Shown one piece after another: positions 1 through 35,882 of a stretch of DNA of 35,882 nucleotides (within the stretch, counting starts at the first letter, position 1; each line of letters begins with the position of its first letter). Position numbers and translations under genes: made by a program. Under the pieces are notes generated by a model. It was not told the origin of the DNA and ran no database searches. It saw only the letters and a list, made by a program, of their open reading frames with translations. Source of the stretch: Nocardia ninae NBRC 108245 (GTDB lineage: Bacteria > Actinomycetota > Actinomycetes > Mycobacteriales > Mycobacteriaceae); NCBI RefSeq assembly GCF_007990755.1, contig NZ_BJXA01000085.1, positions 1-35,882 of the forward strand, given 5' to 3'.

Positions 1-62
1 CGGGCCCGTCGGCGGCGGCGGTGCTGTACCGGCTGCCGGTCCTCGCCGGGGCGGCTGCGTGA
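1..62 (+). CDS. 3' end of an upstream gene (partial, unidentified)
   Basis: Only the last 19 codons are in the window, ending GAAA-stop with TGA at 60-62. The stop overlaps the GTG start of the next gene as GTGA, so the two genes are probably translationally coupled and in one operon. In described nocardiolactone loci the genes before the beta-lactone synthetase encode OleA-like thiolases, and in olefin loci an OleB hydrolase can precede it. Nineteen residues are too few to tell which this is, so no function is assigned. Confidence 0.6.
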   Translation, partial: GPSAAAVLYRLPVLAGAAA

Positions 63-1732
63 CCTCGGCGACCTACTGGCAGGCCATCGACCGGTTCCGG
101 GCGTTCGCGCGCACGGAACCGGATCGAGAAGCGGTCATCTACCCCGACGGGACGAAATCCGCTGACCTGCCGTCTTATCGGCACGTCACCTACCGCGAGC
201 TGGACGACTGGTCCGAGGCGATCGCCGAGCGGCTCACCGCGGCGGGCGTCGGCACCGGAACCCGCACCATCGTGCTGGTGCTGCCGAGTCCCGAGCTCTA
301 CGCGATCCTGTTCGGGCTCTTGAAGATCGGCGCCGTGCCCGTGGTGATCGACCCGGGGATGGGCCTGCGCAAGATGGTGCACTGCCTGCGCGCGGTCGAA
401 GCGGAGGCGTTCATCGGCATCCCGCCCGCGCACGCGGTGCGAGTGCTGTTCCGGCGCAGCTTCCGCAAGGTGCGGACCACGGTGACCGTGGGCAAGCGCT
501 GGTTCTGGCGTGGCGAACGGCTGGCGGACTGGGGCACCACGCCGTCCGGCGTCGCGCGCGAGCGGGTACCCGGCGCCGCGGACGACGTGCTGGTGATCGG
601 ATTCACCACCGGCAGTACCGGACCTGCCAAGGCGGTCGAGCTGACCCACGGCAATCTGGCGTCGATGGTCGAGCAGGTGCACACGGCCCGCGGCCGGATC
701 GCGCCGGAGACCTCGCTGATCACCTTGCCGCTGGTCGGCATTCTCGATCTGCTGCTCGGATCGCGTTGCGTGCTACCGCCGTTGATCCCGAGCAAGGTCG
801 GCTCCACTGATCCGGCACATGTGGCGCACGCGATCGAGAAGTTCGGCGTGCGGACGATGTTCGCCTCCCCCGCGCTGTTGATTCCGCTGCTGCGGCATCT
901 GGAGCAGCGGCCGATCGAGCTGAAGACGTTGGGCAGCATCTACTCCGGTGGCGCGCCGGTCCCCGACTGGTGCATCGCTGGGTTGCGCGAGGTGCTGGCC
1001 GAGGACGTGCAGATCTTTGCCGGCTACGGGTCCACCGAGGCCTTGCCGATGTCGCTCATCGAATCCCGGGAACTGTTCGACGGTCTGGTGGATCGGACGC
1101 ACCGCGGTGAAGGCACTTGCATCGGGCGTCCGGCGGACAAGATCGAGGCCAGGGTGGTCGCCATCACCGACGAGCCGCTACCGACCTGGGCCCGGGTCGA
1201 GGAGTTGGCCGGTGACCTCGAAAGCTCCCGCGGAATCGGCGAACTGGTTGTCGCAGGCCCGAATGTCAGTACGCATTACTACTGGCCGGCGGAGGCGAAC
1301 CGGCAGGGCAAGATCGTCGACGGCGACCGGATCTGGCATCGCACCGGCGATCTCGCCTGGATCGACGATGAGGGCCGAATCTGGTTCTGCGGGCGCAAGA
1401 GTCAGCGGGTGGTCACCGCCGACGGGCCGATGTTCACCGTCCAGGTGGAGCAGATCTTCAATACCGTTGCGGGCGTTGCCCGGACGGCGCTGGTCGGTGT
1501 CGCTGCGCGCGGTGCGCAGCGCCCCGTGCTCTGCATCGAATTGCAGCCCGAGGCCGACGGCGCGGCGGTCGGGGCCGCGCTGCGGGCGCGCGGGTCGGAG
1601 TTCGAGCTCACCCGCACGATCGCGGATTTCCTGATCCATCCCGGTTTTCCGGTCGACATCCGGCACAACGCCAAGATCGGCCGGGAGCAGCTCGCGCAGT
1701 GGGCGGCCAAGCAGATCGGAGCGGACGCATGA
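59..1732 (+). CDS. nltC: OleC/NltC-family beta-lactone synthetase (ANL superfamily)
   Basis: 557-aa adenylate-forming enzyme. The family activates a 2-alkyl-3-hydroxyalkanoic acid with ATP as acyl-AMP and closes it to a beta-lactone rather than making a CoA thioester. Visible motifs: P-loop TTGSTGPAK near 183-191, A5 block GYGSTEALP near 322-330, A7/A8 region HRTGDLAWIDDEGRIWFCGRK near 427-447, and the terminal lysine in HNAKIGRE (K539). The VIDPGMGLRKM stretch near 97-106 and the HPGFPVDIRHNAKI end are typical of OleC rather than ordinary fatty-acyl-CoA ligases. GTG start at 59 overlaps the previous stop; the stop overlaps the next ATG. Followed by an OleD-like reductase, which supports assignment to a nocardiolactone (nlt) or olefin (ole) pathway. 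No OleB gene follows, so the lactone may be the end product; an upstream oleB cannot be excluded. Confidence 0.85.
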   Translation: MTSATYWQAIDRFRAFARTEPDREAVIYPDGTKSADLPSYRHVTYRELDDWSEAIAERLTAAGVGTGTRTIVLVLPSPELYAILFGLLKIGAVPVVIDPGMGLRKMVHCLRAVEAEAFIGIPPAHAVRVLFRRSFRKVRTTVTVGKRWFWRGERLADWGTTPSGVARERVPGAADDVLVIGFTTGSTGPAKAVELTHGNLASMVEQVHTARGRIAPETSLITLPLVGILDLLLGSRCVLPPLIPSKVGSTDPAHVAHAIEKFGVRTMFASPALLIPLLRHLEQRPIELKTLGSIYSGGAPVPDWCIAGLREVLAEDVQIFAGYGSTEALPMSLIESRELFDGLVDRTHRGEGTCIGRPADKIEARVVAITDEPLPTWARVEELAGDLESSRGIGELVVAGPNVSTHYYWPAEANRQGKIVDGDRIWHRTGDLAWIDDEGRIWFCGRKSQRVVTADGPMFTVQVEQIFNTVAGVARTALVGVAARGAQRPVLCIELQPEADGAAVGAALRARGSEFELTRTIADFLIHPGFPVDIRHNAKIGREQLAQWAAKQIGADA

Positions 1733-2004
1733 GCGCGAAAACAACGGCGCTGCGGGCGATTCCGATTCTCGGCTGGTTGTACCTGGCCGGCGGTGTGCTG
1801 GCGATCGCGGCGGATCGGGTGCCCGAGAACCGGGTGCTGCGCGCCGCGTGGTGGATCGACGCGTTCCTCAGCGTCGTGGTGCACGCGGCCCAGATCCGGC
1901 CCGCGCTGCGGGCGGCCGAGGGTTCGGGGCGCTCCCCCGTCGAGACGGCCGTGTTGACGCAGATCTTCGGAATGACCTGGTGGCGAACGCAGGAGACGCA
2001 ATGA
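1729..2004 (+). CDS. Small two-helix membrane protein in the beta-lactone operon
   Basis: 91 aa, not recognised. ATG at 1729 overlaps the synthetase stop (ATGA). Two hydrophobic segments are visible, about residues 10-28 (IPILGWLYLAGGVLAIAA) and 40-57 (AWWIDAFLSVVVHAAQI), separated by a short charged loop and followed by a polar tail ending near WWRTQETQ. This suggests an integral membrane protein with both ends on the same side. Its place between synthetase and reductase suggests it anchors or helps the lactone enzymes at the membrane, where long-chain substrates sit; that is inference. A distant likeness to small Erg28-type scaffold proteins crossed my mind but cannot be supported by eye. 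Confidence 0.75.
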   Translation: MSAKTTALRAIPILGWLYLAGGVLAIAADRVPENRVLRAAWWIDAFLSVVVHAAQIRPALRAAEGSGRSPVETAVLTQIFGMTWWRTQETQ

Positions 2005-2084
2005 GCGAGCGGCAGCGAGCGAATCGACGGCACCGCGCCAATTTTGGCATGGTGGAGTCGAGCGCCGGCGAGGCGCGGGCATGA
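2001..2084 (+). other. Translatable linker mini-ORF with ATGA junctions at both ends
   Basis: The 76-bp gap between the membrane protein and the reductase is open in one frame. ATG at 2001 overlaps the upstream TGA, and the 27-codon frame (MSERQRANRR... ending GEARA) stops at TGA 2082-2084, overlapping the reductase ATG at 2081. The DNA has the GAGCGAGCGGCAGCGAGCGA-type character of short interspersed linkers I recall from Corynebacteriales intergenic regions. The peptide looks low in information, so the likely role is to carry ribosomes across the gap rather than to make a functional protein. Confidence 0.5.
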
Positions 2085-3127
2085 GCAAGGTGTTGGTGAC
2101 CGGCGCCTCCGGGTTCCTCGGCGGGGCGCTGGTGCGCAGGCTGGTCCGCGACGGCGAGCACGAGGTGTCGATCCTGGTGCGGCGCACCAGCAAGCTGACC
2201 GATCTCGGCACCGATGCCGACCGGGTACGGCTGGTGTACGGCGACCTCACCGATCCGGCCTCGCTGGTGGCCGCCGCCAACGGCGTCGACATCGTGTTCC
2301 ACAGTGCCGCACGGGTCGACGAGCGCGGTACCCGCGAACAGTTCTGGAACGAAAATGTCCGCGCGACCGAACACCTGCTGGATGCGGCGCGCCGCGGTGG
2401 CGCGTCTCGGTTCGTCTTCATCTCCAGTCCGAGTGCGCTGATGGACTACAACGGCGGCGACCAGCTCGACATCGATGAGTCGGTCCCGTACCCGCAGCGC
2501 TACCTGAACCTGTACTCCGAGACCAAGGCGGCAGCCGAAAGGGCCGTATTGGCTGCCAACACCGCGGGATTCACTACCTGCGCGCTGCGGCCGCGCGCGA
2601 TCTGGGGCGCGGGCGACCGGTCCGGCCCGATCGTGCGGCTGCTCGGTAAGACCGGCGCCGGTACGCTGCCGGACATCTCGTTCGGCCGCACCGTGTACGC
2701 GTCGCTGTGCCACGTCGACAACATCGTCGAGGCGTGCGTCAAGGCGGCGGCCTCGGATGCGGTGGGCGGCAAGGCCTATTTCGTCGCCGATGCCGAGAAG
2801 ACGAATGTCTGGGAGTTCCTCGGCGCCGTCGCCACCGACCTCGACTATCAGCCACCGAGCCGCAAGCCCAACCCCAAGGTGATCAACGCGGTGGTCAGCG
2901 TTATCGAAACCCTCTGGCGCATACCGGCGATCGCCACTCGCTGGTCGCCGCCGCTGTCGCGCTACGCCGTCGCACTGATGACGCGCAGCGCCACCTACGA
3001 CACGACCGCCGCCGCCCGTGATTTCGGCTACGCCCCGGTAGTCGACCGGGACAGCGGGCTGGCCACTTTCCTGGCGTGGCTCGAAACCCAGGGCGGCGCC
3101 GTCGAACTCACTCGAGATTTGCGCTGA
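2081..3127 (+). CDS. nltD: OleD/NltD-like NAD(P)-dependent 3-ketoacid reductase (extended SDR)
   Basis: 348-aa extended short-chain dehydrogenase of the 3-beta-HSD/epimerase type. The Rossmann motif GASGFLG is at residues 8-14, the catalytic serine region is FISSPSA near 114-119, and the YxxxK pair is Y145/K149. OleD and NltD reduce the 2-alkyl-3-ketoalkanoic acid made by the OleA thiolase to the 3-hydroxy acid that the OleC/NltC enzyme lactonises, so the gene fits directly beside the synthetase. The start at 2081 overlaps the stop of the linker mini-ORF; the Shine-Dalgarno is weak, which suits coupled translation. The C-terminal part (FLAWLETQGG) is family-typical. A sterol-type dehydrogenase is the main alternative, made less likely by the context. 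Confidence 0.82.
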   Translation: MSKVLVTGASGFLGGALVRRLVRDGEHEVSILVRRTSKLTDLGTDADRVRLVYGDLTDPASLVAAANGVDIVFHSAARVDERGTREQFWNENVRATEHLLDAARRGGASRFVFISSPSALMDYNGGDQLDIDESVPYPQRYLNLYSETKAAAERAVLAANTAGFTTCALRPRAIWGAGDRSGPIVRLLGKTGAGTLPDISFGRTVYASLCHVDNIVEACVKAAASDAVGGKAYFVADAEKTNVWEFLGAVATDLDYQPPSRKPNPKVINAVVSVIETLWRIPAIATRWSPPLSRYAVALMTRSATYDTTAAARDFGYAPVVDRDSGLATFLAWLETQGGAVELTRDLR

Positions 3128-3161
3128 ACCGCAGCACCCCAGTCGGCACCGGAGGTCACCA

Positions 3162-4406
3162 ATGAACCAAGCATCGCGCAGCGATTCCGTGCGTCCGGCG
3201 ACGAGTGGGCCCACCGGCACCGTCTTCCGCCGGAAGATCTCGCCCACCGAGCGCCTGTACTTCTTCACCAGGGAAGTGTCGCCGCCCTTCCTGATGCACC
3301 TGGCCGTGCACGGCGTCGGCACCCTGGACCCGAATGCCGTGCAGCGCGCGGTGGACGTGGCGTCCGCGGCGAATCCCGGTGCGCGGCTAATCCGCGACGG
3401 CAAATACTGGGTGGACAGCGGTGTGCCCGCCCAGGTTCGGGTGGTCCCTGGCTGGACGCTCGACTACGCCACGTTGGAAGACGATGCGGTGCTGAACAGC
3501 CCGATCGGGCCGACGCCGGAGTGCACCACCGAGGTACTGCTGCTGACCGGTGAACAAACCACCCTGGTATTCCGTGTCTTCCACGGAGTGATGGACGGGA
3601 TGGGTATGCGGATGTGGGCCGACGACGTGCTCCGCGCGCTGCGCGGGGTGGCGCCGGTCGGTGCGCCCGATCCGATCTCCGACGCCGAATTGGTGGCACA
3701 GATGGGTGCGCCGGGCAAGCAGACGCTGGTGCTGCCGACCTATCCGGCGGCAACCGGACGCGGGCGGCAGGACCCGAACGCGTCGCGATGGTTGTTGCGG
3801 CACCGCACTATTCATGCCAACGGCAAGGGCATCGTCGCGCGGGTCTCGGCGATCCTGGCCGCCGAGACCGGTGCGAAGTCTCGCTTCATGGTGCCGGTCG
3901 ACCTGCGCAGGCACGATCCCGCACTGCGCTCGACCGGGAATCTCGCGCTGCCGCTGTTCGTCGATGTCGCACCCGGGGACAGCTGGGAAACGGTCAGCGC
4001 CCGAATGCGGGCCGGGCTGCAAGCCAAGACCGAGCTGAACCAGCTCGACAACGGTGGCCTGTCGAAGTTTCCGCCCGGCGCCATCCGCACGGTGCTGCGG
4101 GTGAGCAACTGGCTCGGGGCCCGGTGCAACCGGAACATGGTGTCCGCCACGGTGTCACACATGGGCAGCGTCGACCTGGACGAGATGGCCGTGCCAGGGT
4201 GGACCCCCAGCACGATGCGGGTGCTGCCGCAGCACAGCGGGGCGATGCCGATGCTGTTCGGCATGGTCGAGTCGCGCGGGCAGCTCGAGCTGACGGTGTC
4301 CTGTCGCAACGGCGCCGGCGTCGAGCCCCGGCTGGAAGCTTTGCTCGACAAGATCGCCGCCACCCTGGAAGCCGATCTCGCGCCCCAAGATTTACCGGCG
4401 CGATGA
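3162..4406 (+). CDS. Condensation-fold acyltransferase (PapA/WS-DGAT-like)
   Basis: 414 aa. Starts at ATG 3162 behind a good GGAGGT five bases upstream. The sequence reads as a BAHD/condensation-superfamily acyltransferase: an N-terminal PTERLYFFTRE opening, and the active-site motif FHGVMDG with catalytic His141 and Asp145, where the first His of HHxxxDG is Phe. The later stretch STGNLALPLFVDVAPGDSWETVSARMR resembles the DFG-side region of PapA-type enzymes. Such enzymes esterify hydroxyls with acyl groups from CoA or carrier proteins, as in mycobacterial PDIM and sulfolipid assembly. Stop and next start overlap (ATGA), so it is coupled to the MmpL gene. Inference: it acylates a product of the lactone pathway, or opens the lactone onto an alcohol, before export. 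No carrier protein gene is seen nearby. Confidence 0.72.
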   Translation: MNQASRSDSVRPATSGPTGTVFRRKISPTERLYFFTREVSPPFLMHLAVHGVGTLDPNAVQRAVDVASAANPGARLIRDGKYWVDSGVPAQVRVVPGWTLDYATLEDDAVLNSPIGPTPECTTEVLLLTGEQTTLVFRVFHGVMDGMGMRMWADDVLRALRGVAPVGAPDPISDAELVAQMGAPGKQTLVLPTYPAATGRGRQDPNASRWLLRHRTIHANGKGIVARVSAILAAETGAKSRFMVPVDLRRHDPALRSTGNLALPLFVDVAPGDSWETVSARMRAGLQAKTELNQLDNGGLSKFPPGAIRTVLRVSNWLGARCNRNMVSATVSHMGSVDLDEMAVPGWTPSTMRVLPQHSGAMPMLFGMVESRGQLELTVSCRNGAGVEPRLEALLDKIAATLEADLAPQDLPAR

Positions 4407-6517
4407 CCGGCTGGGCACGGTTCGTCATCGCCCGGCCGCGCACGGTTCTCGCCGTGGCCGTCGGGGTGATGCTGCTGTTCGGGCTGCTCGGGATGAACAC
4501 CGCCGACAAGGTCAGCGCGGCGGGCTTCAATGACCCGCACAGCGAGTCGGCCGCGGTCGATCGGCTGGTGCGAGAGCACTTCGGCCCGCAGACGCCCGAC
4601 GCGGTCGCGCTGTACACCGCGCCCGACGGACAGACGCTCGACGACATCGGCCCTCGGGTGCAACAGTCGCTCGCCGGGATCGATCCCGCGCTGCTGCAGC
4701 GCCCGGTCGAAACCTATTGGAACAGTGTGCCGCCGCGTAAACAGTTCCTGCGCTCCGCCGACAACCGGCAGGCGCTGGCGGTGGTGTTTCTCGCGGGTGA
4801 CGACAATCGACGCGTCACCGCCTATCCCGATATCGAAGCGGCGCTGCGGGTTCCGGGTATCGACACCAAGCTCTCCGGTTACAGCGCGTTGGCGACCCAC
4901 ATCAACAGTCAGTCGCAACACGATTTGGTACGGGCTGAATCCCTCTCGTTGCCACTCACTTTGCTGATCCTGGTGCTGGTGTTCGGTGGTGTGGTCGCGG
5001 CGTCGCTGCCGGTGGTGGTCGGGGTGCTCGCGGTGCTCGGCGCGATGGGCACCATTCGGCTGCTCACCGAGTTCACCGAAGTGAGCACGTTCGCGGTGAA
5101 TATCGCGTCGCTGCTCGGTTTGGGCATGGCGATCGATTACGGGCTTTTCCTGGTGACCCGATTCCGGGAGGAGCTCGCCGGAGGGCGCGATATCGAGTCC
5201 GCCATCGAACGCACCTGCGCGACCGCCGGTCGGACCGTCGCCTTCTCGGCATTACTGCTGATCTGTGCCTTCGCAGGAACTTTCGTGTTCCCGCAGGCCG
5301 TGCTGCGGTCGCTGGGGTTCGGCGCGATCGCCGCGGTCGCGCTCGCCGCCGGTCTCTCGCTCACCGTGCTGCCCGCCATGCTCGCGCTGTTCGGTGCTCG
5401 AATCGGTAAGGCGGGCAGCAAAGATCGCACCGAGCGGTTCTGGGGGCGGGTGGTGGACGCGGTGCTGCGCAGGCCCGGCCTCGTCACCATCGTGGTCGGC
5501 GCGATACTTGTGCTGCTCGCCGTGCCGCTCACCGGCGCGAAGCTGGGTGACATCGACCATCGCGCGTTGCCCGCAGGCAATGAAATGCGCACCACCGTCG
5601 AGGAACTCACCGCCACGTTCCCTGCGGCGAGCAGCGGTGTCACGGCGGTGCTGCACGGCGTCGATGGGCCGCCGCAGTCGGCCGCGGTGGATGCCGCGAG
5701 CACGGCGCTCGGCCGGGTCGACGGTGTCCGGCAGGTGTTCCAGGTGGGCCGGGCCGATGATTTCGTCGTATTCCACGCGTTCCTCGATGCCACCGACCGC
5801 AGCGAAAACGCCTCGGCCACTGTGCAGGACATCCGTGCGTTGACTCCGCCGGACGACACGTTCCTGCGGATCGGTGGCGACACCGCCGCCACCGTCGACG
5901 GCGTGCACTCCATCGTGCGTGCCATGCCCTGGATGATTCTGGCCATGGTGAGCGCGACCGTGCTGCTGCTCGCGGCGGCGTTCCGCTCGATCATGTTGCC
6001 GCTGAAGGCCGTAGCGATGGCCTTCCTCAGCCTCGCCGCTACCTTCGGCGTGCTCACCTGGATTTTCAACGACGGCCATCTCGCGGGTGTCCTCGGTATC
6101 AGTCCGGGGCCGCTCGCCGCGGGCATGCTCGTGCTGATCATCGCGGTCGTCTTCGGTTTGTCCACCGACTACGAGGTTTTCCTGCTGTCCCGCATGGTGG
6201 AGGCGCATGCGGCGGGGGCCGATACCGCGGGATCGGTCCGCATCGGGACGCTCAAGACCGCCCGGGTCATCACGGCCGCCGCGACGCTGCTCGTTATCGT
6301 CACCGGTGCGTTCACTCTTTCTCCATTGACGCCCATGCGTTTTCTCGGACTCGGCATGATCATCGCGTTGCTGATCGATGCCACCTTGGTCCGCATGCTG
6401 CTGGTGCCCGCGTTGGTCGAACTCATGGGGCCGGCCAATTGGTGGACTCCCTTCCCGCGCCGCCGGCTCATTCCCGCCACTGTCGAACCCTCGAAAGAAA
6501 CGGCCTCGATTCGGTAA
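4403..6517 (+). CDS. MmpL-family RND lipid transporter
   Basis: 704 aa from ATG 4403, which overlaps the acyltransferase stop. The architecture is the MmpL/RND duplicate: a short N-terminal cytoplasmic piece, TM1 near 10-32, a periplasmic porter domain, a bundle of five helices, then the same again. Two conserved TM4/TM10 proton-relay motifs are visible, AIDYGLFLVTRFREE with Asp245 and STDYEVFLLSRM with Asp589. MmpL proteins flip or export lipids and lipid-linked metabolites across the inner membrane of mycolate-containing bacteria. No MmpS partner is adjacent. Co-transcription with beta-lactone and acyltransferase genes suggests the lactone-derived lipid is its cargo. Length is near that of compact MmpL proteins (700-1000 aa), so it probably lacks a long C-terminal domain. 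Confidence 0.85.
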   Translation: MTGWARFVIARPRTVLAVAVGVMLLFGLLGMNTADKVSAAGFNDPHSESAAVDRLVREHFGPQTPDAVALYTAPDGQTLDDIGPRVQQSLAGIDPALLQRPVETYWNSVPPRKQFLRSADNRQALAVVFLAGDDNRRVTAYPDIEAALRVPGIDTKLSGYSALATHINSQSQHDLVRAESLSLPLTLLILVLVFGGVVAASLPVVVGVLAVLGAMGTIRLLTEFTEVSTFAVNIASLLGLGMAIDYGLFLVTRFREELAGGRDIESAIERTCATAGRTVAFSALLLICAFAGTFVFPQAVLRSLGFGAIAAVALAAGLSLTVLPAMLALFGARIGKAGSKDRTERFWGRVVDAVLRRPGLVTIVVGAILVLLAVPLTGAKLGDIDHRALPAGNEMRTTVEELTATFPAASSGVTAVLHGVDGPPQSAAVDAASTALGRVDGVRQVFQVGRADDFVVFHAFLDATDRSENASATVQDIRALTPPDDTFLRIGGDTAATVDGVHSIVRAMPWMILAMVSATVLLLAAAFRSIMLPLKAVAMAFLSLAATFGVLTWIFNDGHLAGVLGISPGPLAAGMLVLIIAVVFGLSTDYEVFLLSRMVEAHAAGADTAGSVRIGTLKTARVITAAATLLVIVTGAFTLSPLTPMRFLGLGMIIALLIDATLVRMLLVPALVELMGPANWWTPFPRRRLIPATVEPSKETASIR

Positions 6518-6533
6518 TACAGGGAGCTCGGAA

Positions 6534-6572
6534 GTTCCAGGCACACAGCACAGTGCCCGTTACGCCTGGAAC
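6534..6572 (+). terminator. Hairpin after the lipid operon
   Basis: GTTCCAGGC (6534-6542) and GCCTGGAAC (6564-6572) form a perfect 9-bp stem. The 21-nt loop contains a smaller GCAC-A-GTGC hairpin. It lies 17 nt after the mmpL stop, as expected of an intrinsic terminator, but there is no strong T run. Confidence 0.5.
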
Positions 6573-6617
6573 ATCCGCGAATGTCCTATTTGCGGGCTAG
6601 ATTTCATACCGATCGGT
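6571..6617. promoter_or_regulatory. Two palindromic candidate operators
   Basis: ACATCCGCGAATGT at 6571-6584 is palindromic except for one inner pair, and ACCGATCGGT at 6608-6617 is a perfect 10-bp palindrome. They lie between the mmpL hairpin and the zinc-ribbon gene and have the look of repressor half-site pairs. No regulator gene is adjacent on this side. Confidence 0.3.
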
Positions 6618-6673
6618 CGCCACGCCGCACAGAAGATTGCAATACCTTCGGTGACTACCCAGGCTTAGCTCCC

Positions 6674-6874
6674 ATGTCCGCCGCCTGCCCCTCCTGCTCC
6701 TGGCCCTCGCCCATGCTCGTCTCCGCACACGGGGCGGTGCGCTATTTGCGCTGCGTATGTGGCAGGTTCCTGGTGTCGCACGGTGGTGGGGTGGACTTGG
6801 TGTCCGGTCGGAGTGCTTGCGGCACACCGAAGGCGGCTGAGCATCTCGAGCTGATTCCGCTGCCCGAGGGGTAA
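6674..6874 (+). CDS. Small zinc-ribbon protein
   Basis: 66 aa from ATG 6674 (MSAACPSCSW...). It contains CPSC near residues 5-8 and CVCG near 32-35, the two knuckles of a zinc ribbon, followed by a glycine-rich tail ending LIPLPEG. Similar short CxxC proteins with a HGAVRYLRCVCG core are, as far as I recall, widespread and uncharacterised in Corynebacteriales. No Shine-Dalgarno is evident, so it may be leaderless. A longer reading back to 6581 exists but its extra residues look non-coding. Function unknown; a nucleic-acid or protein-binding accessory role is only a guess. Confidence 0.6.
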   Translation: MSAACPSCSWPSPMLVSAHGAVRYLRCVCGRFLVSHGGGVDLVSGRSACGTPKAAEHLELIPLPEG

Positions 6875-6900
6875 TCTCGCGGGTCAGGTGATCGCGTCGA

Positions 6901-7920
6901 TCACAGTCCGTGCCGACGCTCGGCCGACACCAACTCGCCGACTTCCGCTTCGTTCTCCGGGGAGAACGGGTTTCGGTACGCATCCACCGCGCGGCGGGTC
7001 TCCTCGGTGACCAGCTCGGCGTTGATCTGGGCTGCCGCGAAAGCACCTGCCGCCGCGGCTCCGCCGACCTGCGCGGACAAGTCGGTGACATTGCCCGCGA
7101 CCCACACACCGGGCACGTCGGTGCGACCGGTCCCGTCCGCTGGGATGTGCTCGCCCATACCCGACGGGTGCGGTGCGGGCTGAAGTCCGAGCGCCGCAAG
7201 GAAATTCGAGCGCGCCACCATCCGGGACTGGACCGTCACCGCCTCGCGAGCGACCACCGTGCCGTCGCTCAGACGCACGCCTGCCAATCGGTCGTCGACG
7301 ATCTCAAAGGCTGCCACTTCGCCTGCCACCACCCGGATGCCACGGGCAGCGAGTTGCTCCGCCTCCTCGGCGGTAGGCGACGGCATCGTGTGCGTGAAGA
7401 GCGTGATGTCGGCGCTCCACTGGCGGAATAGAAGTGCTTGGTGCACCGCCATCGGTCCGGTGCCGAGGACGCCGATCGCTTGGTCGCGCACCTCCCAGCC
7501 GTGGCAGTACGGGCAGTGCAGCACGTCTCGTCCCCACCGCTCGCGCAGTCCGGGGACCTCCGGCAACTCGTCGACCAGGCCGGTGGTCACCAGCAATCGC
7601 CGGGCGCGGACCGTCCGGCCGTCCGCCAGCGTCACCGCGAATCCGTCGTCCACCCGGTCCACCGCGGTGACTTCACCGGTGACCACCTGGCCGCCGTACC
7701 CACGCACCTCCGCTCGACCGCGTGCCAGCAGCTCGCCCGGTGCCATTCCCTCCCTCGCCAGCAGTCCGTGCACGCCGGTCGCCGGGGTGTTGCGTGGCGC
7801 GCCCGCGTCGATCACCACCACCGACCGCCGTGCCCGTCCCAGCATCAGCGCCCCACTCAGGCCGGCCGCGCCACCGCCGACAACCACCACGTCATAGCCG
7901 TCTTTCAGCTGTTCAGTCAT
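6901..7920 (-). CDS. Thioredoxin-reductase-like FAD/NAD(P) oxidoreductase
   Basis: 339 aa. The start at 7920 is chosen because GGAGGT lies directly upstream on the minus strand and MTEQLKDGYD leads into the FAD-binding GGGAAG (residues 15-20). A redox-active CPYC is at 136-139 in the context HCPYCHGWE, the version found in the small pyridine nucleotide-disulfide reductase family close to TrxB (also gliotoxin/holomycin-type oxidases). The NAD(P) site GTGPMAVHQALL and a C-terminal AGNVTD FAD motif follow. It probably reduces or oxidises a small dithiol. It is divergent from the XRE-cupin regulator at 8000, 79 bp away, a pairing that suggests control by that regulator. No thioredoxin gene is next to it. 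Confidence 0.85.
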   Translation of the reverse strand: MTEQLKDGYDVVVVGGGAAGLSGALMLGRARRSVVVIDAGAPRNTPATGVHGLLAREGMAPGELLARGRAEVRGYGGQVVTGEVTAVDRVDDGFAVTLADGRTVRARRLLVTTGLVDELPEVPGLRERWGRDVLHCPYCHGWEVRDQAIGVLGTGPMAVHQALLFRQWSADITLFTHTMPSPTAEEAEQLAARGIRVVAGEVAAFEIVDDRLAGVRLSDGTVVAREAVTVQSRMVARSNFLAALGLQPAPHPSGMGEHIPADGTGRTDVPGVWVAGNVTDLSAQVGGAAAAGAFAAAQINAELVTEETRRAVDAYRNPFSPENEAEVGELVSAERRHGL

Positions 7921-7965
7921 CTCGACCACCTCCGCGACCACCATGCGACCGAGCCCGGCATATGT

Positions 7966-7990
7966 GCAAACTTTGTTGCCGATCTGGCAA
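7966..7990. promoter_or_regulatory. Inverted-repeat operator between divergent genes
   Basis: Three related half-sites lie in the 79-bp divergent gap: GCAA at 7966-7969, TTGCC at 7976-7980 and GGCAA at 7986-7990. TTGCC-N5-GGCAA is a perfect inverted repeat ending 9 nt before the regulator start at 8000. It is the obvious candidate binding site for the XRE-cupin protein. Confidence 0.5.
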
Positions 7991-7999
7991 GATGGCGGC

Positions 8000-8590
8000 A
8001 TGGACGACGATCTCGATCAGGCACTCGACGCGGTCGGACCACGGCTGCGCGCACTGCGCAGGCAACGCGAAACCACCCTGGCCGACCTCTCGGCCGCCAC
8101 CGGCATCTCGGTCAGCACCCTGTCTCGGCTGGAGTCCGGCGGCCGACGCCCGACCCTCGAGCAACTGCTCCCCCTCGCCCGTGCCCACGGTGTCACCCTC
8201 GACGAACTGGTCGACGCCCCCGCCACCGGCGACCCGCGCATCCACCTGCGACCGGTCACCCACCACGGCATGACGATCCTCCCGCTGACCCGCCGAGCGG
8301 GCGGCATCCAAGCCTTCAAGATGGTGATCCCGGCCGACTCCCGCCGCAGCGAACCGTCGCCCAAGACGCACGAGGGCTACGAATGGCTCTACGTCCTCAA
8401 CGGCAGGTTGCGGCTCGTCCTCGGCGAACGCGACCTGATCCTTACCCCCGGCGAGGCCGCCGAGTTCGACACGCGCGTACCGCACTGGTTCGGTGCCGCC
8501 GACGCCGAACCCGTCGAATTCCTCAGCCTTTTCGGCAAACAAGGCGAACGTGCGCACCTGCGCGCCCGGCCCAAACCACCCGAGCGGTAG
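8000..8590 (+). CDS. XRE-family regulator with C-terminal cupin
   Basis: 196 aa from ATG 8000. Residues about 12-68 form a helix-turn-helix of the lambda-repressor type (LRALRRQRETTLADLSAATG followed by VSTLSRLESG), and residues about 105-190 form a small cupin barrel (KTHEGYEWLYVLNGRL, then ILTPGEAAEFDTRVPHWFG). This fusion is a standard one-component regulator in which the cupin binds a small ligand. The gene is divergent from the flavin disulfide reductase and has a TTGCC/GGCAA repeat right in front, so it most likely represses or activates that gene and itself. The start is close to any promoter, so the mRNA may have little or no leader. Confidence 0.88.
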   Translation: MDDDLDQALDAVGPRLRALRRQRETTLADLSAATGISVSTLSRLESGGRRPTLEQLLPLARAHGVTLDELVDAPATGDPRIHLRPVTHHGMTILPLTRRAGGIQAFKMVIPADSRRSEPSPKTHEGYEWLYVLNGRLRLVLGERDLILTPGEAAEFDTRVPHWFGAADAEPVEFLSLFGKQGERAHLRARPKPPER

Positions 8591-8605
8591 CCACCCGGAA
8601 AATCG

Positions 8606-8635
8606 TTCGAGTTCGTCGCGCCGGCCCGGTACGAT
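8606..8635 (+). promoter_or_regulatory. Candidate promoter of the nucleotidyltransferase leader
   Basis: A TACGAT -10 hexamer (8630-8635) fits the actinobacterial TANNNT pattern. TTCGAG at 8606-8611 with an 18-bp spacer is a plausible weak -35. Transcription would start near 8641-8644, exactly at the 5' arm of the inverted repeat in the leader. Confidence 0.4.
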
Positions 8636-8640
8636 CCGAC

Positions 8641-8757
8641 TCGTGGAGTGATGACCGATGCCGAGTGCGCCCGCCGAATAACGCTGCCCCAGTTGTGGTT
8701 CAGCGCCCGGTGGTGCTGCCCGTATCCGTCATCACTCCGCTTACCCCTGGGACGACT
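8641..8757 (+). ncRNA. Structured 5' leader RNA
   Basis: GGAGTGATGAC (8645-8655) pairs perfectly with GTCATCACTCC (8728-8738), closing a 72-nt interior. Inside, CGCTG/CAGCG encloses a CCA-GTTG-TGG hairpin, and CAGCGCC/GGTGCTG is a competing stem, so two folds look possible. The 3' arm ends 19 nt before the ATG at 8758. This is the layout of a riboswitch or attenuator. It does not match the T-box, SAM-IV, ZTP, TPP, fluoride or guanidine consensus as I remember them. Confidence 0.45.
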
Positions 8758-8761
8758 ATGA
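8651..8761 (+). CDS. 36-codon upstream ORF overlapping the nucleotidyltransferase start
   Basis: ATG at 8651 opens 36 codons (MTDAECARRITLPQLW, ending in LRLPLGRL) that stop at TGA 8759-8761, overlapping the next ATG as ATGA. It contains three codons rare in this GC-rich genome (ATA, TTA, CTA), two adjacent cysteines, two tryptophans and several arginines. The nearest GGAG is only two bases from the ATG, so initiation would be weak unless it re-initiates from the tiny GTG-GAG-TGA frame just before it. It may be a leader peptide that senses slowed translation. Whether it is translated is unknown. Confidence 0.35.
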   Translation: MTDAECARRITLPQLWFSARWCCPYPSSLRLPLGRL

Positions 8762-9501
8762 CCGACAAGACCTTCCTTTCACACGTCACCGAACGATTGG
8801 CCACTCTCCCCGACGTCCACGCAGTCACCCTCGGTGGTTCTCGCGCGCAGGGCACCCATACCGCGGACAGCGACTGGGACCTCGCCGTCTATTACCGGGG
8901 AAGCTTCGATCCCGCTTCGCTCCGTGAAATCGGCTGGGCGGGCGAGGTTTCCGAGATCGGCGGTTGGGGTGGCGGTGTCTTCAACGGCGGGGCGTGGTTC
9001 ACCATCGATGGCCGCAAAGTCGACGTCCACTATCGCGACCTCGATGTGGTCGAACACGAACTCGCCGAGGCCGAGCAGGGTCGGTTCCATTGGGAGCCCT
9101 TGATGTTCCACCTTGCCGGTATCCCCAGCTACCTGGTGGTCGCTGAACTCGCCATCAACCAGGTGCTGCACGGCACTCTCCCCCGGCCGTCCTACCCTGC
9201 GGCCCTTCGTGAAGCGGCGCCGCCGATTTGGCGGAGTCGAGCCGCGATGACGCTGCAATACGCCGAGAACAACTACGTGGTGCGCGCCCAATCCACCGAA
9301 GTAGCAGCTACTCTCGGCATCGCGGCGATGCAGGCAGCACACGCGATTCTCGCCGCTCGCGGTGAATGGGTTACCAACGAAAAGCGACTGCTGCAACGGG
9401 CTGGGCTACGGGGTATCGACGCGATCGTCGCCGGACTCGAGCCTGAACCGAAGTCGCTCACCCGGGCGATCAGCGAGGCAGAGGCGTTGCTGGACAAGTG
9501 A
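8758..9501 (+). CDS. Nucleotidyltransferase-domain protein
   Basis: 247 aa from ATG 8758. The N-terminus carries the Pol-beta-type signature GGSRAQGTHTADSDWD, with Gly27-Ser28 and the metal-binding Asp39/Asp41, and a later VDVHY near residues 84-88 that may give the third acidic residue. The rest (WHILA-like helices, VVAELAINQVLHG and a TLQYAENNYVVRA helical region) resembles the C-terminal domain of aminoglycoside-type or MNT nucleotidyltransferases. The family adds AMP or another nucleotide to small molecules or to proteins and RNA; the target here is unknown. No HEPN partner is beside it, arguing against a standard MNT/HEPN toxin pair. The leader RNA and overlapping ORF upstream suggest translational control, as known for some drug-modifying enzymes. 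Confidence 0.8.
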   Translation: MTDKTFLSHVTERLATLPDVHAVTLGGSRAQGTHTADSDWDLAVYYRGSFDPASLREIGWAGEVSEIGGWGGGVFNGGAWFTIDGRKVDVHYRDLDVVEHELAEAEQGRFHWEPLMFHLAGIPSYLVVAELAINQVLHGTLPRPSYPAALREAAPPIWRSRAAMTLQYAENNYVVRAQSTEVAATLGIAAMQAAHAILAARGEWVTNEKRLLQRAGLRGIDAIVAGLEPEPKSLTRAISEAEALLDK

Positions 9502-9506
9502 TCATG

Positions 9507-9553
9507 GGGAACTGGTGGTGCGGCGCTCTCGGGCGATGCCACCACCAGTTCCC
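9507..9553. terminator. Bidirectional hairpin between convergent genes
   Basis: The 14-nt arm GGGAACTGGTGGTG (9507-9520) is exactly complementary to 9540-9553, with a 19-nt loop. It lies 5 nt after the nucleotidyltransferase stop and 20 nt before the end of the opposing gene, so it can serve both. There is no T tail, as is common in actinobacteria. Confidence 0.75.
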
Positions 9554-9573
9554 GATCGGTCCACCGGCAGGGC

Positions 9574-9963
9574 TCAGTTCGTGAGCGGTGGACGTAGGCG
9601 GCTTTGTAGTCGAGGACTGTGGTGTCCGTAGTTCGGATCGTTCAATGCCGCGGCGACGAAATCGGTGTGGTGCAAACGGCGTCCGAGCCGAGTCTCCAGA
9701 CAGCCGATACACAGAATGTTGTCCGCCGAAGCAGCAGCGCATTGCCACACATGGTCGTGCACCGTGTACCACTCGTCCGGTCCGTCGAGCGGGGCGGTCG
9801 GCAATCCGCAGCCGTGGCACCGGAATTCGTCTCGCTCGTACCGCCGATGCCGACCGCCGGTCAGCCATGCCAAGAGTCGTTGCGCCGATCTCGAAACAAG
9901 CTGCGCCGCCGCCTCGTTCGCTCTGACTAGGCGCGACGCTGCACGCTGCCTTTCTTGATGCAT
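9574..9963 (-). CDS. Cysteine-rich conserved protein of unknown function
   Basis: 129 aa if ATG 9963 is used; a GTG three codons earlier (9972) is possible. Both overlap the end of the L28 gene by about 37-46 bp, so translation is probably coupled. An N-terminal helical arm rich in Ala/Arg is followed by a compact zinc-binding-looking part: CHGC at 49-52, C75, and CIGC at 85-88 in the context DEFRCHGCG ... NILCIGCLETRLGRRL. The DEWYTVHDHVW block is conserved in a family I recall from actinobacteria without a known role. The C-terminus is basic and disordered. It might bind nucleic acid, but nothing in the sequence proves it. Confidence 0.65.
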   Translation of the reverse strand: MHQERQRAASRLVRANEAAAQLVSRSAQRLLAWLTGGRHRRYERDEFRCHGCGLPTAPLDGPDEWYTVHDHVWQCAAASADNILCIGCLETRLGRRLHHTDFVAAALNDPNYGHHSPRLQSRLRPPLTN

Positions 9964-10145
9964 GAGGTACACACCTTCATCCGCACCGGCGCACCGTTCC
10001 GCACGGTCCGCACCGGCTGAATATTCGGATTGAACCGGCGACTCGTCCGCCCCTTGACGTACCGCCGTTGCGCACGGCGTCCGGCGCGGGCCACCCGCTT
10101 GCCGAAGCTCGGCTTCTTACCGCATACGTCACATTGAGCAGACAT
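9927..10145 (-). CDS. rpmB: 50S ribosomal protein L28, zinc-type paralogue
   Basis: 72 aa. Start at 10145 is preferred over the adjacent ATG at 10148 because AGGAG then lies six bases upstream. The fold core FNPNIQPVRTV and CTSCIKKG identify L28. Two cysteine pairs, C5/C8 (CDVC) and C59/C62 (CTSC), make it the zinc-binding form, unlike the cysteine-free paralogues that actinobacteria induce under zinc starvation. Compared with the usual actinobacterial L28, about ten basic residues (AQRRYVKGRT, near 25-34) are inserted before SRRFNPN. The gene stands alone, away from rpmG, rpsN or other ribosomal genes, and is followed by the Cys-rich gene at 9963. Confidence 0.9.
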   Translation of the reverse strand: MSAQCDVCGKKPSFGKRVARAGRRAQRRYVKGRTSRRFNPNIQPVRTVRNGAPVRMKVCTSCIKKGSVQRRA

Positions 10146-10334
10146 CATCTCTCCTGTTCTCCGACGGCAATGTCCATCGGGGGTTGTTTGCAGCGATATT
10201 GTTGGCCGCGAGGCGCGAGCCGTGCGCTGCGTTTTGATTCGCGGATCGAACGGCGCGCACACGACTGACCAGTGAAGATGGCGTACCGCGCGCGCGTTGC
10301 CCCGTCGCCGACCGATGCGGATCGCACGCCACTC

Positions 10335-10349
10335 CGTGCAAAATGCACG
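10335..10349. terminator. Short palindrome directly after the response-regulator stop
   Basis: CGTGCA-AAA-TGCACG, a 6-bp perfect stem with a 3-nt loop, begins one base beyond the response-regulator stop. It may act as a weak terminator or as an operator for the rpmB transcript, about 190 bp downstream. Confidence 0.3.
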
Positions 10350-10955
10350 TCAGATCCATCCCCGGCCCACCGCAATCCGGATCGCCTCGATGCGATTGCG
10401 AGCCCCCACCTTGCGATTGATGGCGGCCAGATTATTGCGAACCGTCCCCGCCGAAAGATGCAGCGCCTCAGCGACTTCCCCGGGCGTGCGCCCCTGCCCG
10501 GCCAGCCGGAGGATGTCGAGATCGCGAGCAGTGAGCGGATTGCCGGGCCCGCCCAAGGCTTCGGCAACCGCCTGCGGCTCCAGCACCCGATCTCCATGCG
10601 CAACCCTGCGCACGGTATCGGTCAACGCCTCGATCGATGCCCCCTTACTCAGCACCCCCTCCACCCGCACCGCCAACGCCGCCCGCAACACATCGGGCCG
10701 GCTCGGCGCCGTCACAATGATCACCCGGCAATCCGGCACCGCCGATTTCAACTGCGCCGCAGCCGAAACCCCATCCAGCCCAGGCAGATCCGCATCCAAC
10801 AACGCCAAATTCGGCCGAGTACGCAACGCACCCGGCACCACCTCACTACCCAGCGACACCTGCGAAACCACTTGCACGCCAGGCTCACCGGCCAAAACGG
10901 CGGCCAGTGCTTCTCGAGGCAGCCGTAGACCACCAGCGATCAGCACGCGAATCAT
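10350..10955 (-). CDS. Orphan NarL/LuxR-type response regulator with degenerate receiver
   Basis: 201 aa from ATG 10955 (MIRVLIAGGL). The receiver domain spans about residues 1-120 and the LuxR HTH about 137-200 (LTARDLDILRLAGQGRTPGE ... LSAGTVRNNLAAINRK). The predicted phospho-acceptor is Asp54 (LLDADLPGLDG), with Thr in IIVTA and Lys in VLSKGAS. However, the acidic pair that normally binds magnesium near residues 8-9 (usually ADD) is Gly-Gly. Such receivers often work without phosphorylation. No histidine kinase gene is nearby, which agrees with an orphan role. A longer reading frame exists upstream to 11102, but its residues do not look like a receiver. Targets are unknown. Confidence 0.85.
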   Translation of the reverse strand: MIRVLIAGGLRLPREALAAVLAGEPGVQVVSQVSLGSEVVPGALRTRPNLALLDADLPGLDGVSAAAQLKSAVPDCRVIIVTAPSRPDVLRAALAVRVEGVLSKGASIEALTDTVRRVAHGDRVLEPQAVAEALGGPGNPLTARDLDILRLAGQGRTPGEVAEALHLSAGTVRNNLAAINRKVGARNRIEAIRIAVGRGWI

Positions 10956-11327
10956 GAGACGGCCCCGAGGGTCTCCGAAGACACAAAAACTCCTGTTGCG
11001 ACAGTCGGCAAAAGATACGGGCAGGCCAGGGCCACGCACGCCAACAGCGCACAGAAAATGGAAACGGGTACGACAAAGCCCAGGCCGCAGAAAGCCGTCC
11101 ACGACAGCCCCGGAGCACGCCTCAGCGGCTCACGGAGTCAGTGCCGAAAAACGGCTACGCGGCCTGGGAAGGAATACGTCATCACCTCAGAACTCGATCG
11201 AAGCACCCTATGCACTCCGCAAACGCCACCACCCTACGACCGACAACCCCCCACGCCAACCCATTTTTGACCAGCCACAACCCCGGTGAGCGCCGCCGCG
11301 CAGACCCTCCGGGCCCACCCATTGAGT
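10956..11327. other. 372-bp gap without a recognisable gene
   Basis: No convincing ORF on either strand; short frames here have no family features. It must hold the response-regulator promoter at its left end and the 3' region of the resolvase-like gene at its right end. I see no strong palindrome or repeat. Confidence 0.5.
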
Positions 11328-11660
11328 TCACGCACCGTCCCCGAGAAACGGTGACGCGTAGGAACGCGCATACGTGTACTGCGGCGACACGGTGATCACA
11401 TCGCACACACGCACCAATCTCTCCGGCACCTTGCCACCGAAGTGCTCGGATCCGGGGACAACTATTGCTTCGGCCCCCGCACTGCGAACAACCTCCAACA
11501 AGCGGTCGACCGGTGCCTCGGTGTCCCGCCCGAACACCACCGTCTTCGCCAGCTCATACCCGAGTCGCTTTGCCAGACTGCGGATCTGAGTCTCGTGCCA
11601 CGGTTGAGAGATACCGGAAACGTCCCGGCGCAGATACCCGATCGCAATCGGTCGGCTCAT
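11328..11660 (-). CDS. Resolvase-N-terminus-like small protein
   Basis: 110 aa from ATG 11660, with AGGTG five bases upstream. The opening IAIGYLRRDVSG ... WHETQIRSLAKRLGYELAKTVVF looks like the alpha/beta catalytic fold of serine recombinases (GYxRVS, then Q...L...G), followed by a second half AEAIVVPGSEHFGGKVPERLVRVCDVITVSP that also fits that fold. There is no DNA-binding domain, and the usual catalytic serine context is altered (RRDVSG), so recombinase activity is doubtful. It is 9 bp downstream of the tiny Cys protein and likely shares its transcript, next to a DUF6879/XRE cassette typical of mobile actinobacterial regions. Function unknown. Confidence 0.65.
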   Translation of the reverse strand: MSRPIAIGYLRRDVSGISQPWHETQIRSLAKRLGYELAKTVVFGRDTEAPVDRLLEVVRSAGAEAIVVPGSEHFGGKVPERLVRVCDVITVSPQYTYARSYASPFLGDGA

Positions 11661-11669
11661 CGGTTCACC

Positions 11670-11837
11670 TCAGTCGGATCGAACGGGCAGCGCTTCACCG
11701 CACAGCAAGCACCGTGTCGCGTCTTCAGCAGTGGCACAGCGAAACCCCTTGCTGTCGTAGTTGGTCGCCAGCTCGGGACCAGGTTTGCCGCCACCGACCC
11801 CAAGCGCCGTGTACCACGCTACGAACGCTTGAACCAT
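11670..11837 (-). CDS. Tiny Cys-containing protein, 55 aa
   Basis: Reading the minus strand from ATG 11837 gives 55 codons to TGA at 11672-11670: MVQAFVAWYTALGVGGGKPG, then an ELATNYDSKGFRCATAEDATRCLLCGEALPVRSD-type end. Cysteines at 34, 43 and 46 (CLLC pair) suggest a small zinc-binding fold. The stop is 9 bp before the start of the resolvase-like gene, whose Shine-Dalgarno follows the stop, so the two are an operon. The Shine-Dalgarno for this gene itself is weak. Composition and the conserved-looking core argue that it is real, but it is short and no function can be given. Confidence 0.5.
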   Translation of the reverse strand: MVQAFVAWYTALGVGGGKPGPELATNYDSKGFRCATAEDATRCLLCGEALPVRSD

Positions 11838-11842
11838 TCATC

Positions 11843-11874
11843 TATGCCTATGCTCCAATATGCTCAGATATCCC
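11843..11874. promoter_or_regulatory. TATGC iterons in the divergent gap
   Basis: TATGCC (11843), TATGCTC (11849), TATGCTC (11859) and the degenerate TATCCC (11869) are spaced 6, 10 and 10 bp, so three lie on one helix face. The inverse GAGCATA occurs at 11921-11927. They sit just before the minus-strand gene start at 11837 and the plus-strand cassette at 11956, a place suited to binding by the cassette's XRE protein. Confidence 0.4.
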
Positions 11875-11955
11875 TATCAGCAACGAGACTGGGACTTTCG
11901 GTGGATAGTTGTGGGAGCGCGAGCATAGTCGCGCTTGAATCTGAGGGGAGTCATC

Positions 11956-12285
11956 ATGCGGTTGCAGTTCCTCGGCAAGGGCGGCACGGAGGGTGGCGGT
12001 TGTCCATCCGTCTATGCCACCGACCAGAACACCTACGTCCTGCAGGGTTGGAAGACCGACGCGCCGGAGACTATCGAGATTCCACACCTGCTACTCGGCT
12101 ACGTCCTGCCTGACACGTTCATCGGGGCAGCGATGACCGACACAGGTCGCGGTACGTTCACGCTGTCCGGGCGCCCTGTCGCGGACCCGGAAGTGCTGGC
12201 ACAGATGGATATCTACGACGACGAAACCTGCGTCGAAGTCGCACAGGCGGGAAGGAGGTTCTACGGTGCTCCTCACGCAGGATGA
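11956..12285 (+). CDS. Small conserved protein of the DUF6879/XRE cassette
   Basis: 109 aa from ATG 11956, with GGGGAG six bases upstream. The sequence (MRLQFLGKGG ... CPSVYATDQNTYVLQGWKTD ... GRGTFTLSGRPVADPEVLAQMDIYDDETCVEV) matches a type of short protein I know from Streptomyces and Nocardia, found before DUF6879 or DUF397 genes and DUF5753 regulators. A central QGWK and a DPEVLAQM element are its recognisable parts. No enzymatic motif and no membrane segment are present. Its end overlaps the next gene by 20 bp, showing coupled translation. It is probably a component of the same regulatory or toxin-antitoxin-like unit; the activity is unknown. Confidence 0.7.
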   Translation: MRLQFLGKGGTEGGGCPSVYATDQNTYVLQGWKTDAPETIEIPHLLLGYVLPDTFIGAAMTDTGRGTFTLSGRPVADPEVLAQMDIYDDETCVEVAQAGRRFYGAPHAG

Positions 12286-12781
12286 CACGTTTCTCGACCT
12301 ATTCCACAAGGCGAAGCGGGAAGCGTTCCACCTCGAAGTAAAAGACGCGTACTATACCCCCGATTACGTGCCACTTCGAAAGTATTTAGCAAACGAAGCC
12401 GACGACTACGAATGGTTTCAACCGTGGTTGAACCATGTTCGTGAAACCACCGACAGAGGCGTGGCTGTCAATAGAGCGCGAGTCGTGACTGTTCCGCACA
12501 ACGACTACACGAACTATGCCAAGCACGTTGCCCGCCTCAATGCGGAGGCGGGTGAAGATGTCCGGTATCTTCCCCGCCACTTGATCAACCCTGACGACTT
12601 GACCACCGATGACTGGTGGATTTTCGATGATTCAGTGGTTGCATTCACTGTATTCGAGCCTTCCGGCCGCTGGGTCGGCGGAGCTGTCACAACCGATCCG
12701 CGGATACTCGAATACATTCGCACGGTCAAGGAACGGGTTTGGTCGGTGGCTGTCCCGTTGGCGGACTACAACGGACAGTGA
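12266..12781 (+). CDS. DUF6879-family protein
   Basis: 171 aa. GTG start at 12266, set by a strong AGGAGG seven to twelve bases upstream. Family marks include the F-x-LF-x-x-AKREAFHLEVKDAY opening, WLNHVRETTDRGVAVNRARVVTVP in the middle and the aromatic WWIFDDSVV core. DUF6879 proteins are encoded almost exclusively beside DUF5753 XRE regulators in actinobacteria. The arrangement has been treated as a toxin-antitoxin-like or Scr-type signalling pair, but the biochemical role is not established. The gene overlaps its upstream neighbour by 20 bp and its stop overlaps the next start as GTGA. It is visibly AT-richer than the flanking genes (many AAA, TTT and TTA codons), suggesting recent acquisition. 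Confidence 0.82.
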   Translation: MLLTQDDTFLDLFHKAKREAFHLEVKDAYYTPDYVPLRKYLANEADDYEWFQPWLNHVRETTDRGVAVNRARVVTVPHNDYTNYAKHVARLNAEAGEDVRYLPRHLINPDDLTTDDWWIFDDSVVAFTVFEPSGRWVGGAVTTDPRILEYIRTVKERVWSVAVPLADYNGQ

Positions 12782-13617
12782 CGACGTCGCTACACGAGGC
12801 CAGAGAAGCTCTCGGAGCCCGGCTCCGGGAGCTTCGCCAAGACGCGGGGCTTTCCGGTACCGAGCTGGCACGAAGAGCCGGGTGGCACCAAACCAAGGTC
12901 TCGAAGATCGAGTACGGGAAGACCAAGCCTACAGAAGTCGATATCACGGACTGGTGCACTCACACCGGGGCGCAGCTTCAGCTTGCTGATCTGATTGCCA
13001 CGGTGCGTGGCATCGAGTCCGCATACCTCGAATGGCGGAGAGTTCTCGGCACCGGGGTAAAACGGCGGCAGCAGGCGTCTGTAAAGCTGGAAGCCGAGGC
13101 AGAGTTCATGCGCCTCTATCACCCTTACCTGATACCCGGATTGCTTCAGACCGCAGAATATGCGGAAGAAGTACTTCGGACCGTCATCGCATTCCAGAAT
13201 GTCCCTGACGATCTGGACGAAGGCGTCTCGAAAAGGCTGGAACGCCAGCAGATACTCTATCGGCGCAACCACCGCTTCCATTTCGTGCTAGCAGAGCAAG
13301 CCTTGCGAACCACAGTTGGTAGCGATGCCATTATGATCGGACAACTCGATCGACTCCTTGCCGTTTCGGGCATGCCCAGAGTAGCTTTCGGGATCGTACC
13401 CGCTGAGGCCAGATATCGAGTCCCGATGTCGAACTTCACCATCTTCGACAATCGCAGGGTAATGGTCGAGAATGTCACGGCCGAAATGACCATCACCCAG
13501 CCCCGAGAGATCGCCACCTACGGACGGACGTTCGAAACACTTGCGAAGCAGGCCGCCTACGGCGACGCAGCCCGCGAGCTGATTCGGGCAGCCCTGGGAC
13601 ACAGACGCGATCACTGA
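12778..13617 (+). CDS. XRE regulator with DUF5753 (Scr1-like)
   Basis: 279 aa from GTG 12778, which overlaps the DUF6879 stop. Residues about 8-65 are an XRE helix-turn-helix (LGARLRELRQDAGLSGTELARRAGWHQTKVSKIEYGKT); residues about 90-270 are the DUF5753 ligand or partner domain (YHPYLIPGLLQTAEYAEEVLR, RLERQQIL, the HFVLAEQALR block and VAFGIVPAEARYRVPMSNF). This fusion is the standard regulator of DUF6879 or DUF397 cassettes and is annotated as Scr1-type or antitoxin-like. The most likely operator is the TATGC repeat block at 11843. Its 3' end overlaps the convergent SRPBCC gene by 7 bp. Confidence 0.88.
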   Translation: MTTSLHEAREALGARLRELRQDAGLSGTELARRAGWHQTKVSKIEYGKTKPTEVDITDWCTHTGAQLQLADLIATVRGIESAYLEWRRVLGTGVKRRQQASVKLEAEAEFMRLYHPYLIPGLLQTAEYAEEVLRTVIAFQNVPDDLDEGVSKRLERQQILYRRNHRFHFVLAEQALRTTVGSDAIMIGQLDRLLAVSGMPRVAFGIVPAEARYRVPMSNFTIFDNRRVMVENVTAEMTITQPREIATYGRTFETLAKQAAYGDAARELIRAALGHRRDH

Positions 13618-14003
13618 CCGTACGAGAACCGGAGATCGGCGAAGAGTAGTTGGTTGAGGCGGCGGCGGAGGTGTCCGGTCTTGCTCTCGTCCGGGACTTC
13701 CACCGGGGTCAGCAGGGTAAATCGCAGTAGGGTCTGTCCGCCCTCGGTTGGCGTCAGCCCGAAGTGCACCTGGTCATCGGGGCGGCTCGGCCAAAGTGAC
13801 GACCATACGACCCTGTCGGGTTTGTCCGCCTGCAGCACTTCGGGTTCGACCTCGTCGGGCAGCAACTCGAGCCACGCACGCCCTTGTGGGCGCCGCGGCT
13901 GAGTCAGCGACTCCCATACGGCGGGCGGAGGTGCGGGCAGCGTTCGTGCCCGCGAGCCGATCTCGATCACACTGGCAGCGTAAGGCTCCGACTCGGCGGA
14001 CAT
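13611..14003 (-). CDS. SRPBCC-superfamily protein
   Basis: 130 aa from ATG 14003; an earlier GTG at 14138 would add a proline-rich, non-conserved stretch and is rejected. The pattern IEIGSRARTLPAPPPAVWESLTQP at the start, DRVVWSSLWPSRPDDQVHFGLTP in the middle and GGQTLLRFTLLTPVEVPDE ... LRRRLNQLL is typical of the START/Bet v1-like fold (polyketide cyclase, AHSA1 or lipid-binding type), which forms a hydrophobic pocket. It is the last gene of the P450-ferredoxin cluster, 135 bp after the ferredoxin. It may bind the P450 substrate or product, though that is inference. The last 7 bp overlap the XRE gene on the other strand. Confidence 0.65.
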   Translation of the reverse strand: MSAESEPYAASVIEIGSRARTLPAPPPAVWESLTQPRRPQGRAWLELLPDEVEPEVLQADKPDRVVWSSLWPSRPDDQVHFGLTPTEGGQTLLRFTLLTPVEVPDESKTGHLRRRLNQLLFADLRFSYGQ

Positions 14004-14138
14004 CGTTGTAGGCGCGTGCCGGGTTCGACCGCCTGTCGGCAACGGGCGGTATGGGCTCGTGGGTCTCGAGTGAACTACGGGTGGTGCCGACGCCGCCGGC
14101 TCGGGAACGAGTCCATCCGGCGGCGCCGTCAGATCCAC

Positions 14139-14369
14139 TCACTGTTCAGGAGCGAGGATGGCTCCGGATTCCTCCTCACGGATGAGGATCGCTTCGATCG
14201 GGCAGGATTCGGCGGCATCGATGAGGAGGTCATCGGGCGGGACTAGGTCGGTGATGGGACTGGAGCGGCCGTCGACGAGGGTGAAGTGGTCGGGGGCCAG
14301 GCCGGTGCACATGCCGGAGCCGAGGCAGGTGGTTCGGTCTACTTCTATGCGCCAATGTTGGTCAGCCAT
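14139..14369 (-). CDS. Ferredoxin of the P450-associated [3Fe-4S] type
   Basis: 76 aa. Three cysteines, C15, C21 and C56 (CLGSGMC ... ESCP), form the C-x5-C ... C-P pattern of single-cluster [3Fe-4S] ferredoxins that pass electrons from a ferredoxin reductase to actinobacterial P450s. The position of the missing fourth ligand is Ser18. The N-terminus WRIEVDRTTC and the acidic stretch PDDLLIDAAESCPIEAI are normal. It starts 12 bp after the P450 stop and so is the dedicated partner. No ferredoxin reductase gene is in the window, so that must come from elsewhere in the genome. Confidence 0.93.
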   Translation of the reverse strand: MADQHWRIEVDRTTCLGSGMCTGLAPDHFTLVDGRSSPITDLVPPDDLLIDAAESCPIEAILIREEESGAILAPEQ

Positions 14370-14381
14370 ACTCGTTTCCCC

Positions 14382-15584
14382 TTACCAGGTCACCGGGAGC
14401 GCGGTGGGTCCGCGGACCAGCAGACCGGTTTTCCACGGTACTTCCTCGAACGGGACGGCCAAGCGTAGCGTCGGGAAGCGGTGCAGCAGTGAGCCTATCG
14501 CGACTTGCAGTTCCAGGCGGGCCAGTTGGGCGCCGAGGCAGTGGTGGACACCATGGCCGAATGCCATGTGGGGGTTGTGGATTCGACTGAGGTCGAGTTG
14601 TTCGGAGTTGTCGAAGATGGCTTCGTCGCGGTTGGCGGCCTGGGTGTTGACGATGACCGCCTCGCCTGCGCGGACGGTGACGCCGCCGAGCGGGACGTCC
14701 TCGGTGGCGACCCTGGCGAAGGAGCCGCCGGAACCGAGTTGGACGTAGCGCAGTAGTTCTTCGATGGCGGCGGGCACGAGTTCCGGACGGGCACAGAGCA
14801 GTTCCCAGTGCTGCGGTTCGCTGAGTAGGACGTAGGTGAAGTTGGCGATCTGGTTGGCGGTGGTTTCGTGGCCGGCGATGAGCAGGCCGATGCCGAGGTT
14901 GACGAGTTCGTCCTCGGTGAGCCGGTCCTCGTTGTCGCGGGCGGCGACGAGCGCGCCCAGGAGATCGTCGGTCGGCCGCGCCCTGCGCTGCGCCACCAAC
15001 TCGGCCAGGTATGCCTCCAAAGCGGCACGCGCGTCATCGATTTGGGCCGGGGTGTGCGCGGTGGTGGACAGCACGGTGTCGGAGAAATCCCGGAACCGAT
15101 GCTGGTCCTCCGTAGGGACGCCGAGCATTTCGCAGATCACGGTGACGGGCAGCGGCAGGGCGAGGCTCTGCACCAGATCCGCTACCGGCCCGGCCGATTC
15201 GATCGCGGCCAGCCGTTCGTTCACGATCTCCTGCGCGCGGGGGCGGAGTTGCTCGACCCTGCGGCTGGTGAAGGCCTTGGCGACCAGCTTGCGCAGCCTG
15301 CTGTGCTCGGGCGGGTCCATGCTGAGCAGCGAGTTCTGCCGCGACGGTTGCGGCGTGGTGCGCGGGATGTCCTCGCGGTCCACCGTGGCGGCGCGACTGA
15401 ATCGCGGGTCGGCGAGCACCAGCTTGGCATCCGCGTAACGGGTGACCAGCCAGCCCTCGACACCGTAGGGCAGCTGCACGCGGGAAACCGGTTCCTCCCG
15501 GCGCAGTTTGGCGAACAGCGGGTCCATGTCGAGGCGGACGGGTTCACCGAAAGGGTAGTGACGCACCTCGGTTTTCACGGTCAT
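14382..15584 (-). CDS. Cytochrome P450 (CYP105/107-like class I)
   Basis: 400 aa from ATG 15584 with AAGGGAGA upstream. Haem ligand Cys349 lies in FGHGVHHCLGA; the I-helix oxygen-binding motif AGHETT is at 237-242, and the ExxR pair is in EELLRY (E276/R279). The substrate-recognition segments and the SMDPPEHSRLRKLVAKAFT motif belong to soluble bacterial P450s acting on secondary metabolites or xenobiotics. Its electron donor is the adjacent ferredoxin. The operon is preceded by a 16-bp palindrome (15627-15642) and a TetR gene in the same direction, so it is probably induced by its substrate through release of that repressor. Substrate unknown. Confidence 0.93.
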   Translation of the reverse strand: MTVKTEVRHYPFGEPVRLDMDPLFAKLRREEPVSRVQLPYGVEGWLVTRYADAKLVLADPRFSRAATVDREDIPRTTPQPSRQNSLLSMDPPEHSRLRKLVAKAFTSRRVEQLRPRAQEIVNERLAAIESAGPVADLVQSLALPLPVTVICEMLGVPTEDQHRFRDFSDTVLSTTAHTPAQIDDARAALEAYLAELVAQRRARPTDDLLGALVAARDNEDRLTEDELVNLGIGLLIAGHETTANQIANFTYVLLSEPQHWELLCARPELVPAAIEELLRYVQLGSGGSFARVATEDVPLGGVTVRAGEAVIVNTQAANRDEAIFDNSEQLDLSRIHNPHMAFGHGVHHCLGAQLARLELQVAIGSLLHRFPTLRLAVPFEEVPWKTGLLVRGPTALPVTW

Positions 15585-15626
15585 GCGGGTCTCCCTTCGC
15601 CGACGCCGACTGGCGCGGTAAGCGAT

Positions 15627-15642
15627 GTAAGCAAGTGCTTAC
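15627..15642. promoter_or_regulatory. TetR-type palindromic operator
   Basis: GTAAGCAAGTGCTTAC has 7-bp arms (GTAAGCA/TGCTTAC) around an AG centre. It lies 43 bp before the P450 start and 51 bp after the TetR gene end. The AAGCA-N2-TGCTT core is a familiar TetR-family binding shape. A related half-site (GGTAAGC) is at 15617-15623. Confidence 0.75.
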
Positions 15643-15692
15643 AAGACTCCATGTTAGGGAGGTCACAATGCGCCGTCAACGGTCGGATCCCG

Positions 15693-16289
15693 TTACGGCG
15701 GTGGGAAATTCACGTCCACTCGGTCCAGCAGCACCTGCGCGGCACGCAGCACATGGCGAGCAACCGTGGTCGGGTCGGCGCTGGCCAGCGGCTCTCTGCG
15801 GTGCACCGAACGCATCAATCCGATGCCGAGCAACCAGGCGAGCAGCAGGTCGGCATACAGCTCGCTATCGGGATCGTCGCTGAGCGTGGACAAGGCGCGG
15901 ACGTACTCGTCGCCCAGCTCGCGCCGGATCGCCGACACCCCCTCGTCGTGCCCGCTGGACCGCAGCGCCGCCTGCAACCACTGCCCCTGCGCGACGGAGT
16001 CGGCCGGTGCGAGCGCCCGCGCGAGCAGCCTGCTCAGCAGCCCGTCGACCGACCCCGCTTCGAGCGTGCGCCGCCCCTGGTCCGCGATCGCGGCGCGGAA
16101 CAGTTCGTCCTTGTTGCCGAAGTACCGGAACAGCAGAGCCTGATTCACGCCGGCGCGCGTCGCGATGTCGCGCACCGTGGCCCGCTCGTACCCCCGTTCG
16201 GCAAACAATTCCTGCGCCGCGGTCAGGATCGCGGCGCTGGTGGCGGCCGAATCTCTTTTGCGGCTGACCGTTTCGTTCTCACTCGACAT
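15693..16289 (-). CDS. TetR-family repressor
   Basis: 198 aa from ATG 16289, with GGAGG five bases upstream (an earlier frame start adds residues with no likeness to the family). The N-terminal HTH spans about residues 10-60 (AILTAAQELFAERGYERATVRDIATRAGVNQALLFRYFGNKDELFRAA). The C-terminal helical domain has the TetR_C shape and would bind a ligand. It is followed by the P450 operon in the same orientation, and the palindrome at 15627 is its probable operator. Its own leader contains a hairpin that overlaps the ribosome-binding site. The ligand is likely related to the P450 substrate. Confidence 0.88.
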   Translation of the reverse strand: MSSENETVSRKRDSAATSAAILTAAQELFAERGYERATVRDIATRAGVNQALLFRYFGNKDELFRAAIADQGRRTLEAGSVDGLLSRLLARALAPADSVAQGQWLQAALRSSGHDEGVSAIRRELGDEYVRALSTLSDDPDSELYADLLLAWLLGIGLMRSVHRREPLASADPTTVARHVLRAAQVLLDRVDVNFPPP

Positions 16290-16296
16290 GCATCCT

Positions 16297-16341
16297 CCGG
16301 TTGCCGAATCTCCGGAAGAGCAGCGTAAAGCAGGCAACCGG
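16297..16341 (-). promoter_or_regulatory. Hairpin over the TetR ribosome-binding site
   Basis: On the minus strand CCGGTTGCC (16341-16333) and GGCAACCGG (16305-16297) can pair across a 27-nt loop. The 3' arm runs into the GGAGG of tetR, so folding would hide part of the ribosome-binding site. As DNA the same 9-bp arms could be an autoregulatory site, but the spacing is wide for TetR. Confidence 0.4.
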
Positions 16342-16432
16342 TCCTGCGCTGGCGTCGGCGGACGCCGGCGCGCGAACCACAGTCAGGAGCGCCAGACCCT
16401 AATGACGGAAACCGCCTGGCAAATCAGACATT

Positions 16433-17392
16433 TCACGCACCGAGCGCACCGGCCAGCAGCAGCCAGGAATCGTGCAGATCCGTTTCGAACTGCCCCCAGG
16501 TGTGCGCACCCTCGGGCCGGTTGATGTGCACCGCGGGCACACCGAGCTGCGCGAGCCTGCCCGCGAAGGCCGCCGTGCACGAGCTCGCGATGGCCTCGAG
16601 CGGCGGGAAGGTGAGCCCGCCCTGGTCGATCGCGCCGGGCGTGCCGGTGGCGGCGGACAAGTAGATCGCCTTCCCGGCCAGCGCGGACGCATTGGCGAAC
16701 GCGTCGTGCGCCCGCCACAGCTCACTGCCGGGCGCGCCCCACATGTTCGCCGTATTGCCGCCGCCGCGCAGCACCTGCGCGTTCACCATCGCCGCGCCGG
16801 TCGCGTCCGCACTCCAGGGGCACCCGCTGTACGCCGCGACGGCGCTGTACACCTCGGGCGCCTGAATCGCGAGGTCCACCGCGGATCCCCCACTCATCGA
16901 CACCCCCGCGATCGCATTGCGCCCGGTACTGCCCAGCTCCGCGTCGAGAACTCCGGGGAGCTCGCGGGTGAGATAGGTCTGCCACCGGTTGCGCCCGACG
17001 GCCGGATCGTCGGCGATCCAGTCGGTGTACAGGCTGAACGCGCCACCCACCGGCATCACTACATTGACGTGCTTGTCGGCGAAGAACTCCCGGACATCGG
17101 TGTCGTCCCACCACGAGATGCCGTCCACACCCCCACCGATCCCGGTGAGCAGGTACAGCGTCGGCGCCGGACCACCGGTCGCTCGGATCACCCGATTGGT
17201 CACCACCCGATCCATCGAGGGCGAGTAGACATCCATCCGCGAGACCGAACCGCCCAGCGACGCCTCTTCGACCAGCCGCGCCCCGGTCGGCACCGCCGCT
17301 ACCGAGCCGACGGACAGCAGCGAAACCAGCAACACACCGACAACAGAAACCAGATATTTTGAAGCCGCCACTATCCCGTTATACCGCCGCAT
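16433..17392 (-). CDS. Secreted Ag85/esterase-D-like hydrolase
   Basis: 319 aa from ATG 17392. Residues about 1-33 form a signal peptide (basic MRRY, a hydrophobic VSVVGVLLVSLLSVG run and a VAA cleavage site). The mature part is the alpha/beta-hydrolase of the mycolyltransferase family: TLYLLTGIGGG oxyanion region, PVGGAFSLYTDW, nucleophile Ser165 in GVSMSGGSA, and the catalytic His297 in GAHTWG. In mycolate bacteria these enzymes transfer mycolates to trehalose or arabinogalactan. Small divergent members act as esterases. The canonical mycolyl motif HSWPYW is absent, replaced by AHTWGQ, so true mycolyltransferase activity is uncertain. The gene is monocistronic. Confidence 0.82.
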   Translation of the reverse strand: MRRYNGIVAASKYLVSVVGVLLVSLLSVGSVAAVPTGARLVEEASLGGSVSRMDVYSPSMDRVVTNRVIRATGGPAPTLYLLTGIGGGVDGISWWDDTDVREFFADKHVNVVMPVGGAFSLYTDWIADDPAVGRNRWQTYLTRELPGVLDAELGSTGRNAIAGVSMSGGSAVDLAIQAPEVYSAVAAYSGCPWSADATGAAMVNAQVLRGGGNTANMWGAPGSELWRAHDAFANASALAGKAIYLSAATGTPGAIDQGGLTFPPLEAIASSCTAAFAGRLAQLGVPAVHINRPEGAHTWGQFETDLHDSWLLLAGALGA

Positions 17393-18261
17393 GGTCGGCC
17401 CAAAACCCGAAGTGGAAGACCAAGATTCGGGTCTTGACAGGGCCGCCGACATGACGTGTGATGCCCCCGCCAGACCCCGGACCAGCTGCGATGACACCGA
17501 TCATGCACCGGGACAGGCATTGTCGCTGCGAACGTGAGAACAATCCCGGAAACAGCTGCACGACTGGCTGATTCACGGGGATGCACCGCCCCGGCGAATG
17601 CCCAGCATGCTTCGAAAAGCGATGAGCACCCGCCGCGAAGCCCGCGGCCGAAGATTCGTCACCCGCGACGCTGTGCTCGATCAGCCAGGCGATCCCTAGC
17701 GCAGCACGCCAAATTTCAGCCCACCCCCCCACCTGCCAAGAATTTACGAAAGACTCGACACGGAGGTGTGCCAGGCGTATAAGCAGTCCGCCACATGCAG
17801 CCGAGCGCGCCTCGCGCACCAATTTGCGGACCAGGAAATTTCGCTCGCACCCGCGACGACCGTGCACACCATCGACATGAGCCCGAACGGAACTACCCAC
17901 TGGACGTCAGCGAACAAATCACACTAAAACCGGCAGATTCGCCCCGAAATGTCCGAATCGGCCCCACCACGCCCCTGCCATACTCGCGCCGCCCCGACCG
18001 AGACACGCCCAGGCCAGCGCGGTCCAGCACCGACCCGATCGACCACGCCACGAGCACCGAACCCCCGCGGCGCGCCGAGCGAACAAAATTGGTTGTCGAG
18101 CACGCCGCCCAGGCGCCGCCACGCACAATCGGCGAGAAAAAGGTAGGCTTGCGCGGCGCTACCGCTGTCGGCTGTAGGCCGGTAGCACAGTGAGCGGAGA
18201 ATGCTTTTGCACACAATCCGCCCGCCCGCGTTAACCATGCGGCAAGCGCGCATGGAATGCT
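17393..18261. other. Long stretch without a recognisable gene
   Basis: Roughly 870 bp between the esterase start and the cold-shock leader. Several ORFs over 60 codons exist on both strands, but none shows family motifs or the codon bias of neighbours; they look like GC-driven shadows. Seen: AAGACC (17416-17421) inverted to GGTCTT (17430-17435), a TTGACA at 17434-17439 with TGTGAT 17 bp on, and a run of seven C near 17727. An unannotated small RNA is possible but cannot be shown. Confidence 0.5.
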
Positions 18262-18300
18262 GTCCACCGAGTCCTTGTTTTTCGCAAGATTTCCGTGGAC
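18262..18300 (+). promoter_or_regulatory. Folded leader of the cold-shock gene
   Basis: GTCCAC (18262-18267) pairs with GTGGAC (18295-18300), and inside it CTTG (18274-18277) pairs with CAAG (18285-18288) around a TTTTTCG loop. The structure ends 29 nt before the ATG. Cold-shock mRNAs are known to use temperature-dependent leader folds; this is a candidate of that type. Confidence 0.5.
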
Positions 18301-18329
18301 TGAACAATCACCGAGTAAGAGGAGAAAAT

Positions 18330-18533
18330 ATGACACAGGGCGTCGTCAAGTGGTTCAACGCGGAGAAGGGGTTCGGCTTCATCGCGCAGGACGGCGGCGG
18401 TCCCGACGTCTTCGTCCACTACTCGGCTCTCGGCGGGTCCGGGTTCAAGTCCCTCGATGAGGGACAGCGCGTGGAGTTCGAGGTCGGCCAGGGCCAGAAG
18501 GGTCCGCAGGCCACGGACGTCCGCGCCATCTGA
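18330..18533 (+). CDS. cspA: Cold-shock protein
   Basis: 67 aa from ATG 18330, with AGAGGAG six to twelve bases upstream. The OB-fold is complete: RNP1 KGFGFI (residues about 14-19), RNP2 VFVHY (about 27-31), then [26 protein letters not shown]. It binds single-stranded RNA and DNA and melts mRNA secondary structure at low temperature. Length and sequence are near the actinobacterial CspA standard. It is a lone gene, with a structured leader before it and a hairpin terminator after it. Actinobacteria usually carry several csp copies, so the exact paralogue name is uncertain. Confidence 0.95.
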
Positions 18534-18550
18534 TCAGGCCGGATTGAGCT

Positions 18551-18573
18551 CCTCCCACTCACGTGGTGGGAGG
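18551..18573. terminator. Hairpin between csp and the convergent ogt gene
   Basis: CCTCCCAC (18551-18558) pairs with GTGGGAGG (18566-18573) over a 7-nt loop, 17 nt after the csp stop and 16 nt before the ogt stop on the other strand, so it can serve both genes. A GGGG run follows; no T tail. Confidence 0.7.
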
Positions 18574-18589
18574 GGCACACCTGCCTCGT

Positions 18590-19102
18590 TCAGGCCAGTA
18601 GCACGGGCAGCAGGAGATCGACCGCCTCGAGGTCCAGCAGCGCGCGTTTGACAGGCAGTCCACCCGCATAGCCGGTGAGAGCGCCGTCCGCGCCGAGGAC
18701 CCGATGGCACGGAATCAGCATCAACAGTGGGTTGCGCGCCAACGCGCCGCCGACCTTGCGGGCGTCCGCGGGTCCACGGCCGAGCGCGCGAGCGAGCGCC
18801 CCGTACGTGGTCGTGTCGCCATACCGAGTGGTGCTTTCCAGAGTTTCCAGGACTTGACGGTCGAAGGCGCTCAGCGCGGACCGATCCGTGCGCACGGTGA
18901 ACTCGCGGCGGGTGCCCGCCAGATAGCCGTCGAGCTGAGCGACCGCCGTCACCACATATTCCAACGCACACGAGTTCTCGGCCGTCGGCGTGGCCGGAGC
19001 GTCGTCGGTGAAGACCACCCGGCTGACGCCCACCGAGCTGGCTTCGATCCGGACGTTGCCGAGGGGCGTGGCGTGCACTGTCCGGGCGGCTGAGATCTGC
19101 AT
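18590..19102 (-). CDS. ogt: Methylated-DNA-protein cysteine methyltransferase, copy 1
   Basis: 170 aa from ATG 19102, with AGGAG six bases upstream. The suicide methyl acceptor is Cys132 in LIPCHRVLGADG. The helix-turn-helix arginine-finger region (YGALARAL) and the ARKVGGALARNP segment are normal. It transfers O6-methyl from guanine (or O4 from thymine) in DNA to itself. It is not part of the overlapping operon upstream: a separate promoter (19135-19165) with the same signature as that of the sigma gene lies 33 bp ahead of the start. It stops 16 bp from the csp terminator. This is the shorter of two O6-alkylguanine methyltransferases in the cluster. Confidence 0.92.
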   Translation of the reverse strand: MQISAARTVHATPLGNVRIEASSVGVSRVVFTDDAPATPTAENSCALEYVVTAVAQLDGYLAGTRREFTVRTDRSALSAFDRQVLETLESTTRYGDTTTYGALARALGRGPADARKVGGALARNPLLMLIPCHRVLGADGALTGYAGGLPVKRALLDLEAVDLLLPVLLA

Positions 19103-19134
19103 GATGTGCTCCTGTTCGGCGATCTAGTCACCCA

Positions 19135-19165
19135 GTAGACGGTGGCCGAGCCCGGAACGTGAGAT
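19135..19165 (-). promoter_or_regulatory. Alkylation sigma-type promoter, copy 1 (ogt)
   Basis: On the minus strand ATCTCACGTT is followed after 14 bp by CGTCTAC; counted as TCTCAC-N17-CGTC it resembles ECF promoters with a CGTC -10. The same arrangement, also 31 bp long overall, occurs at 21248-21278 before the sigma gene. The initiation point would lie near 19128, about 26 nt before the ogt ATG. Confidence 0.75.
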
Positions 19166-19443
19166 CACTGAGATTTGTTGTCCCGCGCGACTTTCCACGC
19201 GGCGTACCGCTCCGGTAGACACACCGCACACGGCCGATAGCCCGCACTGATCGCGGTGGACTCGTCGGCGAAGAAGACCCGATGCGTGCGGTAGGCACCG
19301 CGCGCCAAGGCACGCGCGGCGGACGGGCAGTCCAGGCGACCGTAAACCCTGCCGCGCCGATGACCGCCGTACCGGCCGGGTGTTGGACTGCGGTACGGGC
19401 GGCCGTCTGCGTCGAGCAACGTGTAGTCGCTACTGGGCGTCAT
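19165..19443 (-). CDS. Ada-like zinc-domain protein without the methyl-acceptor cysteine
   Basis: 92 aa from ATG 19443, overlapping the upstream oxygenase stop by 14 bp. It consists of little more than the Ada N-terminal metal-binding domain: VYGRLDC, then RVFFADESTAISAGYRPCAVCLPERYAAWK. Aligned by eye to E. coli Ada (YCRPSC ... FRPCKRC), cysteines 39, 72 and 75 correspond to Ada C42, C69 and C72, but the position of C38, the one that accepts methyl from DNA phosphotriesters, is Gly35. His28 might complete the zinc site. So it cannot work like Ada's methyl sensor. It has no AraC domain. It may bind DNA or help the sigma system. It ends right at the second promoter. Confidence 0.82.
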   Translation of the reverse strand: MTPSSDYTLLDADGRPYRSPTPGRYGGHRRGRVYGRLDCPSAARALARGAYRTHRVFFADESTAISAGYRPCAVCLPERYAAWKVARDNKSQ

Positions 19444-20152
19444 GCAGCACGAGGCCGAGGGTGTGCCGGATACCGCCACGGATCCGGCTGACACCGTGAC
19501 GCACCGGGGCACGAGACCAGCCGCGGCTCGACGGGGTCGGCCGGTCGCGCGTGGTGAAGATCAGCCCGTGCCCCTGCTCCAACACGGTGACGGTGGCCTT
19601 GGACTGCGCCCTCGCCCGCTGCTCGACCAGCAGGAACTCACCACCGGTGTGGTCGACCCCCGGCCGGTCCAGACCGATCACCACTTGCAGCGGGAACACC
19701 AGATCACCGTAGAGGTCACGGTGCAAGGCATTCCAGTCACCTTCGGTGTAGCGCAACAGAATCGGCGTCGGCTTGCCCTGCCCGGCGGCGTGGCAGGCGT
19801 CGAGCCAGTCGGCGAAGTCGTCCGGCCACGGCGCCGGATCACCGAGCCGTTCGGCCCAGGACCGGGCCACCGGCAACAACTTTCGGTAGAACGCCGCGCG
19901 CAGCGTCATGATCGGATCGGGCACCGGATCGGCGAAGTAGCGGTAGGTGCCCTGACCGAACCGATAGCGCGCCATGTCGATGGTCGAGCGGAATCGCGCT
20001 ACGTCGTCCCACATTTCGGTGAAGTCGGCGCATTCGTCGGGCGTCAGGATCGGGCCGGTCTGGGCGCAGCCGTAGGTGTCGAGCTCATCGACCAGCGTCG
20101 GCCAGGACTGCGCGTCCACCCGATCAGCCAGGGGGGCAAGGGTTTCACTCAT
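19430..20152 (-). CDS. 2-oxoglutarate/Fe(II) oxygenase of the alkylation operon
   Basis: 240 aa from ATG 20152, overlapping the ogt stop as ATGA. The double-stranded beta-helix iron site is visible as HRD (His144, Asp146) and His219 in RHGVSRIRGG, with the 2OG-binding arginine probably in GIRHTLGL. The family uses 2-oxoglutarate and oxygen; AlkB members remove methyl groups from 1-methyladenine and 3-methylcytosine. This sequence is not close to classical AlkB: it is of the prolyl-hydroxylase-like type (FPLQVVIGLDRPGVDHTGGEFLLVEQRARAQSKA) that is commonly annotated in actinobacterial ada/ogt operons. Its place in this operon supports a role in alkylation repair, yet the substrate could also be protein or nucleotide. 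Confidence in the fold is high, in the role moderate. Confidence 0.82.
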   Translation of the reverse strand: MSETLAPLADRVDAQSWPTLVDELDTYGCAQTGPILTPDECADFTEMWDDVARFRSTIDMARYRFGQGTYRYFADPVPDPIMTLRAAFYRKLLPVARSWAERLGDPAPWPDDFADWLDACHAAGQGKPTPILLRYTEGDWNALHRDLYGDLVFPLQVVIGLDRPGVDHTGGEFLLVEQRARAQSKATVTVLEQGHGLIFTTRDRPTPSSRGWSRAPVRHGVSRIRGGIRHTLGLVLHDAQ

Positions 20153-20766
20153 GCCGCCTCCAGCGTCAGCAACGTCGTCTTCGCCTCGATGCCGCCCACG
20201 TACTGGCCGATCGATCTGTCACTGCGCACCACCCGATGGCACGGAATCACCACGGGCAGTGGGTTGTGCGCGCAGGCCGAGCCGACCGCACGAACCGCCC
20301 GGGGATTACCGACGGCGGCCGCGACGGCCGCATAGCTTTCGCGACGCCCATAGCCGATGTCGGTGAGATGCTCGATCACCTGACGGCGGAATCCACCGGT
20401 CAGTTGCAGATCGAGCGGCAGGTCGAAATGCGTTCGGGCACCGGCGAAGTACTCGTCGATCTCGCGCGCCGCGGCGTCCAGACGCGCCGGTGCGGCGAGT
20501 ACCCGCGGGCTGACCCGCTCGGCCAGCGTGGTGAGGACGGCGTCGTGGTCCTCGTTGGGGTAGGCGACACGCACCAGACCCGTGGGGGTCGCCGCGAGCA
20601 GCAGCGTGCCGACGGGCGTGTCCATGGTGCGGTAGGCGACGTCGAGCAGTCCCGCGGACTGCGCGTCCACGGCCAACCGGCGGCGCAGCTCGGCCAGCAG
20701 GGCACGGTCGGGGGTGAGGCCGTCGAACAGGCCGTCCGGGTCGCCACGGTCGATGGTGGCCATCAT
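20149..20766 (-). CDS. ogt: Methylated-DNA-protein cysteine methyltransferase, copy 2
   Basis: 205 aa from ATG 20766, which overlaps the sigma stop (ATGA); its own stop overlaps the oxygenase ATG. The acceptor is Cys176 in VVIPCHRVVRS, within YGRRESYAAVAAAVGNPRAVRAVGSACAHNPLPVV. The long N-terminal part (about 45 residues before TPVGTLLLA) is longer than in copy 1 and contains a helical, charged segment (RALLAELRRRLAVDAQ). It repairs O6-alkylguanine. Being locked between the sigma gene and the oxygenase by ATGA overlaps, it will be made in step with them. Confidence 0.93.
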   Translation of the reverse strand: MMATIDRGDPDGLFDGLTPDRALLAELRRRLAVDAQSAGLLDVAYRTMDTPVGTLLLAATPTGLVRVAYPNEDHDAVLTTLAERVSPRVLAAPARLDAAAREIDEYFAGARTHFDLPLDLQLTGGFRRQVIEHLTDIGYGRRESYAAVAAAVGNPRAVRAVGSACAHNPLPVVIPCHRVVRSDRSIGQYVGGIEAKTTLLTLEAA

Positions 20767-21242
20767 GAGTCATCCTTCGGGTAGAGCTTGCGCAGCGTTT
20801 TGAGGCCGTCGGCGGCGGCGCGGCGGGCGGCATCGGTGGAGTTGCCGAGCAGCACGGCGATCTCGGCGTGTGGCAGGCCTGCCAGGTAGTGGTAGGCGAC
20901 CGCCTGGCGTTGCTTGGGCGGCAACGCTTTCAGGGCGGCCCAGAGGTGCGGGTCATAATCGGCCGGGTCGGGGTCGGTGGCCGGGCGTTCGGGCAGTGTC
21001 TCCGCCGGCACCGGGGCGCGGGTGAGCGCCCGGCCGACGTCGATCGCGCGACGGTGCGCGATGGTGACCAACCAGGCCTCGATGTTCGCCCCCGGGTCGA
21101 GGTCGGGATACGCGCGCAGGGCGGACAGGAACGTCTCCGACCACGCGTCGGCCGCATCGGTCGGACCGAGCACCGCCCGGCAGACGCGCAGCACCATCGG
21201 GCCGTACTCGGCCACCACTTCCTCGAACGGAGGCAATCTCAC
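20763..21242 (-). CDS. ECF-type sigma factor heading the alkylation operon
   Basis: 159 aa using GTG 21242, which sits 6 bp after the putative -10, so the mRNA may be leaderless; a GTG at 21302 would reach back into recD. Region 2 runs about residues 4-70 (VAEYGPMVLRVCRAVLG ... DAWSETFLSALRAYPDLDPGANIEAWLVTIAHRRAID) and region 4 about 104-155 (LPPKQRQAVAYHYLAGLPHAEIAVLLGNSTDAARRAAADGLKTLR). There is no C-terminal extension and no anti-sigma gene next to it. The stop is overlapped by ogt. It most likely transcribes its own operon and the separate ogt gene through the shared promoter element. How it senses alkylation is unknown. Confidence 0.85.
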   Translation of the reverse strand: MRLPPFEEVVAEYGPMVLRVCRAVLGPTDAADAWSETFLSALRAYPDLDPGANIEAWLVTIAHRRAIDVGRALTRAPVPAETLPERPATDPDPADYDPHLWAALKALPPKQRQAVAYHYLAGLPHAEIAVLLGNSTDAARRAAADGLKTLRKLYPKDDS

Positions 21243-21247
21243 ACTGG

Positions 21248-21278
21248 GTAGACGTCCACGACGCCGGAAACGTGAGAT
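21248..21278 (-). promoter_or_regulatory. Alkylation sigma-type promoter, copy 2 (sigma operon)
   Basis: Minus strand: ATCTCACGTT, 14 bp, CGTCTAC, exactly the spacing of the element before ogt at 19135-19165. It lies between the recD stop (21286) and the sigma GTG (21242). The expected initiation point coincides with the GTG, giving a leaderless message. Confidence 0.78.
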
Positions 21279-21285
21279 GCGCCGG

Positions 21286-23196
21286 TCATCGGCCGTCCGC
21301 ACGGCGGGACAGCCCGCTGGCGCGCAGCACCCGGCGTGCGATACCTGCCCTGATCGACTCGTCGGTACCGATCACCCGGACGTGGCGGCGGGCGCGGGTG
21401 ATCGCCGTGTACAGCAGTTCCCGCGTCAGCAACGTCGATTCCGGCTCGGGCAGGACCACCGACACGGTGTCGTACTGGCTGCCCTGGCTGCGGTGGATGG
21501 TCATGGCGAACACGGTGACCACGGCCGGGAACTGGGTGGGATGCACGAGGTACGGCTCGCTGCCGCGTTGCAGCGCGGCGCGCAGTGAACCGTCGGGCAT
21601 CCGCACGACGACGCCGGTGTCCCCGTTGTAGATGCGGGCCTCATGGTCGTTGGCGGTGACCAGCAGCGGCTGGCCGGGATACCAGGGCGCCAGGTGCGAA
21701 TCGGGGCCCGCACCCCCGGCGGCCGCCCACTCGGCGGCCATCCGGTCCCAGCGCTCGACACCGAACGGACCCTGCCGGTGCGCGCACAGCAGACGGTGCG
21801 ATTCGAGGGCGGTGAGCGCGCCCGCGGCGTCACCGTCGAGCGCGGCCGTGGTTACCTCGCGTGCCGCGCGCACGACATCGGCTCGCACACCGGCCATCTC
21901 GTCGGGTGCGCTCAGTGACAGTTCGTCACCGCCCGCGCGGAGCAGTTCGAGCGCAGTATCGGCGTCACCGGCGCGCACCGCGACCGCGAGGTCGGCGATC
22001 CGCCCGCCGAAGCGACGGCCGCGGGTCAGCCGAACGATGCCGCCGCGCAGGCGAGTTCGCTCCAGCGTGGTCAACGCCGCCGAATTGCTGTCCGGCGCGG
22101 CCGATTCCGGTGAATCCGCGCCGAGGATCTCGTCGAGCATCGGATTCGGGGTGCCCGCAACGGGTCCCGCGACGAGGTCGGCCAGCACCGCGCCCGCGTC
22201 GACCGAGGCGAGCTGGTCCGGGTCGCCGACGAGCACCAGCCGGGTATCGGGGCGCAGCGCGGCGAACAGCCTGCTCATCATGGTGAGCGACACCATGGAG
22301 GTTTCGTCGACGACGATCACGTCGTAAGGGAGCCGGTTGAATTCGTGGTATTTGAACCGGGTGGTGCGGCCACGCTGCCAGCCGAGCAGGCGGTGCAGGG
22401 TGGCGGCGGTGAGGTCGGGCAGGCCGAGCTCGTCGGCCTGCTCGCGCACGGCCTCCTGGAGGCGCGCGGCCGCCTTGCCCGTCGGCGCGGCCAACGCGAT
22501 CCGCAGTGCGGGCAGTTTGGGATTGGCTTTGCGGTGCGCGTCGAGCAGGCCGATGATGCGCGCGATGGTGTGCGTCTTGCCGGTGCCCGGACCGCCGGCC
22601 ACCACCGTGGTCCAGTGGGTCGCGGCGAGGGCGGCGGCGAGCCGCTGGCGGTCGGGGACGCCGCCGACCGGTGCGTCGAACAGCCGATCCAGTTCGCGGC
22701 GTACGATATTCGGGTCGACCACCGGGTGGTGCCCGGACCGCTCGGTGAGCACCCGGCGAACAGTCTGCTCCTGCTGGTAGTACCGGTCCAGATAGAGCAG
22801 CGGGCCGGTGTCGTCACGGCGCTGCGACTCCACCAGCCGCAAGGGGCACAGCGGGCCTGCGGGCCCACCGGTCACCAGCGGGCTGACCCGCAGCGCGGCC
22901 ACCACCGCGTCGATATCGGGCCACGGCAGCGTCGCCGGATCGATGCGCTCGCCGGTGTCCCAGGTCTCGTCGGCGTCGATGCCGATCTCGCGCATCCGGT
23001 GCAGCTCCAGGCACACCGAACCGGAGCGCACCGCACGCACTGCCAGCGCCGCCGCGAACAGCACCGCCTCGGTGTCCTCCCGCCCCAACCGCCCCAGGCG
23101 AACCGCGACATGCACGTCCGCGGCCGACAGCACCCCCGCCTCGTTGAACGTCCGCAGCAACCCGGTCCCCCGCTGCGCCAACTGAATCGAGGTCAC
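21286..23196 (-). CDS. recD: Exonuclease V alpha subunit (RecD helicase)
   Basis: 636 aa from GTG 23196, with AGGTGG seven or more bases upstream; a TTG one codon earlier is the alternative. It is an SF1B 5'-3' helicase: Walker A GGPGTGKTHT near 202-211, Walker B VIVVDETSM, motif III LVLVGDPDQLASV, and the C-terminal motifs VFAMTIHRSQGSQYD and LYTAITRARRHV. RecD is the fast 5'-3' motor of RecBCD. An N-terminal domain of about 160 residues, needed for RecC contact, is present. It follows recB by 73 bp on the same strand. Its stop lies only 8 bp from the sigma promoter, so read-through into the alkylation genes is possible. Confidence 0.95.
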   Translation of the reverse strand: MTSIQLAQRGTGLLRTFNEAGVLSAADVHVAVRLGRLGREDTEAVLFAAALAVRAVRSGSVCLELHRMREIGIDADETWDTGERIDPATLPWPDIDAVVAALRVSPLVTGGPAGPLCPLRLVESQRRDDTGPLLYLDRYYQQEQTVRRVLTERSGHHPVVDPNIVRRELDRLFDAPVGGVPDRQRLAAALAATHWTTVVAGGPGTGKTHTIARIIGLLDAHRKANPKLPALRIALAAPTGKAAARLQEAVREQADELGLPDLTAATLHRLLGWQRGRTTRFKYHEFNRLPYDVIVVDETSMVSLTMMSRLFAALRPDTRLVLVGDPDQLASVDAGAVLADLVAGPVAGTPNPMLDEILGADSPESAAPDSNSAALTTLERTRLRGGIVRLTRGRRFGGRIADLAVAVRAGDADTALELLRAGGDELSLSAPDEMAGVRADVVRAAREVTTAALDGDAAGALTALESHRLLCAHRQGPFGVERWDRMAAEWAAAGGAGPDSHLAPWYPGQPLLVTANDHEARIYNGDTGVVVRMPDGSLRAALQRGSEPYLVHPTQFPAVVTVFAMTIHRSQGSQYDTVSVVLPEPESTLLTRELLYTAITRARRHVRVIGTDESIRAGIARRVLRASGLSRRADGR

Positions 23197-23269
23197 CAAC
23201 CCACCTTCCGGGCCGAGCCGCTGCTCGGCCGGTAGTCGCGCCGCGCGGGCGCGGGCCTGCAGGCGACGG

Positions 23270-26200
23270 TCATCGGGTGACCTCGCCGGCCAGCAGGCGC
23301 GACAGCGCGATGATGAGAGCAGCGGGCGGATTCCAGTCGAAAACGCCGTAACCGTTCGGGGTTTCGGGGCCGACCATGCCGCGGACGAACAGGTAGCGGG
23401 CGCCCCCGAGGTGCCGGGCGGGGTCGTAGCCGGGCAGCCGCCAGCGCAGGTAGCGGTGCAACGCGACCGCGTACAGCAGAGCCTGCAGCGGGTAATGCGA
23501 GCGCATCATCTCAGCGGCCATCCGGTCGCGCGTGTAGTGCTCGACGGTGAGGTCGCCGGTGCCGAGGCGGTTGGTCTTGTAGTCGACGATCACGAATCTG
23601 GTGTCCGCGCCGTCGGTTACCCGCAGCACAGCGTCGATACTGCCGGTCAGGTAGCCGCGCAACGGAATGTCGTCCAGGGTCGCCAGGTGGTCGGCGTAGA
23701 CGAAAAGGTCGTCGCCGGAGGGCAAGTGGGTGCGCAGCAAGTCCGCGATCTGCCGCAGCGTCGCCGATTCGGCGCGCGGCACGTCGCCACCCGCCAGCGG
23801 CAGCTCGAACTCCAACTCGTTCAAGCGATCTCGGCTGGAGATGTCGGCGAGCGAGCCGATACCGAGCGGCGTGCGCAGCACAGCAAGTAGGGCGGTGCTG
23901 AGCACTTCCGGATCGGCTTCGGCCATGAGTTCGTCGACCGCCGCGCGGCAACGCTTGTCCACCTCGGCGGCCAGATCCGGTGCGTCCGTGTCGATCAACT
24001 CGAGCACGCCATGCACCAGAGTGCCGAACTCGGCGCCGTAGGGCAGCGAGTTCATCAGCGACGGCGCGCCTGCGAATACCTCTTCGACCTCGGCGACCAT
24101 CGGGGCGCTCGGCTCGTCGGCCGGCCCACGGGTGTCCTCGGGTTCGATCTCCAGCTCGGGCGTGACCGGGCCGTGCGCGGAGGCGGTCAACGCCGAGTAG
24201 GAGGTGCGCCGCCACAGTTGGTCCAGCTTGCGGTCGAAGCGGGCGGCGGCGAGATCGCCGGTGACCGGTTCGGTGCGCACGCGCTGGATCGCGACATCGT
24301 CCGTTCCGGCGACGGCCGTCACCGAGATGGCTTGCGCCGCGCCCCCGGCCCACGCCGAAAGCATGCTCGGCGCAACGGCATCCGCGGGCACGGCGGCCCG
24401 CGGCGGTACGGTGTCGCCGCCGTCCGGGCGACCAAGGATCATCCGATGCAGCGGCGAGGCCGCGGTGGTGATCGCGGGCGCCCACCACGCGACGACCTGG
24501 CACATGGCCCGGGTCAGCGCGACGTAGAGCAGGCGCAGTTCCTCGCCGGCCTCCTCGGTCTCGCTGCGCAGCTTGCGTTCGGCGTATCCCGACGCGTCCG
24601 GGCCGCCGACGTCGAGCACGCGCATGTCGTTGTCGTCGTGGAACAGCAGCGTCGCCGGATACGGGTTCTTCGCGTTGTCCCAGGCGAACGGCAAGTACAC
24701 GATGGGGAATTCGAGCCCCTTGCTGGCGTGCACGGTGGCGATCTGCACGGCCGCGGCATCGCGGTCGAGCCTGCGGCTGCGGTCGGCGACGGTGCCCGAC
24801 GCGGGATCACGCACCCGATCAGCCAGCCAGCGGGTCAACGCGGTCAGCCCGAGGGACTCGGTGAGTGCCACTTGATCGAGCAGTTGCGCGATGTGCCGCA
24901 GATCGGTCAGCTGCCGCTCCCCGTTCTCGACGGCGAGCAGCCGCTGCGCCAAATCGGCTTCGGCGGAGATCTTTTCGAATACCGCGGCGAACCCGGCGCG
25001 GGCGAACAGCCGGGCGGCATCGCGCAGCTGGGAGCTGACCCGGCCGACCAGATCTGCACCGCCGCTATCGATCTCGGCGGCGGTGACACCGATCAATGGT
25101 GTGCACGCCGCCAGCCGCACCCGGTCACCGCGATGCGGCTGCTCCAGTGCGCGCAGCAGCCACAGCCAGTCGGTGGCACTGCTGGTCGCGAACACACTGG
25201 TACCGCCCGCGAGCACGGAGGCGACACCGACCCGGTCCAAAGCCGCACGCACGACGTCGATTTGGGAACGCGTCCGCACCAGCACAGCGATATCGCCGGG
25301 GCTGATCGGCCGACGCACTACAGCGCCAGGGGAACCGTCGGCACCCGGTTGTCCGGCATCACCCGAAGGACCCGTTCTGCCGGTCGAATGGTCGGCTTCC
25401 CGACTCGACGGATCGACAATCGGCCCACCCAACGTGGCAGCCACCCCGGCATGCGGCCCCGCCACCACCGGCTCCTGACCGGCGTGCCGTGCCGAAGTGG
25501 CCAACGAGGTACCCGACTCGAGCAGCCGGACAATATCGGCGGCCAGATCGTCGGCGACCTTCGCGCGCATCCGACCCACCGCCGGGAACCCGGACTTGTT
25601 CAGCGGCCCCGCACCAGTGCGCGGCAAGCACCGCATCCGCATCGGCGTGACCAAATCTTCCGGCCCCGACAGTCGCGACCACGGCCGAGTGGCGGCCACC
25701 GGATACACGGTGATCTCCTTGTGCCCCAACGCCGCACCACCTTGCAGATGGTCCAGCGCGGCCAGCAGCCCGGCGTCACTGCGCCAGTTGGTGGTGAGCT
25801 CCTTGCGGGTGTCCGCGTGCCCGACCGCATCCAGATAGCTGAGTACCTCGGCACCGCGGAAGGCGTAGATGGCCTGCTTCGGATCACCGACCAGCACCAG
25901 CGTGGTGTGCCCATGGAACGAGCGGCGCAAGATGTCCCATTGCAGCGGATCGGTGTCCTGGAATTCATCGACCAGCGCGACCCGATAGCGCTCGCGAATA
26001 CGGCGGCATGCGCGCGGCCCGTGCTCGGTGTCGGCGAGCACATCGTGCAACAGCACCAGCAGGTCGTCGAAGTCGCGCAGCCCGGCCAGCCGTTTCCGGC
26101 GTTCGGTTTCCGCGCGGACCGCCGCCGCGAAGGCCACCCGCTCCCCCGCCGCGCCGTCGCCCTTCGGCATCAGCACCGCGTGCCGGTCGCGCACGGCGGC

Positions 26201-26827
26201 CAGCGCCAGCGTGTGCGCCTCCTTCACCGAGAACGGCGGTTCGGTGCGGGCGTAGCGGTTCAGATAGAGGTCGTCGGCGACCGTGCCGACCAGTTCGTCG
26301 ACGTTCTCGACCAGCCGCGAACCGGGATCGTGCTCGCCGGCCAGCCCGAGCTCGTCCAGCATCCGCTGGCAGAAGCTGTGCGTGGTGGCGATGGTGCCCG
26401 CGTCGAAATCCGAGAGGGCGGCGAGCAATCGGGCCCGCCGACGCCGTACCTCGTCCGAGTCCGCCTGCGCGAGATGCCGAATCAGCTCGTCGGCGTGCGC
26501 ACGCGCCAGTTCGGGATCCGCCAGACCCGCCGCGACGACCACGAACCGATCCCGCGTACGTTCCCGCAACTCCTGGGTGGCCGCACGGCTGAACGTCACC
26601 AGCAGCAACTGCGAGACATCGATCCCGGCCTCGGCCACGTACCGCACCGCCAGCCCGACGATCGCGTGCGTCTTACCGGTTCCCGCGCTGGCCTCCAGCA
26701 CGGTCGTCCCGGTGGGCAGCGGTCCGTACGGCTCGAAACTGTCGGGCGCGTCCATCTCGGGCACCACGAACGAGGTGTCTTGCACGGTCACGCGAACACC
26801 CGCCTTTCGACCCGCCGAAACCGCCAT
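23270..26827 (-). CDS. recB: Exonuclease V beta subunit (RecB helicase-nuclease)
   Basis: 1185 aa from ATG 26827; GTG 26791 (VTVQDTS) or ATG 26755 are possible later starts, since no clear Shine-Dalgarno marks the first. The SF1A helicase part begins with EASAGTGKTHAI (Walker A, K52), with VALVDEFQDTDPLQW as motif II and HASKGLEFPIVYLPF as motif V. The C-terminal nuclease has VDYKTN with Asp1082 and Lys1084, so both helicase and nuclease appear active. A low-complexity G/A/S/P-rich stretch near residues 430-503, just before the DIAVLVRT motif, is longer than I expect for RecB. The gene follows recC by 67 bp. Role: double-strand break resection with RecC and RecD. Confidence 0.95.
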   Translation of the reverse strand: MAVSAGRKAGVRVTVQDTSFVVPEMDAPDSFEPYGPLPTGTTVLEASAGTGKTHAIVGLAVRYVAEAGIDVSQLLLVTFSRAATQELRERTRDRFVVVAAGLADPELARAHADELIRHLAQADSDEVRRRRARLLAALSDFDAGTIATTHSFCQRMLDELGLAGEHDPGSRLVENVDELVGTVADDLYLNRYARTEPPFSVKEAHTLALAAVRDRHAVLMPKGDGAAGERVAFAAAVRAETERRKRLAGLRDFDDLLVLLHDVLADTEHGPRACRRIRERYRVALVDEFQDTDPLQWDILRRSFHGHTTLVLVGDPKQAIYAFRGAEVLSYLDAVGHADTRKELTTNWRSDAGLLAALDHLQGGAALGHKEITVYPVAATRPWSRLSGPEDLVTPMRMRCLPRTGAGPLNKSGFPAVGRMRAKVADDLAADIVRLLESGTSLATSARHAGQEPVVAGPHAGVAATLGGPIVDPSSREADHSTGRTGPSGDAGQPGADGSPGAVVRRPISPGDIAVLVRTRSQIDVVRAALDRVGVASVLAGGTSVFATSSATDWLWLLRALEQPHRGDRVRLAACTPLIGVTAAEIDSGGADLVGRVSSQLRDAARLFARAGFAAVFEKISAEADLAQRLLAVENGERQLTDLRHIAQLLDQVALTESLGLTALTRWLADRVRDPASGTVADRSRRLDRDAAAVQIATVHASKGLEFPIVYLPFAWDNAKNPYPATLLFHDDNDMRVLDVGGPDASGYAERKLRSETEEAGEELRLLYVALTRAMCQVVAWWAPAITTAASPLHRMILGRPDGGDTVPPRAAVPADAVAPSMLSAWAGGAAQAISVTAVAGTDDVAIQRVRTEPVTGDLAAARFDRKLDQLWRRTSYSALTASAHGPVTPELEIEPEDTRGPADEPSAPMVAEVEEVFAGAPSLMNSLPYGAEFGTLVHGVLELIDTDAPDLAAEVDKRCRAAVDELMAEADPEVLSTALLAVLRTPLGIGSLADISSRDRLNELEFELPLAGGDVPRAESATLRQIADLLRTHLPSGDDLFVYADHLATLDDIPLRGYLTGSIDAVLRVTDGADTRFVIVDYKTNRLGTGDLTVEHYTRDRMAAEMMRSHYPLQALLYAVALHRYLRWRLPGYDPARHLGGARYLFVRGMVGPETPNGYGVFDWNPPAALIIALSRLLAGEVTR

Positions 26828-26894
26828 TCTGCCGGTCCGACGGGTCGCTCGGTGCCACCGACACGCGTGACGGACACCGCCATACCGCCGAGGT

Positions 26895-29800
26895 TCACGG
26901 TTGCCCCTGGCTCTCGGCGCTCAGCAACGGCACCCACATACGACGGGCCAGCGCGCCGAAGCGGGTGGTCTCGCCGGGTTCGCCGGGTGGCGCGGGAATC
27001 TCCATCAGGTGTTCCAGGCGCGGCGCCGGACCCCAGACGTAGCGCAGGTGGCGGTCGGTGTGGTCACCGAAGGGGCCGGGTCCGTTCGGGCCGCCGTTGA
27101 ATTCGCGTTCGGCGGCGACGATGGCTTCGTCGGTGTTGGCGCCGCGGAACCGGCGTTCGGCGTAGGCGGCGGTGGCGCCGGGGGCGATCGGCAGCGGCTC
27201 GGTGAGCCCGGCATCGCGCAGCGAGACGAGTTCGCGCAGGATGCCCCTGGCCGCAGGCATATCCGGCGCGGTGATCTCCGAACGCCATGCGGGACGGCCG
27301 AATTGACCGCGGCCGGTGGTGACGGCGCGCCAGGTGCGATCCTCGGTGACGGCGAGGGCCAGCAGCGACACCCAGGCGGCGATCCGGTGTTTCGGGGCGA
27401 GGCGGGAGAAGGTGGTGCGGACCAGGGTCTCGCCGCGCACCTCCGGCACGGTGCCGGTGAGCCTGCGACCGTTGCCGAGATCCACCGCGATGTCGACGGC
27501 GCGCGGGGCACCCTCGTAGTCGCCCTGCGAGGCACGCACCAGTTTGTCCACGGTGTGCTCGACCTCGTCGAGGACCGCGGCACCGAAACCGAAGGGCGGC
27601 AACGTACCACGCCGCCACTCGGCGGCCCGGAGTCCGGCCGGGTCGGCACCGGTGAGGCGGGCGGCCAGGAGTCGTTCGCCCAGCTCCCATTTCGCCAGGC
27701 CGTCCAGTTCGATGGGCAGCCGGTCGGCGATGTCCTCCTCGTGCTCGGGGACGCGCAGACCGAGCCGCTGCCACAGGAAGGCGCGGATCGGGTGCTCGAC
27801 GAACGAGATCAGGTCGGCCAGTGCCACATCCGTGAGTTCCGGCGCGGGCAGCGGCTCGGGCAGGAACGCCGGGCGCGGCTGTGCGGGCTCCCCGGCGGAC
27901 AGGGCACCGGCGAGCGCGACGGTGTCGAAACTGAACGGGGCATCGGACCGGAAGTTGCGGCGGTCGAAGGCCTGCAACGGATGTCGGGTCACCACCGCGT
28001 CCATGCCCGCCGCACCGACATACGCCCGCAGCACGTCGAGCAGCTCGGCCACCGGGATGGCAGGCGGGCGGTGGGCGCCGGTCACCGGGTCGGCGCCGGT
28101 ATGGAAGACCAGCAGCTTGTCTTGTGCCGCGAGCATCGCGTCGAGCAGCAGCTGCCGGTCCTCGCTGCGCGGATCGCGTTCGCCCAGTAGCGGATTGCGG
28201 GCGAGCACGTCGTCGCCGTCCACGCCGCTGGTGCGCGGGAACACGTCGTCGTCCAAGCCCAGCAGCACCACCACGCGATGCGGCACCGAACGCATCGGCA
28301 CCATGGTGCACACGGTCAGCTCGCCGGTGCGGAAGTTGGCGCGGGTCGGCGCGGCCGCCAGCCGGGAGTGCAGCAGCACCGCGACGTCGGCCAGCCGCAG
28401 CGGCACATCGCCCGCGTGCTCGGTGGCGGCGGCCAGCTCCTGGCGGGCCTCGGTGCGGACCCAAGCCTGGGAATCCGGTACGTCCGTCAGCAGATCCAGC
28501 GCGCGGCCGAGCACCGTAGCCCAGTCGTGGGCCGGGCGCGGGCCGCGCAGATCGCGCAGGCAGACCGCGAGCCGGTCGATGAATTCGGCGAACCGGCCTG
28601 CCAAGTCGACGTCGTTGCTGTCCACGTCGTCCAGCGGCAACGCGAGATCCAGCCAGTCCTCGGAGGTTTCACCCGCGGTGACACCGAGCAGGATGCGATC
28701 CACCGCGGCGTTCAACGTGTTCTGCGCGAAGTCGGCGAGCCCGAACGCCTGTCGCTGCCGCTGCCCGATCCCCCAGCGCGCGCCGGACTCGGCGGCCCAC
28801 TCACGCAACCGCTCGATATCGTCGTCGTCGAAACCGCAACGCCGCCGGACCGTTTCGGCCGCTGCCAGATCGAGTACCTGCGTCACGGTGACCCGGCCGT
28901 CGGCCAGCTCCAGCAGCACACCGATCACCGCGAGCAACGGATTGGTGATGCCGCGGCCCCGGTCGGCGAGCCGGACCCGCAGCCGGTGCGCCGGGTGCGC
29001 CGAATCCGGCGCCTGCTCGGTCGATCCCGGCAGCCGCTGCCCGAACGCCGCGCGCACCAGCGGCGCGTACGCCTCCACCTCGGGACACATGACCAGCACA
29101 TCCCTGGGCTCCAGGGTCTCGTCCGCGGCGAACAACCCGAGCAGGCATTCCCGCAGCACCTCGACCTGGCGGGCGGGTCCGTGGCAGGCGTGCACCTGCA
29201 CCGTGCCGTCCCCGGCGCACACGCCCACCGGCGGCCAGCGGTCGTCGCGGATACCCGCCTGCAACGCACCGAGCAACGTCTGCGTATCCCCTTCCGGCAC
29301 AAGCTCATCCGACGCGATCGGATAGTAGGTGTCGGAGGTCGCGGTCAGGCGCTGCTGGAGTTCCCGCACGTCACGGGCGAGCCCGGCCAACAGCGGGTGG
29401 CCGACGACGCTGCCGCTGAGATCGGCGGCGCGCGAACCAGCGGCCGGACTCCCGGCCAGCTCGGTCCACATCACCGGACTCGGGTGCGGCAGCCACAGAT
29501 GAATCTCCCGCGTCGCCGCCAACGCCGACAGCACGGCAAGTTGATCGGTGGACATCCTGGTTGCGCCGAACAACGAAAACCGCGCCGGAATTGGAACAAG
29601 TTCAGGCTCCGCGCGCAGCCGCGCGCACGCCGCCTCGAGACGCTCGGCCGGACTCGGCGCACCCACCTCCGCGCGCAGCCGCCGCCACAGCTCCGGCTGC
29701 CACAGCAGATCGTCGGGCACCGGGTTGCCCGCGCCGTCGGTATCGGACCCGGCGGCCCATTCGGTGATGAGCCGCGGTCGCTGCGCCGCGTAGCTGTCGA

Positions 29801-30275
29801 ACAGCGCGGCCAAGTGCGCGGCGGTGGCGTAGCGGCGCCCGATGCGGTGGTCGCGCCCGGCCGGGTCCCGCGCGCCGAGATGCCGGGCGAGCACCGCGCA
29901 CCACGGCTCGCCGAGGGAGGCGTCGATCACCCGCAGCAACGTCCACACGACGCGCTCACCGGCCCACGGATCGTCCTCCGGGCGCACCCCGCTCGCCGCC
30001 GCCGACGCGGTGGCGACCAGGCCGGACGGCGAAGGGAACTGGATGTTAGCGGCGACACCATCGGACGAGGCGGAGTCGAACGACGGGGCGAACGCCGCCG
30101 CGCCGGACACGCCGAGCACCCCGGACAACCGCTGCGTCAACCACCGCTCCACACCCTTCGCGGGCACCGCGACCACCTCCGCCGCGAACGGGTCGGGCAG
30201 CGGCGCGGCCAGCAGTTCGGCCAGCCCATCCGCCAGAACATCGGCGCGCTCGGCACGGTGGATGTGCAGCGGCAT
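26895..30275 (-). CDS. recC: Exonuclease V gamma subunit (RecC)
   Basis: 1126 aa from ATG 30275, with GAGAGGG six bases upstream; the longer frame to 30572 adds non-conserved residues. The start MPLHIHRAERADVLADGLAEL and the stretch VPAKGVERWLTQRLSG are characteristic of actinobacterial RecC. RecC has the helicase fold but no catalytic ATPase motifs, and none are seen. It has VCTMVPMRSVPHRVVVLLGLDDDVFPR in the inactivated helicase part. It recognises Chi and holds RecB and RecD together. The length is in the normal range for actinobacterial RecC. The gene order recC-recB-recD matches that of Mycobacterium. It is the first gene of the 11.7-kb repair block. Confidence 0.94.
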   Translation of the reverse strand: MPLHIHRAERADVLADGLAELLAAPLPDPFAAEVVAVPAKGVERWLTQRLSGVLGVSGAAAFAPSFDSASSDGVAANIQFPSPSGLVATASAAASGVRPEDDPWAGERVVWTLLRVIDASLGEPWCAVLARHLGARDPAGRDHRIGRRYATAAHLAALFDSYAAQRPRLITEWAAGSDTDGAGNPVPDDLLWQPELWRRLRAEVGAPSPAERLEAACARLRAEPELVPIPARFSLFGATRMSTDQLAVLSALAATREIHLWLPHPSPVMWTELAGSPAAGSRAADLSGSVVGHPLLAGLARDVRELQQRLTATSDTYYPIASDELVPEGDTQTLLGALQAGIRDDRWPPVGVCAGDGTVQVHACHGPARQVEVLRECLLGLFAADETLEPRDVLVMCPEVEAYAPLVRAAFGQRLPGSTEQAPDSAHPAHRLRVRLADRGRGITNPLLAVIGVLLELADGRVTVTQVLDLAAAETVRRRCGFDDDDIERLREWAAESGARWGIGQRQRQAFGLADFAQNTLNAAVDRILLGVTAGETSEDWLDLALPLDDVDSNDVDLAGRFAEFIDRLAVCLRDLRGPRPAHDWATVLGRALDLLTDVPDSQAWVRTEARQELAAATEHAGDVPLRLADVAVLLHSRLAAAPTRANFRTGELTVCTMVPMRSVPHRVVVLLGLDDDVFPRTSGVDGDDVLARNPLLGERDPRSEDRQLLLDAMLAAQDKLLVFHTGADPVTGAHRPPAIPVAELLDVLRAYVGAAGMDAVVTRHPLQAFDRRNFRSDAPFSFDTVALAGALSAGEPAQPRPAFLPEPLPAPELTDVALADLISFVEHPIRAFLWQRLGLRVPEHEEDIADRLPIELDGLAKWELGERLLAARLTGADPAGLRAAEWRRGTLPPFGFGAAVLDEVEHTVDKLVRASQGDYEGAPRAVDIAVDLGNGRRLTGTVPEVRGETLVRTTFSRLAPKHRIAAWVSLLALAVTEDRTWRAVTTGRGQFGRPAWRSEITAPDMPAARGILRELVSLRDAGLTEPLPIAPGATAAYAERRFRGANTDEAIVAAEREFNGGPNGPGPFGDHTDRHLRYVWGPAPRLEHLMEIPAPPGEPGETTRFGALARRMWVPLLSAESQGQP

Positions 30276-30592
30276 CTGCGCCCTCTCGGTAGGTGGAGTA
30301 TCGGACGGCGCTCGGTGGACGAGCTGCGCGGTGCGCGGCTTGGCGGATTGCTCGGTTGTGGCGAGGCGCCTCGGGCTTCGTGCACGTTTATACGCCCAGC
30401 CGCTCCGACACCACTGTGCCACCCCGAAGCAGGTCCGAACGGACTCGTTTCTGTTACCTGTGTGACTGGAGTGAAATGAGCCACATAAGAACACATTCCT
30501 ACGCCGTGTCCGCTCGGATCCGCGCGCTCGATGTGCAACAGTGCTGAACCGGGGAGGACGAGAGAGCTGCACCGAAAGGCTGGTTCGCGTTC
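30276..30592. promoter_or_regulatory. Divergent region with recC promoter candidate
   Basis: On the minus strand TATAAA (30390-30385) could be the recC -10, about 105 nt before the start codon. GTGTCGGAG (30409-30401) lies 10 bp before it, close to the TTGTCRGTG-N8-TANNNT motif of PafBC-dependent DNA-damage promoters but two bases too far and without the final T. GTCCG-AA-CGGAC is a palindrome at 30428-30439. No gene is seen in these 317 bp. Confidence 0.35.
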
Positions 30593-30799
30593 ATGATTGC
30601 GATGGTGATTCCCCTGGTTCCGCGAGGCGGGTTCACAGTCCGCCGCGTAGGAGATCGCTGGGAGCTCGTCAACTCGCGAGGCTACGGCCGTACCGTCGTC
30701 CTACATTCCTGGCCGCGTGATCAGCACACCGAGGCGTTCGAGCACTGCTACCGCCTCAACGGGCGCACGGTAGAGGAATTACAGGCCGCGTTCCGCTGA
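30593..30799 (+). CDS. Small conserved protein of unknown function
   Basis: 68 aa from ATG 30593; a second ATG at 30602 is possible. No good Shine-Dalgarno is near. The sequence (VRRVGDRWELVNSRGYGRTVVLHSW ... HTEAFEHCYRLNGRTVEELQAAFR) has a compact beta-strand then helix character, with a single cysteine. It is neither secreted nor membrane-bound as far as can be seen. Its coding look (GC-rich third positions, ends in a family-like LQAAFR) favours a real gene. I do not recognise the family. It is divergent from recC and 112 bp ahead of the beta-lactamase-like gene. Confidence 0.55.
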   Translation: MIAMVIPLVPRGGFTVRRVGDRWELVNSRGYGRTVVLHSWPRDQHTEAFEHCYRLNGRTVEELQAAFR

Positions 30800-30911
30800 A
30801 TGGTTCGTGGTGGCCGAAACCCGCTGGGACGCAAGTACACAACCTTTAGCACACGCCGAATTCGAGCTCAAGACGTGCATCGAGCTCGCGGATGTGCGAT
30901 CGTGATCCCTC

Positions 30912-31796
30912 GTGCGTCAACCCTCGCCCGCCACCCGAACCGTTCCCCGCGTGGCCGCATCCGCCTGTGTCCTCGCCGCTGCGGCGATCCTCATTCCCAG
31001 CGCGCCCAGCGTGCTGCCGAGCGCGGCCGCCGCGCCACTCGCGCATACCAGCGCGTGCCTGGCCGGTTTCGACTGCGATATGAGCAGTCGGATCGCCGCG
31101 GTCGACAAATACCTGACCGGCCGCCCCGGCGTCACCGGTTACGTTGTGCGCGACCGGGTCTCCGGCGGCGTCTACGCGAATGCCAACGCGGAGAACGCGG
31201 TCTGGACCGCCTCCACGATCAAACTGGCGATCGCCGAGGATTTGCTGAACCGGGCCAGGGTCGGTGCGATCAACCTGACGCCGGAAGATCGCATGACCAT
31301 GGAGTCGATGCTCGCCACGTCCAACGACGGCGCGGCCGACCGGCTGTGGAACAAGTACGCCGGCCTGGACCGGATGGCGTTCAACAATGCCTTCCGCAAC
31401 AACGGCATGAACACCCTGGTTCCGCAGCCGACGAACACCGCGCTGTTCCCGGACTGGTCGTTCCAGAAGTGCACGGCCGCCGACCTGGACCGGCTGATGG
31501 ACCACATCCTCAACGTCATGCACCCCGACGACCGCAACTACCTGCTGGACCGGATGCGCTCGGTGGACAGCAACCAGCACTGGGGCGTGTGGGGCGCGGG
31601 CGCGAACATGCGGCCGGGCCTGAAGAACGGCTGGTCCGCCGAACAGGGTGGCTGGGTGGTGAATTCGGTCGGCTTCGCCGGTCCGAACGAGCGCTACACG
31701 CTGGCCATCATGACCTCACTCGGTGACCAGGGCGGCTACACCGAGGGCGCCGACACCGACACCAAGGTGGCCGAGATGCTGCTCGCGGGGCGCTGA
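30912..31796 (+). CDS. Secreted class A beta-lactamase-like serine hydrolase
   Basis: 294 aa from GTG 30912. Residues about 1-41 form a signal peptide (RTVPRVAASACVLAAAAILIP, then an AAA cleavage site). The mature domain has the SxxK motif with Ser101 and Lys104 (WTASTIKLA), SND at 137-139 in place of the usual SDN (TSNDGAAD), and KNGWS in place of KTG/KTGWT near residue 236. Overall it is of the beta-lactamase/penicillin-binding fold. A changed third motif suggests a weak lactamase, a D,D-peptidase-type enzyme or a non-hydrolytic member. Two direct TCGAGCTC repeats lie in its upstream gap. No regulator gene of the BlaI/BlaR type is nearby. Confidence 0.85.
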   Translation: MRQPSPATRTVPRVAASACVLAAAAILIPSAPSVLPSAAAAPLAHTSACLAGFDCDMSSRIAAVDKYLTGRPGVTGYVVRDRVSGGVYANANAENAVWTASTIKLAIAEDLLNRARVGAINLTPEDRMTMESMLATSNDGAADRLWNKYAGLDRMAFNNAFRNNGMNTLVPQPTNTALFPDWSFQKCTAADLDRLMDHILNVMHPDDRNYLLDRMRSVDSNQHWGVWGAGANMRPGLKNGWSAEQGGWVVNSVGFAGPNERYTLAIMTSLGDQGGYTEGADTDTKVAEMLLAGR

Positions 31797-31824
31797 GCAC
31801 GCCCCGCACGCACCCGTCGCGGTT

Positions 31825-33336
31825 TCAGGCGGAGCGTCGACGCAACACCATCGGCGCTCCGTCCCTCGGGGCCGGAATCGCGTTGAACCCCCACGGCATT
31901 CGGTAAGACTCGGGTATCTGCCACGCGTACGCACGCACCAGCGCGGCGATGACCGTCTTCACCTCGAACGTGCCGAAATGCATGCCGATGCACTTGTGCG
32001 CGCCCGCACCGAACGGCAGCCAGGCCAGCCGATGCGACTTGTCCTCGCGGCGGGCCTCGCCGAAGCGCTCCGGATCGAACAGCTCCGGCCGGGTCCACAG
32101 TTCGGGCAGCAGGTGATTGACCTGATAGGCCAAGTCGATCGGGGTGCCCGCCGGAATGTAGTGGCCCGCGATCTCGGTGTCGCGCACCGCACGACGCGAC
32201 AAACCGGGCACCGGCGGCATCAGCCGCAGGCTCTCCTTCAGCACCAGATCCAGGTCGCGCAGACCCTCCAACTGGTCGATAGCCGGTGCCGCACCATCGA
32301 TTTCGGCGTCGAGGGCCAGCACCTCGGCGCGCACCCGCTCCTGCCACTCCGGGTGTTTGCCCAGGTAGTAGGCGATCGCGGTGGCCGTTGTCGTGGTGGT
32401 GTCGTGCGCGGCCATGATCAGAAAGATCATGTGGTTCACCACATCCGCGTCCCCGAACACGCCGCCGTCCTCGCTGCGCGCGTGACACAGTCCGGAGAAG
32501 AAGTCCGGTGACTCCGAGCGCCGCTTCTCCGGCAGCATCGCGGTGAAGTACTCCTCCAGCACCTTGCGGCCACGCAGCCCGGACCGCCACTTGCCGCCCG
32601 GCACCGGATGCCGGACGATCGCCAGACCCGCGTGCGTGCAGTCGATGAACGCGTCGATGAGCTGACGCCGCTGCGGGCCGACATCGACACCCATGAACGT
32701 CTCCCCCGCGATGTCGAGGGTCAGTTCCTTGATGGTCGGATACAGCTGCACCGTCCGTTCGGCGTTGCCGCCCTGCGGAACCCAGCGGTCGATGCCGGCG
32801 CGGACCACCGGCGTGAGCGCCGCGAGATGCGCTTCCAGGCGCTCCCTGGTGAACGCCTGCTGCATGATCCGGCGGTGGAATTTGTGCTCCTCGAACTCGA
32901 GGAGCAGCAGGCCGCGCCGGAAGAACGGGCCGATGAAATAGTCCCAGCCCTGGCCGAAGTCGCGGCGCCGCCGGCCGAGCACCTCGTCGAGCGCCTCCGG
33001 CCCGGCGACCAGCACCCGATCGATGCCGAGCGAGGTGTTCACCGTGACCGGTCCATATTTGCGATAGCGGCCGACCATCTCGGCCGGACCCCAGCGCATG
33101 TACTGGAGCACTCGGCCCAGGTACGGCAGCCCGGCGTCGCCGTGCACCGCGGTCATCTCGCTGCCCGCCGGCGGTGTCGCGAGGATCTGACGCCGTTCCG
33201 GTAGCCGGTGCAATGCCCGATCGAGCAGATGATCGCGCGGTATGTCGATCAGCGCGGCGTTCTCCGATGTTGCTTTGCCGTCGGATCGCCCGCGCAGGCT
33301 GGGCTTTCGGCCGACAGCACGGTCCCCGGCGACCAT
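31825..33336 (-). CDS. Cytochrome P450, second
   Basis: 503 aa from ATG 33336, chosen because GGGAGG lies seven bases upstream. Haem ligand Cys449 in FGAGAHKCIGMHF, I-helix AAHDTT at 309-314, and ESLR at 368-371. It is longer than the first P450, with about 60 extra N-terminal residues before the typical LPYLGRVLQYMRWGPAEM opening, and its sequence (LLEFEEHKFHRRIMQQAFTRERL) recalls the CYP120/CYP51-like clan that acts on lipids, sterols or retinoid-like molecules. No ferredoxin is beside it. It is divergent from ndh over a 266-bp gap with a palindrome. Substrate unknown; a lipid is likely by family. Confidence 0.92.
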   Translation of the reverse strand: MVAGDRAVGRKPSLRGRSDGKATSENAALIDIPRDHLLDRALHRLPERRQILATPPAGSEMTAVHGDAGLPYLGRVLQYMRWGPAEMVGRYRKYGPVTVNTSLGIDRVLVAGPEALDEVLGRRRRDFGQGWDYFIGPFFRRGLLLLEFEEHKFHRRIMQQAFTRERLEAHLAALTPVVRAGIDRWVPQGGNAERTVQLYPTIKELTLDIAGETFMGVDVGPQRRQLIDAFIDCTHAGLAIVRHPVPGGKWRSGLRGRKVLEEYFTAMLPEKRRSESPDFFSGLCHARSEDGGVFGDADVVNHMIFLIMAAHDTTTTTATAIAYYLGKHPEWQERVRAEVLALDAEIDGAAPAIDQLEGLRDLDLVLKESLRLMPPVPGLSRRAVRDTEIAGHYIPAGTPIDLAYQVNHLLPELWTRPELFDPERFGEARREDKSHRLAWLPFGAGAHKCIGMHFGTFEVKTVIAALVRAYAWQIPESYRMPWGFNAIPAPRDGAPMVLRRRSA

Positions 33337-33362
33337 GGCAAACCTCCCTGAAAGAGACATTT

Positions 33363-33368
33363 ATCGTA
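33363..33368 (-). promoter_or_regulatory. Candidate -10 of the second P450
   Basis: Minus-strand TACGAT lies 27 bp ahead of the start codon at 33336 and fits TANNNT. No recognisable TTGACA-like element is at the matching -35 distance. Confidence 0.35.
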
Positions 33369-33415
33369 TTCGCTTCTGCGCATTCGTTCGGGTGGTTCGC
33401 CGCAACCGAGCACGC

Positions 33416-33447
33416 GCGATGCTTGCCCGGCAAGCGCGAGGCATCGC
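33416..33447. promoter_or_regulatory. Nested palindromes in the P450-ndh gap
   Basis: GCTTGCC-C-GGCAAGC (33421-33435) is a perfect 15-bp palindrome, and GCGATGC (33416-33422) also pairs with GCATCGC (33441-33447), so two stems overlap. Lying between divergent genes, it is a candidate binding site for a regulator of either. The gap otherwise holds a GGGGT-CAC-ACCCC hairpin 18 nt before the ndh ribosome-binding site. Confidence 0.4.
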
Positions 33448-33602
33448 AGCGCAACCAGGAGCGCTTACGAGCGCGAATGCGCGAGGCCCACTCGCCCGGA
33501 ACGGGATGTCGGCGCGACCGGCGAGACAGACCCGACTACGGTTGGGACCTGACCGCAACCGTTCGCGGGGGTCACACCCCAGGTCTGTCGAGGAGCAGGA
33601 CG

Positions 33603-35042
33603 ATGAACACCCAGTCTGTCCAGAACCGTCGTCACCAGGTGGTGGTGATCGGCTCCGGCTTCGGCGGCTTGTTCGGCACCAAACACCTCAAGCGGGCCGA
33701 CGTCGACGTCACGTTGATCTCCAAAACCACCTCGCACCTGTTCCAGCCGCTGCTCTACCAGGTGGCCACCGGCATCCTCTCGGTCGGCGAGATCGCACCC
33801 GCCACCCGGCTGGTGCTGCGCAAGCAGAAGAACGCGCAGGTGCTGCTCGGCGATGTCATCGACATCGACCTCGAAGCGAAGACGGTCACCTCGCGGCTGC
33901 TCAACTCCAACACCGTCACCCCGTTCGACAGCCTGATCGTGGCCACCGGCGCGCAGCAGTCGTACTTCGGCAACAACCAGTTCGCCACCTACGCCCCCGG
34001 CATGAAGACCATCGATGACGCGCTCGAGCTACGCGGCCGCATCCTCGGCTCCTTCGAGGGTGCGGAGCTGGCCACCAGCCAGGAGATGCGCGACCGGTTG
34101 CTCACCTTCGTGGTGGTCGGCGCCGGACCCACCGGTGTCGAATTGGCCGGGCAGATCGCCGAACTCGCCGACCGCACCCTCGAAGGCACCTTCCACAACA
34201 TCGATCCGCGCGATGCCCGCGTCGTCCTGCTCGAGGGGGCGGGCGCGGTGCTCGGCCCGATGGGACCCAAGCTCGGCAACAAGGCCAAGCGGCGGCTGGA
34301 GAAGATGGGCGTCGAGATCCAGCTCAACGCCATGGTCACCGATATCGACGCGTTGGGTGTCACGGTGAAGGACGCCGACGGCACCATCCGTCGCATCGAA
34401 TCGTCGTGCAAGGTGTGGTCGGCCGGTGTGCAGGCCAGCCCGCTGGGCAAGATGCTCGCCGAGCGCTCCGACGGCACCGAGGTGGACCGCGCCGGACGCG
34501 TCGTGGTCGAGCCGGACCTGACCATCAAGGGGCATCCGAACGTCTTCGTGGTCGGCGACCTGATGTCGGTGCCGGGCGTGCCGGGCCAGGCGCAGGGCGC
34601 GATCCAGGGCGCCACCTACGCGGCCAAGGCCATCAAGGCTGGGCTGAACGGTCAAGCGCCGCAAGACCGTAAGCCGTTCAAGTACTTCAACAAGGGCAGC
34701 ATGGCGACGGTGTCGCGGTTCAACGCCGTGTGCCAGGTCGGCAAGCTGGAGTTCAGCGGGTTCATCGCCTGGCTGGCCTGGCTGGCACTGCACCTGTACT
34801 ACCTGATCGGCTACCGCAGCCGGATCATCACCGTCATCCAGTGGTTCGTCACCTTCCTCGGCCGCAGCCGCGGGCAGATGGCGGCCACCGAGCAGTGGGT
34901 GTTCGCCCGGCTCGCGCTCGAGCAGGTCAACTCGGACGAGGAAGAGGCCGACGAGCTCGCGGCCGCGCTCGGGGCGCCGCCCGCGGACAACCGCAAGCTC
35001 GCGGAGAAGGCCAAGGCCGCCATCGACGGCCGGGTGAGCTGA
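33603..35042 (+). CDS. ndh: Type II NADH dehydrogenase
   Basis: 479 aa from ATG 33603 with AGGAGCAGGA upstream; the earlier frame from 33174 is antisense to the P450 and is rejected. FAD motif GSGFGG at 17-22, NADH motif VVVGAGPTGVELAG near 171-184, quinone-side AQGAIQGATYAAKAI, and a C-terminal membrane-anchoring segment (FIAWLAWLALHLYYLIGYRSRIITVIQWFVTFLG). It oxidises NADH and reduces menaquinone without proton pumping; in mycobacteria it is the main respiratory NADH dehydrogenase. The C-terminal tail after the anchor is acidic (NSDEEEADELAAAL). A very strong hairpin follows, so the gene is monocistronic. Confidence 0.95.
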   Translation: MNTQSVQNRRHQVVVIGSGFGGLFGTKHLKRADVDVTLISKTTSHLFQPLLYQVATGILSVGEIAPATRLVLRKQKNAQVLLGDVIDIDLEAKTVTSRLLNSNTVTPFDSLIVATGAQQSYFGNNQFATYAPGMKTIDDALELRGRILGSFEGAELATSQEMRDRLLTFVVVGAGPTGVELAGQIAELADRTLEGTFHNIDPRDARVVLLEGAGAVLGPMGPKLGNKAKRRLEKMGVEIQLNAMVTDIDALGVTVKDADGTIRRIESSCKVWSAGVQASPLGKMLAERSDGTEVDRAGRVVVEPDLTIKGHPNVFVVGDLMSVPGVPGQAQGAIQGATYAAKAIKAGLNGQAPQDRKPFKYFNKGSMATVSRFNAVCQVGKLEFSGFIAWLAWLALHLYYLIGYRSRIITVIQWFVTFLGRSRGQMAATEQWVFARLALEQVNSDEEEADELAAALGAPPADNRKLAEKAKAAIDGRVS

Positions 35043-35061
35043 GCCGCACCGCCTGATTCCA

Positions 35062-35108
35062 CCGGAGGCGATCTTCGGTCTGTCCGACAGACCGAAGATC
35101 GCCTCCGG
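35062..35108 (+). terminator. Perfect 23-bp terminator hairpin after ndh
   Basis: Positions 35062-35084 (CCGGAGGCGATC...) are exactly complementary to 35086-35108 with a single-base centre at 35085, giving about 21 paired bases and a tight loop in RNA. It begins 19 nt after the ndh stop; TCTGTTTC follows as a weak U-rich tail. Confidence 0.9.
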
Positions 35109-35314
35109 TCTGTTTCGGGCGGTGTCCCGCCGTCCATGTCCGGAGTGTCCGGACCCCCGCTCCGAAGCGCATCCGCAACCCACAAGTAGCTATTTGTCGG
35201 CAATGGCAGTGCGGACGAGTCGGCCGAAAATGAACCCATCCAGGTGCCCAGCAGATCCGAATGTCGGACGTCGAAAGTGACATCTCTTCTGACCTGACGA
35301 AAGGCGATCTACCT

Positions 35315-35882
35315 ATGGGCACAGGCAAGCACAGAGCCCCCAACCCGCAGCGGCAAAAGGTGGGCTCGATGGTCGCGGCTGGTGCGGTACCGCTGGTCCT
35401 CGCACTGGTCGGCACCGGCACCGCCAATGCCGAGCCTGCACAACCCAATGTGACGGCACAGCCGGATCAGCCCGCGCAGTGGCCTGCGGCGGAACCGCCG
35501 AACGCCATGCCGTACGAGGGCCTGGACATCCCGGACAACACCAAGAGCTCGCTGCAGTGGTCACGGCCGCTGCCGGACAAGAAGTACCTGGCACCGGTCG
35601 GTGTGCTGCACGCACCGGTCCCGGTGGCGCCGGTGCCGCCGATCGCGCCGCCGCCCGGCAAGTTCCGCTTCGGCGACGTCCAGGTCGACGCGCCGGACTG
35701 GATCGACCAGGAACAGGCCATCCAGATCAATGACAACGCGGCCATCGCCGAGGCCAACCTGGCCACCTTCCTCGACTCGGTCGGCATGGAACGCAGCAGG
35801 TCCGACCGGATCGCCGGGCAGACCGTCGGCACGGCCGCCATGGGCGCGCTGGCCGGTGCGGCGTCGGGTGCCCCGTTCGCGG
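35315..35882 (+). CDS. Secreted protein, 3' end outside the window
   Basis: Open from ATG 35315 to the window end (189 complete codons, no stop). Residues 1-39 are a signal peptide: basic MGTGKHRAPNPQRQ, hydrophobic MVAAGAVPLVLALVG, and ANA cleavage before EPAQ. The next part is proline-rich (VPVAPVPPIAPPPG near 96-109), then QVDAPDWIDQEQAIQINDNAAIAEANLATFLDSVGM and a glycine/alanine-rich segment GTAAMGALAGAASG. I recognise this only as an uncharacterised exported protein type of Nocardia. Shine-Dalgarno AAAGG is about 11 bases upstream. Its promoter should lie in the 206-bp gap after the ndh terminator. Confidence 0.75.
   Translation, partial: MGTGKHRAPNPQRQKVGSMVAAGAVPLVLALVGTGTANAEPAQPNVTAQPDQPAQWPAAEPPNAMPYEGLDIPDNTKSSLQWSRPLPDKKYLAPVGVLHAPVPVAPVPPIAPPPGKFRFGDVQVDAPDWIDQEQAIQINDNAAIAEANLATFLDSVGMERSRSDRIAGQTVGTAAMGALAGAASGAPFA

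Follow-up and report, generated by a model that had tools for sequence, protein, structure and literature searches.

Most of what is known about how bacteria sense alkylated DNA comes from Ada. In the window, the whole stretch of 35,882 nucleotides from Nocardia ninae NBRC 108245 that was analysed, a gene for an ECF-type sigma factor stands at the head of a run of alkylation-repair genes, which raises the question of how these genes are switched on and which protein senses the damage. The locus suggests that Actinomycetota have an alkylation response run by a sigma factor, whose promoter is defined, whose regulon is small and for which one sensor candidate stands out. Its features are:

20763..21242, minus strand: ECF sigma factor of 159 aa with regions 2 and 4 (PF04542, E 5e-13; PF08281, E 6e-11)
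20149..20766, minus strand: ogt1, an O6-alkylguanine-DNA alkyltransferase with an extra N-terminal helix (PF02870 and PF01035; PCHR active site, Cys176)
19430..20152, minus strand: 2OG-Fe(II) oxygenase of family PF09859 (Oxygenase-NA; E 1e-78)
19165..19443, minus strand: small Ada-like zinc protein of 92 aa (PF02805, a weak match of 30 bits; three cysteines)
18590..19102, minus strand: ogt2, another alkyltransferase, which lacks the N-terminal helix region (PF01035; 104 bits, alignment from profile position 27)
21248..21277, minus strand: predicted ECF-type promoter of the sigma operon, an exact match to TCTCAC-N17-CGTCTAC that ends 5 nt before the sigma GTG
19135..19164, minus strand: predicted ogt2 promoter, a match to the motif of the sigma promoter

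The order of the five genes given by the sequence-only reading was confirmed by their Pfam domains, and the coordinates return the same stop/start overlaps of 4, 4 and 14 nt along sigma, ogt1, oxygenase and zinc protein. The sigma protein also scores above cut-off for TIGR02937; being short, with region 2 and region 4 domains and without region 3, it belongs to the ECF (group 4) sigma factors. Its nearest solved chains were SigH and SigE, and it is 98% identical to its counterpart in N. suismassiliense. The sigma start had been placed at 21278, where the codon is ATC; the most likely start is the GTG at 21242, because the promoter-like site fills positions 21248-21277. Just upstream of the operon, on the same strand, lie recD-like and recB-like genes (window 21286-26827; named by eye), from which read-through into sigma is possible.

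The leaderless GTG of sigma begins 5 nt past TCTCAC-N17-CGTCTAC. Exact copies of CTCACGTT-N14-CGTCTAC number two in the 9.7 Mb genome, one before sigma and one before ogt2, and the separate ogt2 promoter proposed earlier is confirmed to the extent that its motif agrees with that of the sigma promoter. For comparison we used 80 actinobacterial loci, the best 80 of 190 by sigma similarity, with a strict site (CTCAC-N17-CGTCTWC) and a relaxed one (CTCAC-N17-CG[TA][CT]). In 62 of the 80 loci the stretch of about 110 nt ahead of sigma contains the strict site, 75 have it within 1 kb, and the relaxed site is found within 1 kb upstream in all 80; the reversed relaxed pattern, used as a control, occurs at 0.001 per 130 nt. 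Of the 67 loci with a near relaxed site, 61 have an in-frame GTG at exactly 5 nt beyond it. In the window and the 80 loci taken together (857 kb), CTCAC-N17-CGTC[TA][AT]C gave 92 matches against 0 for its reverse and was present in 76 of the 81 sources. A scripted count found the relaxed form in 26 of 30 further loci from a phylum-wide search, often with CGTT replacing CGTC, and the site is also present in L204, which the script had anchored wrongly. The ogt2 promoter motif was present in all nine Nocardia loci that have ogt2 downstream. These counts across loci are not independent, because the loci share ancestry. Gene order and promoter site recur over many families, beyond chance. Where the site lies farther upstream (within 1 kb), ogt often precedes sigma.

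Sigma is present in 61 of 396 genomes of the phylum Actinomycetota and in 19 of 59 from the genus Nocardia. In 118 unselected genomes of the class the bare promoter pattern stays near noise (97 matches against 73 in the control, summed), and by these counts it is informative only in sigma-positive genomes. The 59 Nocardia genomes gave 59 matches against 3 in the control. When the pattern was limited to sites with R-T after CTCAC, a restriction picked after the sites had been seen, with sites counted from match rows, 28 sites were found in the sigma-positive Nocardia genomes (18 of 19 have them, G052 being the one without) and 0 in the 40 sigma-negative ones. In 23 named sigma-positive genomes the R-T pattern gave 33 matches against 1 in the control, 23 of them at the sigma locus and 10 elsewhere: two before PF09859 genes, two before other small genes and six at no gene start. 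Those six, in L184, L197, L200, L201, L202 and L242, were taken as chance matches.

In the genome of N. ninae itself, TCTCAC-N17-CGTCTWC has four matches and 0 in the control: at sigma, at ogt2, at an Rv2175c-like gene and on contig C69. Further sites with two mismatches to CTCACGTT-N14-CGTCTAC (11, against 9 control matches) were dropped. On C69 the site is followed, after 5 nt, by the GTG of a gene of 199 aa (L102:246-845), here called gene X, for which the Pfam scan gave no family above cut-off, the sole match being Peripla_BP_6 below it. Over 163 aa, gene X shares 39% identity with the gene after the zinc protein in Nocardia G006, and its homologues adjoin the zinc or oxygenase gene in loci of Rhizohabitans, Planotetraspora, Microtetraspora, Sinosporangium and Amycolatopsis; it is likely to encode a new alkylation-response protein. 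The site on contig C29 (L101:1501-1530, TCTCAC-N17-CGTCTAC), at the Rv2175c-like gene, was rejected as a target: it recurs in Nocardia genomes where sigma was not detected (G003, G013, G014, G028, G029, G030, G043 and G050) and probably serves another factor.

Repair genes away from the sigma locus carry the site in other genomes as well. In Mycolicibacterium sp. S2-37 no oxygenase was found beside sigma, and the site stands 5 nt ahead of the ATG of a PF09859 gene that is not linked to sigma. In two Rhodococcus, unlinked oxygenase-zinc units are preceded by the site at the 5-nt distance, with a departure of one base in one of them. In G006 the site lies roughly 130 nt ahead of alkB (PF13532), which is followed by tag (PF03352); in Nocardiopsis alkB comes directly after ogt1. 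The proposal that a dedicated sigma heads an alkylation-repair regulon is thus upheld by the conserved autoregulatory site and by its presence in front of units away from the sigma locus (oxygenase, alkB-tag and gene X). On this comparative evidence, the operon of alkylation-repair genes to which sigma belongs is very probably switched on by sigma itself. A SnoaL-like gene of M. frederiksbergense (L178:1073-1495) begins 5 nt after a site and is a possible further target, and an 89-aa gene without a Pfam match in L187, again starting 5 nt after a site, is another candidate. G006 holds two copies of the sigma-ogt operon, together with a degenerate third that yielded no sigma (L134, L135 and L136); L134 also has a third promoter-type site at 5792 on the plus strand.

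How does this system relate to Ada? The statement that no AraC-type Ada activator is present holds for the operon and fails for the genome: on contig C118 a frame of 548 residues (L233:2886-4529) joins Ada_Zn_binding, an AraC-type HTH, AlkA_N and a sub-cut-off HhH-GPD match, and another ogt follows it, so that the fusion and this ogt make up a second, Ada-type alkylation system. The suggestion that sigma takes the place of methylated Ada is not supported; since the Ada-AraC-AlkA fusion exists in the same genome, sigma works beside Ada and not as its replacement. A zinc domain of strong Ada type (> 95 bits) was found in 18 of the 23 sigma-positive genomes, so that in most cases the sigma system and Ada operate side by side; of the other five, G180 and G187 have the weak type only and G181, G182 and G191 have none.

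Ada senses through its N-terminal zinc domain, which has four zinc-binding cysteines. The zinc protein of the operon has three, against four in the C118 Ada protein, the missing one being one of the first two, and its 92 residues include no HTH and thus no fused AraC-type activator. Common to the sigma operon and the Ada adaptive response (Ada, AdaA-AlkA, AdaB) are alkyltransferases, an Ada-like zinc domain, 2OG oxygenases and a suicide alkyl acceptor as possible sensor; the sigma operon differs in that its switch would be a sigma factor and that no AraC-type activator is part of it.

The lack of an anti-sigma gene at the locus, noted earlier, was borne out in 15 genera: within about 5 kb only the sigma and Ogt families are common to all of them, and no conserved anti-sigma neighbour was found. 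Directly after sigma comes ogt1, in 79 of the 80 loci and in 29 of the 30 further phylum-wide loci, the exception in each set being a locus cut by a contig end; a scripted count gave a 4-nt stop/start overlap in 75 of the 79. In Nocardia, 21 Ogt1-type genes occur in exactly the 19 genomes that hold 21 sigma copies and in none of the 40 others. By comparison, then, the pairing is obligate. Ogt1 resembles an anti-sigma factor in being encoded beside sigma and coupled to it. The sensor question narrows to Ogt1, because many sigma loci lack the zinc protein and ogt2 whereas Ogt1 is absent only at contig ends, and we consider Ogt1 the best candidate for the damage sensor. Its MGMT fold is present, its active site (P175, C176, H177, R178) is invariant in 67 alignment rows, and its model has a helix at residues 21-37 that is extra to the normal Ogt fold. 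Compared with the OGT of Mycobacterium tuberculosis (4wx9, 4bhb), Ogt1 has about 40 more N-terminal residues, which include this helix; the VIA-align rows barely reach residues 1-39, and the novelty of the helix is not proven by them.

The link between sigma and ogt is not new, being already in print as ECF122. In its description of this group, a 2022 review (PMC8999054) gives a conserved 6-O-methylguanine DNA methyltransferase neighbour, no anti-sigma factor and an unknown mechanism. Set against that description, our locus is alike in having an ECF sigma without an anti-sigma neighbour and, in nearly all of the loci counted above, an adjoining methyltransferase. The differences lie in the further members, namely an oxygenase, a zinc protein, a second ogt and gene X, and in the promoter and regulon that we propose; the published ECF classification may already give an ECF122 promoter motif. 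Among the papers listed by our literature search on sigma with Ogt or alkylation, only this review was on point, and none of the other papers searched names ECF122; we claim no absence from print.

We propose that an ECF sigma under its own control and its partner Ogt1 together form a switch for the repair of alkylated DNA, an explanation which, taken whole, is plausible and falls a little short of an even chance. Sigma would drive the TCTCAC-N17-CGTCTAC promoters of its own operon, of ogt2 and of a few unlinked repair genes, a step that is well supported by comparison and close to certain. The regulon would mainly repair alkylation damage, through ogt, the PF09859 oxygenase and the Ada-like zinc protein and, elsewhere, alkB and tag; its gene content makes this highly probable. 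Ogt1, made from the overlapping next start codon, would bind sigma via the extra N-terminal helix and keep it idle, which we infer with the chances evenly balanced. Irreversible transfer of an alkyl group from DNA onto Cys176 would alter Ogt1 so that it frees sigma, and the response would end as fresh Ogt1 repairs the DNA and recaptures sigma; this release is the most tentative of the steps. A suicide repair enzyme would then act as anti-sigma, holding sigma until a one-time alkylation of Cys176 lets it go, a possibility that we hold just as tentatively. ECF sigma/anti-sigma pairs such as that of M. tuberculosis SigH (5zx2) are alike in regions 2 and 4 and in translational coupling of the partner, whereas the partner here is a DNA-repair enzyme and not a known anti-sigma domain. 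The model of sigma has low confidence in its domain arrangement (pTM 0.46).

The obligate pairing would also fit a repair enzyme that is merely co-expressed with sigma, and helix 21-37 may only pack on the Ogt. Sigma would then still drive the regulon and would itself be set by transcription, by proteolysis or by read-through out of the recD-like gene, which lies 44 nt upstream; positive autoregulation would amplify its activity. With sigma expressed from its own promoter, a small trigger would suffice, and transcription, conformation, proteolysis and phosphorylation are among the controls that the review lists for sigmas without an anti-sigma factor (PMC8999054). Yet it is Ogt that the 15 genera have in common, not the upstream genes, and an Ogt subtype restricted to sigma-positive genomes demands more than co-expression, so we regard this reading as a serious but lesser possibility. 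That the genes are mere neighbours outside the control of sigma is scarcely credible, given a site that is common to linked and unlinked repair units and tied to sigma-positive genomes.

The pairing data would also suit an alkylated Ogt1 that, like methylated Ada, helps sigma or its polymerase to start transcription. Contact between an alkyltransferase and a sigma subunit has a precedent in E. coli Ada, which is reported to touch the sigma subunit of polymerase in the title of a paper that PMC4437013 cites and in a passage of PMC4437013. Ogt1 as an activator is nonetheless unlikely, as it has no DNA-binding domain besides that of an Ogt. Moreover, sigma first and then a partner, coupled here by 4 nt, is the usual layout for a sigma and its inhibitor. 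Sensing by the Ada-like zinc protein or by Ogt2 would agree with the role of the zinc domain in Ada and with the sigma promoter that both genes carry or follow, but neither gene is beside sigma in many loci, for example mycobacterial ones, and the zinc protein is one cysteine short of Ada, which makes this very improbable. Should Ogt1 indeed hold and release sigma, every repaired lesion would free one molecule of a dedicated alkylation sigma, and Actinomycetota would widely possess, mostly alongside Ada, a second means of detecting DNA alkylation that does not depend on AraC. The control of ECF122-type sigmas becomes directly testable.

Two further observations concern the alkyltransferase genes. 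A cold-shock protein gene (PF00313; window 18330-18533) lies convergent to ogt2. On contig C11 of the same genome, an alkyltransferase-like protein with a PF01035 match (L005:871-1773) has PWHR replacing PCHR.
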